In this document: positions 1-42,247 of the stretch, piece by piece
Numbering within the stretch: position 1 is the first letter of the stretch
How the letters are laid out: each line of letters begins with the position of its first letter
From: a virus
IMG/VR virus record: IMGVR_UViG_3300023172_003376
Location: 1-42,247 of that record
Length of the DNA stretch: 42,247 bases
Strand: one strand, 5' to 3'
Translations under genes and position numbers: made by a program
Notes under the pieces: model-generated
What the model was told of the DNA's origin: nothing
The model's input: only the letters and a program-made list of their open reading frames with translations
Database searches by the model: none

Positions 1-1
1 T

Positions 2-556
2 ACATCTAAGACAGATGTGTTCCCAGAATTCGGCGGAAGTGCCGCACAGAAATTGTTCAGCAGGGACTCACACACTGTTGTGTACTCGAACAGTTTGGGT
101 GCAATCCAGATCGACAACTTGGTAAAAGTTGACGGTTCAACTGGTAAATCAGGCGTTGACGTGTACGAGACTGCGGCTTCCATGGACATCTCTGACTCAC
201 TGAACATCGGTGTTGCATACACGGATGACAAGGTGAACTCAGTTGAGTACATGGGTGCGGGTATCACATTCGACCTTTCTGATGCTACAACAATCGGTTA
301 CAACCACACAATCAAGGAAGTGGAATCTACTAGTTTAGAGACCTCTGCCAATGAAGTAGTTGCTTCACACCTGATCGGTGCGACGACTTTCTCAGTTGGT
401 TATGGTGAGATCGAGGATGGCAACAAATACACTACGGTTGGCGCTGAGAAGAAATTCGGCGAGAACTTCAGCATGTATGGTGCTTATCAGATGACGGATG
501 TGCCAACAGGTACAGACACAAACGACATGGCGGCTGGAATCAAGTTCACATTCTAG
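2..556 (+). CDS. Porin-like outer-membrane beta-barrel protein, 5' end outside window
   Basis: The reading frame is open to the left edge, so only the C-terminal 184 residues are visible and the true start lies outside. The protein has alternating polar and hydrophobic residues in repeated short strands (for example NIGVAYTDD, TTFSVGYGE, NFSMYGAYQ) and ends in AAGIKFTF. A final Phe with hydrophobic residues at alternating positions is the known signal for insertion of outer-membrane barrels by BamA. The strand spacing resembles the C-terminal half of Gram-negative general porins. I infer that it is exported to the host outer membrane during infection, where it could alter permeability or receptor exposure. 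It lies upstream of, and on the same strand as, the glycosyltransferase at 690. It could instead be a virion protein with beta structure, but the terminal motif argues against that. A signal peptide cannot be checked because the 5' end is missing. Confidence 0.7.
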   Translation, partial: TSKTDVFPEFGGSAAQKLFSRDSHTVVYSNSLGAIQIDNLVKVDGSTGKSGVDVYETAASMDISDSLNIGVAYTDDKVNSVEYMGAGITFDLSDATTIGYNHTIKEVESTSLETSANEVVASHLIGATTFSVGYGEIEDGNKYTTVGAEKKFGENFSMYGAYQMTDVPTGTDTNDMAAGIKFTF

Positions 557-689
557 TTCCCAAACACTGTGGAGTCGGTCTAGATCCAAAAGGTCAAGGC
601 CGGCTTTACGCTTTTAAACGCTTCGCGTTATTTCTAAAAAACGCATTTCCTAAAATTTAACGCTTCCGCTCCGCTCCTTAAATATCCCT
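557..689. repeat. Intergenic spacer with AACGC-type repeats and a small hairpin
   Basis: This 133-base spacer is one of the longest without a gene. It holds degenerate short repeats built on (A)AACGC: TTTACGC near 605, AAACGCTTCGCG near 616, AAAACGCATTTCC near 638 and TAACGCTTCCGC near 658. Three of these are spaced by about 22 bases. The second copy can fold into a 5-bp hairpin, AACGC-TTC-GCGTT, followed by ATTTCT, which could act as a weak terminator for the porin-like gene. The spacer ends with a TAAATA box just before the next start codon. Confidence 0.4.
677..684 (+). promoter_or_regulatory. Late-promoter-like box CTTAAATA
   Basis: CTTAAATA matches the TAAATA core of the T4 late promoter TATAAATA. 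It ends 5 bases before the ATG at 690, the same spacing seen before gp13, gp16 and others in this window. With a T4-like start site, transcription would begin at the A of the ATG. Confidence 0.5.
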
Positions 690-1592
690 ATGCGAGTCGC
701 AGTAGTAGAAGATACAGCCAACTACCCACAGTTCAAGGATGTCTTACACTCGTTTGCCAAAGGGTGTGGAGGGAACATTACCAATAGTGATGACATCAAA
801 GGTTATGATTGTGCGGTGATTTATGGCAGTCACAAACAAACAAGAGGTAGTTCAGCGCAACAAGGCAAGAGAAAGATCATCGATAGCGGAATACCCTACA
901 TTCAACTTGAAACGCAGTTGATAGGTAGGCCAATTCACACACCTTTCCTGACGGAATTCAGGGTCGGGGTCAACGGTTTCCTTTGGGATGATGCCAAGTG
1001 GGGTTTTGAACACATACACACTGACAGATCCCAAAAGGTATTTGAACGTAACGGTTATGATCCCGAGTTACCATGGAAAACTGATGGCGATTACATCTTA
1101 CTGTGTATGCAGAAAGTGGGTGACGCCAGTCTGCGTGGTACAGATATTTTCTCTTGGACAGAGCAAACTGTAAAGGAAATAAGACAAACAACAGAGAGAC
1201 AGATAATTGTGAGGCCTCATCCGCTGTATAGAAGAAAAACACAACACACAAATTGCAAAAACATCGTGAGTGGATATTTCAACGTGCAATGGCAAGAAGC
1301 CGATGTCACACAAAAAGGATTTGTGCCTATACAAGAGCAATTACAAAATGCATGGTGTACGGTCACTTACAGTTCAGGCACAGGCATAGATGCTGTGATC
1401 AATGGAGTACCTAACATCGCATGCGACACAGGTAGCATGGTGTATGATGTCAGCAGTAAAAATGTTTCTGAAATCGAGAATCCCTTCAGAGGAGACAAGA
1501 AAGAATGGACAAATAAGATCGCACACTGCCAGTGGAGCATAGAAGAATTTGAGTCTGGAGAATGTTGGGAACATGTAAGTAAGAGTATATGA
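690..1592 (+). CDS. Capsule-polysaccharide-type glycosyltransferase (paralog 1 of 5)
   Basis: This 300-residue protein resembles the GT-B fold enzymes of the KpsS/KpsC capsule-synthesis type. It has a central VRPHP motif near residue 172 and a C-terminal block with TYSSGTGIDAV, then NGVPNIAC, then EIENP and a W-rich tail. Four other proteins here share this C-terminal pattern (starts at 15069, 16972, 17771 and 20305), so it belongs to an in-genome family. The likely role is transfer of a sugar, perhaps Kdo-like, to a surface or virion glycan; donor and acceptor are unknown. The ATG at 690 follows a late-type box. The SGNH hydrolase gene downstream overlaps its stop by 4 bases (ATGA), so the two are probably co-translated. 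There is no membrane segment. The broad family is fairly sure; the substrate is not. Confidence 0.7.
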   Translation: MRVAVVEDTANYPQFKDVLHSFAKGCGGNITNSDDIKGYDCAVIYGSHKQTRGSSAQQGKRKIIDSGIPYIQLETQLIGRPIHTPFLTEFRVGVNGFLWDDAKWGFEHIHTDRSQKVFERNGYDPELPWKTDGDYILLCMQKVGDASLRGTDIFSWTEQTVKEIRQTTERQIIVRPHPLYRRKTQHTNCKNIVSGYFNVQWQEADVTQKGFVPIQEQLQNAWCTVTYSSGTGIDAVINGVPNIACDTGSMVYDVSSKNVSEIENPFRGDKKEWTNKIAHCQWSIEEFESGECWEHVSKSI

Positions 1593-2386
1593 AGTATCAT
1601 CTAAGCAACGGTTGTAGTTTCAGCACAAGGAAAAAGTTTGACAGTTGTCATCAACGTCTGGGAAAGTTGTTGAACATTGACGAACCCACGATCAGCATGG
1701 CCAAGGGTGGCAGGGGAAACGACAGGATAGTGAACACAACGATGCATTGGTTCTTCAAGAACCCTGACAAGATAAAGGACACATTCGTCAGCATAGGGTG
1801 GACCACAGGATACAGATGGGATTATGTAAGTAGTACGATGACTCCAGCAGTCAAACAGGGAGGGATCAAAGGAGAATTACTGAAGTTTGATTATCAATGG
1901 GGAACGTGGCAACTGCACCAACATGATTTCTTTATGAGGAATGAGGATTTTGATGTTGAACTTGCAAGTGCGGTAAAACTTTATACTAATATTTTATCTT
2001 TACAGTATTTCCTAAAATATCATAACATACCGTATGTGTTCTATCATGCACTCACGAATGATCTTCCAGAGACAGAGGTTGATGGGAAACCTAGACCAGA
2101 TTTGAAATTATTAAAAGATCAAATAGACAGGAAGCACTTCTATAATTTTGAGAGCAGTGAGAACTCCAAAGAGAATGTGGAAATACAAAGAAATAATAGA
2201 TCATCACCTGAACATAAAGCCCGAGTCAAAAAAACCAAATATGTGCAAAGTCATTTCGAATATGTTGCTATGAATGGGTGGACTAAATCTGCAAATGATG
2301 GGCACCCTAGTGAACGAGGACATCATGCATGGGCACAGAATCTAGCACAGTTTGTGCAACAAAATCAGTTATGTCCAAAAAAGTAA
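1589..2386 (+). CDS. SGNH/GDSL-type hydrolase (paralog 1 of 2)
   Basis: The 265-residue protein has the landmarks of an SGNH hydrolase. NGCSFS at residues 7-12 would carry the Ser10 nucleophile, GGRGN at 40-44 corresponds to the oxyanion Gly/Asn blocks, and DGHPSERGHH near the C terminus gives the DxxH catalytic pair. Enzymes of this fold remove acetyl or other acyl groups from sugars and lipids, so it may trim or transfer acyl groups on a glycan. A clear paralog starts at 19641. Both share the GG-RGN-R stretch, an IG-x-GxRxDY stretch and the sequence IDRxxFxxxE. It overlaps the transferase upstream by 4 bases and the sulfotransferase-like gene downstream by 16, so the three form one unit. 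The substrate cannot be told from sequence. Confidence 0.7.
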   Translation: MKYHLSNGCSFSTRKKFDSCHQRLGKLLNIDEPTISMAKGGRGNDRIVNTTMHWFFKNPDKIKDTFVSIGWTTGYRWDYVSSTMTPAVKQGGIKGELLKFDYQWGTWQLHQHDFFMRNEDFDVELASAVKLYTNILSLQYFLKYHNIPYVFYHALTNDLPETEVDGKPRPDLKLLKDQIDRKHFYNFESSENSKENVEIQRNNRSSPEHKARVKKTKYVQSHFEYVAMNGWTKSANDGHPSERGHHAWAQNLAQFVQQNQLCPKK

Positions 2387-2952
2387 TCGTAATCAGTCAG
2401 CCAAAAGCAGGCACTTATCTTTGTGCCAATGTGCTTCAAGAACTTGGATTAAGATTTGATGGTTATCACTTGGGAGAAAAGAAATATGAAAAATACCCAC
2501 CCCCAAGTGCTCCGCATTATCAAGCGGCCATACGTGATCCTAAAACAGTTGAAACTAGACAACGTCTGCATCAATCTATCAAATTGATTGAACCGGGTGC
2601 ATTTGCAGTCAGTCACTTGTTGTACACTATTGAAAATGAATTATTGCTCACAGATTATCACAAAATATGTGTCACAAGGCCCGAAACAGAAATTATCGAC
2701 AGTTTGAAAAGATGGGAACAGTTCAGTGGTAGAAAACCCACAAACATAACACCCACTCTAGCAAGAATACGCAGTGTGGCCAAATGGATTGGCCGTCCGG
2801 GAGTGTTTCACCTCACATTCAATAACATGAAATCCGCTGACGCAACAAGAATTGATCAGTTACAGCAGTTTCTTGGTATTCAAGATCGTGTTGACAGCAG
2901 TCAATTGTGTGCCCGTGCTTTACAGCGTGGAAGCAAAACTAAAGTTACGTGA
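2371..2952 (+). CDS. Sulfotransferase-like P-loop protein
   Basis: The N terminus reads MSKKVIVISQPKAGTYL. PKAGTYL corresponds to the 5'-phosphosulfate loop of PAPS-dependent sulfotransferases (typically PKSGTTW), and TRPETEIIDSLKRW near residues 105-118 resembles their 3'-phosphate-binding motif (RxPxxxxxS). At 193 residues it is shorter than usual cellular sulfotransferases. The ATG at 2371 was preferred to one 14 codons upstream because the loop normally sits at the very N terminus and this start gives only a 16-base overlap with the SGNH gene. It would add sulfate to a glycan made by its neighbours; this is inference. It converges on the methyltransferase gene, sharing 8 bases. A non-sulfate P-loop role is possible. 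Confidence 0.55.
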   Translation: MSKKVIVISQPKAGTYLCANVLQELGLRFDGYHLGEKKYEKYPPPSAPHYQAAIRDPKTVETRQRLHQSIKLIEPGAFAVSHLLYTIENELLLTDYHKICVTRPETEIIDSLKRWEQFSGRKPTNITPTLARIRSVAKWIGRPGVFHLTFNNMKSADATRIDQLQQFLGIQDRVDSSQLCARALQRGSKTKVT

Positions 2953-3637
2953 CCACAATACAACTTGCTTGGTAGGCCCAGTTCCTATTTAACGGCTTGA
3001 CTTTTCTTTTACATTCGTCCAGCCACTCGATCAATGCCAGGAACTCGTGATCCTGCCATTTGCTCATTTTGCCACTCAGTCGAAAGTTACAGAACTCGTC
3101 GAAGGTGATCACCGTTCCTGCTACGATCTGATCATTCAATGCTGTCAAAACTTCTTTAGTGGATGAATAGATATCTGCATCCATGTGCAAGAACGCGATT
3201 GGTCCTGTGTTGTGCTGTTTCCATATGGGTAGTGTATCCTTGAACCAACCTTTGTGTAGTTGGATGTGATCAGGTACAGTGGGAGGATCGCAACTCATGT
3301 CGTTTACTTTACCTGTGCCGTGATCCCAATCTTCAGGTAATCCTTGCCAAGAATCAAATGCGTGTATCACTTGCGAGGGATATCGGTCTATAAGCCACTT
3401 GAGGCTCCTGCCTTCCCTCACACCAAACTCACACCAGTGACCTTGTAGTGTCACATGTTCCGTTGATTCTATCAGGTGCACGTGTATGCTCTCTCTGTAG
3501 TTGGCAGATGTGCTCTTACCAACATATATGGGATCCAAAGCGATCCAGTCTTCCAACAGTGTTTTGCCTTTCTCAACTCCTGAAAGCAAAGATTGTAATT
3601 GTGATTTAGATTTTACTGTCTTAATTGCTTTTGACAC
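2945..3637 (-). CDS. TylF/macrocin-O-methyltransferase-like SAM methyltransferase
   Basis: This 230-residue class I methyltransferase has the SAM-binding motif WCEFGVREGRSL near residues 68-79, then HAFDSWQGLP (end of strand 2) and FLHMDADIYSST near residue 150. The last resembles the acidic metal-binding motif of the TylF (macrocin O-methyltransferase) family, which methylates sugar hydroxyls. Such proteins are frequent in glycan clusters of bacteria and large phages. It is the last gene of the minus-strand run that begins upstream with gp61 and gp41, two bases after the gp41 stop, but its role fits the opposite-strand glycan genes at 690-2952. O-methylation of a phage-directed glycan is the best guess. 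Confidence 0.7.
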   Translation of the reverse strand: MSKAIKTVKSKSQLQSLLSGVEKGKTLLEDWIALDPIYVGKSTSANYRESIHVHLIESTEHVTLQGHWCEFGVREGRSLKWLIDRYPSQVIHAFDSWQGLPEDWDHGTGKVNDMSCDPPTVPDHIQLHKGWFKDTLPIWKQHNTGPIAFLHMDADIYSSTKEVLTALNDQIVAGTVITFDEFCNFRLSGKMSKWQDHEFLALIEWLDECKRKVKPLNRNWAYQASCIVVT

Positions 3638-3639
3638 AT

Positions 3640-5115
3640 TTACTGTTCTTCGTCTGAGTGTAGTTCGTTTAACAGTTGTCTCAGTTTGCCACCCTCTACC
3701 GTGGCCTTGACTTTGACCCCTAGTGCATCACCCTTACGTGGATCCGGCACTTCCGGTCTCGCATCTGTGGATGCATCTCCACCCGTAACTTTGGATGTTT
3801 GTTTTAGTGAATCATAAATTTTGTTCTTGCCCTGTTGATTGTAGCTCTGTGACTCGTCTTCATCCAGGCTTCTGATTCTCAAACTGTCCACGTCAAACTC
3901 AAGATCCACTTTCTGTCCAACACCAGAACTTGATCTTGTTTTCATGAACTGTATCTGATACCTGCCACGTTCCTTCATTGCTCGGCTTGTGAATATACCT
4001 ATCACGTTGTCTGCTGTCTGTATCTTAGATAGTCCGCCTGATATGTGAGAATGATCAAACTCAATCTCTTCAACCGATGCCCTGTTCAACTGTGATGCTG
4101 TGGCCAACACACACTGTTTCTCAACGACCAAGTTCCTTAGTTCCTCACTCACATACTTGTCTTTGATAAACAAGTCTGCTGGTGATATCCTTTTGCTCTT
4201 AGGCATCATGAGATCCAAGTAGTCAATCAGTATGCAGTCTATTTTCTTCTTGTTCTTGAGTTCTAGTTCCTTCAGATATGTCCTCACATCCAACACGTTG
4301 CTACCACTGGGCAAGTATTTGATCTGCAGGTTACCTGACTTCTTCTTCAACATCTTGACCTTCATCTCAACGTTTTCTATTTCAGGAAACACTCTCCTGG
4401 TCGGGATATTGGTCATCATGGCATCTAGTCTCATGGCAGTAAGTTGTTCGCTCAATTCAAAAGATATGTAACATACATTCAATCCTGCCTGTGCCCAGTT
4501 CACTGCAAGATTCTGCAAGAACAAACTCTTACCTGCACCTGATCCGCCTGCAAAGATGTTCAGTTCGCCTCGGTTGAACCCTCCAAACAGTTTCTTGTCT
4601 AGGTTCGCCCATCCTGTACTGATCTGTCCGTTGTTGTCTTTGAGTGCTTCGAGTCTTCCTTTTGGATCTTCGAAGTAGTCCGTGCCGAGATCTCTTGTGA
4701 GCCCAACCTGTACTGCTTCCTTGACCATGTCCTCGACTGGACCATAGTCACCTCTCTCTAATAGATCAGCAGACGACAGTATTGCTTGTTCAAGTGCTTT
4801 GTGTCTACAAAATGTTTCAAACTCGTCCAGCAACCAATTGAAATGGCTTGGATCCAGATCCTTCGCTGTTTTTAATTTTATATCGTGTGATGCATTAACT
4901 ATGTCAACTTCCGGCATAACCTTGTACTCGTCCATGTAGTCTTTGACGAACTTGGCAATTGGTTGCAGTTTACGATCGAATGAATTAGGATTGAATATAT
5001 TCTGTGCTCTAGCAAATGATTCAGCATCCGCCAACAACATCTCTATGTACAATTTCTGCACATCAAAAGAATAGTTCTTAGCCTGGTGTTGTTCGTTGTT
5101 ATTATAATCAGCCAT
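3640..5115 (-). CDS. 41: Replicative DNA helicase, T4 gp41 type
   Basis: The 491-residue protein is a DnaB-like hexameric helicase (T4 gp41 is 475 residues). The N-terminal 150 residues form the helical collar domain. A RecA-fold motor follows with Walker A GGSGAGKS at about 190-197, a Walker B strand with LIDYLDLM, and TASQLNR downstream, the typical DnaB H3/H4 region. It unwinds the lagging-strand template 5' to 3' at the phage fork and works with the gp61 primase, whose gene lies immediately upstream and overlaps by 8 bases, so the two are translated together. The C-terminal 60 residues are polar and probably disordered. Assignment is firm. Confidence 0.95.
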   Translation of the reverse strand: MADYNNNEQHQAKNYSFDVQKLYIEMLLADAESFARAQNIFNPNSFDRKLQPIAKFVKDYMDEYKVMPEVDIVNASHDIKLKTAKDLDPSHFNWLLDEFETFCRHKALEQAILSSADLLERGDYGPVEDMVKEAVQVGLTRDLGTDYFEDPKGRLEALKDNNGQISTGWANLDKKLFGGFNRGELNIFAGGSGAGKSLFLQNLAVNWAQAGLNVCYISFELSEQLTAMRLDAMMTNIPTRRVFPEIENVEMKVKMLKKKSGNLQIKYLPSGSNVLDVRTYLKELELKNKKKIDCILIDYLDLMMPKSKRISPADLFIKDKYVSEELRNLVVEKQCVLATASQLNRASVEEIEFDHSHISGGLSKIQTADNVIGIFTSRAMKERGRYQIQFMKTRSSSGVGQKVDLEFDVDSLRIRSLDEDESQSYNQQGKNKIYDSLKQTSKVTGGDASTDARPEVPDPRKGDALGVKVKATVEGGKLRQLLNELHSDEEQ

Positions 5116-6121
5116 ACATCTTTCTCTTCAAATCTATTTTCAGTTTACTGGACTCAGTTGTTTTCAGTATCGATTGTATAGTAAACAGTCTACCATATTT
5201 TAACACAGCATCCGCCACATCGCCAACCGTTTTGTCCCATTCTGGAAATGCCACACTCCATCCAAATTCTGTTGCTTGGTCTACCAATTTCTGTCCTGGA
5301 GCATCTCTGTCCGGCACTACAATCACCTGTCTGCCAAGTCCATCAATCAACTCTCGCTGTGTGTCATTTATCTCCGATCCCAGTATGCTCACACCAGATA
5401 CGGCTATGGCGTCGAATGGTCCTTCTGTGACTATGACAAACTTCCTGGTCCAGTCCTGTGCGTCCATGTTGAACACGTATCCAGGCCACACGTCTGTGTA
5501 ATACTTCACGCTATCTGATTCCTCGAACATCCTGCCTGTGAATCCTACAATCTCTCCTCGCCAGTAGAATGGTATTAGCAATCTTTGGTGCACGTCCCAG
5601 ATCTTATCAGGTGAGTACATGAAGTCATACCAGTCTGCACCAATTCCTCGGCTCTCCAAATACTTTAGTAGTCCATCTATCTTCTTCCATTGTGGTTCAG
5701 TGAGATCATTGCCCACATACTTCTCCAGCCACACATCCAGTTTGTGTGTGTTCTTGGGCAGTGTCTTGTTCTTGAATGACACGAATTTCTTCTTCTCATA
5801 CTTCACATCTCCTTCCTCCTCACGCATGGCCTCTATGGCCAACTTACGTATGGTGTCCTCCGGTATACCTATGTAGCCCATGAACTGTCTCATCTTGTAG
5901 GTCAGTTTACGTCCTATCACATAACTGGCCTTGAAGCCACAGTTGAAGCAGTGGTAACTCACAGTGCCATCCGCACTGGTCATCAGTCCGCCACGCTTCT
6001 TTTTGTCAGCAGTCTCCCCGTTGTAAACACAACAGGGTGCGTTGAAACTGATCCATCCGCTTGGTGTTTTCTTTCTGTTTGCAGGCAGGCTAGTCAGAAT
6101 TGTATTCTGTATAAGATTCAT
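5108..6121 (-). CDS. 61: DNA primase, T4 gp61 type
   Basis: The 337-residue protein has an N-terminal zinc ribbon, with Cys30/Cys31 and the pair C58-x2-C61 in YHCFNCGF, and a TOPRIM domain with VTEGPFDAIA (the catalytic Glu motif) followed by VVPDRDAPG (the DxD motif). This is the architecture of gp61, which makes RNA primers for Okazaki fragments and forms the primosome with gp41. It is the same length class as T4 gp61 (342 residues). The start codon is 4-5 bases from the predicted start site of a sigma70-like promoter in the end of the upstream gene, so the mRNA may have almost no leader. Translational coupling to gene 41 is likely. Confidence 0.93.
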   Translation of the reverse strand: MNLIQNTILTSLPANRKKTPSGWISFNAPCCVYNGETADKKKRGGLMTSADGTVSYHCFNCGFKASYVIGRKLTYKMRQFMGYIGIPEDTIRKLAIEAMREEEGDVKYEKKKFVSFKNKTLPKNTHKLDVWLEKYVGNDLTEPQWKKIDGLLKYLESRGIGADWYDFMYSPDKIWDVHQRLLIPFYWRGEIVGFTGRMFEESDSVKYYTDVWPGYVFNMDAQDWTRKFVIVTEGPFDAIAVSGVSILGSEINDTQRELIDGLGRQVIVVPDRDAPGQKLVDQATEFGWSVAFPEWDKTVGDVADAVLKYGRLFTIQSILKTTESSKLKIDLKRKMYG

Positions 6122-6131
6122 AATCTATACT

Positions 6132-6160
6132 ATTTTACTGTCTATATAGGATTTTGTCAA
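6132..6160 (-). promoter_or_regulatory. Sigma70-like early promoter for genes 61-41
   Basis: On the minus strand TTGACA (6160-6155), a 17-base spacer and TAAAAT (6137-6132) form a near-consensus host-type promoter. It lies in the 3' end of the structural gene at 6135-6938 and points at gp61. The expected start site near 6125 leaves a leader of only about 4 bases before the ATG at 6121. It would let gp61 and gp41 be expressed early although the gene in front carries a late box. Confidence 0.65.
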
Positions 6161-6938
6161 TCACACCAGTGTTACCACTGTCGTTGCCCCAACTGAATCT
6201 CACACTGTGGTACACACCCGTGAAGTTGAAGTTGGTAACTGTTGTCGAGTTAGAGAAAGTATTCGCTGTGGATCCTGCACCTTCCATGGTAATATCAAAG
6301 TAGTCTGTGTTGCTCGGTGAAGCACTCATTGTACCTTGCACTCTCAACGCACCTGAGAAATTTTTTGTGTACACAGCAATCGTGTGTAAAGCCTTGTTGT
6401 TATTGATTCCTGGTCTAGAATCTATTGATCCTGATGTGTATGCCAGTGGACCACCTGATGCTGTGAAACTCGAAACACTTGTACTCGCTACGAATTCTGG
6501 ATAAGCACCATCCAGTAGTTCTACTGTGCCAGCGGCCGCATAACCAGTGTCTGCGTATGTGATCTCTCTGCTACCATCTGATTTTACCTCTCTTACTGAG
6601 AAGTTATAGAACTTGGCATCCAGCGGTAATAGGTCTCCCTCCGTTATCGTGCAACTGGCATCACCCTTGGTGCTCACAGTTGAGCCATCATCCAGTATGG
6701 TTAGTGTCTTTGTCAGCACCGCTTTCTTGCTCTCAGAATCGATCATGTTGAACTCGTAGGTCTTGCTTGTTATGTCCTGTGCCTTCTGATCCTCGTTCTT
6801 GAACGTGAATGAGACTGGGTTTGATACCCCTCTGTGCAGTGTTAGGCGTCTATCGTACACTTTTGAGTTCCTTCCGTGATAACCACTTACGTAGGCTATT
6901 ACCAACTGATTTATTAAATACCTTTGTACTGTTTGCAT
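6135..6938 (-). CDS. Putative baseplate/tail structural protein with BppU-like N-terminal region
   Basis: This 267-residue beta-rich protein has no catalytic motif. Residues about 30-150 (RRLTLHRGVSNPVSFTF, then DITSKTYEFNMID, then ITEGDLLPL) resemble the N-terminal beta-sandwich seen in BppU-type baseplate proteins and in structural proteins of marine T4-like phages. The C-terminal half is Ser/Thr/Asn-rich and may be a second sandwich domain that binds a partner or ligand. It has a perfect T4-type late box 16 bases upstream, which fits a virion role even though it lies between replication genes. The promoter for gp61 begins inside its end. An exact homolog in T4 is not recognised. Confidence 0.5.
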   Translation of the reverse strand: MQTVQRYLINQLVIAYVSGYHGRNSKVYDRRLTLHRGVSNPVSFTFKNEDQKAQDITSKTYEFNMIDSESKKAVLTKTLTILDDGSTVSTKGDASCTITEGDLLPLDAKFYNFSVREVKSDGSREITYADTGYAAAGTVELLDGAYPEFVASTSVSSFTASGGPLAYTSGSIDSRPGINNNKALHTIAVYTKNFSGALRVQGTMSASPSNTDYFDITMEGAGSTANTFSNSTTVTNFNFTGVYHSVRFSWGNDSGNTGVIDKILYRQ

Positions 6939-6954
6939 AATACATATTTAACAG

Positions 6955-6962
6955 TATTTATA
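6955..6962 (-). promoter_or_regulatory. Late promoter box TATAAATA
   Basis: A perfect T4 late-promoter octamer lies on the minus strand, 16 bases upstream of the ATG at 6938. It supports late expression of the structural gene it precedes. Confidence 0.7.
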
Positions 6963-6970
6963 GATATAGA

Positions 6971-7345
6971 ATGAACGAGATTTTTAACACACTGAGGGAC
7001 AAGTTCCCATTCCTTAGCCTGATCAGAAAGGGTGATTTGGAGTACGTGGGCATAGTACAGAACGAGGATGCCAACGTAATCAGTTTTTATGATTATGGAA
7101 GGCTCATGATGCCACAAGACAAGATGAAGTTCCTTAAATGTGGAGAGACCTGGTGGCACGAATCCAATCGTAAATTACCAATCAACATATTCCTCAAGGG
7201 TGAGTTCAGATATTTCCGTTCCACGTTGGTAACTCTAAATTCGAAAGACATAGAGATAGTGCATGGTCCTACAGTTAAACTTTCTGAAATTTCAAAGAAA
7301 CGGGTCAAAAGAAGAACTATCCAATTAGTTAGAAGACCTACTTAA
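6971..7345 (+). CDS. Conserved-looking hypothetical protein, 124 residues
   Basis: The small basic protein is on the opposite strand to its neighbours. It has no motif I recognise. The first 80 residues look globular (SFYDYGRLMMPQDK, then CGETWWHESNRKLPI). The last 20 are strongly basic (KKRVKRRTIQLVRR), which would suit nucleic-acid binding. It is divergent from the structural gene at 6938 with 32 bases between the start codons, and it converges on the 55-residue gene at 7338 with an 8-base overlap. Coding quality looks good throughout and there is no competing frame. Function unknown. Confidence 0.6.
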   Translation: MNEIFNTLRDKFPFLSLIRKGDLEYVGIVQNEDANVISFYDYGRLMMPQDKMKFLKCGETWWHESNRKLPINIFLKGEFRYFRSTLVTLNSKDIEIVHGPTVKLSEISKKRVKRRTIQLVRRPT

Positions 7346-7505
7346 TTTTAGTAGGTTCGGTCGAATTTATTCCACACACTTTTTCAACATACTTCGTCAA
7401 CGGATTATTGGCCTGGTAGGAGTCTAGTTCTGATGTTAATGATGAAGCGGTATTGGATCTCTTACGTTTTTTAATGATTATTTTTTTATGTTTTTGATGG
7501 TGCAT
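7338..7505 (-). CDS. Small basic protein, 55 residues
   Basis: Reading the minus strand from the ATG at 7505 gives a 55-residue protein. It has a His/Lys/Ile-rich basic N terminus (MHHQKHKKII), then SNTASSLTSELDSYQ and NPLTKYVEKVCGI, a plausible helix-turn-helix-length helical segment. It begins inside the 3' end of the DnaE-like gene (20-base overlap) and ends 8 bases inside the convergent gene at 6971-7345. Without it 7346-7485 would be an unexplained gap in a very compact genome. A GCTAAATA box lies 8 bases before the ATG. The start is less certain than the rest, because the N-terminal HHQKHKK is unusual. Function unknown. Confidence 0.6.
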   Translation of the reverse strand: MHHQKHKKIIIKKRKRSNTASSLTSELDSYQANNPLTKYVEKVCGINSTEPTKIK

Positions 7506-8076
7506 CAAAACTATATTTAGCTCTGTTTATCAGATTCATCTGCACCACTATGGCCTGTGCATATGCCACTGCGTGTGATTTCTTGAAGAAGTAACTGCCA
7601 TCTGTGGGTTTGATCCAAACTTCTTTCATGATGTCTACCCAGTCCTTGTGCATTAGTTGTCTTTTGGCAGGACGTATTATGGCCAACACAGCCGCAAGTT
7701 GTTCTATGGTACGTGGTTCAAGTTTTGACACTATGTTGTAGTGGCCATTTAGGTGGAAAAGGTTTTCCACGATCTTTGGATCTTTCAGCATGTCCCAGTC
7801 TGGTTCTTGGATCATGAGCTCGACAAGTTCCTGTTCTGATTTAACGTCCTTGTATATGTTCACGTTAAGGCAGTCTATCTTGAAGTATCCTCTGTCTTCC
7901 GCTTGTTTGTAATCTAAACTTGCGTGTCCTGTCACAGGGTGTTCTGGTACTGCATGGAAGTAAACTCCCGTCTTGTGTTTCTCACTCTTGCCATCTTTGA
8001 TCATTGATGCCGGAGTGTGTTTGAATAACTTCAATGTGTTGTCTCTGTCAAAAAAATCTATGTCTACATCAGGCAT
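7486..8076 (-). CDS. Miniature DnaE-like (DNA polymerase III alpha catalytic core-like) protein
   Basis: At only 196 residues this protein strings together core motifs of bacterial DnaE in the right order. MPDVDIDFFDR at 1-11 matches the PDxDxDF motif with the two metal-binding Asp. GVYFHAVPEHPVTG at 37-50 and GYFKIDCL at 63-70 match the segment with the third catalytic Asp (DnaE GLVKFDFLGL). EPRTIEQLAAVLAIIRPA at 120-137 and KKSHAVAYA at 165-173 match the finger motifs (LVALYRPG and NKSHSAAYA). The PHP, thumb and C-terminal domains are missing. All three catalytic Asp appear to be kept (D3 or D5, D7, D68). Since T4-like phages use the family-B polymerase gp43, its job is unclear: a small polymerase, a nucleotidyltransferase, or a decoy subunit. 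The start overlaps the upstream stop by one base (TAATG). Confidence 0.7.
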   Translation of the reverse strand: MPDVDIDFFDRDNTLKLFKHTPASMIKDGKSEKHKTGVYFHAVPEHPVTGHASLDYKQAEDRGYFKIDCLNVNIYKDVKSEQELVELMIQEPDWDMLKDPKIVENLFHLNGHYNIVSKLEPRTIEQLAAVLAIIRPAKRQLMHKDWVDIMKEVWIKPTDGSYFFKKSHAVAYAQAIVVQMNLINRAKYSFDAPSKT

Positions 8077-8309
8077 TAGTGTACACTCCCTTTGTCTTTC
8101 TCTGCATGTTGTATCATCTTATCACGTGATCCAGGTTGTAACACTTCCAACACGTCAAGCAGTTTCCTGTATCCTTCTGTTTTCAATATGTCCTTGTTGA
8201 CTTTTGGCATTATCACTCTTCCTATGGATCCGTCCTCTTTGATTATCACTGCACAATCTCCGTCATCAAACTCCAAATTGTCAGACACTTCTAGATCTAT
8301 CTTAGACAA
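8076..8309 (-). CDS. Small acidic hypothetical protein, 77 residues
   Basis: This 77-residue protein has an acidic N-terminal half with a possible beta hairpin (DCAVIIKEDGSIGRVIMP) and a helical C-terminal half (YRKLLDVLEVL). It is locked between the zinc-finger gene upstream (8-base overlap) and the DnaE-like gene downstream (TAATG, 1-base overlap), so it is translated with both. The order suggests it is a partner of the DnaE-like protein, but I recognise no family. Function unknown. Confidence 0.6.
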   Translation of the reverse strand: MSKIDLEVSDNLEFDDGDCAVIIKEDGSIGRVIMPKVNKDILKTEGYRKLLDVLEVLQPGSRDKMIQHAEKDKGSVH

Positions 8310-8985
8310 TCTTGGCCTCCCTTGCTGTGTCCTGTACCAGCATGTGATCAGCGGGATAGCTCTTCAACTTGCTTGGCCAGAAACTTGGGTTTATGAATCT
8401 TTCAATCATCTGTAATTGTTCGTCGTTGAATGATTTTAACATCCTTTTGCCTGCGTTGCAACCTAGCAACAACCAAGGACTTATCTTGCCTTGCTGTATG
8501 TGTTGTACCGCCCTGTTCTTGTTCACCAGTCTGAAGTAGTCTGACCACTGTGCGTTCTGTTCTGTGGCCCAGTCCATCATTGTGGCTATGCTCCTCTGTA
8601 GTGCGGCCTCCACGGGCTCTGACTTCAAAGCCTCAATCAAGTACATCTCATATAGGTCGTCTCTAGCCCAATGATCCAGTTTCACTTTTGACTGTAACAC
8701 ATAGTCTATATACTTCTCAGGATACAAAGGGTTGATGTGCATTATGAATCTTCCAAACTTGACGAATGCGTTGTAGTATGAACTCTTGACGAAATCGTCG
8801 TATGTTTTTGTTTTTGAATTGTGTTGGTGTATCTGATAGAATCTCTGGAACACCATGAACGCATTGACCACCCACTTCTCATCTCTTTGTAGGTATCTCC
8901 TCTTAGGTTCACACAGGTGAACTTGCAGTGTACGTTCTTTGGCAAATTCCTTGCCACAGTATGTGCATTTATTTGTCGATGCCAT
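8302..8985 (-). CDS. Zinc-finger protein in replication cluster
   Basis: The 227-residue protein starts with a C2HC zinc finger: C7-x2-C10, then H23 and C25 (CTYCGKEF and LQVHLC). The remaining 200 residues are helical, rich in Trp, Tyr and Lys, with no catalytic motif. The finger and basic character suggest a DNA- or RNA-binding replication accessory factor. It overlaps the possible clamp-loader gene upstream by 17 bases and the 77-residue gene downstream by 8. I do not recognise a T4 counterpart. A role as helicase loader (gp59-like, also about 220 residues and helical) is possible but is not supported by a motif. Confidence 0.6.
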   Translation of the reverse strand: MASTNKCTYCGKEFAKERTLQVHLCEPKRRYLQRDEKWVVNAFMVFQRFYQIHQHNSKTKTYDDFVKSSYYNAFVKFGRFIMHINPLYPEKYIDYVLQSKVKLDHWARDDLYEMYLIEALKSEPVEAALQRSIATMMDWATEQNAQWSDYFRLVNKNRAVQHIQQGKISPWLLLGCNAGKRMLKSFNDEQLQMIERFINPSFWPSKLKSYPADHMLVQDTAREAKIV

Positions 8986-9421
8986 GGGCCTCCATCAATT
9001 CCTCTAGTTCTCTGTCTGTGATCACTTTGTCCAATGTCTCTAGGTCTGTTTCCTTCCATGTGGGATATATTGCCTGCAGTTTTTTCAGACTCTTGTTTGG
9101 CACACGCTTCATGGGTTTCAGCCATGGATGGAATTGCTGTATCTCTGCTCCGCACATGGCGGTCAGTATCCATAACAGTTTCTTGTGTTTGCCCAGTGTG
9201 AAGCAGTGCTTGTTCACACACTCGTTGACCATCTCCACGTAGTGTTCCACGTAGAAAGGATCCTTGGATGAAACATTGGAAACGTATCTCATCAGCGTGT
9301 AGGGAGAGTACAATGACTTCTCCTTGTCATCGATCCTGTCGAAGTAGTCCTTGTTCCTGAAGTCCACGGCCTTCAGTCCGTTCCTTAGATCAAAGAATTT
9401 TCTATTTTTTTCTGCTGGCAT
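8969..9421 (-). CDS. Possible clamp-loader small subunit (gp62-like)
   Basis: The 150-residue, mostly helical protein has short blocks that could match T4 gp62: YSPYTLMRYVSNV corresponds to the gp62 region before the conserved Asn, and FTLGKHKKLLWIL to its RGKRYGKW segment. gp62 with gp44 loads the gp45 sliding clamp. It is shorter than T4 gp62 (187 residues), as in marine relatives. The similarity is weak and gp44 and gp45 are not in the window, so the name is tentative. It overlaps its neighbours by 17-20 bases on each side and clearly belongs to the minus-strand replication operon. Confidence 0.4.
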   Translation of the reverse strand: MPAEKNRKFFDLRNGLKAVDFRNKDYFDRIDDKEKSLYSPYTLMRYVSNVSSKDPFYVEHYVEMVNECVNKHCFTLGKHKKLLWILTAMCGAEIQQFHPWLKPMKRVPNKSLKKLQAIYPTWKETDLETLDKVITDRELEELMEAHGIDK

Positions 9422-9635
9422 ATTTTAGTGCGAACATCGTACAATCTTTCGCTGTTGCAAATGTTAATTTTAGTTTCTTGTTTTTGTGTTGTAAACCTGA
9501 AAATTGGAATTTGTGTTTCCGCATGAAGTCAAAGAAATTGTGCATCCAGTCTTCATCCATCCACACAGCAATCTTGTTGCTGGTTATCAGGATTGGTGCG
9601 TCAATTGTTATTGTTTTCCTACCAGACGGAGCCAT
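9402..9635 (-). CDS. Small hypothetical protein, 77 residues
   Basis: The ATG at 9635 (MAPSGRKTITIDAPI) is preferred to a GTG five codons upstream because AGGTGG lies just in front of it; it overlaps the upstream gene by 17 bases. The protein is basic, beta-alpha in pattern, with WMDEDWMHNFFDFMRKH as an amphipathic helix and a Lys-rich end. No family is recognised. It lies between the possible gp62 gene and a 167-residue hypothetical in the uvsW operon. Confidence 0.5.
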   Translation of the reverse strand: MAPSGRKTITIDAPILITSNKIAVWMDEDWMHNFFDFMRKHKFQFSGLQHKNKKLKLTFATAKDCTMFALKYASRKK

Positions 9636-10122
9636 AGTCCACCTGTTCACACTGTCTCGAGATGTCTTTTACGAAGTAGGCACACATGGGTTTTGGACCA
9701 TTGTTCAACGGCACAGCCAACATCTGTCCTGACTTTATCTTAGGGAAATACCATTTCACTTCTGTGTAGATGTCTACCACGTCTATTGGATGGAAGTCGG
9801 GTTTTGGACTTGACAACGGATTGAATGTGAAAGCATCGAACCCTCTGTCGTTGAGACTTGTTATTGGTAAAACATGCATCTCTGATTGTCCCGCCTCACC
9901 GATCAACATCTTCCAGTCCAGTGGCATCTTTATCTTGTGTGGTCCAATCTCTAGAACCGCCGCTGGTGCATTGAAACTTTCCAAGAAGATCAAAGGTATG
10001 TAGAAGAAATCCGGATTGGTAGGATCTGAATTGTCCAGCACAGCGAATCTCAACTTCTCGTCCACCCACTCGGGTATCTTCTCTAATGTGTATGTTCTGT
10101 TATCCAGTGTAAGGATTTTCAT
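9619..10122 (-). CDS. Hypothetical protein of the uvsW operon, 167 residues
   Basis: This 167-residue protein is beta-rich and acidic, with no recognised catalytic motif. Notable stretches are NPDFFYIPLIFLESF, a HKIKMPLDWKMLIG segment and a C-terminal PKPMCAYFVKDIS strand. It overlaps the end of uvsW by 23 bases, and its own end overlaps the next gene, so it is co-expressed with the replication set. The even composition and lack of low-complexity sequence suggest a folded soluble protein. I cannot assign a function. Confidence 0.55.
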   Translation of the reverse strand: MKILTLDNRTYTLEKIPEWVDEKLRFAVLDNSDPTNPDFFYIPLIFLESFNAPAAVLEIGPHKIKMPLDWKMLIGEAGQSEMHVLPITSLNDRGFDAFTFNPLSSPKPDFHPIDVVDIYTEVKWYFPKIKSGQMLAVPLNNGPKPMCAYFVKDISRQCEQVDYGSVW

Positions 10123-11566
10123 AATTTATCTTTTCTATATTATACGGGTAATTGGCCTCTTTGTAAAACTTTTTCCTTGCCCCCAGATGTCTTTTCGCAA
10201 ACTTGCAACTGCTGGTGATGTCCCAGATCTGCACACTGTCCTTGTCTTCTGCTTTCCTGATCCCACGTCCAATACTCTGTATTACCCGCACGAAAGACTT
10301 GCCTGGTTCTATGAGAACAAGATTAAAAATCCTAGGAATATTAATACCAACAGCGGCAACTCCATATGTGGCGATAATAACTTTATTTGTTGCAGTAGAT
10401 ATTTCATCATATTGTTCCTTCCTGTCTGTGTTTTTGGTTGATCCGGACACGAACACCGCATCCTCGATCTGCTCTTCCAAGATCTCCCCCGCGGATATCC
10501 TGTCCACAAGTATCAGTGTGTTACCTGAACTTGATATGTCCTTGATTGTGTTGGCCACCCATTTCATCCTGTTCTTGTCTGTTGTAAGCCATTTCAGTTC
10601 CTCTCCGTATGTCTTAAATTGTGGATGATCCTGTGTCTGTAGAACGTTGACATGGCAGTTCGCCAATACACCCTTGTCTTGCAGTTCGCTGGCCTGTATC
10701 CTGTTAGACACATCACCTATGCTACATTTCAAACCCATGAACTCGTAATCTGCTTTGGGTACTGTGCCTGTCAGTCCCCAACGTATTCCACAGTGTGCGA
10801 ATGGACCGGTCAGCAATCTCTTCAGCACATCTGCCTTGGCCATGTGCACCTCATCGATAATCACTGTGTTGATGCCTTGTATGGCTTCTAAGAAATCCGT
10901 CGTGTGTTCGTCCTTGCTTTTCTTTTCAAGCACGTTCAGTGATTGCCATGTTGCTATTGTGTTGAAACGTCCCAGTTCTTTCCTGTCACCGTAATACACG
11001 CCCACGTCTAGGTTACAAGCAAGGAAGTCTTCCTCGGTCTGTGTCACAAGACTCTTGTTTGGTACTATAGTAAGTGTACGACCATATGGTTCGACCAATT
11101 GGCACAAGGCCGCTGTGATTATGGTCTTGCCCGCACCAGTGGCGATTTCCTGTATGCTCTGTGGATGTTCTATGAACTTGTTGATTGTTTCCACTTGGTA
11201 GTCTCTTAATTCGATTGGTTGTCCCGCGGCTGGATGATTCTCTGGCCATGTTATGTGTGATAGGTAATTCTTATCTACTTGTTTAAATTCAAAATTGTGT
11301 TGCTCCCTTCTGTCCTCAACATCTATGTAAACTCCGCCCTCATCGAGTATGGGAAGTATTTGGTCAACTAGGTTTAGATATGTTGTCCCACCCAACCCAA
11401 AAAACGACACCTTGCCGTCCCACCTACCTAACTTCACTGCTGGTAGATGCCTTGCGTATGGTATCTCATATTTGAATTTGTTGGAAAGTCTCTTACGCCA
11501 TTCGAGGCTTAGGTTCTCGAACTTCACGTTCACTTCATCTTTTATTACTAGTTTACAACTGCTCAT
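10100..11566 (-). CDS. uvsW: UvsW-type recombination DNA helicase
   Basis: The 488-residue SF2 helicase (T4 UvsW is 503 residues) has an N-terminal DNA-binding domain, then RDYQVETI (Q-like motif) near 121, Walker A ATGAGKT at 142-148, DEVH at 238-241, LTGT (motif III) and QSIGRGIR (motif VI) near residue 435. UvsW unwinds D-loops and R-loops and regresses forks, which drives the switch from origin-dependent to recombination-dependent replication. It is the second gene behind a strong sigma70-like promoter and begins one base after the stop of the 451-residue gene. Assignment is firm. Confidence 0.93.
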   Translation of the reverse strand: MSSCKLVIKDEVNVKFENLSLEWRKRLSNKFKYEIPYARHLPAVKLGRWDGKVSFFGLGGTTYLNLVDQILPILDEGGVYIDVEDRREQHNFEFKQVDKNYLSHITWPENHPAAGQPIELRDYQVETINKFIEHPQSIQEIATGAGKTIITAALCQLVEPYGRTLTIVPNKSLVTQTEEDFLACNLDVGVYYGDRKELGRFNTIATWQSLNVLEKKSKDEHTTDFLEAIQGINTVIIDEVHMAKADVLKRLLTGPFAHCGIRWGLTGTVPKADYEFMGLKCSIGDVSNRIQASELQDKGVLANCHVNVLQTQDHPQFKTYGEELKWLTTDKNRMKWVANTIKDISSSGNTLILVDRISAGEILEEQIEDAVFVSGSTKNTDRKEQYDEISTATNKVIIATYGVAAVGINIPRIFNLVLIEPGKSFVRVIQSIGRGIRKAEDKDSVQIWDITSSCKFAKRHLGARKKFYKEANYPYNIEKINYENPYTG

Positions 11567-11567
11567 T

Positions 11568-12923
11568 CTAAAGTTTTACTATTATGTGATCATGCCAATC
11601 CCAACTACTCGGTTGGTGATCACTATAATACAACTTTTTTGGAAGATTTTCAAGCATTCTTTTCAGGTTGTCCGTGCCCGTGGCATAATAACCACCGCCT
11701 ATTCCAACCAGTGATGCTTTTGGTTTGACTTTGCTCTTGATCAACGCCCTTGGTATTCTGTTTCTAACGAAGATGATTTTGGTTTGTTCGTTGATCAATT
11801 TGAACTGTTTGCTCATTTGATGCAACTCGTATAGGTTCTCAAAGAACTCTTCTGATTTTTGATTATCTAAAAGATAAGTCCTTTCGTTGTTGAAACGTTC
11901 TAGGTCTTTCTTGTATATGGGTTCCTTGACATCGAATCCCCAACTGCATTCATTCAACAGATCAACACCGTGTGCCTTGAACGCATTCATCCACTCCCAG
12001 AAATCCTTTACATCGTCTTCCATGTGTATGTCACCACTCACTGGCATGATCAATGGAAAACAGTTTAATTCGATGAGACCTTTGACTACCTCGTTCTTTG
12101 AAAAGCCTTTGGAATCAATCCATAACTTGTGGTAATTGTTGTGTGCTATCTTGTGACCTATCATGGTCTCTGTTGGTATATTGATTCCTTTGGTCGATAT
12201 ATCAAAGTTCTTCAATGAGTCTACTTGTGTTAATGCTGACTTGCCCTTTAGGTTTTCGTTCCAGTATTCCTGTAGAGATTCCGGTGCATTGTCCAATATC
12301 ACCTGGCCGGCGACCAATCGTGCTGTGGGTTTGCGATGTCCTATCACTTGTTTTTTGATATTCTCGTAGTCGTCGAGCAGACTGTCGTCTGTGAATTTGA
12401 AATCGTATCTCACAGCGATCAAGGTCAGATAGTAAGCAGTAACATCACTGTGTCGGAAGGTCCACTTCTTCTTCTCGCCGTCGTATAAGGCATACATTCC
12501 AGGCAAGTCACGTGTATCTTTCAAGCAACGTATCAGTTGTATCACTTTCTTGTTGTAGGGAAATCTCATCTCTATCCTATCGATATTATCGTCGTCTGTG
12601 TACTTCTCGATGACCTTGTCAAAACTGATAACCCGGAAGTCTTCCTCATATTGTGGATTGTCTAACAATTTCTTGATATCCATTCCGTGTGCTTGGAACT
12701 TGGTCAGGTACCTTTTCAGTATCACCAATGCTAGTCTGGCCTGTTTCTCCGTCCAGGCATATTGTGACTCTGCCAAGGATCTCACAGTCTCGTAATCTTT
12801 AGGGTGTGGCTTGATTACGGCTGTATTTCCTATCATCGAAGGATTTGCCCAGAAATAATCGTTATATGCTAGTATTTTAAGTGCTTCGTTAATTGTTTTT
12901 GGCAAATCTGTGTGCATTTTCAA
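11568..12923 (-). CDS. Orphan 451-residue protein leading the uvsW operon
   Basis: A large soluble protein without a clear family. Residues about 130-200 (MRFPYNKKVIQLI, then DLPGMYALYD, KKKWTFRHSDVTAYY) recall the accessory HARP-like domain of annealing helicases, where a short strand is followed by a W-x-F turn and a helix. The C-terminal 100 residues (TKIIFVRNRIPRALIKS, then LVGIGGGYYATGTDNLKRML) look like a RecA-like half without Walker motifs. I infer a helicase-associated or degenerate-helicase protein that works beside UvsW; this is weak. It is the first gene after the promoter at 12952-12979, with AGG about 7 bases before the ATG, so it is expressed early. Confidence 0.5.
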   Translation of the reverse strand: MKMHTDLPKTINEALKILAYNDYFWANPSMIGNTAVIKPHPKDYETVRSLAESQYAWTEKQARLALVILKRYLTKFQAHGMDIKKLLDNPQYEEDFRVISFDKVIEKYTDDDNIDRIEMRFPYNKKVIQLIRCLKDTRDLPGMYALYDGEKKKWTFRHSDVTAYYLTLIAVRYDFKFTDDSLLDDYENIKKQVIGHRKPTARLVAGQVILDNAPESLQEYWNENLKGKSALTQVDSLKNFDISTKGINIPTETMIGHKIAHNNYHKLWIDSKGFSKNEVVKGLIELNCFPLIMPVSGDIHMEDDVKDFWEWMNAFKAHGVDLLNECSWGFDVKEPIYKKDLERFNNERTYLLDNQKSEEFFENLYELHQMSKQFKLINEQTKIIFVRNRIPRALIKSKVKPKASLVGIGGGYYATGTDNLKRMLENLPKKLYYSDHQPSSWDWHDHIIVKL

Positions 12924-12951
12924 ACCTGGTAATATTGATAATTATTAGTAT

Positions 12952-12979
12952 ATTATAGCATACTTGGTAATATAGTCAA
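12952..12979 (-). promoter_or_regulatory. Strong sigma70-like early promoter for the uvsW operon
   Basis: On the minus strand TTGACT (12979-12974), a 16-base spacer and TATAAT (12957-12952) with TGC directly in front (extended -10) form a near-perfect host promoter. The start site near 12945 gives a leader of about 22 bases for the gene at 12923. A TGGTAATAT repeat occurs twice in this divergent region, near 12927 and 12964. Confidence 0.75.
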
Positions 12980-12982
12980 CCT

Positions 12983-13465
12983 ATGAAAAAGACCAGTAAG
13001 AAGACTGTCACAGTCAGGAAACAATTAAAGATCAGGTTGGAAAATACTCTGACTATGCGGAAGAACACCAGGAATTTCAAACCCACACATTCTATAGCAG
13101 TAAATTGGTTCAAGCATCTCAACAAGGGATTGTTTGGTAATAAGTTACCTGCAGTACCATTGTACTTGGTAAGGATGACCAATGACTGGGGCAGATGTTG
13201 GGCCAATTGGGACAACAGGAAATGTAGGAAGGGCACATATGATCAGAGTGTGATACCCTATGACAAGACTGACGTCACTTTCGCAATAGAGATACACACC
13301 AAGTATCCAACGTTCAGAGACTTCATAGAAACACTGGCACACGAGATGGTGCACCTATACCAGATGACCGTGATCAAAGATCCTTACAGCAATCACAACG
13401 CCAACTTCTATGCATTCAAGAACAAATTCAAAAGTGCTGGACTGACCTTATCAAGAACTGGCTAA
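12983..13465 (+). CDS. SprT-like zinc metalloprotease
   Basis: The 160-residue protein carries HEMVH at residues 120-124, the HExxH zinc-protease signature, preceded by ETLA as in SprT/Spartan proteins (TLxHEMxH). A third ligand is expected at His138 in SNHNANF. The first 30 residues are very basic (KKTSKKTVTVRKQLKIR), which would suit DNA binding. Cellular SprT-domain proteases degrade proteins crosslinked to DNA, so a role in clearing DNA-bound proteins during phage replication is plausible but inferred. The zinc-ribbon part of larger SprT proteins is not seen. It is divergent from the uvsW operon and its 3' end overlaps the convergent gene at 13451 by 15 bases. Confidence 0.8.
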   Translation: MKKTSKKTVTVRKQLKIRLENTLTMRKNTRNFKPTHSIAVNWFKHLNKGLFGNKLPAVPLYLVRMTNDWGRCWANWDNRKCRKGTYDQSVIPYDKTDVTFAIEIHTKYPTFRDFIETLAHEMVHLYQMTVIKDPYSNHNANFYAFKNKFKSAGLTLSRTG

Positions 13466-14200
13466 CACGGTATCCTCAAACTCTTTGTAACTCATAATTC
13501 GACTGTTTCCTAGGTCTGTGCCTGTCTGTAAATGATTTAAATATTCCGGTGGATCATCATGCACCACTGTGTAGTTGACATATGGCCTCATCTTTAACAT
13601 ATCACGAAACTGTTTCAACCAACCTTCGAATATACTATCGTTGTTACGTTCGCCATAACAATCTGTTCCTTGGTACATGTTGTTCAGTTCGCCCTTGCCG
13701 TACTCCCTGAAATCAAAACCAATGAGGTAGATGTTCTTGTGTCCATGCACACCCGCAGTCCAAAAAGCGGCGTTGCCAGATATCCAATGTGGGTTGTTGG
13801 GTATGAGATTTATCATGCCCTTGCTCTGTTTCCTGTTGACTTCTAAAGCAGGTCCGTAGTGTATGGTCTTCAAACCCACTTCGTCCTCCACCATCTGCAT
13901 TGACATCTTGGTGTCCACGGAGAATATGAAGTCAGGCATGAAGTCCCTGTACAGTGCATTACAACCGTACGTCTGTCCTGTTGCTTTTAGTTTTGTAAGA
14001 TCAAAACCTTTACGTGAAGGACCGTTACCTATGCAGTAGGCGTTGCCTCGAGGTACCGCCTTGACTTTGTCTTCAAAGAACCTGATGTCTTGTATTCGTT
14101 TGCCTTGCCTGATTGTAGTGTTTACGATTACATCCTCTCCCTCATATTTTTTCCATATGATAGGCTCGATTTCTTTTTTGCCGATGTTTATAGTTTGCAT
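13451..14200 (-). CDS. MptE-like/DUF115-type glycan protein
   Basis: The 249-residue protein holds YCIGNGPSRKGFDL near 73, then TYGCNALYRDFMPDFIFSVD, and IYLIGFDFREYG near 165. The GNGPS block followed by GCN-x-x-x-RD-PD resembles the Rossmann-like MptE/DUF115 family and some sialyltransferase-like proteins that occur in flagellin and capsule glycosylation clusters. It is the last gene of the seven-gene glycan operon. The ATG at 14200 was chosen over one 14 codons upstream because it forms TAATG with the preceding stop and has CAGGAGA about 10 bases in front. The role is probably in making or transferring a nucleotide sugar; the substrate is unknown. Confidence 0.55.
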   Translation of the reverse strand: MQTINIGKKEIEPIIWKKYEGEDVIVNTTIRQGKRIQDIRFFEDKVKAVPRGNAYCIGNGPSRKGFDLTKLKATGQTYGCNALYRDFMPDFIFSVDTKMSMQMVEDEVGLKTIHYGPALEVNRKQSKGMINLIPNNPHWISGNAAFWTAGVHGHKNIYLIGFDFREYGKGELNNMYQGTDCYGERNNDSIFEGWLKQFRDMLKMRPYVNYTVVHDDPPEYLNHLQTGTDLGNSRIMSYKEFEDTVLASS

Positions 14201-15069
14201 TATATATATTTCTCCTGTAGCCTTGCCCTGATCCTTGCCCATGGTAGTCCTTGTTCTATCTCGTCCTCAAACCATTCCGTGTACGCTAGTTTGTTTGCCC
14301 ACGTTACCCGGTTGGGCATGGCCGGTGTGTTGATGTCTGTTAACTTAATGTTACCCACATCATGGCACAGACTTGATTCCGATACGAACACAGGTATGCC
14401 TTTCATCACTGCTTCCATGGCTGGATTGCTGGAATGATTGATCACTGCCCAAGTTCTTTCAAGTGTTGCTTTAAAATCTGTGTCGTCATAGGTCCTGAAA
14501 TCTCGTTTTGGTAATCTTACCTTCACATTTTTGAATTTGTTCTCATCGAATGTAATCGTGTTACGAGGATGAGGCCTTACCAAGACAGGCCTTGTGGTGT
14601 ATTTCCTTATTTCATTTATCTGTTGTTCGATCCAGTTGGACATCTTAGGTAATCCTTTCCATTGCTCTGATGTGTCATGCTGACCACATATGACAATCAA
14701 GTCTCCGGTTGGATTCCATGGTCGCAATTCATGTTTGAAGAGTGGCCATCGTGCATCATCAAAATCTTGGTTGGCGAAGTCGGCATCTCTGTTTATTCCG
14801 TTTATTCCAATTTTGAAACTGAGATTCCTACGAAGTCCTCCCACCTCAATGACAATCACAGGTTTGCCTTGGCTCCTGTAACGATCCCATATCTTTTTGT
14901 AATTCTGCATCCTGCCACGCCATAACACACTCCAGATCACTGCAACGTCACCGTTGGTTTCTTTGTTCACATGTACCTGGTCTCCTGTTTTCTGCATAGA
15001 TTTTATGAATTTTGCAAAGATGTCTTTGCTGTTCAATGGACCATGCATGGGCCATGCTTCTATCCTCAT
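14200..15069 (-). CDS. Capsule-type glycosyltransferase (paralog 2 of 5)
   Basis: At 289 residues this protein has the family marks: LVRPHPRNT near residue 185, then INHSSNPAMEAV, KGIPVFVSE, DVGNIKLTDINTP and the tail WANKLAYTEW. Among the five it is closest in layout to the paralog starting at 16972. Both keep the VRPHP motif and have a Trp-rich middle region with TGDLIVICGQ or an equivalent. It overlaps the GT-A gene upstream by one base (TGATG) and the MptE-like gene downstream by one (TAATG). A transferase acting on a surface or virion glycan is likely; donor unknown. Confidence 0.7.
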   Translation of the reverse strand: MRIEAWPMHGPLNSKDIFAKFIKSMQKTGDQVHVNKETNGDVAVIWSVLWRGRMQNYKKIWDRYRSQGKPVIVIEVGGLRRNLSFKIGINGINRDADFANQDFDDARWPLFKHELRPWNPTGDLIVICGQHDTSEQWKGLPKMSNWIEQQINEIRKYTTRPVLVRPHPRNTITFDENKFKNVKVRLPKRDFRTYDDTDFKATLERTWAVINHSSNPAMEAVMKGIPVFVSESSLCHDVGNIKLTDINTPAMPNRVTWANKLAYTEWFEDEIEQGLPWARIRARLQEKYI

Positions 15070-15989
15070 CAGTTGCCCTGCTTCCCTTTGGCCACCTTGC
15101 TCACTATGTCGTCAGCCTGTTTGGGATCGAACTTCACACCACCAAAAGGATCGTAGTTCTCCACGTTCTTCCAGTAGTCCTCGTTCCTGTCACCACGCAA
15201 GTCGCTCTTGCTACTTTTCCCTTGCACTTTCCTTTTGCCTTTCATGTGATCCACGTATGCTCCCAACACGCTGTTGATGAACACGTGATGTCCCTTCGCA
15301 CCCGCACCTTTTCCTATGTCTACTCCGTCGTTGGGTGCGATCCTTTTCACACACTGCCAGAACAGGTAACTGTCATGCCATTCCAACTCTTTGAATATGG
15401 TGTCTTTGATGTACAGGTCTGTCCAGTACCGCATAAACTCTGTGATTTTTGAATGCTTCTTGTTGTAGCACACCCATCCGCATTCGGGATACTTTTCGCC
15501 CCTGCCCAGGAAGTTCACGAGCTTGTCTTGGGGCAGTAGTCCTGTGACGAACTCCCTTGTGATTGGTCTGAATGTGTATGTGTCAGCATCTAGCCACAGA
15601 ACATAGTCTGTATCTATTGTTTTGATTGCATGATCCACTGCAAAGGTCTTGTGTGCAAACCTAACAGCGTCCCATAGGTAAGATCCTTTGCCCTTGTCAT
15701 TTTTGCCTGCGTTGGGATCTCGCCTTACACCACCTGGTATCTCATCCACTTCGCCGTTGGCCACAGGATCGTCCTTGTGTCTTTGCTTGAATTTGAGCAA
15801 TTCGGGATTGGCATCTTCGATGTTTATGAATTTAATCTTTGGATGTTCCAGAGTTGGCTTCTCACCTTCATGATATGCGTACAAGGTAACATCGTCAGGC
15901 CAGAATTGTATATGGCTCTCCAACATCCTTTTCGCATATGCTGTCCATCTGTTTGGCGGGAAGGTTGTAACTACAGACAATGATGTCAT
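15069..15989 (-). CDS. GT-A-type glycosyltransferase with DxD motif
   Basis: The 306-residue protein has LWLDADTYTF near residue 133, where DAD is the DxD metal and nucleotide-sugar site of GT-A enzymes. The N terminus SLSVVTTFPPNRW and the later ECGWVCYNKKH fit a GT8-like or small GT-A fold. A polar loop around 85-105 is rich in Gly, Lys and Asp. The ATG at 15989 forms TAATG with the upstream stop; a longer form with 22 extra basic residues is less likely. It is the fifth gene of the glycan operon. No membrane segment is visible, so it is probably cytosolic. Confidence 0.7.
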   Translation of the reverse strand: MTSLSVVTTFPPNRWTAYAKRMLESHIQFWPDDVTLYAYHEGEKPTLEHPKIKFINIEDANPELLKFKQRHKDDPVANGEVDEIPGGVRRDPNAGKNDKGKGSYLWDAVRFAHKTFAVDHAIKTIDTDYVLWLDADTYTFRPITREFVTGLLPQDKLVNFLGRGEKYPECGWVCYNKKHSKITEFMRYWTDLYIKDTIFKELEWHDSYLFWQCVKRIAPNDGVDIGKGAGAKGHHVFINSVLGAYVDHMKGKRKVQGKSSKSDLRGDRNEDYWKNVENYDPFGGVKFDPKQADDIVSKVAKGKQGN

Positions 15990-16972
15990 TATAAACCTAA
16001 CCTCTGTTTGAATCTTTTGTACACTGTTCCGTCTCTTATTTCTTTTATGCTCCATAACTTGTAACCTAGGTCATTGACCCACTGTGTCCTGTCTGGTGTC
16101 TTTGGTGTTTCTATATCGTTGAGGTCCTTGTTACACACGTCCCAACACAGTGCTAGATCCGATGTGCAGAACGTTGGTATTCCTCGTATGCAACTGTCAA
16201 CACTGGCAGTAGAGTTGTGTGTGACCACGGCGTGTGCATTCGCTATCGCTTCCTGGAAATGGAATCTGTAGAATTTCTTTTCATCGCCTGCGAAGTGTTG
16301 TTGTGTGTATTGCAGTTCCACGTCCTCAGGCAAGTCGCCTTTACGTGCCACAATAGATGCCACGTGGTTTGGATGTGGTCGGACTATGAACTTCCTGTCT
16401 GTGGCAGGCCTTAGTCTTTCATAAACTCCATTGAACCATTCTATGGGATCCAGTTCGTTCATGCTCCAGTTGTCCTTGGGTTGCAGTACAAATATTATGG
16501 GATCGTCTTGGTTAGACTTACGCCATGGTTCGTACTTCACTTTGAATTTTTTCACCATCATGTCCCAACGATCGCTTGGACTGTTGTCTGACAGGAAGTC
16601 GCCATCGTTCATGGGGGTGTACAACGAAACCCTGAAATGATGATCAGGTGATGTTGATACATTACCAAAACTAGATAAAAGTCCCCCATCAAATGTTATC
16701 AGCGGAATCTTTTTGTCTCTGCAATTATTTGCAAGTTCCCTACGTCTGCCTTTGGTGTGATGCATCTGTCGGTCACCGCCATATCCAAACATTGCCGCCA
16801 TGGGTGCAGTGGGAGTCATCTCCCCTTCCACGGTTGGACCGGACCTGTTCTCATTGACTATGATCGCTTCATCGCCCGCGGCCTCTATGCCTTCTTTGAG
16901 ATGGTAAAGCAATTCGTAACTGTTTCCACGTTTACGATCCTTTACCGTCCTTCTGAATATCTCAACTTTCAT
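15989..16972 (-). CDS. Capsule-type glycosyltransferase (paralog 3 of 5)
   Basis: This 327-residue member is the longest of the family. It has FIVRPHPNHVA near residue 200, THNSTASVDSCIRGIP, DVCNKDLNDIETP and WVNDLGYKLWS. The N-terminal domain holds an ERRT-like basic start (IFRRTVKDRKRGNSY), an AAMFGYGG turn and TFDGG, consistent with the first Rossmann domain of a GT-B enzyme. Its start lies 11 bases inside the preceding gene and its stop forms TAATG with the next. The intact VRPHP motif suggests an active enzyme. Confidence 0.7.
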   Translation of the reverse strand: MKVEIFRRTVKDRKRGNSYELLYHLKEGIEAAGDEAIIVNENRSGPTVEGEMTPTAPMAAMFGYGGDRQMHHTKGRRRELANNCRDKKIPLITFDGGLLSSFGNVSTSPDHHFRVSLYTPMNDGDFLSDNSPSDRWDMMVKKFKVKYEPWRKSNQDDPIIFVLQPKDNWSMNELDPIEWFNGVYERLRPATDRKFIVRPHPNHVASIVARKGDLPEDVELQYTQQHFAGDEKKFYRFHFQEAIANAHAVVTHNSTASVDSCIRGIPTFCTSDLALCWDVCNKDLNDIETPKTPDRTQWVNDLGYKLWSIKEIRDGTVYKRFKQRLGL

Positions 16973-17771
16973 TCAACATCCTCCATGCTGTGCCGTTGGC
17001 CATTTCTTGTAGTGTCCAATTATTATACGCTAGACTGCTGAACAATGCAATCCTGTCTCCGTATTTAGGTGTTTCTATCTTGCTGAAATCTGTTTCCGAT
17101 ATGGGTGCCGCCGCACTGTTTTTGGGATCACAGAATACTGGCACACCGTTGACCAGGCTGGCCACCATGGTGTTGGAGTTGTAGGTCACTGTTGCATGGT
17201 AATCTGCCCAATTGATATTGCCTTTGTGGACAGTAGGCCTATCAACCTTTACAGTGGCACCCACGTGATCAATTTCGATTGTTGGGTTGTATGGTTTTTC
17301 CCTTATATCTATATCTCTGTCAGTGTTCTGTTCGAGAATCTTCAATGTGTTAGACAGCCAGTCAGAGGCATCGAAGAAGTTCGCTATTGCATTAGTTGGC
17401 GGTAGGACAAGAATTTTCTTACCCTTGTTCCAAGGTTTGATGTCTTGCCTGAAATGTTTTTCATACCTGTCTGCTGACCTCTGTTGTAGTACGTTCTGGC
17501 AGTGTTTGTTCTTGGTTATACGCAACCAATGTGGACTGTCATGTGCATTTGTGAAATAACCATGATCCATAAAATAGAAATCTCTGTGTTCCTTCTCACA
17601 CCATTTGTAAACCTCGCCTGACCCGGCTAATATACCGTACATGGTCAGATTCTCTTTGGGTAATGATTTTAAATCTCTGAATTGATATATCTTGCCCTGA
17701 CCAGATCCACGAACGAAAGCATCCACATAACGCTGTGTCCGTGGTTTGGTCGTGTGTATTCCTGACAACAT
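16962..17771 (-). CDS. Capsule-type glycosyltransferase (paralog 4 of 5, altered motif)
   Basis: The 269-residue member has the family C terminus (TYNSNTMVASLVNGVPVFCD, then FSKIETP and LAYNNWT), but the usual VRPHP is replaced by IREKPYNP near residue 155. It shares this loss with the paralog at 20305. The N-terminal half shows HGYF and an SPHWLR-like segment as in that paralog, so the two form a subgroup. The changed motif may mean a different donor or loss of activity. The gene is joined by TAATG to the 2OG oxygenase gene upstream. Confidence 0.65.
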   Translation of the reverse strand: MLSGIHTTKPRTQRYVDAFVRGSGQGKIYQFRDLKSLPKENLTMYGILAGSGEVYKWCEKEHRDFYFMDHGYFTNAHDSPHWLRITKNKHCQNVLQQRSADRYEKHFRQDIKPWNKGKKILVLPPTNAIANFFDASDWLSNTLKILEQNTDRDIDIREKPYNPTIEIDHVGATVKVDRPTVHKGNINWADYHATVTYNSNTMVASLVNGVPVFCDPKNSAAAPISETDFSKIETPKYGDRIALFSSLAYNNWTLQEMANGTAWRMLNES

Positions 17772-18520
17772 TATTTTCTGTTTTCCTTCACTTCAAACAT
17801 CTTACGGCCGGCCGCCCTATTGAATTCTGCAATTATGTTTACACTCCTCCTGTTTAGCACGGCATTTTTCCTAGCGGATACGCTGTGTACACACCTTGTT
17901 GAATTGTTACAGAATACAACCAGTGTGTTTGCTTTGTAGGGGATTGTCTTCACAATTTTGCCCGCCTTCTCTTTTACTTCTCTACCGCCGTTTTTATTCA
18001 CTTCTGAAATGGTATCATGTGTTTCGTGTATCTGGAATTCTCCACCTGTGCTTTGATCCTCTTTGTATGGCATGTAAAGTAAGGCCGCGTATATCTCCCT
18101 AGGATTGTCTATGTGTGCAGTCCTTGAACTGTAGGTGATGGGCTTGTGCATCACTGTCTGACAGTCGGTTCCTATCTTGTCATGGCCTGTGTCCCATCCT
18201 CTTGGACTTAATGTTAGGTCTTCCACGTGGGGGACCAAATCGCCAAACACTCCGGTCATTTGTTTGTAAAATTCCATTGATGTGTGGTACTCGGTAAATT
18301 CTTTCCATATATTGGAAACTTTTCCCGGCTTCAACATCTCGTCTGCTTTTAACCTATAACATATACCTGAATCAAATGGCTCCGTGGATAGCAGTTGTTC
18401 TTTGGGCCACTCCTTGTCGAGTTGTTCGTACACATCTTGGGGCAGTGCATCCTCGATCACGAAATGTGGATAAGGCTCTAGTACAAGTTCAGGTTTCTTC
18501 TGTAGCACTGATAGGTTCAT
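17771..18520 (-). CDS. 2-oxoglutarate/Fe(II) oxygenase
   Basis: The 249-residue protein carries the iron triad H136-x-D138 (TAHIDNPREIYAALLYMP) and H212 (CVHSVSARKNAV), with an Arg at about 224-225 for 2-oxoglutarate. The double-stranded beta-helix core and length fit the prolyl-4-hydroxylase-like oxygenases common in marine T4-like phages. It would hydroxylate a sugar, lipid or protein; its place in the glycan operon between GT61 and a capsule-type transferase favours a sugar or a glycan-carrying protein. It overlaps the GT61 gene by 4 bases (ATGA) and the next gene by one (TAATG). Confidence 0.8.
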   Translation of the reverse strand: MNLSVLQKKPELVLEPYPHFVIEDALPQDVYEQLDKEWPKEQLLSTEPFDSGICYRLKADEMLKPGKVSNIWKEFTEYHTSMEFYKQMTGVFGDLVPHVEDLTLSPRGWDTGHDKIGTDCQTVMHKPITYSSRTAHIDNPREIYAALLYMPYKEDQSTGGEFQIHETHDTISEVNKNGGREVKEKAGKIVKTIPYKANTLVVFCNNSTRCVHSVSARKNAVLNRRSVNIIAEFNRAAGRKMFEVKENRK

Positions 18521-19608
18521 TCTAGGTGCTCCATGATTTCGGGTATGTTGATTTTGAATTTTATCATGTCACTAAACCTCTTGATGCCTTGGGGTTTCCT
18601 CCCATTTTCTCTGGGTATGGGTACCACATCTGCTAGATATAATTTGTGTTCTAAGTTTAGGTTGTGCGACAGTAATGGATAAACTTTCTTGTGTAGCATA
18701 CTTCTGTCTTGTATCTCTAATACTTTTGTTCCAGGTTGACACCATAACAGATTTGTTAATCCTGCACCATGGGCCGCCACAACATGTGAAGCCTCGGCGA
18801 ATGTTTTCATTTGTTCTTGGATGGACAATTTTTCCAATACTACAGTCTCCCAACCTTTGAGGTTCAGCATCAACTCGTCAGAGTTTTGTATTCTTCTACT
18901 TACAGCACCCGGCCTTAGCACAACTATTTTCCTGTGTGGTTTTACTCCTTTCAAATTTTTCAATCCTTTGAAATGTCTCAGCCACGGAGCCATCGGTGGC
19001 ACAATTATTCCATCTTGTGTGTTGCTCGCACTTGGTACAATCAAATGTTTGAACTGCCATGTCTCGTTTTTGGGCATGACGATAATCTTAACGTCAGGAA
19101 AAAGAGCCTTACAAACTTTTTCGAAATAACGACTATGGTTCGCCAATACAAAACAAAATCTAGAAAAATTAGTTGCCCATCTTTTTTCAAGTAGGCGAAA
19201 TTTTGATATGACGTCAATCCAGATGTGCCATGGATTTTCAACACTATATTCATCAATTGGGAGCCACACGTATGTGTTGGTCTCGTTGAATGATTCTTTT
19301 ACTGTTGGCAATGTAAGATCAACTGTTTCATCCCATTCTGTCCAAAGCCTGTGACTCTTGTGTGGCTTGTGTCTGCTTTTGTGGGTAAGTTTCCACAAGT
19401 GTTCTGTTATTAATTTGTTTTCTCTGGTCAGCAATAATGGGCAGGTATGTATCTTGCAGTCATGGAATTCCGCAACGAAAGTTGGTAAACTTGTAAAATT
19501 AGGATTGATCGAATCATGATAGGGCACGGTGTAATTGTATTCTGGATCTACCACCTCCCACCGATCGAGGAAATACTTCATTGAACCTATGTTTTTTACA
19601 GTTTGCAT
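18517..19608 (-). CDS. GT61-family (DUF563) glycosyltransferase
   Basis: The 363-residue protein has the typical GT61 C-terminal region: RKIVVLRPGAVSRRI, then LEKLSIQEQMKTFAEA, HVVAAHGAGLTNLLW and PGTKVLEI. The HGAGL-N block is the family hallmark. Members transfer pentoses or hexoses to glycans and glycoproteins. It opens the seven-gene operon that runs to 13451. The ATG at 19608 (MQTVKNIG) was chosen over one 14 codons upstream because the longer form would reach across the 33-base divergent region into the gene at 19641. Assignment to the family is firm; the acceptor is unknown. Confidence 0.8.
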   Translation of the reverse strand: MQTVKNIGSMKYFLDRWEVVDPEYNYTVPYHDSINPNFTSLPTFVAEFHDCKIHTCPLLLTRENKLITEHLWKLTHKSRHKPHKSHRLWTEWDETVDLTLPTVKESFNETNTYVWLPIDEYSVENPWHIWIDVISKFRLLEKRWATNFSRFCFVLANHSRYFEKVCKALFPDVKIIVMPKNETWQFKHLIVPSASNTQDGIIVPPMAPWLRHFKGLKNLKGVKPHRKIVVLRPGAVSRRIQNSDELMLNLKGWETVVLEKLSIQEQMKTFAEASHVVAAHGAGLTNLLWCQPGTKVLEIQDRSMLHKKVYPLLSHNLNLEHKLYLADVVPIPRENGRKPQGIKRFSDMIKFKINIPEIMEHLE

Positions 19609-19637
19609 ATCATGAATAAGTAGTATATAATTATAAT
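19603..19637. promoter_or_regulatory. Divergent promoter region of the glycan island
   Basis: Only 32 bases separate the GT61 start (19608, minus) and the SGNH start (19641, plus). The spacer is very AT-rich. On the plus strand TATAAT occurs twice (19626-19631 and 19632-19637), the first 17 bases after TTGCAT. On the minus strand TATACT lies 17 bases after TTGTTG. This is the only room for promoters of both glycan operons. The -10 boxes are good and the -35 boxes are weak. Confidence 0.5.
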
Positions 19638-19640
19638 CAC

Positions 19641-20330
19641 ATGCCAACAAAAATGTTCATAAATGGTTGTTCATTCTTGACAACCAGACCCAAGTGTGGA
19701 GTCCACACACACTGTGGCGAGGAATTATCCAGAATGATGGATTTACCAATTGCTGAGAATCTAGCAGGCGGCGGACGTGGAAACAAAAGACTGATGTGGA
19801 CAACTAGGGTCTGGTGTGAAAAATTCCCAAACATAGCAAAGGATTGTTTTTTCGTGATAGGATCTAGTGGCGGAAATAGATTTGATTACCCCACTGGTGA
19901 TGGATTCAAAAAAGCAAAGTTTCCAACAATGGAGACCACATGGAAAACATGGGATCCAAATCGTGATAGCAGTACAGAATCATTTTTCAAATATCTTTTT
20001 AACAAAGGTCTAGACATAGAACAGGCAACGCAGATAGAGTCTCTATTAGCAATACATGACTTACAGGACTTCCTTAAATTTAGGAAATATCCATACGTGA
20101 TGTACAACACCCTATCAGATGCAGAAATTACAAATCCGGATATCAAATTAATGTTTGACAAGATAGATAGGACAAGATTCTTCAGACCAGAAACAAGCCA
20201 TATAGATTACACGGTAGAGAATAAACAACATTGTGTACCTGGTGATCCACATCCTAGCACAGAAGGACACAAAGAGTGGGCGGAACACTTATTAAAATTT
20301 ATAGATGCTAACGATCTACGCACCATTTAG
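19641..20330 (+). CDS. SGNH/GDSL-type hydrolase (paralog 2 of 2)
   Basis: The 229-residue protein has INGCSF at 7-12 (Ser11 nucleophile), AGGGRGNKR at 42-50 and GDPHPSTEGH near residue 205 (Asp/His pair). It matches the 1589-2386 protein along its length, including IGSSGGNRFDY, LQDFLKFRKYPYVMYNTLS and KIDRTRFF, but lacks the 36-residue insert before the catalytic Asp/His. Like that protein it is paired with a capsule-type transferase, here downstream and overlapping by 26 bases. A sugar acyl-ester hydrolase or transferase is likely. It opens the plus-strand glycan operon. Confidence 0.7.
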   Translation: MPTKMFINGCSFLTTRPKCGVHTHCGEELSRMMDLPIAENLAGGGRGNKRLMWTTRVWCEKFPNIAKDCFFVIGSSGGNRFDYPTGDGFKKAKFPTMETTWKTWDPNRDSSTESFFKYLFNKGLDIEQATQIESLLAIHDLQDFLKFRKYPYVMYNTLSDAEITNPDIKLMFDKIDRTRFFRPETSHIDYTVENKQHCVPGDPHPSTEGHKEWAEHLLKFIDANDLRTI

Positions 20331-21117
20331 CAACAAGAAAAGCAAGGCATGGGAGGTATTCAACGGTGTTGAGAAGTCATGGCCAGACCAGATTACCAAG
20401 TTAGACAATGCTGTGGAAACAGATCCAGTCAGCAACAGCATGTTCTGGGGATTCGTCGGCAACAACAGAGAGATGGTCAAGAAGTTGGAAGCACGTAATC
20501 ACAACTACTGGTTCACAGACACACCTTACTTTGGAAGATTTGACAACAACAATCTGAAACCTGACAATCATTATTGGCGTGTGTGTAAGAATGCCATACA
20601 CGTGCCTTACATAAAAAATTGCAAAGCAGATAGATTTGAGAAGTTTGGAATGAAGATCAAGGCACCAAACTTCGCTGGCAAGTATGTTTTGGTATGTCCT
20701 AGTAGCACAGGCATACACAACTATCTTGGCCGACCCAATTGGACGAACGAGACCGTCGAACAGATCAAGAGATACACTGACAGACCTATCCGACTTCGAC
20801 ACAAGCCTAGGGGCAGGGGTACATCAGGACCAAGTGAGGCAACTGTACCCCTATCCGAGGACCTCAAGGAGGCCTGGTGCGTGGTCACAAGTTGTAGTAT
20901 TGCGGCAGTGGAGGCCATGTGTGAGGGCATACCTGTGTTCTGTGATGACAAGAGTTTTGCTGTAGACGTGGGCAACGTGGAACTAGCAGACATAGAGAAT
21001 CCCTACTACGGTGGTCCTGAGCCTTGGTTGTACAGTCTAGCCTACCAACAGTTCACACCGGAAGAACTAGAGGACGGTACGGCGGTGGAGATATTGATGG
21101 ACAAGGGAATACTGTGA
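20305..21117 (+). CDS. Capsule-type glycosyltransferase (paralog 5 of 5, altered motif)
   Basis: This 270-residue member has VTSCSIAAVEAMCEGIP, VFCDDKSFAVDVGN, ELADIENP and LAYQQFTPEEL at the C terminus, the family pattern. The central motif reads RLRHKPRGRG instead of VRPHP, as in the variant at 16962-17771. The N terminus has FWGFVGNN and WFTDTPYF, matching the HGYF-type region of that paralog. It overlaps the SGNH gene by 26 bases. The next gene starts at a GTG that overlaps its stop (GTGA), so translation is coupled. Confidence 0.7.
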   Translation: MLTIYAPFSNKKSKAWEVFNGVEKSWPDQITKLDNAVETDPVSNSMFWGFVGNNREMVKKLEARNHNYWFTDTPYFGRFDNNNLKPDNHYWRVCKNAIHVPYIKNCKADRFEKFGMKIKAPNFAGKYVLVCPSSTGIHNYLGRPNWTNETVEQIKRYTDRPIRLRHKPRGRGTSGPSEATVPLSEDLKEAWCVVTSCSIAAVEAMCEGIPVFCDDKSFAVDVGNVELADIENPYYGGPEPWLYSLAYQQFTPEELEDGTAVEILMDKGIL

Positions 21118-21755
21118 AGATAGAAAAATTGAGTGGAGGGATATGGGTACCGTCCGCAGACGCCCAGATAGAGCAATGGCGCGAAGCAGGAAATCCTCAC
21201 ATGCAGGACACCTGTCTCGATAAATTTCTCGAATGGTGCAAGATACAGAATAAGAAATTCAATTTCATAATCGACATAGGGGCATGGTGTGGAACATGGT
21301 CTATGGCAATGCAACAGTATGCAAAGAACATTCATTGTTATGAACCTAACAAGTTGCACTATGAATGTCTAACAAGGAACATGAGTGCTCACAGTCATGT
21401 TAGATTGTACAATCAAGCAATAGGCAATGATGATGGATTTGTGAAGTTGACCGAGGAAAGTGCCACACAAAACACTAGGGTGTTGTTGGAAAAAGGTGAA
21501 ACCAAGATCAACAAGTTAGATTCTTTAGATTTACAAGGGGTGGATTTCATAAAGATAGATGTCGAGGGATTGGAGATGGAAGTGCTCAAGGGTGCGGGAA
21601 AAACTCTAGAAAACGTTGAATACTTGATGATTGAGTTGAACGGCAACAGTGAGAAATACGGTAGCAGTAAGAGAGATATCAAGGAGCATTTAAAATCCTT
21701 GGGATTCAAAGTCTTGATCAAAACTTGGCCAGATATAATCTATTACAAAGCATGA
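21114..21755 (+). CDS. FkbM-family methyltransferase (first of three)
   Basis: The 213-residue protein has FIIDIGAWCGTWS near residue 53 (SAM motif I), HCYEPNKLHYE, then DFIKIDVEGLEMEVLKGA near 145. The last is the signature block of FkbM methyltransferases, which O-methylate sugars and other small molecules. The GTG at 21114 (MKIEKLSGG) overlaps the previous stop in the form GTGA and gives the normal family length; an in-frame start upstream would add 30 low-quality residues. It and the next gene are adjacent and share motif layout, so they may be old duplicates. Confidence 0.75.
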   Translation: MKIEKLSGGIWVPSADAQIEQWREAGNPHMQDTCLDKFLEWCKIQNKKFNFIIDIGAWCGTWSMAMQQYAKNIHCYEPNKLHYECLTRNMSAHSHVRLYNQAIGNDDGFVKLTEESATQNTRVLLEKGETKINKLDSLDLQGVDFIKIDVEGLEMEVLKGAGKTLENVEYLMIELNGNSEKYGSSKRDIKEHLKSLGFKVLIKTWPDIIYYKA

Positions 21756-22357
21756 TGTACGAATATTTGAAAGGATTGAAATCAAAACAAGAGTTCATGC
21801 CTTCGCGGATACTGGATATAGGTGCGTGGAATGGATTCTGGACCAAAAACGTCAAACCCATTTGGCCCGATGCTCATTACACCTGCATTGAAGCAGGACA
21901 AAAACACGAGAAAAGATTAAAAGAAGTGACGGACGATTATCATATCGCTGTGCTTGGTGACAGTGACAGGGAAATAAAAATGTACCTGCGTGAAATTGAC
22001 AAGGGAAACAGGAAGAAGGTCACATACACAAAAGGCTCAACAGTGTTTGGTATTTTCAAAGATTATGAGATCAGGCAGATGAAAACGTTGGACCAATTAG
22101 TAGGTAAGGATGCCCAGTATGACTTGATCAAACAAGATGTTCAGGGTGCTGAGATAATGGTCATGAACGGTGCCCCAGATATATTCACACGTGCCAAATA
22201 CGTGATACAAGAAGTCAACCTACACAAGGATAAGCAGTTTCCAGATATGCCATCTGAAAATGAAATGGACGAATACATGTTCCAACTAGGATTCAATAAC
22301 AGTGAGATAATAGAACAAAAACCAAACGGCGATCAGATAGACAAGATTTATTTTTGA
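21752..22357 (+). CDS. FkbM-family methyltransferase (second of three)
   Basis: The 201-residue protein has RILDIGAWNGFWTK near residue 22, CIEAGQKHEKRL, and DLIKQDVQGAEIMVMNGA near 130. The acidic VEG of the family is changed to VQG. The start at 21752 overlaps the upstream stop (ATGA), and a second ATG follows at once. It is the last gene of the plus-strand operon and ends 2 bases before the stop of the convergent gene at 22360. It would methylate a glycan; the changed residue leaves activity open. Confidence 0.7.
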   Translation: MMYEYLKGLKSKQEFMPSRILDIGAWNGFWTKNVKPIWPDAHYTCIEAGQKHEKRLKEVTDDYHIAVLGDSDREIKMYLREIDKGNRKKVTYTKGSTVFGIFKDYEIRQMKTLDQLVGKDAQYDLIKQDVQGAEIMVMNGAPDIFTRAKYVIQEVNLHKDKQFPDMPSENEMDEYMFQLGFNNSEIIEQKPNGDQIDKIYF

Positions 22358-22359
22358 TT

Positions 22360-23034
22360 TTACGAACTGAAAAGATTTATTAGTTCCTTCTTCCAGTCAT
22401 CTGCATATTCACAATCTCGGTAACCATCAAACCATGGACCACCTTCCGTGTAGTGTAATACTTTCGGTGTGCCGTCCCTTGGCTCCTTGTACCAACCTAC
22501 CAACCAGTTGTATTCCGCGGGCATTGAACCTATCTCGTTGTCATCTAACCAACTGAACCTGTGTAGGAACTTTGGTGATTCTTCGTTCAATAGTTCTGGT
22601 GTGAGGATTTTGTTCTTGGGGTGTTCGCAATTCCATAACACCATGCTTGACCAATTCTTCCTGGGATAAGATGTCTGTACCTGTCCGTCCATCTTGGTTG
22701 TTTCTTTTGGTGCATAGTCGTGTTGTACAACCACAACCGCTTTGCTTGGATCACAGTATTTCACAAGTTCATGGCTTGGAATCTTCCAAAGGAAATCACA
22801 ATCACAGAACACTGCCCAACCCTTGAAGTCATTCATGTATGGTACGAAGAACCTTGTGAACGTGAATTCAGTTGATGCCAATTTGTCCACAGGCCTGGTG
22901 TACAGTCCTTGGTCTCGCATCTGTTTTTGCTTGAGGGGGATGACTTCTGCTGACGGATCTCTTCTTTTTATAGAATGCTCACAGACTTGGTAAGCAATGT
23001 CTTCTCTGCTGTCGTGCCCTACGTATATTTTCAC
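22360..23034 (-). CDS. GT8-like glycosyltransferase
   Basis: The 224-residue protein starts with KIYVGHDSREDIAY, has VFCDCDFLWK near residue 75 (DCD as the DxD site) and ends with VLHYTEGGPWFDGY near 190. That layout, with a final H-x-x-G-x-x-x-P-W stretch, fits GT-A enzymes of the GT8 type. The start codon is GTG at 23034. It is supported by a GTTAAATA box exactly 5 bases before it. It stands alone on the minus strand between two plus-strand methyltransferase genes. Confidence 0.7.
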   Translation of the reverse strand: MKIYVGHDSREDIAYQVCEHSIKRRDPSAEVIPLKQKQMRDQGLYTRPVDKLASTEFTFTRFFVPYMNDFKGWAVFCDCDFLWKIPSHELVKYCDPSKAVVVVQHDYAPKETTKMDGQVQTSYPRKNWSSMVLWNCEHPKNKILTPELLNEESPKFLHRFSWLDDNEIGSMPAEYNWLVGWYKEPRDGTPKVLHYTEGGPWFDGYRDCEYADDWKKELINLFSS

Positions 23035-23039
23035 ATCAA

Positions 23040-23047
23040 TATTTAAC
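23040..23047 (-). promoter_or_regulatory. Late-type box GTTAAATA before GTG start
   Basis: GTTAAATA on the minus strand ends 5 bases before the GTG at 23034. It directly abuts the plus-strand TATAAATA at 23048-23055, so the two boxes fire apart from one 16-base site. Confidence 0.55.
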
Positions 23048-23055
23048 TATAAATA
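23048..23055 (+). promoter_or_regulatory. Late promoter box TATAAATA
   Basis: A perfect T4-type late octamer on the plus strand, 7 bases before the ATG at 23063. It decides that start against an in-frame ATG 22 codons upstream. Confidence 0.7.
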
Positions 23056-23062
23056 TTTCAGT

Positions 23063-23755
23063 ATGCAGATTTCACAACGTTGCCGAGAGTACGAAAGCAG
23101 GTTTACTCTATCGCCCAGTGGTGGTGTAGTTAATCAACAAGGATGGACACGGTACAAACAATATAGCACACCCGATCATGTTAGAAAAAACGCAAAAATG
23201 TTTTGGAACTTTGGAGTTTCCAGGGAAATTAGGTACGAAGTCAATTGCAGGAAAGATAATCGCACAGCAAAGATCTTGACCTTTGATCCAACTCCGCTAT
23301 CAAAACAGACCACAGACAGTGCCAATAGAGGTGATTATAACATTATTCATACTAGCAAAGCCTATGACACAGTTGCAGGGCAGACAATGAAGTTTTACGA
23401 CGTCGCTGGCGATGGCAAATGTTTTCAATTAGACAAGCCGGAGAAATATGAGAATGTGATAGAAGTCCAAACAATTAATTTAAAAGAGATCGCTGATCAG
23501 CACGGCCCTGAAGTGGATATCATAAAATTAGATGTGGAAGGACGATGGTATGAGATGCTGAATGAAATACTGGATTTGTCTTTGCCGGCAAAAGTGATCC
23601 TGTGTGAATGCGAAATGGATATAGGCAACACAGACGTAAACTTTAATAGATTAGACGAGATAGTGGAAAAATATCAAACCAGTGGATATAAGATTTGGAC
23701 AAACAGAATTGGTAAAAAACACAACATCGAACTCATCTTTACTAAAAATATTTAG
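23063..23755 (+). CDS. FkbM-like methyltransferase (third of three)
   Basis: The 230-residue protein has DIIKLDVEGRWYEMLNEIL near residue 154, the FkbM signature block, but motif I is poor: MFWNFGVSREIRYE near residue 50 has no GxG. The fold may therefore have lost or reshaped its SAM site. The start at 23063 is set by the late box 7 bases upstream. It ends 4 bases before the stop of the convergent HAD gene. A role in glycan methylation is inferred from the block and from the neighbours. Confidence 0.6.
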   Translation: MQISQRCREYESRFTLSPSGGVVNQQGWTRYKQYSTPDHVRKNAKMFWNFGVSREIRYEVNCRKDNRTAKILTFDPTPLSKQTTDSANRGDYNIIHTSKAYDTVAGQTMKFYDVAGDGKCFQLDKPEKYENVIEVQTINLKEIADQHGPEVDIIKLDVEGRWYEMLNEILDLSLPAKVILCECEMDIGNTDVNFNRLDEIVEKYQTSGYKIWTNRIGKKHNIELIFTKNI

Positions 23756-23759
23756 ATTG

Positions 23760-24386
23760 TTATTTTCTTCCTGAAACTATTTGGTGTATTTCTTTCCAAT
23801 TATTCACACGTATTACATCAGGATGATCGAAGTCTTTATTGTATGGATGGTCTATTAATATAGGCTTTAAACCGTATTTGAGCCCGGCTACAGCGTTGTT
23901 TGGCTTGTCCTCGACCCAATACAGCCCGGTATTGTGAAACTCGGCTAAAGCACTGTCTTTGTCAGCACCCGTGCCTAGTATGTGGTAATTTGTGAACACA
24001 TGATCCCCAAAAAGTTCGCCTAATCTTTTCTTACGTAACTGTTGTGCAGGTATGTCAGATGTCTGTGATGTGATTGGTATGAAGGTCCACCCCTCTGCCG
24101 CTAACAGTTTGACCCATGTCTGTGACTCCAGCATAGGCCTCTGTGTACCCATCCAAGCACTCCTGTTGAACTCTCTTATGTGTTTTCTAATTTCGTCTTT
24201 TGTCACACCAAAACGTTCTGCCATCTCGTATGTGTTCTGTTTGTCTGGTAGTAGTCTGTGTGGGTGATACCTGGCACCTTTCTCATCAAATAATGTTTTC
24301 TGCAACATCCATTTGGTGAAGTGGTGTTCCCACTCTAGTAGCACACCGTCTACGTCCGTGAGTATTATTCTATTTGATGTCTGCAT
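23760..24386 (-). CDS. HAD-superfamily phosphatase
   Basis: The 208-residue protein has the HAD motifs: ILTDVDGVLLEW at 8-19 (nucleophile Asp11 and Asp13), PITSQT near 107 (motif II) and YWVEDKPNN near 157 (motif IV). A helical cap lies between motifs I and II. HAD proteins of this size in T4-like phages are often 5'-nucleotidase-like or phosphatases on sugar phosphates. It overlaps the uvsY gene upstream by 17 bases, so it is expressed with the recombination genes, and it may serve nucleotide metabolism rather than the glycan island. The substrate is unknown. Confidence 0.75.
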   Translation of the reverse strand: MQTSNRIILTDVDGVLLEWEHHFTKWMLQKTLFDEKGARYHPHRLLPDKQNTYEMAERFGVTKDEIRKHIREFNRSAWMGTQRPMLESQTWVKLLAAEGWTFIPITSQTSDIPAQQLRKKRLGELFGDHVFTNYHILGTGADKDSALAEFHNTGLYWVEDKPNNAVAGLKYGLKPILIDHPYNKDFDHPDVIRVNNWKEIHQIVSGRK

Positions 24387-24831
24387 CTTCCATTCCTGCT
24401 ACCCTCAGTTTTACGATGTTTGTTATCTGCCATTGTTTTTGATCCAGTCCCTTTGTGATGCCCAGCCATTGATTCCTTATCAGTGCGAAGTCGTTAATGA
24501 TCTTGTCCATGTCGACAACATCGTCCTCACCATCCACATACTTCTCTGCATCTCTGCTTGACAACGCCCTGTTGTAATTTTCCAAGTATTTCCTGAAGGT
24601 CTTTGATCTCAATCTCCGCAACTCGATGTTTAGGTATTCCAATATGGCTTCCAGTTGTTGCAGTTGACTGAATCTCTCTTCCACTATGCCCGGTAGTGCC
24701 GCACTGGCTCTCTCCAAGTTACCGTAGATCTTGCACTGCTTCTTGGCCTCGATCAATTCCTTGTCGAAGTATGCCACGCAGTCTGGTATCTTTGCTAGGT
24801 TCCTGCTGACTTCGTTGTACCAATTAATCAT
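24370..24831 (-). CDS. uvsY: UvsY-like recombination mediator
   Basis: The 153-residue, highly helical protein has long charged helices (LEAILEYLNIELRRLRS) and ends in QWQITNIVKLRVAGMEDADIK, which resembles the C terminus of UvsY in marine T4-like phages. T4 UvsY (137 residues) is a heptamer that loads UvsX onto gp32-covered single-stranded DNA. The gene order gp32, uvsX, small gene, uvsY supports the name. It overlaps the 77-residue gene by 8 bases. There is no enzymatic motif, as expected. Confidence 0.75.
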   Translation of the reverse strand: MINWYNEVSRNLAKIPDCVAYFDKELIEAKKQCKIYGNLERASAALPGIVEERFSQLQQLEAILEYLNIELRRLRSKTFRKYLENYNRALSSRDAEKYVDGEDDVVDMDKIINDFALIRNQWLGITKGLDQKQWQITNIVKLRVAGMEDADIK

Positions 24832-25057
24832 CTTCGCCGTATCCGTCTGACTCTTCGTCTTCCTCGAACACAGTGTTGATCGCTTCTTCTAACTTGGGAT
24901 CGTATTCAGCAGACGCCTTGATCTCGTCGTGCTCTACTCCTATGTCCTCTAGGCTTTTGATGAAGTCTATGGCACAGTCCAGTTTCTGTCTCTCTGGAAC
25001 GTAGTGTGTTATGGAGTTCCATAACCTTTCGATATCCTCGTGTGTAAAGTCTATCAT
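24824..25057 (-). CDS. Small acidic protein between uvsX and uvsY
   Basis: This 77-residue protein is helical and very acidic at the C terminus (EEDEESDGYGEDD). It is joined to uvsX by TAATG-type overlap at 25057 and to uvsY by 8 bases. Its fixed place between the recombinase and its mediator suggests it belongs to the same complex, possibly a gp32-tail-like acidic partner. No family is recognised and no function is known. Confidence 0.6.
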   Translation of the reverse strand: MIDFTHEDIERLWNSITHYVPERQKLDCAIDFIKSLEDIGVEHDEIKASAEYDPKLEEAINTVFEEDEESDGYGEDD

Positions 25058-26160
25058 TATTCTTCTTTTTTACTCTTTGCTTTTGGTTTTGTTTCTGTTT
25101 CAACTTCGATAGGGGCATCTGTGTCTTCCACTTCTTTGGGTGCTTCCTCTTTAAACTCTGCCATTATCATGTCTAATTTATCGCCAGTCCATGCTTTCCT
25201 GAAGTCTATGTGTTCCTTACCTGCTTTATCAACATACTTCAGTCTGTTTCCTGTTTGAACCAATAGACCTTTTTTCTCGAACAGGTCAACTAATCCACTG
25301 TAGGGATCCATGCCTGTGTCATAAGGAATCTTGACCTGTACACCTTCAAATGGTTTAGCGTACCTTGTCTTCATTACCTTACAAGCGGCCCTGATACCTC
25401 TCACTTCTGATATCTTGTTGCCTTTCTCGTCTTCCTTAAGTTTTAATTTCTTCATCGCGATAACGATAGAACTTGCGTAGATGAAACCTTGACCACCTGA
25501 TATCTTGTCATCTGGATCAAACATGTCCTGTGATGCGTATGTGTGGTTGGTTGCTATAAGTCCCACGTTCCAACTACCAAACATGTTCACACAGTTCCTA
25601 ACGAGTGCCGTCAGGGCCTTGGGTTTCCTACCCAAGTCACCTTTCATGTCTCCTGCTTCGAACTGGTTTACGTCTGTTGGTGTAAGCATCATGCCCAGAC
25701 TGTCTATGACGAAAAGTACTTTAGGTGCACCTTCTTTGTTGTCTGCATGTTGTTCTCTGTAACCCTTCATGAACTCTGATATGGTCTTAGCCACATCATC
25801 TACCATGGACATGCTTAATTTCAATAATTTTTCTTCTGATGTGTCTACATTCAATGCCTGTAGCCACTGTTCGTCTAGTGCGTTCTCTGTGTCTATCAGG
25901 ATAACGAATATGCCTTGTTCCTGTGCGTTCTTGATAATGTTTCCTGATGCTATGTAACTCTTACCCGCTCCTGATTCTCCTGCGAGTACAGTTACCTTGC
26001 CTAGTGGAATTCCTTTGTTAAAATCACTGGTCATTAGATAGTTCAATGCGTAATTTCCTGTCGAGATCCAATCTGTGGGATCGCTGAATCCTATGCCTAA
26101 GCCTTGTATAGACTTTGTGATACTCTTTCTAAATTTTGTTGCGTCAAATACTTTTGTCAT
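25057..26160 (-). CDS. uvsX: UvsX RecA-like recombinase
   Basis: The 367-residue protein (T4 UvsX is 391) has Walker A GESGAGKS at 61-68, Walker B VLFVIDSLGMML near residue 150, and ISGGQGFIYASS near 216 as the DNA-binding loop region. It makes the presynaptic filament for strand exchange and recombination-dependent replication. The ATG at 26160 was chosen because AAAGGA lies 8 bases upstream and the N terminus then matches UvsX; a longer frame of 17 residues crosses the promoter. The C terminus is acidic then Lys-rich. Assignment is firm. Confidence 0.95.
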   Translation of the reverse strand: MTKVFDATKFRKSITKSIQGLGIGFSDPTDWISTGNYALNYLMTSDFNKGIPLGKVTVLAGESGAGKSYIASGNIIKNAQEQGIFVILIDTENALDEQWLQALNVDTSEEKLLKLSMSMVDDVAKTISEFMKGYREQHADNKEGAPKVLFVIDSLGMMLTPTDVNQFEAGDMKGDLGRKPKALTALVRNCVNMFGSWNVGLIATNHTYASQDMFDPDDKISGGQGFIYASSIVIAMKKLKLKEDEKGNKISEVRGIRAACKVMKTRYAKPFEGVQVKIPYDTGMDPYSGLVDLFEKKGLLVQTGNRLKYVDKAGKEHIDFRKAWTGDKLDMIMAEFKEEAPKEVEDTDAPIEVETETKPKAKSKKEE

Positions 26161-26182
26161 AATTTTGTCCTTTGTGTCATCT

Positions 26183-26211
26183 ATTTTAGCATACCTAGGC
26201 CCTAACGTCAA
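26183..26211 (-). promoter_or_regulatory. Sigma70-like early promoter of uvsX, -35 in hairpin loop
   Basis: On the minus strand TTGACG (26211-26206), a 17-base spacer and TAAAAT (26188-26183) with TATGC in front point at uvsX. The -35 box lies in the loop of the inverted repeat at 26194-26225 and the spacer covers one arm. The start site near 26176 leaves a leader of about 16 bases that holds AAAGGA. Confidence 0.6.
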
Positions 26212-26225
26212 TATTAGGGCCTTGG
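26194..26225 (-). terminator. Hairpin between gene 32 and uvsX
   Basis: A 12-base inverted repeat with one mismatch (CCAAGGCCCTAA and TTAGGGCCTAGG on the minus strand) encloses an 8-base loop. It begins 13 bases after the gp32 stop. The stem is GC-rich but no U-tract follows, so it may stabilise the gp32 mRNA end, act as a Rho-independent-like pause, or serve as an operator for the uvsX promoter that overlaps it. Confidence 0.55.
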
Positions 26226-26237
26226 TAAAATGTCAGA

Positions 26238-27233
26238 TTATTTTGCTTGTCTTGATCTAATCAACTTCAAGATGTCTTCCGCTCTCTTGGCACTGTCGCC
26301 CGCCGGAGCCGCCGTCGCCGGAGCCGCCTCGGGTTGTGGTGCTGGTGCACTTTCAGTCACAGGTGCCGCTGTTGGAGCCGCCTCTGCCACTGGTGTCGCC
26401 GCTGGAGCCGATGCTGTTGGTACTGCTACCTGTGGTTTACCTTGGTAAGCCACGCCCGCCGGTCTGAAGTACTGTCCATACTGCTCGAGATCATAAGCCT
26501 CACCTTCCACAGATTTCGCAAATAGTTCTGCGATTATTTTAACCTCTGCTTCTGTTGGTTCTTTTGGTCTGAAGTCACCTAGGTTGTGCAACCCATGTGT
26601 GTCGATCGCGGCTCTCTCTGCCTCGTCCAACGGTCTTTCTCTTCTTGACCATTTTGATGTTGAGTAGTCAGCATAACCACCTTTAGTTGTCTTGGTGATC
26701 CTGAAGTCCACACCCTTCAAGTAATCAGTTGGCATTTCCTCCATCTCTGGATCCATGAGTGCTCCTCTGATTATGTTGAAGATCTGAGGTCCAATGATGA
26801 ATCTTCTGATTGGATTCTCAGGTGTTGAGTCTTCTGCTAGTGGATTCGTTGTGACAAAACCCTGGAAAATGTAACTTTTCTTCTTCCAGTATTTTCTGCC
26901 CATGTCTTCCATGCTCTTGTCTTTGAACCACGGTCTCACCTCTGTGAGTACTGGACAAGTCTTCCCATACATTTCCATGCACGGTACTTGCACTGTCACT
27001 GGTCTAGAATCAGTCTGACCTTTGATACCTGCGAATGGTAACTTGATCATGTTTCTCTCAGTCCAGAAGAATGTGTTGGTCTCGTCCTTGTCTGGTAAGA
27101 ACCTGACCACTGCTTCAGAACCTTCTGCGATATTCCAGTGTGGGTAGATGGCGTTGTCTCCGCCTGTGTTGGAAGTGGAGCGATTCACTTCTTGAGATTT
27201 CAACTTCGCTCTTATTTCAGCCAATGATGCCAT
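26238..27233 (-). CDS. 32: Single-stranded DNA-binding protein gp32
   Basis: The 331-residue protein resembles gp32 of marine T4-like phages. It has a basic N-terminal region for cooperativity (EIRAKLKSQ), a core with KKKSYIFQGFV and IRRFIIGPQIF, and an Ala/Pro-rich linker at about 275-312. gp32 covers single-stranded DNA in replication and recombination and organises the helicase and recombinase. The zinc site of T4 gp32 is incomplete: Cys85 and Cys93 remain, but the partner in CPVC is Leu96. The C terminus ends in ILKLIRSRQ and is basic, not acidic as in T4. AAGGAGG lies 8 bases before the ATG, one of the best ribosome sites in the window, fitting high expression. Confidence 0.93.
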   Translation of the reverse strand: MASLAEIRAKLKSQEVNRSTSNTGGDNAIYPHWNIAEGSEAVVRFLPDKDETNTFFWTERNMIKLPFAGIKGQTDSRPVTVQVPCMEMYGKTCPVLTEVRPWFKDKSMEDMGRKYWKKKSYIFQGFVTTNPLAEDSTPENPIRRFIIGPQIFNIIRGALMDPEMEEMPTDYLKGVDFRITKTTKGGYADYSTSKWSRRERPLDEAERAAIDTHGLHNLGDFRPKEPTEAEVKIIAELFAKSVEGEAYDLEQYGQYFRPAGVAYQGKPQVAVPTASAPAATPVAEAAPTAAPVTESAPAPQPEAAPATAAPAGDSAKRAEDILKLIRSRQAK

Positions 27234-27281
27234 AATGTAAGCCTCCTTAATTGTGCCTATGTTTGTTTTTTGCCTAAATGT

Positions 27282-27310
27282 ATATTAGACATATAGTACG
27301 TAATATACAA
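27282..27310 (-). promoter_or_regulatory. Candidate early promoter of gene 32
   Basis: On the minus strand TTGTAT (27310-27305), a 17-base spacer and TAATAT (27287-27282) lie about 50 bases upstream of gp32. A late-type GATAAATA box sits just before it (27314-27321). Gene 32 may thus have both early and late promoters in a 100-base leader region. Confidence 0.45.
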
Positions 27311-27336
27311 CTATATTTATCTAATGTCTACTAGTA

Positions 27337-29691
27337 TTATTGGTAAAGTGCTAGGTTTTTGATACGATCTATTTGGTTATCGTATGCGATCTCTTCTTCT
27401 GAATAGAATTCATTAAGATCTAGTCCTGCCATCTCTATGGCATCTTTGAGCGTGTATTCCTGGTCACCAACTTTAAATTTGTCACCTGATTTCATGCCTG
27501 CCGCTTTGGCTTTCTGTACTGCCTGTGCGAATTGGTTGCCCTCAAACTTGCCTGCGTGTGCACCGCCCTGCATCTTCTCATAGTGTTCCGCGGCCTCTTC
27601 TGGTGTAAGTCCTAGTTCGTCTGCCTTGCTCATGAATTCATCTTTACTCATGCTCTGTGCCATGTCTGCTATCTTGTCGCCCATTCCTTCAGTTTTATCT
27701 GCGTACTTGGGATCACCCGCTTTCATTTTTTGATACGCTGGCGTGTTCATCATCTTGTCTGCTTTTGTAACATCAAGTTTTGTAGCGTTTTCTTTGTCTT
27801 TCTTTTCAATTTCTTGATCTTTAGGTTCAGTGGCATATTCCGCAACTTCCATTTCGCCTGCTCTCAACTTGTCATAGTTCTTCCTTAAGAAATCTTGTGC
27901 CTCTTCCTGATCTACAGATGAGAAGATTGTTTTCTCATTTCTGTCTAGGACGTTGTAGGTCATCTTGTTGTTGTCTTTGCCCCTGCTCATTGACACGTAA
28001 GGTTTAATTCCACCTTCGTCTACAATTGAGTCTACCCATGATTCAAACGCTTCAGTTTCTTTTGCTTTGCCTTTTAGGTCTTTCTTGGGATTGAAATCCG
28101 CTGGATCCATTCTCACTTGGTCCGTGTAACCTGGTTCAGACTGCATTTTCTTGTAGTCGTCGATGTATCTCTTGGCCAACTGCACTGCTATCTTCTTGTT
28201 TTTGATGTAGTCAGGTGTTGGTTTGAATGTTGCTGAATTTTCCTGTTCCATCTCATCTGCAACTCTACTAGCAAAATTTGCCACCCTGTCTTCCTCACCT
28301 GTTTTGGTCAACAGTCTTGATGCGATGTCTGACAGTATAGAACTCAACATGGTGTTCTTGTTTGTGAATTTTGTCACTTTCAACATCTTGTCTGCTGAAT
28401 CGTCTTTCCTTAATACTAGTTTGCTGTCCGGATCATTAAGGAAACTCTGTACGACTGCTCCGTGATCTACCGGCGCTTGTACAGGTGCATCAATAGGCTC
28501 TGCATCTGGTTCTAATTCGTTCACTTGTTCTTCTTCTTTAGGTGCTTCTAGTTCACTCATTATCCTGTTGATAAGTGGTAGTGCGTCTTCAACTCTGTTG
28601 TCTAGATTTTTCATGGTGAACTTCTCTCTCAATTTGTTTACAGTTTCGTCGTCTAGTATTTGCTCTTCCGATGTTTTGAAATCTTTACTTGCGTTTTCGT
28701 AGTGTGATTGATTAGAAAGGTTCTTCATGTAACCTCTTAGATTCTCTAGTTTCAATTTAGTCTGCTCAATGATGTCACCAGCATTATCGTTCAATTGATC
28801 TTTGTTGGTCACGTATCTTGAGAATGAATTTAATTTTGCGATGTCTTCTGAAGTTGAAACGATGTGTTGTCCAAACTCGTCATGTGGTCTTCCACCGTTG
28901 GCAACGTGTCTCATCATTGCTCTCGCACCTGCTAGGTGTGTAAGTGGATACTTGAATCTCTCACCGTCTTCATTTTCAATGTACAGTGATTGTATCTGTC
29001 TTGATCTTGCACCCGGCACGGTTTCATCAACTTTGCCTTTGTGTCTGATTATCAATTTTGTCTTGTCTAGGTTCTCGTACGAACGTTTCGCAGTGCCTGT
29101 AAGTCCTTCGTGTAGTTCTTTTACAAGCCTTGCTAATTCTTCTTTATTTTTCTTTATTTGATCTGCATCTCCAGGACCCATAAGATTTTTAGATTGTTTT
29201 TTTATTTTTTCAATTTTGTTCATTATTTTAATTTTTTCTTGAGGTGACTTTGTTTCCTCAATACCGGCTAATTTAGTAATTCTTGCTAATTCTTCTGACA
29301 TTTCATCAGTATTTACCGTTTTGTTCGTATCTGCAAGATTTTCGTAATCCTGCTTCGTTAGGTTGTTTTTAGTGATGTCTCTAACGTCAAACCTCATTTG
29401 ATGCTCTACAGCGAAGTCTTTCAACTCCTTAAGGAACGCATACCATTCGTCTCTGCTGTCCTCATCAATCTTGCTTACTAGATCCCTGTTGTAGTACACT
29501 TTCATGTTCTCACCGTCTGCTAGGCTTATGCTAACACTACCAAAAGTGTCTGCATCTTCTTGGAATTCAAACTCAAAGAACACTGCACTGCTTGGATCGG
29601 CAGTAGCGGCGCCATTCTCATCACCTAATCTGATGTTTGAGAACTGTGACCTTATCTTGTTGAATAAATCTTCAGAGTTTTTAGGGTTCAT
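27337..29691 (-). CDS. Large virion-associated protein, probable (784 residues)
   Basis: This 784-residue protein is hydrophilic, mostly helical and highly charged. There is no enzymatic motif. The first 110 residues form a mixed alpha/beta domain (AVFFEFEF, then GSVSISLADGENMKVYYNRD). The middle (130-420) is rich in coiled-coil-like helices, and an acidic stretch near 405-430 (EEEQVNELEPDAEPIDAPV) looks like a linker. Later regions repeat short Lys/Asp-rich helices. It follows gp17 directly, behind a late box 6 bases before the ATG. Position, size and late box favour a structural or internal-head protein. I cannot name a T4 homolog. Confidence 0.5.
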   Translation of the reverse strand: MNPKNSEDLFNKIRSQFSNIRLGDENGAATADPSSAVFFEFEFQEDADTFGSVSISLADGENMKVYYNRDLVSKIDEDSRDEWYAFLKELKDFAVEHQMRFDVRDITKNNLTKQDYENLADTNKTVNTDEMSEELARITKLAGIEETKSPQEKIKIMNKIEKIKKQSKNLMGPGDADQIKKNKEELARLVKELHEGLTGTAKRSYENLDKTKLIIRHKGKVDETVPGARSRQIQSLYIENEDGERFKYPLTHLAGARAMMRHVANGGRPHDEFGQHIVSTSEDIAKLNSFSRYVTNKDQLNDNAGDIIEQTKLKLENLRGYMKNLSNQSHYENASKDFKTSEEQILDDETVNKLREKFTMKNLDNRVEDALPLINRIMSELEAPKEEEQVNELEPDAEPIDAPVQAPVDHGAVVQSFLNDPDSKLVLRKDDSADKMLKVTKFTNKNTMLSSILSDIASRLLTKTGEEDRVANFASRVADEMEQENSATFKPTPDYIKNKKIAVQLAKRYIDDYKKMQSEPGYTDQVRMDPADFNPKKDLKGKAKETEAFESWVDSIVDEGGIKPYVSMSRGKDNNKMTYNVLDRNEKTIFSSVDQEEAQDFLRKNYDKLRAGEMEVAEYATEPKDQEIEKKDKENATKLDVTKADKMMNTPAYQKMKAGDPKYADKTEGMGDKIADMAQSMSKDEFMSKADELGLTPEEAAEHYEKMQGGAHAGKFEGNQFAQAVQKAKAAGMKSGDKFKVGDQEYTLKDAIEMAGLDLNEFYSEEEIAYDNQIDRIKNLALYQ

Positions 29692-29697
29692 ATAGTG

Positions 29698-29705
29698 TAT
29701 TTATT
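29698..29705 (-). promoter_or_regulatory. Late-type box AATAAATA
   Basis: AATAAATA on the minus strand lies 6 bases before the ATG at 29691 and overlaps the gp17 stop codon, so the box is squeezed into the gene junction. Confidence 0.6.
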
Positions 29706-31296
29706 ATCCTGTGAATGATCCAAATATGGGCATTGGTGTTATCTCGCTGGTTCTATCAGTCCATTTTTCGAATATTTTAGGATCAAAATCTGCTAACACC
29801 TTCATCATACGTGTCATTAACAAACAAGAACTTACAAGATCGTCATGCTGTCCCGGTTTAGCACTGTAACTCATGCCCGATGCAACGAAATCCTTTAACT
29901 CTGATATTAAAAGTTGTGAGTTGATCTTCATCTTGTCGTTCTCTATCAGTTCCTTAAATTTAGTGCAGGCGTCGATCTTGTGTTTTGCGGTAGTGTTGAA
30001 TCCTCTCCTGAACTTACGTCTATGTCCTTTCCTGATGGGTTCAGATAAAAACATACCCTGTATGTTTTCCTCACCAATGTCCATTACCCGCATAAGTGCG
30101 GCTTCACCGATGGAGTTGTTTTCCATGCTGTAGAATATTTGTGGTGATGCAGTTGCATCCTTCTCCATTATGGTGTCATGAATGTGTTTGTTTATCCCTT
30201 GCAATATCCTCACTTGTTGATTCATTGGTGTCATGTTATGATGCCATTCACCCACCTGTTCGAAAGTAGGTAGTTCAAAAATCTGTATTGCGGCATAGTC
30301 GCCACCTGTACCCATGCTAGGGTCCAGTGACACGAGATACGTGTGACCCGGTGTTGGACGCTTGAACCAACGCACTTGCCCTGTGGTTTCCACTGGTGAT
30401 GTGCCCTCCATGTCTGCTAATGTTAAACTCGAAATCAAGGTCTCGTCAAAGATCAAGAATTCACACTCGTGTTCCCTTCGAAATCTCTCCTCACCTATCC
30501 TGGCCTTTTCTGCATCCGCCCATGCTTGGTCTCTGTCTGGGTGTTCTGACCAGTGTGCCTTCATTGCGTAGAATCCGTTGGTACCTATCAGTTTATCATT
30601 GCCGTATTCGTCAAATCTCTTGTTGGCCTCTTTCCAAATCATAGCGAACTGATCTTCGTCACTGTTAGGTGTTGATGTTATCATACACTTACCACCTGTA
30701 CTCAACGTTGGAGACAGTGAAGTCCAAAACTCTTTTGCCTTCTCTGGCGGTTGCACGAATGCGAACTCATCACAATATATTAATGTAAGTGACATACCCC
30801 GTCCTGTGTTCTCAGTTGTTGTGGTTGCCATTATCTTTGAACCGTTATCAAATTCTATGCTATTCCTGTTGTACTGTGTTACACCCGCCTTGATCCAACT
30901 GGGCAACATCTCGTATGCGTAACGCACCCTCGACATGATGTCTGATGCTCCTGCGTATTTGTGTGCGGCGATTAGTATCTGTGAATCTGGTCTGAACATG
31001 GCATACCATATAAGGAAACCAGAGGCACATGTGGTCTTACCAGTTTGCCTAGGCAACATGGCTATAGAGAATCTGTGATCGTTGTAGCTCTCTATCAGTC
31101 TTTCCTGGTATGGAAATGGTTGGAAAGGTATTGATCCTTTCACAGGATGCTGTATCTTCATGAACTGCTTCATAAAGTACAATGGTCCCGACTTTGGATC
31201 CATACATTTCTCAAGTTGTTCCACTTGGGTCTTGCTGTACTTGTGTTTCTTGTGCGCCTTCTTGATTTGGTCGCTATCTAGTGATACATACGCCAT
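29704..31296 (-). CDS. 17: Terminase large subunit gp17
   Basis: The 530-residue DNA-packaging motor has an ATPase domain with LPRQTGKT at 81-88 (Walker A), a coupling TATTTTEN region and LIYCDEFAF at 172-180 (Walker B, D176-E177). Its RNase-H-like nuclease has VSLDPSMGTGGDY near 322-334 (first Asp D325). It translocates and cuts concatemeric DNA at the portal. T4 gp17 is 610 residues, so this is a compact version. A GTTAAATA box lies 7 bases before the ATG. Assignment is firm. Confidence 0.95.
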   Translation of the reverse strand: MAYVSLDSDQIKKAHKKHKYSKTQVEQLEKCMDPKSGPLYFMKQFMKIQHPVKGSIPFQPFPYQERLIESYNDHRFSIAMLPRQTGKTTCASGFLIWYAMFRPDSQILIAAHKYAGASDIMSRVRYAYEMLPSWIKAGVTQYNRNSIEFDNGSKIMATTTTENTGRGMSLTLIYCDEFAFVQPPEKAKEFWTSLSPTLSTGGKCMITSTPNSDEDQFAMIWKEANKRFDEYGNDKLIGTNGFYAMKAHWSEHPDRDQAWADAEKARIGEERFRREHECEFLIFDETLISSLTLADMEGTSPVETTGQVRWFKRPTPGHTYLVSLDPSMGTGGDYAAIQIFELPTFEQVGEWHHNMTPMNQQVRILQGINKHIHDTIMEKDATASPQIFYSMENNSIGEAALMRVMDIGEENIQGMFLSEPIRKGHRRKFRRGFNTTAKHKIDACTKFKELIENDKMKINSQLLISELKDFVASGMSYSAKPGQHDDLVSSCLLMTRMMKVLADFDPKIFEKWTDRTSEITPMPIFGSFTG

Positions 31297-31303
31297 AGTG
31301 TAG

Positions 31304-31311
31304 TATTTAAC
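31304..31311 (-). promoter_or_regulatory. Late-type box GTTAAATA
   Basis: On the minus strand the box ends 7 bases before the gp17 start. Identical in sequence to the box before the GTG start at 23034. Confidence 0.5.
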
Positions 31312-31335
31312 GCTGTGATGTTGCTTTGAAAAGTA

Positions 31336-32172
31336 TTACTTTGCTTCTTTGTCTTTGATGGCTTTTTTCATTGGTTCTTTCTTGTCGCCATCTTTGTCCA
31401 TGTCTAAGAAGTCAGGTTTTGCCGCTTCTTGATATGCAGTTTTGAAACTTTCGTACTGTGTTCTAAGACTGTTAGCCAACTCTTCCTCTGTGATCTTGTC
31501 TTCTGCCGCCATTGGATTGTCTCCATTTGCAACTTTTGGATAAGTTTTCTTTTGTCTGTTTAAACCACCTGAGTGTTTGTTAACCAGGCTGTCTATGTCT
31601 TGAACTTTCTCTTCAGGTTCGTTTGCGAACGTTTCTTCTTTTTGCTCGTCTTCTGGATTTTTTATGATGTCTCTCATCCTAGCCATGTCCATGGAACCTG
31701 CCGCATCGTCTTGATCCATTTCTGGCTCAGCGTGTGAATCTGCTTCTGGTTCTGCACCAATCATTGCTGGATCAACCTGTTGCACACCTGCAAGTTTTAA
31801 TATCTGCATCATCATTGATGCTTCTTGTGGAGTGTCAGTTGAAATCTGGATTGCTTCTTTAACAGTTTCTTTCTTTTCTTCTTTGCCTGCTTTTTTGTCA
31901 TGGTATGCTTTTAGGCCCGCTGGCATCTTGCCTTCAACTGCTTCTTCAGTTCCGTTTATACTGTCCCAGAAACCTGCTAGGCTCTCACCATGTTTTTTAA
32001 TGAATTCTTCTCTTGAAAGTTTCTCTGCCTCGTCGTGCAGGTAGTCTTTCATGCCACCTTCTGTGACTGCTTTTGGATTTGTCTTCTCAACGTTCTCCAC
32101 TGCGTCTTTGACCAATTCAGGTCTTGATTCTGCTATTTCTTTTAATTTTGTTAACACGTCGATCATTTCCAT
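31336..32172 (-). CDS. Acidic structural-type protein with EF-hand-like loop
   Basis: The 278-residue protein is acidic and mostly disordered or helical, with Met/Asp/Glu-rich repeats in the middle (SMDMARMRDII, PEDEQKEETFA). Near the C terminus DFLDMDKDGDKKEPM matches the DxDxDG calcium loop of EF-hand or dockerin type; similar DKDGDKKEPM sequences recur in marine phage virion-related proteins. It may be an internal head or scaffold-like protein. It sits between gp17 and gp16 with only 39 bases to gp17 and 3 to the next gene. Function is not established. Confidence 0.5.
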   Translation of the reverse strand: MEMIDVLTKLKEIAESRPELVKDAVENVEKTNPKAVTEGGMKDYLHDEAEKLSREEFIKKHGESLAGFWDSINGTEEAVEGKMPAGLKAYHDKKAGKEEKKETVKEAIQISTDTPQEASMMMQILKLAGVQQVDPAMIGAEPEADSHAEPEMDQDDAAGSMDMARMRDIIKNPEDEQKEETFANEPEEKVQDIDSLVNKHSGGLNRQKKTYPKVANGDNPMAAEDKITEEELANSLRTQYESFKTAYQEAAKPDFLDMDKDGDKKEPMKKAIKDKEAK

Positions 32173-32175
32173 AAC

Positions 32176-32778
32176 TTATTTCCTTTTTGGGTCCGGGTGT
32201 GGGTTGGTTGGCTTAGAAAGCGGACTTGGTGTTCCTTTTTCTTCAATGTGACTCTGAACACCGGTCTCACCACCCTTTGGATGGTCCTTGTTCTCTTGTC
32301 TGTCTTTTAGTAATTCTTTTAATAGACCCATGTTTGCTTTTGTTGAATGGTAATCTTCTGCGTTAACTTTGGGTGCATCTTTGTATTCTATGTCGTGCAG
32401 TTTGTTTGCGTATTCTGATTTCTTTGCAACCTGCATGTCGTTCTGATATTCCTCAGTAGGCTCGTTTGGTTTCCTAACAACTATGTGTGTCGCTGGAATC
32501 CTTAGTAAGTCTGAAAGGTATTCATGCATCACTCTTGGAGACTCTGGATAATTTGTTGTCACATCAAAGATCGTCACTTGCTCGTTGCTTAAGGCAGGAA
32601 AATCAAGTGGTAGCGTCATGATTGGTGTAGTCTTACCTGCTGACATGCTGGCAAGATCAAATTTTTGCAGTGCTGTCTCCAGAGCATTTACATCAATGTC
32701 TTTCTTTGCCCCTGCGATCTTTATTTTATAGTCATATGACTTAGTTGATTCTGTTAGGTAGTCTTTAAACGTGCTCAT
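32176..32778 (-). CDS. Hypothetical protein in terminase region, 200 residues
   Basis: The start at 32778 (MSTFKDYLTES) was chosen over an ATG two codons upstream because an ACTAAATA box lies 6 bases before it. Residues 12-100 are alpha/beta (YDYKIKIAG, TPIMTLPLDFPAL, EQVTIFDVTTNYP), and IVVRKPNEPTEEYQ follows. The last 60 residues are Pro/Gly/His-rich and probably disordered. The N-terminal FKxYLxE motif occurs at the start of several marine T4-like phage proteins. It is upstream of the 278-residue gene (3 bases apart) and follows gp16. Function unknown; a virion or packaging role fits the context. Confidence 0.5.
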   Translation of the reverse strand: MSTFKDYLTESTKSYDYKIKIAGAKKDIDVNALETALQKFDLASMSAGKTTPIMTLPLDFPALSNEQVTIFDVTTNYPESPRVMHEYLSDLLRIPATHIVVRKPNEPTEEYQNDMQVAKKSEYANKLHDIEYKDAPKVNAEDYHSTKANMGLLKELLKDRQENKDHPKGGETGVQSHIEEKGTPSPLSKPTNPHPDPKRK

Positions 32779-32784
32779 ATGCAA

Positions 32785-32792
32785 TATTTAGT
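32785..32792 (-). promoter_or_regulatory. Late-type box ACTAAATA
   Basis: On the minus strand the box ends 6 bases before the ATG at 32778, inside the gene 16 stop region. Confidence 0.45.
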
Positions 32793-33315
32793 CTTTTTTA
32801 AGTAGTTTCTTCATTAATTCGTTACGATCTGATATGACGAATCCGTCGCTTTCTTCCACTGGACCACCGTCTTTGTTGCCCTGATCTAACTTCTGCTTTT
32901 TAAGTTGTAATTCAATCATTTTAAGTTTCTTGTCGATCTTGCCGCTTTTGGCGTCTATGGCGTTCCTTAGGAAATTTCCTGCAACTTCAAATATCCTTCC
33001 AGAATACCGTGAATCAACGTTCATACCGAGATCCATTAGATTCTTGTAACTCTCTTCCGCTTCTATGGCCAGTTTGTCCAACTCTAGGTCTGACAGTTCG
33101 CCCAACCCTTTTACCTGTGGCAGTGCGGCCGCAACCTTGTCAAATTCCGCATAACTTTTCTGCAGATTCTTCTGTGTCTGTGGATCTAAGTTCTTGGCGG
33201 ATGCGTGTTGCCCGTTTGCCTCCTTGATCTTCTTGTCTTTTTCCTTCTTGTCTACCTCTTTGAATGCTTCTTTGACATTTGGTAAATTGAGGATGTCTTC
33301 CAGTTTCTTTGTCAT
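32788..33315 (-). CDS. 16: Terminase small subunit gp16-like
   Basis: The 175-residue helical protein resembles gp16 of marine T4-like phages. It has the central block LAIEAEESYKNLMDLGM, then RIFEVAGNFLRNAID, a Lys-rich helix (KKLKMIELQLKKQKLD) and a C-terminal tag VISDRNELMKKLLKK that may bind gp17. gp16 forms rings that recognise DNA and regulate the gp17 motor. Gene order 4-16-17 on one strand supports the call. An AGTAAATA box ends 5 bases before the ATG at 33315. The N-terminal 40 residues are very Lys-rich. Confidence 0.7.
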   Translation of the reverse strand: MTKKLEDILNLPNVKEAFKEVDKKEKDKKIKEANGQHASAKNLDPQTQKNLQKSYAEFDKVAAALPQVKGLGELSDLELDKLAIEAEESYKNLMDLGMNVDSRYSGRIFEVAGNFLRNAIDAKSGKIDKKLKMIELQLKKQKLDQGNKDGGPVEESDGFVISDRNELMKKLLKKD

Positions 33316-33320
33316 TGCTC

Positions 33321-33328
33321 TATTTACT
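33321..33328 (-). promoter_or_regulatory. Late-type box AGTAAATA
   Basis: The minus-strand box ends 5 bases before the gp16 start codon, within the end of gene 4. Confidence 0.5.
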
Positions 33329-33764
33329 TACGTTTGCCGTTGTGGAACAACTGTTCTTCTGACACCACCCTGAACTTGATCCGTCTCTGTTTGGCGTAGG
33401 CGTTGGCGGCCTCCCATTTGGCCATGTTTATCACCACCTGTTTTTTCTTGGCCATGCTCTTGCCCGCGGCCTCCATTGTAGTCTGGCTCATGGGTTTGAC
33501 TTCCACCATCTCTGCGTGTTTCCTTCCTTCCTTGTCTTGGTACACTATGAAGAAGTCTGGCACGTACACTGTGTACTTGCCCGTGAATGGATGCCTGTAA
33601 GGAATCTTGATTGACTCCGAAGCCCATTGATACACGTTTGGATGTTCGTCACACAGTCTCATGAATGAGTGTTCCCAACTGGATCTGTATGTTGGAGTTT
33701 TGGTGCCCACGTACTTCTCCGCGTTTTTGGGGGAGAACTTGCCCCTAGCAAATCTCGGTAGCAT
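33324..33764 (-). CDS. 4: Head completion protein gp4
   Basis: The 146-residue protein matches T4 gp4 (150 residues) in layout: GKFSPKNAEKYVG at 8-20, RSSWEHSFMRLCD near 27, IKIPYRHPFTGKYTVYVPDFF near 53-73 and VEVKP near 88. The PDF and E-x-KP spacing is that of a PD-(D/E)xK nuclease-like fold. gp4 (with gp50 in T4) seals the filled head before tail attachment. The gene is joined by TAATG to the 125-residue gene upstream. Assignment is firm from the motif order. Confidence 0.85.
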   Translation of the reverse strand: MLPRFARGKFSPKNAEKYVGTKTPTYRSSWEHSFMRLCDEHPNVYQWASESIKIPYRHPFTGKYTVYVPDFFIVYQDKEGRKHAEMVEVKPMSQTTMEAAGKSMAKKKQVVINMAKWEAANAYAKQRRIKFRVVSEEQLFHNGKRK

Positions 33765-34141
33765 TAGTCTATGATGTTTCTAGATACCGTCTCTTTGGTG
33801 GCCAGTGTCTTCCTCACACCCAGCCTACTTGACTTGTATCTGTTGGCGTTTAATATTATGGTTATCAGTTCAGACAACAGTGCTGGTGTGGCGTATGTCA
33901 ACTGATCCAGTATCTGTTGTGGTTTGATGTTGTCTATCTTGGCCTGTGACAGTATGGCGTATGCCGTGGACTCGGCCGCGGTCCTTGAGAAATTCCTTTT
34001 AACGAAGAATGCGATTGTACTATCATATTCACCCACGTTGAATTCGTAGTCTGTTTCGTACGGAGTTGTGGTCAGTTTGTCCACGGTCTTCTGTAACTCG
34101 TCCTTGTCCTTTGGTGGTAGGTTAGTGTAGAATTCAGCCAT
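33764..34141 (-). CDS. Structural-region hypothetical protein, 125 residues
   Basis: The 125-residue protein is helical with a beta stretch in the middle (FNVGEYDSTIAFFVKRNFS). The next part, AAESTAYAILSQAKID, is a clean helix. No catalytic motif is seen. It is joined by TAATG at both ends, to the tail-tube-like gene upstream and to gp4 downstream, so it is translated with them. It may be a baseplate or tail-completion protein; I recognise no T4 counterpart. Confidence 0.55.
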   Translation of the reverse strand: MAEFYTNLPPKDKDELQKTVDKLTTTPYETDYEFNVGEYDSTIAFFVKRNFSRTAAESTAYAILSQAKIDNIKPQQILDQLTYATPALLSELITIILNANRYKSSRLGVRKTLATKETVSRNIID

Positions 34142-35532
34142 TATATCGTTGCTTTCTCCGTTGCTATCTCAACATCCTGTGTCTGTCTTTCGATTTTTAT
34201 GTATCCTTCAGTGACCAGTTTCCTCACATCTGTGATTGCCTTGCTGGTGTACACATTTTTTATGTTGTCAGCGGATGCTTCATATTCAAGATTGGATTGT
34301 GCTATCGTGAGTCCCTTACGTGAACCAATGTCTCTGAAGTATATGGCGGCCGCTATCTCATCTCTGACATTCGCATCATTGGACACTAAATTAAATGATT
34401 CGTCTGCACCCAGGAAGTTCACAGTGTCCACCGTGGAATTTGTTATGACTGTGTTGTTGGCCTGATCATTGTTGTCCGCGGTACCCCTCGCTGATGCCAA
34501 TGCTGAAGCACCCACTATGGCCGCCGCACCCACACTGAACTGTGCAACTGGGTTGGTTATCGAGCCCGCTTGTTTTCCAACTTCTAGTATTCCATCCTTG
34601 GCAATGCCTTTCAGTTCCTCTTTAACTGCTGATTTCTTGATCTTCTTGGCGTTGTTGTAGGTGTTTGAAGCACCAAGGATCGCACCTAGGATGTTTCCTG
34701 ATTGCACATTCCTGATCACCGAACCTATGCCGTCTACTACACCTCCAGGGCCAAATATACTGTTAGTACCACCACCTAACACCGTCAGTGGGCTAGGAGA
34801 ATTGTCATAGTTGATCGTTGCGAAACCTGGAACATTATTCCTATTGATTATGCCTGATTTGTATATAACTGTTTCGTATAGGATCTGCATGGTGTTGTTC
34901 ATTACTCCTGCACCATCGGCCTGATCCAGATTGTCATGTGAGAATGAACCTATCACAGGATTGACCAGTGTCATTGATGTGAAACGTTTCTTGTGTAACA
35001 CGAATATCTCTATGCCTTTCAAATATGGCTTCTGTCTCTGTCTCGGTGTGTCCATACCAAACTTGGTGGTCTGTCTCGCATCGCCAAAATTATAGTAATC
35101 ATCCTTTGTGTTCGATATTGTTAGGTCCGAGTTCATGCCTATGCTGTCCGCAATATTGTACTCGTAGTACTTCTTCCAGAATGCGTTCACGGTGTCTGCA
35201 TGGTCATCGTGGAATGTGATGTTGACAGGTTCGTACGCTATCCTGGTTCCCGCATACATCTTCTTGTTGTACTGTGTCTTCTCCTCGTAGCTCATGTTGT
35301 ACTTGGGCAGGTCGCACTGCTTGACCAACATGTTCAGTTGATATCTCTCGTTGGCGTTGAAGCCATCAACGAACAGGGTCTCATCGGTGTTGAAAACCAC
35401 GTGGAACAGGAACTTCTGTTTTGGCATCAACTTGTAGTTGTCGTCTATGTACAATCTAGATGCATGTTGGTAGTCTTTCATACCCGGTAATCCGTCTTGG
35501 AAACCTTTAAGGAAGTTGTTTATGCTTGGCAT
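34141..35532 (-). CDS. Tail-tube-like/baseplate structural protein
   Basis: The start is taken at the ATG at 35532 (MPSINNFLKGF), 5 bases after a late box; a GTG six codons upstream would lie inside that box. The 463-residue protein has an N-terminal domain of about 240 residues with KQKFLFHVVFN, CDLPKYNM and YEPVNITFHDDHA. This pattern is like gp19 (its VITRPN and DPITITLRDD), so it probably has the tail-tube fold of gp19, gp48 and gp54. The rest is Gly/Ala-rich with a hydrophobic stretch (FSVGAAAIVGASALASA). A cap or initiator of the tail tube in the baseplate is likely. Which T4 gene it replaces is not clear. Confidence 0.6.
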   Translation of the reverse strand: MPSINNFLKGFQDGLPGMKDYQHASRLYIDDNYKLMPKQKFLFHVVFNTDETLFVDGFNANERYQLNMLVKQCDLPKYNMSYEEKTQYNKKMYAGTRIAYEPVNITFHDDHADTVNAFWKKYYEYNIADSIGMNSDLTISNTKDDYYNFGDARQTTKFGMDTPRQRQKPYLKGIEIFVLHKKRFTSMTLVNPVIGSFSHDNLDQADGAGVMNNTMQILYETVIYKSGIINRNNVPGFATINYDNSPSPLTVLGGGTNSIFGPGGVVDGIGSVIRNVQSGNILGAILGASNTYNNAKKIKKSAVKEELKGIAKDGILEVGKQAGSITNPVAQFSVGAAAIVGASALASARGTADNNDQANNTVITNSTVDTVNFLGADESFNLVSNDANVRDEIAAAIYFRDIGSRKGLTIAQSNLEYEASADNIKNVYTSKAITDVRKLVTEGYIKIERQTQDVEIATEKATI

Positions 35533-35537
35533 ACTCG

Positions 35538-35545
35538 TATTTATG
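35538..35545 (-). promoter_or_regulatory. Late-type box CATAAATA
   Basis: The minus-strand box ends 5 bases before the ATG at 35532, with the spacer CGAGT nearly the same as the TGAGT between box and ATG of gp13. Confidence 0.65.
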
Positions 35546-35553
35546 GCCACAAA

Positions 35554-35577
35554 AAAAGCGCCTATAAAGACGCTTTT
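35554..35577 (-). terminator. Rho-independent terminator after gene 19
   Basis: A 7-bp stem (AAAAGCG and CGCTTTT) with a 10-base loop is followed on the minus strand by a run of T (CGCTTTTTTT), a classic terminator. It lies 33 bases after the gp19 stop and just before the late box of the next gene, so it separates the two transcription units. The A-rich side makes it usable in the other direction too. Confidence 0.8.
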
Positions 35578-35609
35578 GATGTTATAATTGCTTACTTAAT
35601 TTTTTTGTA

Positions 35610-36236
35610 TTACTGTCCACCACCTGTACTTAGAGTACCGATCGTTCTAGATACCGCTGTTCCAATTCCTGTTCCTGTTGGGGTTTGGATCGCGTTGTCG
35701 TATCTGATCGACATTGTGATAGTTGCTGGATCTGATGTTGCGTATGCCAACGTGTTGTAGTTCACGTTCTCAACGTATGCACCGTATAATTCAAATGTTT
35801 CTAACACATTTGGTGCACTTGCTCCGTTACCACCGTCTAACATCTCAATTCTAGTTGTGAATTTGTAGTCAATACCTGATGCCGCACTCGACTGTTCAAA
35901 GAAGTCGAACTGCTTCTGAATCTGTTCACCAACTAGTTTGGTAACTGAGTTGTTTACATCATCTCTCAATGTGATTGTGATTGGATCCCAAGTGTGTTTA
36001 CCTGCAACATAAACTTTTGAGTTGTACACATCCAGTGTCACGTTGTCAAAAGTCAAATTGGGTCTTGTGATATCAATAACTTGTTTTGTAAGTTCTGATC
36101 TCGGTGTTGATACTCCAAAATTCTCCAGGATCGCTCTGAAACGATACTGTAGTTTTGGCATCAATAAACCCTGTGATGCTGAACTCTGATCGTTTGCTAG
36201 TGGTACTGTAAATTTTGATAAAGTTGATATTGCCAT
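35610..36236 (-). CDS. 19: Tail tube protein gp19
   Basis: The 208-residue protein resembles T4 gp19 (163 residues) and its larger marine relatives. It has YRFRAILENFG, then QVIDITRPNLTFDNVTLDVYNS, DPITITLRDD and the final TITMSIRYDNA. It polymerises as the inner tube of the contractile tail. The last 20 residues (GTGIGTAVSRTIGTLSTGGGQ in part) are flexible. GGAGAA lies 4 bases before the ATG, but a late box ends only 10 bases upstream. Followed by a strong terminator. Assignment is firm. Confidence 0.92.
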   Translation of the reverse strand: MAISTLSKFTVPLANDQSSASQGLLMPKLQYRFRAILENFGVSTPRSELTKQVIDITRPNLTFDNVTLDVYNSKVYVAGKHTWDPITITLRDDVNNSVTKLVGEQIQKQFDFFEQSSAASGIDYKFTTRIEMLDGGNGASAPNVLETFELYGAYVENVNYNTLAYATSDPATITMSIRYDNAIQTPTGTGIGTAVSRTIGTLSTGGGQ

Positions 36237-36246
36237 CTGTTTCTCC

Positions 36247-36254
36247 TATTTATT
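36247..36254 (-). promoter_or_regulatory. Late-type box AATAAATA
   Basis: The minus-strand box is followed immediately by GGAGAAACAG and the gp19 ATG. With a T4-like start site the ribosome site would be upstream of the transcript. Confidence 0.6.
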
Positions 36255-36259
36255 CAAAA

Positions 36260-39200
36260 TTAGTTCCCTAACTTTGCAATTTCTCCTGTGTTTTTGATTC
36301 TCAACGGTATGTAGATGAATTCAACTGACTTGATCGGCTCAATTGCTATATCCACGTACAGTTCGTTCCTGTCAATCCTTGTAGGTGTGTTGTTCGTGTC
36401 ATCACAAACTACTAGGAAGTCATACAATGCTCTCTGACCCGTCAACTCCAACAAGAATGATTCTATTGCACCCTTGATCTCGTTCCTAGTCAATTCATCA
36501 TTTGGTTCAAAGATGAATGGTTTAGCGATTGCATCCAGTTGTGTTCTTAGATACACTGCCAATCTTGAAACGTTGATCCTGTCCAATGCAGAACTTGCCG
36601 ATGTCTTAGTCAAGTTACCGAAGTTCACGATCCCTGCTCCTGAGAAGAAAGTGATTGGATTCACTTTGACCTCATGCATTGAATCTCTCACTGACTCCGT
36701 AACAGATATTGTTTGGAATTCTCCAGACGCTGTGTCGATGTAACCAACTGATGTGGCGTTGTCAACGATACCTCTTCTTGTTCCTGATGGTGCGAACCAT
36801 GGGAAAGCGATGTTGTCGTTGTTGGCCAGTGTCCTCAACATCATGTGTGATGGTGGAACAACAATTGATTTACCTGTGTTGTCTGTTGTTTGACCAGATG
36901 GATAAAACACACCCAAGTAATCACTTGAACTCACTAGGCCGTCTTCACCATTGTCAAGTGCTGACGCTGTGTTGTTTGCCCAGTTCTGTATCGCAGTTGA
37001 CGTACCTTCTAATCTAAATGGTGTATCACCTACTACAAACGCTGTGTTGTTTCTGTCTGTGTTTAAGTTGATCATGTTTGACATCAACTCTGGGTAACCA
37101 GGACAAGCAATTACGTTGAAGCCTCTTTGGTCTTCTCTGATTGCTTGGTTGGTGTCTATTTCTGATTTAAGTTGTTCAACGATCACTTTTCTCTGTGCTT
37201 TTCTTCCGAAACTTCCAGAACCGTCTGCGTTGTTGCTAGATTTAGTAACCCATCTGTCAGGGAAGTAAGTTGATACACTCTCGTTACTTGCTCTGATGTT
37301 ACCTAAACCAGTTGAACCGCTTCCTGGATATTTCGTAGTAGTGATGTAACTGTTCTTGTATTCCTTGACGTTGTAACCAGATCTTCTAGTGTTCCATAAC
37401 ATGATACCTTGTGGGTAGTTGTCTGGATTTGGAGCATCTGGATCTAGGAAACCATCGCTCAATAAATCTTTGATTGAGCTGGCTGTACCCGCACCGCCTG
37501 TTGACAATGAATCCGCCTTGTCTGCCGTTGTGTGATATCTAGCATCCGCAAACACGATACCGTCTTCTGTGGTTTGGTCTGCTTTGTCAACCAGTTCCCA
37601 AGCCGCGCCTGAAGTGGTCACTGCCACTTGGTTCGCTGTGTTTGTAGAACTTAAAGTTGCTGATGTGTTGTATTTGTAAAGTTTTGGATAGTTCTCAAGG
37701 TCACTTGTGTCGATCCATAAGTCGTTAGTCACAAGTGCAGTACCATCTGACTGTGTGGTTGGTGCTGTTGCACTGAACTGTGGACCATTTGGATCTGTGC
37801 TTGAGTATGCTGTTGCATAACCAACCCAAGTCGTACCGTTGTGTGCCATGATGTCTGCTTCGTCTGTCGCAGTGTGGTACCATAATGTGCCGTCTGCTGG
37901 CTCATTGCTTGGAGCACTTGTAGAAGCAGTGTAACTTAGTCTCTTCCAATTACTTGCCATGATACCTGTGTTAGCACTTGAGTCAATGCTGTCACCTGTT
38001 GGTAAGTCATACAAGTTGTCGATCAAAGTAGAACTGTTGGCTGTGTATGTTCCATAACTGTGTGCTGTAGTTGAACTGAAACCTGCGTCTGCTAACGGTG
38101 TTCCTGATGTGTCGAACATTCTGAACTCACCACCCAGTGCGTGTGTCATCTGGATAGCGCCTGTTGATAGTTTAGTTGCAGAAACGTTTGTCAAACCTGC
38201 CGCACTCACCGCCGCCACAAATGCATCTGCATCTGTACCACCCAGTGTTACTGTGACTGCTGAACTCAACGCTTCTTGGTTCTTAACTGATTCCTGTATC
38301 GAGAAAGTCTCTGAACTTGTGAAAGTTGGAGATGTGCTGTTACTTGTGATAGTTGTAGCACCACCTTCATATCTGAACAGTTGGAAGTCACCAACGTTTG
38401 GAGTTGCATCACTGGCATCTCCCGCTGTCATTGACTCTTCAGTCACGTTGTACTGTGCGTACACTGTGCCTGTGCTCAATGCAGTTCCACCGTTCGCCGC
38501 GTCTAGGTTGTAGATCGCAGAGTGGTGGTTAGCATAAAGTGGACTAGCAACTTGAGAGAAACTAGCACTTGATGAACTATAAAGTTTTGTCACCAAAGAC
38601 GCACCTGAGTTTGCAGAAGTTGTCTTGAACCAAACTGAACCGTTGGGTCTGTTCTCGTCTGCTGTCTTCCAAGTAGGTCTGTTAGTGTGTTTGTCTTGTA
38701 GGAATTTAGGACCATTGTTGACACCTGCTGTGATTCCAAGGTCTGCTAACAGTGTTCCATTTCCTTCTTCGAATCTGATAGTGCCCGCACCACCCGTTGA
38801 ATCACCTAGTGCTTTACCGTTATGGAATATTTCTAGGTTACCTGTTGTGCTGTTCACACTTGCTGTCACGTTAGTAACATTTGATCCGATCACTGATGCA
38901 ACGTTTGAAAGTGTCGTACCACTTGTTGTGATTGTAACACCGTTCATGATCATTGTGTGTCCACTAGTCACTGTGGTTCCTGAAGCGACTGACACAACTG
39001 GTAGAGATGTTGACCATGCTTCTGATCCAACCTGTACCCAAGTGTTACTTGCTGTCTTCTTGTAGATCTTGTTGGTAACGTGTGTTGTGTTGATTGCGTA
39101 ATCACCTATTACACCTATTGAAGTTTTTGGTGCACCAGTTGAGACACCGTCAACTAGGTCACTTGTTGAAGTGATAAGTGTTGGAGTAATTGTTGTGAAT

Positions 39201-39664
39201 GATTGATTAGTTTTTGACCATTCAAATAAACCGTAACTGCTTGATGCAAGGTCAAACCAGTATGTGCCATCTGTTGGTGCCGCTGTTGGTGCCGTAGCAC
39301 TTCCAACTAAATCTGCTGTGTCCACGTTCGCTCTTAGGACGTATGCTCTGTTGGCAACTCCTAGGAAACTGTAGGCCGCTTGTAAGCCATATTCATTTAA
39401 CTCATAACCGTTCAATGAATTTCCTGATGCGTCTGTGTAGAATTTTGGATCTCCAAAAGTCTCTGTTAATTCTCTCTGTGACGAGATCAAATAAGCGGTG
39501 TTGGCGTTGGCAGTAGTTGTTCCTACAGCAGTCCCGTCTCCGGCCCCATTTGACTTGTCCTGTGATGATGCTACTATGAATAGTGGTGTTGTACCCGCAT
39601 CTGATGGTACGTAGAAACTTTCGTTAATTACTGAAACCTCTACTCCTGGTGATGTTAATGCCAT
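36260..39664 (-). CDS. 18: Tail sheath protein gp18, with large insertion
   Basis: At 1134 residues this is far larger than T4 gp18 (659). The conserved sheath parts are the N terminus (TSPGVEVSVINES at 4-16, up to about 115) and the C terminus from about 750 (VIVEQLKSEID, FNVIACPGYPEL, then SVEFIYIPLRI). Between them about 630 residues form an inserted region of Ser/Thr/Gly-rich beta repeats. Trp-containing units recur near 136, 209, 345, 595-613 and 650-689, and an 85-residue domain occurs twice (about 222-312 and 447-533). The insert probably decorates the outside of the tail. GGAGAA lies before the ATG and a late box is 39 bases upstream. gp19 follows 23 bases downstream. Confidence 0.92.
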   Translation of the reverse strand: MALTSPGVEVSVINESFYVPSDAGTTPLFIVASSQDKSNGAGDGTAVGTTTANANTAYLISSQRELTETFGDPKFYTDASGNSLNGYELNEYGLQAAYSFLGVANRAYVLRANVDTADLVGSATAPTAAPTDGTYWFDLASSSYGLFEWSKTNQSFTTITPTLITSTSDLVDGVSTGAPKTSIGVIGDYAINTTHVTNKIYKKTASNTWVQVGSEAWSTSLPVVSVASGTTVTSGHTMIMNGVTITTSGTTLSNVASVIGSNVTNVTASVNSTTGNLEIFHNGKALGDSTGGAGTIRFEEGNGTLLADLGITAGVNNGPKFLQDKHTNRPTWKTADENRPNGSVWFKTTSANSGASLVTKLYSSSSASFSQVASPLYANHHSAIYNLDAANGGTALSTGTVYAQYNVTEESMTAGDASDATPNVGDFQLFRYEGGATTITSNSTSPTFTSSETFSIQESVKNQEALSSAVTVTLGGTDADAFVAAVSAAGLTNVSATKLSTGAIQMTHALGGEFRMFDTSGTPLADAGFSSTTAHSYGTYTANSSTLIDNLYDLPTGDSIDSSANTGIMASNWKRLSYTASTSAPSNEPADGTLWYHTATDEADIMAHNGTTWVGYATAYSSTDPNGPQFSATAPTTQSDGTALVTNDLWIDTSDLENYPKLYKYNTSATLSSTNTANQVAVTTSGAAWELVDKADQTTEDGIVFADARYHTTADKADSLSTGGAGTASSIKDLLSDGFLDPDAPNPDNYPQGIMLWNTRRSGYNVKEYKNSYITTTKYPGSGSTGLGNIRASNESVSTYFPDRWVTKSSNNADGSGSFGRKAQRKVIVEQLKSEIDTNQAIREDQRGFNVIACPGYPELMSNMINLNTDRNNTAFVVGDTPFRLEGTSTAIQNWANNTASALDNGEDGLVSSSDYLGVFYPSGQTTDNTGKSIVVPPSHMMLRTLANNDNIAFPWFAPSGTRRGIVDNATSVGYIDTASGEFQTISVTESVRDSMHEVKVNPITFFSGAGIVNFGNLTKTSASSALDRINVSRLAVYLRTQLDAIAKPFIFEPNDELTRNEIKGAIESFLLELTGQRALYDFLVVCDDTNNTPTRIDRNELYVDIAIEPIKSVEFIYIPLRIKNTGEIAKLGN

Positions 39665-39703
39665 TTTTCGTATTCTCCTTGCAAGTTACGTATATACTAG
39701 AGT

Positions 39704-39711
39704 TATTTATT
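39704..39711 (-). promoter_or_regulatory. Late-type box AATAAATA of genes 18-19
   Basis: The minus-strand box is 39 bases upstream of the gp18 ATG, which leaves a normal leader with GGAGAA. This is the only late box here with a conventional spacing to its gene. Confidence 0.6.
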
Positions 39712-39767
39712 CAATCGTATGGTTTTAGCGACATAATTTACCGTTTTCGAGGTGCCTATATAGGCGA

Positions 39768-39775
39768 CGTAAATA
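39768..39775 (+). promoter_or_regulatory. Late-type box CGTAAATA
   Basis: The plus-strand box ends 5 bases before the ATG at 39781 and supports that start. A 12-base perfect palindrome, GCCTATATAGGC, lies just upstream at 39754-39765. Confidence 0.5.
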
Positions 39776-39780
39776 CACAC

Positions 39781-40140
39781 ATGCAGTACAAAGACAGACC
39801 GTTGTGTACGGAGTGCAAGACTAAACCTAGGGCCTACGCCTACCAGAGATATGGTCGGGTGTATTGGCGTAGTCGGTGCGACACCTGTATCAGGAAACGG
39901 GCCGGCAAGCGTGTGGGAGGTGTGACAGCACTACAAAGATCCGGATACAAGAAACACCGGAAATGTGAATTATGTGGATTCAAAGCACAGGATAAATCAC
40001 AACTGGATGTGCTGTTCGTTGATGGTGATCTGAGGAATACTGCTACTACAAACTTAAAAACTGTTTGCGCCAATTGCCAAAGGCTGGGCAGTACCCGTAG
40101 ATTGGGTTGGCGTGTCGGTGATCTTGTCGCTGACGATTAG
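39781..40140 (+). CDS. HNH-like zinc-ribbon protein
   Basis: The 119-residue protein has two zinc knuckles, C10-x2-C13 with RCDTC, and CELCGF with CANC at the C-terminal part. VLFVDGDLRNTATTNLKTVCANCQ resembles an HNH nuclease core (usually HxDG-x-x-x-N...H/N), but the first His is replaced by Val-Asp, so nuclease activity is doubtful. The start at 39781 is supported by the box 5 bases upstream; an upstream in-frame ATG would add 44 unrelated residues. It converges on the dNMP kinase gene with an 87-base overlap, far longer than the other convergent overlaps here. Confidence 0.6.
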   Translation: MQYKDRPLCTECKTKPRAYAYQRYGRVYWRSRCDTCIRKRAGKRVGGVTALQRSGYKKHRKCELCGFKAQDKSQLDVLFVDGDLRNTATTNLKTVCANCQRLGSTRRLGWRVGDLVADD

Positions 40141-40707
40141 GTCGTCGATCTTGGCGTATAATTCTTCCTTTGTACCATTGTTTTCAATAACGAAATCAAA
40201 CTCTTCCTTTGCCCAAGCGTATTCTGAACTGTGTATGTCTTTTGGTTCTATGTTGCCCTCTGTGTAATCAACGAACCAGTCGGGATCTTGTCCTCTTTTT
40301 ACTAGTATGATCTTACCACCACGTTCTCTGATCTGTTTCACTTCATTAGGAAATCTTACATCTGCAATTACTGTTTTTTGGCCTTTATATCTGCCTATAC
40401 AACTGTCCACCCAAATGCCGTCGTACATCTGGCCACGCATGACTTCGGTGCCGAAGTACTGCAACACCCATCTTGGGGTCGTGGGTTTGCCAAATTTCTC
40501 ACTCCAGAACGCATCTGGCTGTTCTCTCCATTGCCTGCTGGCGTCAGTGTCGCCCTCTAATAAATTTCTATCCCAATTGAACATGGCGGCCACGGCATCT
40601 TTGAGACTCTTGGCGAAACTGTCTTTTTGATATCCGTGTTGTTCTACCAGCCTGTCAGACACAGTGCCTTTGCCAGAACCTATTAAACCTACTACACCTA
40701 TCAGCAT
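40054..40707 (-). CDS. Deoxynucleoside monophosphate kinase
   Basis: The 217-residue P-loop kinase has GLIGSGKGT at 7-15 (Walker A), then QYFGTEVMRG near 83 and VIADVRFPNEV near 113. The GTE-R and DVRFPNE blocks are those of T4 gene 1 dNMP kinase and its phage relatives, which phosphorylate dTMP, dGMP and modified dCMP for phage DNA synthesis. The last 29 codons overlap the opposite-strand gene at 39781 and are low in structure (TDTPTQSTGTAQ). A strong sigma70-like promoter lies directly upstream. Confidence 0.85.
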   Translation of the reverse strand: MLIGVVGLIGSGKGTVSDRLVEQHGYQKDSFAKSLKDAVAAMFNWDRNLLEGDTDASRQWREQPDAFWSEKFGKPTTPRWVLQYFGTEVMRGQMYDGIWVDSCIGRYKGQKTVIADVRFPNEVKQIRERGGKIILVKRGQDPDWFVDYTEGNIEPKDIHSSEYAWAKEEFDFVIENNGTKEELYAKIDDLIVSDKITDTPTQSTGTAQPLAIGANSF

Positions 40708-40714
40708 AAGGTTT

Positions 40715-40743
40715 ATTATACTATTTTTTTAGACGTTTTTCAA
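40715..40743 (-). promoter_or_regulatory. Sigma70-like early promoter of the dNMP kinase gene
   Basis: On the minus strand TTGAAA (40743-40738), a 17-base spacer and TATAAT (40720-40715) form a strong host-type promoter that overlaps the end of the 60-residue gene. The start site would be close to the ATG at 40707. Confidence 0.65.
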
Positions 40744-40903
40744 TCTCTTTGATTGCTTTTCTCACAGACCTCAATATTGATGCTCTCAAGGTCTTCTTGC
40801 GTTCTTTCAACGCCTTTATGCTCATGATTTCCAACTCCTCTACCAACTTTTCCAGTTCATCCAGCGAGAGGTCAGAGTATTTCTTGTAATTGGATTTTTT
40901 CAT
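40721..40903 (-). CDS. Small coiled-coil protein, 60 residues
   Basis: This 60-residue, Lys/Glu-rich protein is one helix with a heptad-like pattern (LDELEKLVEELE, then IRSVRKAIKEIEKRL-like end). It is short but supported by a TTTAAATA box 7 bases before the ATG. It lies 31 bases after gp13 and before the dNMP kinase gene on the same strand. It may be a small virion or assembly factor. No family is recognised. Confidence 0.55.
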   Translation of the reverse strand: MKKSNYKKYSDLSLDELEKLVEELEIMSIKALKERKKTLRASILRSVRKAIKEIEKRLKK

Positions 40904-40910
40904 TGCAGGG

Positions 40911-40918
40911 TATTTAAA
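40911..40918 (-). promoter_or_regulatory. Late-type box TTTAAATA
   Basis: The minus-strand box ends 7 bases before the ATG at 40903, in the short gap after gp13. Confidence 0.45.
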
Positions 40919-40934
40919 TGGAAATCTTGGTCAA

Positions 40935-41696
40935 TTAACCAATAACAAAACTGTGTGGTGTTCCACCTTCTTGGAAATTGCCTATCTCGGATTCCAGTCT
41001 TTCCATCTCGGCCTGTCCTTCGTTCTTTAGTGCATCGCCGTTCAGTGTGGTACCACCCTGTGGACCTGCTATGGTGTTGAATTTACCTCTGGCTTCTCCC
41101 AGCATCACTTTTGATACTGCAAGTGTGTAATCTCTGATCCATGGTTTTGAATAGATGTCCTTGAACAGTGTGATGTCAGGTCTGTAGTTGTCCGTGTGCA
41201 TCAGTACGGTCTCGTCGTCCGCTCTTGGTCTTTGGGTGATAGTTAATTTTTTAGTTGCCACGTCAAAATGGAACTGTATGAAACTACCAAACATCTTGCC
41301 AACCAGTTCCTGGTATGATGCGAAAGCGTAGTAAGTTGCCAGTCCACCTGTTGCACCTGCTCTCAATAAGTAGGTATTTGTGTATGCCAAGTTGAATGGT
41401 TCAAACAATGTACCACCCTCTCCGCCTTCGGTTCTTGAACCCACTGTCCTCCTGTTAAGATTCCTTACATTGATAATTTCATCAGGCAGTATGTAGGTGT
41501 TCTGATTCTTTTTCAGTTCAAGGAAAGCATATGATTCTTCCACAGCATTTGATGATCTCTGTCTGAATTTGTTCACAGCCCTTTCCAGTGCCGTTTGGTA
41601 GTGTTTTGGGTCTAATTCCACGTCAATCATCCCGTCACCGAGATTGTTCTTGACGTAATCGAAAATTTCCTGTTGTCCTGTTTGTAGTTCTGACAT
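40935..41696 (-). CDS. 13: Neck protein gp13
   Basis: The 253-residue protein resembles gp13 of marine T4-like phages. It has DYVKNNLGDGMIDVEL at the N terminus, ILPDEIINVRNLNRR near 75, FEPFNLAYTN, FGSFIQFHFD, ITQRPRADDE and WIRDYTLAVSKVMLGEARGKF near 200. gp13 and gp14 close the head after packaging and form the neck that receives the tail. The ATG at 41696 (MSELQTGQ) follows a perfect late box by 5 bases; longer frames cross the promoter region. A 16-base imperfect palindrome covers its stop codon (40927-40942). Assignment is firm. Confidence 0.88.
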   Translation of the reverse strand: MSELQTGQQEIFDYVKNNLGDGMIDVELDPKHYQTALERAVNKFRQRSSNAVEESYAFLELKKNQNTYILPDEIINVRNLNRRTVGSRTEGGEGGTLFEPFNLAYTNTYLLRAGATGGLATYYAFASYQELVGKMFGSFIQFHFDVATKKLTITQRPRADDETVLMHTDNYRPDITLFKDIYSKPWIRDYTLAVSKVMLGEARGKFNTIAGPQGGTTLNGDALKNEGQAEMERLESEIGNFQEGGTPHSFVIG

Positions 41697-41701
41697 ACTC
41701 A

Positions 41702-41709
41702 TATTTATA
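41702..41709 (-). promoter_or_regulatory. Late promoter box TATAAATA of gp13
   Basis: A perfect minus-strand octamer with 5 bases (TGAGT) to the gp13 ATG. With the T4 start-site rule the mRNA would begin at the A of ATG. Confidence 0.7.
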
Positions 41710-41723
41710 GTCATTGCCTGTGC

Positions 41724-41731
41724 AATAAATA
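41724..41731 (+). promoter_or_regulatory. Late-type box AATAAATA of gp14
   Basis: The plus-strand box ends 8 bases before the ATG at 41740 and only 14 bases from the opposite gp13 box. Confidence 0.55.
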
Positions 41732-41739
41732 TGTATGAT

Positions 41740-42247
41740 ATGCCAAGATTATCCATTTTTAAGCCTGAAAAGGGCAACGACTACAAGTTCTTCGATCGCA
41801 ACATCAAGGAGATGTTCACCGTGGGTGGCACAGACTTACACCTACACAAATATCTAGGACCCTACGATCAGGGAGACACAAACAAAGACGGACCTGCGAG
41901 TCCCAGCCAACCCAGGGTGACAGGAAGTGACCTAAACGAGACCACAATACAAGATTTGCTATTTTTAGAAAACAGAGACAGGAAATATTCTAGTGATGTG
42001 TACACAGTCAGAGGAATATACAATGTGCAAGATGCAGATTTCAACCTATCGCAGTTTGGCATGTTCTTACAGAATGACACACTATTCCTTACAGTGCATT
42101 TGAATGATATCGTGGAAAGGATTGGCAGGAAACCAATGAGTGGCGATGTGATAGAATTCCCACATATGAAGGAAGATTATTCTCTGGATGAAAGTGTGCC
42201 AATCGCACTGAAAAGATACTACGTGGTAGAAGATGTGAACAGGGCCG
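41740..42247 (+). CDS. 14: Neck protein gp14, 3' end outside window
   Basis: The frame runs open to the right edge, giving 169 residues of the N-terminal part. Matches to gp14 of marine T4-like phages include NIKEMFTVGGTDLHLHKYLG near 22, a DLLFLENRDRKYSS stretch near 74, a DFNLSQFGMFLQNDTLFLTV segment near 101 and RKPMSGDVIEFPHM near 130. gp14 works with gp13 in the neck. The ATG at 41740 (MPRLSIFKPEKG) is preferred; one three codons upstream overlaps the late box. It is divergent from gp13, whereas the two genes are neighbours in the same direction in T4. The call rests on the conserved order of these blocks. Confidence 0.75.
   Translation, partial: MPRLSIFKPEKGNDYKFFDRNIKEMFTVGGTDLHLHKYLGPYDQGDTNKDGPASPSQPRVTGSDLNETTIQDLLFLENRDRKYSSDVYTVRGIYNVQDADFNLSQFGMFLQNDTLFLTVHLNDIVERIGRKPMSGDVIEFPHMKEDYSLDESVPIALKRYYVVEDVNRA

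Follow-up and report, generated by a model that had tools for sequence, protein, structure and literature searches.

Does a 196-residue open reading frame in a T4-type virus, in which motifs of the bacterial replicase DnaE follow each other closely, encode a complete miniature polymerase of the C family or only part of one? The question is raised by the window, the 42,247-nucleotide stretch of DNA analysed here, which is a 42-kb fragment of an uncultured virus from a lineage known from fragments only. The first-pass annotation had regarded the frame as a self-contained DnaE-like core that keeps all catalytic motifs. The frame is listed among the ORFs of the window with an ATG start, and its product is called B in the following:

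7486-8076, minus strand: B, 196 aa, phrog_11778, almost certainly the C-terminal half of a split minimal Pol III alpha (metal-binding part of the palm and reduced fingers)

B derives from the palm and fingers of Pol III alpha (DnaE), and the earlier proposal of a C-family palm derivative in a T4-superfamily virus was borne out by profiles as well as structure. In profile searches, phrog_11778 ('DNA polymerase') matches residues 3-187 of B with positions 8-195 of its 197 (E 4e-66), the full-length phage Pol III family phrog_405 also matches (E 2e-6), and Pfam DNA_pol3_finger stays below the threshold (E 0.006). A PDB search with the single sequence of B gave weak MutH rows only (E about 0.55). 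The AlphaFold model of B (mean pLDDT 90.7) contains the family-C palm/fingers fold, and when it is compared with the PDB the matches above background are Pol III alpha and PolC only (Z 6.0-9.1, the next row being at 3.4). Between the window B and 76 close relatives, dN/dS has a median of 0.046 (range 0.017-0.068), which rules out a decaying remnant; together with the profile matches, the invariant residues described below and the structure matches, it also rules out a chance match or artefact.

In E. coli DnaE, D401, D403 and D555 are catalytic residues, and GRGS is the nucleotide-binding motif of the same palm active site. The four motifs that were originally quoted for B do lie in DnaE order within its 196 residues, and the key codons are placed as follows:

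8053-8073, minus strand: PDVDIDF, residues 2-8; D3, D5 and D7 correspond to E. coli D401, D403 and D405, and these aspartates do not vary among 156 distinct B sequences
7873-7881, minus strand: K66-I67-D68, corresponding to E. coli K553-F554-D555, with D68 as the third catalytic aspartate
7561-7575, minus strand: H168-Y172 (HAVAY), the fingers motif, corresponding to E. coli H760-Y764

Residue pairing further assigns H34 and G37 of B to the KHxGG region of E. coli DnaE (H511, G514) and R135/P136 to R639/P640. In the profile of the 156 distinct B sequences the columns D6, D8, D10, H37, G40, K69, D71, R138, P139, K141, H172 and Y176 are 100% conserved, and the equivalents of E. coli D401, D403, D405, H511, K553, D555, H760 and Y764 are invariant in all of them. 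The metal-binding aspartates D3, D5, D7 and D68 are hence intact, as the first-pass annotation had stated, and none of the 156 homologs has lost them. It was also right that PHP, thumb and most of the fingers are gone: the alignment of B starts at E. coli residue 400, with PHP and thumb absent, the deletion of the thumb segment leaves 29 residues between the D403 and H511 positions versus 108 in E. coli, and the deletion of most of the fingers leaves 32 residues between P640 and H760 versus 120. B likewise lacks the part of the fingers that carries the RRxxxKK motif in DnaE (R709 and R710 in E. coli). The chain begins at PDxDxD and its stop-to-stop frame extends upstream by only 14 residues, so that GRGS (E. 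coli 361-364) is absent from B along with everything else before PDxDxD. The statement that all catalytic motifs are kept is therefore incorrect for the B chain.

The GRGS half is encoded elsewhere. When 11 B-carrying phage genomes were searched with the Pfam palm family PF07733, each of them yielded, at another place in the genome, a second small ORF of about 170-200 aa, here called A, that matches the N-terminal palm segment; in a profile search A corresponds to phrog_11127 ('DNA polymerase'). As GRGS lies in this separate protein in 11/11 genomes, B is ruled out as a complete, self-contained core. The C-terminal segment of A resembles WGxGRGSSxxSYxLxLIGxHxVDSxxYxLDxxEFLK-stop, with FLNP standing in DnaE at the position of EFLK, and GxGRGS as well as R101 and E105 are 100% conserved in 134 distinct A sequences. 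The AlphaFold model of A (mean pLDDT 92.4) matches, above background, Pol III alpha and PolC chains alone, its N-terminal ~80 residues having no structural match. The models of A and B, which were fitted separately, align with residues 281-393 (Z 10.7) and 400-815 (Z 8.6) of E. coli DnaE (4jom), respectively, with 305-413 (Z 12.0) and 419-842 (Z 8.9) of M. tuberculosis DnaE (5lew), and with 826-965 (Z 7.9) and 972-1362 (Z 8.8) of PolC (3f2b). According to these predicted structures, the two ranges are complementary, with a single break in the palm: A stops where B starts. No ORF was found in which A and B are fused; where a longer ORF fits the A profile and includes the whole palm, it is either E. 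coli DnaE or a single-chain DnaE core. One contig (L130:4518-5447) encodes an A protein with about 140 additional N-terminal residues, in a stop-to-stop frame of 310 aa.

A DnaE that is encoded as two pieces is familiar from the cyanobacterial split-intein DnaE. A and B share with it the encoding in two pieces, but they have no intein-sized sequence at the break and thus cannot be joined by intein splicing: A ends with EFLK and a stop, B has a few residues ahead of PDxDxD, and intein halves were not found at this position.

A split minimal Pol III alpha has already been predicted in jumbo phages that also carry a family-B polymerase (Iyer et al. 2021, PMC7824862), and a later functional paper on split Pol III was not found in the literature searched. 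The window adds an uncultured T4-type lineage to this described enzyme. Compared with the group 2.2 jumbo-phage split Pol III (phrog_11127 and phrog_11778; PMC7824862), the C-terminal half, the profile and the split are the same, as are, at the level of the group, the coexistence with PolB and the gene neighbourhood. Different are the nature of the window as an uncultured fragment, its B, which is at most 54% identical to phage records among the matches listed, the fact that A was not found in the fragments of the lineage, and the single-chain DnaE core that some close relatives have in addition. Full-length phage Pol III (phrog_405; phage G-like, actinophage) has the family-C palm in common with the split form, but consists of long single chains that are often host-derived and contain PHP (PMC7824862). 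With respect to E. coli DnaE and Geobacillus PolC, homology extends over the palm and some of the fingers, and the metal-binding aspartates and the equivalents of K553 and H760/Y764 are kept in B, whereas B is one sixth as long, two chains are encoded instead of one, and the PHP, thumb, clamp-binding, OB and tau-binding parts and the RRxxxKK stretch are lacking.

B occurs in 69 of 50,697 phage records; the matches listed are 36-54% identical to the window B. Its relatives are common in metagenomes, at least 599 of them being found in IMG/VR. A accompanies it: 57 of the 60 listed B records are also among the best 60 A matches, and one of the other three has A by profile search. All seven contigs of at least 130 kb that were selected for B carry A, and all eight of at least 200 kb that were selected for A carry B; shorter contigs often have only one of them, as expected of fragments, and the distance between A and B is 30-45 kb or more in several relatives. 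The coexistence with gp43 that the first-pass annotation had asked about is found throughout, with a family-B polymerase in all 11 phage genomes and all 11 long contigs (22/22), and A, B and PolB are together in each of the genomes and long contigs tested. In PA5oct, Atu_ph07 and Slicko01 (the parent records of L084, L083 and L092) the PolB matches fall into two separate open frames, and judged from these sequences their PolB may be split or interrupted.

The genes around B in the window are the following:

3640-5115, minus strand: DnaB-like replicative helicase (gp41-like), in conserved gene order
5108-6121, minus strand: DNA primase (gp61-like), in conserved gene order
6135-6938, minus strand: virion structural protein, phrog_14467, in conserved gene order
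6971-7345, plus strand: convergent gene of 124 aa, phrog_11637, found beside B more constantly than any other gene
8076-8309, minus strand: acidic ORF of 77 aa, TTG start, pI 5.0, its stop overlapping the ATG of B (TAATG), conserved in close relatives only
8302-8985, minus strand: C2H2-like zinc-finger protein, phrog_11058, conserved next to B in many lineages
10100-11566, minus strand: UvsW-type DNA helicase, in conserved gene order

The order UvsW, phrog_11058, B, phrog_11637, virion protein, primase and gp41-type helicase is common to most of the jumbo phages examined. The 77-aa ORF had been suggested as a co-translated partner of B. The ORF is not conserved outside close relatives, and in other lineages the place immediately upstream of B is taken by the zinc-finger gene or by unrelated genes, which rules it out as a conserved partner; with conservation in close relatives only, it is probably not an essential one either. 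phrog_11637 (~120 aa) is convergent with B in nine of ten further loci, in two of these with one gene between, and has 58 matches in the phage collection. As far as the listed tables can be compared, these coincide with B-carrying genomes, and phrog_11637 therefore appears to be the better candidate for an accessory protein. It is a possible third component or a clade marker, and its association with B may be merely clade co-inheritance.

Building on the homology, the split point, the co-occurrence and the constraint described above, we infer that A and B form a physical complex and a catalytic unit, and we assign a probability of roughly 60% to the whole chain, in which the two halves of a split Pol III build an active site in trans and act as an accessory polymerase beside gp43. 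A would contribute the nucleotide-binding half, with GRGS contacting the incoming nucleotide, and B the metal-binding DxDxD and KxD residues together with a reduced fingers domain and its fingers helix. The junction between the halves would correspond to the FLNP...PDxDxD stretch of DnaE, and in trans they probably make up a single active site of the Pol-beta type. As the pair is without PHP, thumb, clamp-binding and OB parts, it would most likely be a low-processivity accessory polymerase for primer or gap extension beside the family-B replicase, with the DNA kept in place by other replisome proteins. Taken singly, the formation of an active nucleotidyltransferase by A and B is quite probable, and the role as accessory polymerase has about even odds. 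The replication genes around B count in favour, as does the position of A a few genes before the clamp loader gp44 in RaK2 and PA5oct. Against a polymerase count the missing RRxxxKK stretch and thumb, the fact that A was not found on the fragments of the window lineage, and the single-chain DnaE core of several relatives, which could take over this role. The PA5oct record contains a mass-spectrometry note on virion proteins, which is on neither A nor B.

Since the thumb and the RRxxxKK stretch are lost, an enzyme that works without a template is also conceivable. A and B could in this case be a nucleotidyltransferase that modifies a protein or a nucleic-acid end, like other members of the Pol-beta superfamily, and it fits that every palm residue for nucleotidyl transfer is invariant across A and B and that most of the template-binding fingers are lost together with the thumb. 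However, the fingers residues R135, P136, K138, H168 and Y172 are invariant too and the neighbourhood of B is replicative, and we think that this alternative is unlikely. More doubtful still is a catalytically inactive or regulatory role, in which A and B would serve as decoy or inhibitor of the host Pol III or as a structural component of the phage replisome. Their small size, the absence of a thumb and of clamp-binding and OB parts, and the appearance of B as a piece of the host enzyme would suit such a role, but the metal-binding aspartates never vary in 156 B sequences and GRGS never in 134 A sequences, and a decoy does not need two active-site halves that are kept in separate genes.

If the accessory-polymerase reading is correct and A and B rebuild the Pol III palm, they would rank among the smallest polymerases of the C family, with an active site of two chains, and one virus would employ two unrelated polymerase families. 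This would also bear on how the bacterial replicase was built up from a minimal nucleotidyltransferase, an ancestry argued in PMC7824862. The short proteins and their invariant residues make the proposal directly testable.

In the lineage of the window itself, A was found neither in the 42-kb window nor on the contigs of close relatives, which are fragments of up to 61 kb. The nearest relative with A and B on one contig (L295/G095) has a B that is 57% identical to that of the window, and the downstream ORFs on contigs G044, G036 and G048 gave no match to this A-bearing contig. A cluster of A from a metagenome in which a virus with an identical B also occurs (L185, L002) was rejected as a candidate: it probably belongs to other viruses, since its two contigs of more than 250 kb carry a B that is only 51-54% identical to that of the window. 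Several close relatives encode, about 5 kb downstream of B, a PHP-less single-chain DnaE core of 562 aa (L062:15694-17379; phrog_405, E 4e-68), in which palm, reduced thumb, fingers and an OB-like C-terminus can be recognized by eye. It is also present in L020, L032, L044, L051, L060 and L078 and cut off in L038 and L074, and at its position the window has a methyltransferase-like ORF (2945-3637). That B works in this lineage without the small A, alone or with another protein such as this core, would fit these observations, but it is the least probable of the readings, since the contigs are fragments whose reach ends before the distances at which A lies from B in several relatives, the window B has the same boundary and residues as the B proteins that occur with A, and the single-chain core already has a complete palm of its own.

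The phage record nearest to the 562-aa core is a 484-kb uncultured phage (LR756508; 38% identity), which has a single-chain DnaE core and in which neither B nor a small A was found. With such a core in several relatives, the polymerase set of the window lineage may be richer than that of the jumbo phages. It is tempting, though we hold it only tentatively, to see here a family-C palm formed in trans by two small proteins without an intein, from genes tens of kilobases apart, as a working thumb-less and PHP-less polymerase alongside the family-B replicase, and in certain relatives also alongside a third, single-chain mini-DnaE. Elsewhere in the window, the tail sheath protein (36260-39664, minus strand; phrog_10581, E 1e-212) has 1134 aa and exceeds the 915 positions of its family profile.
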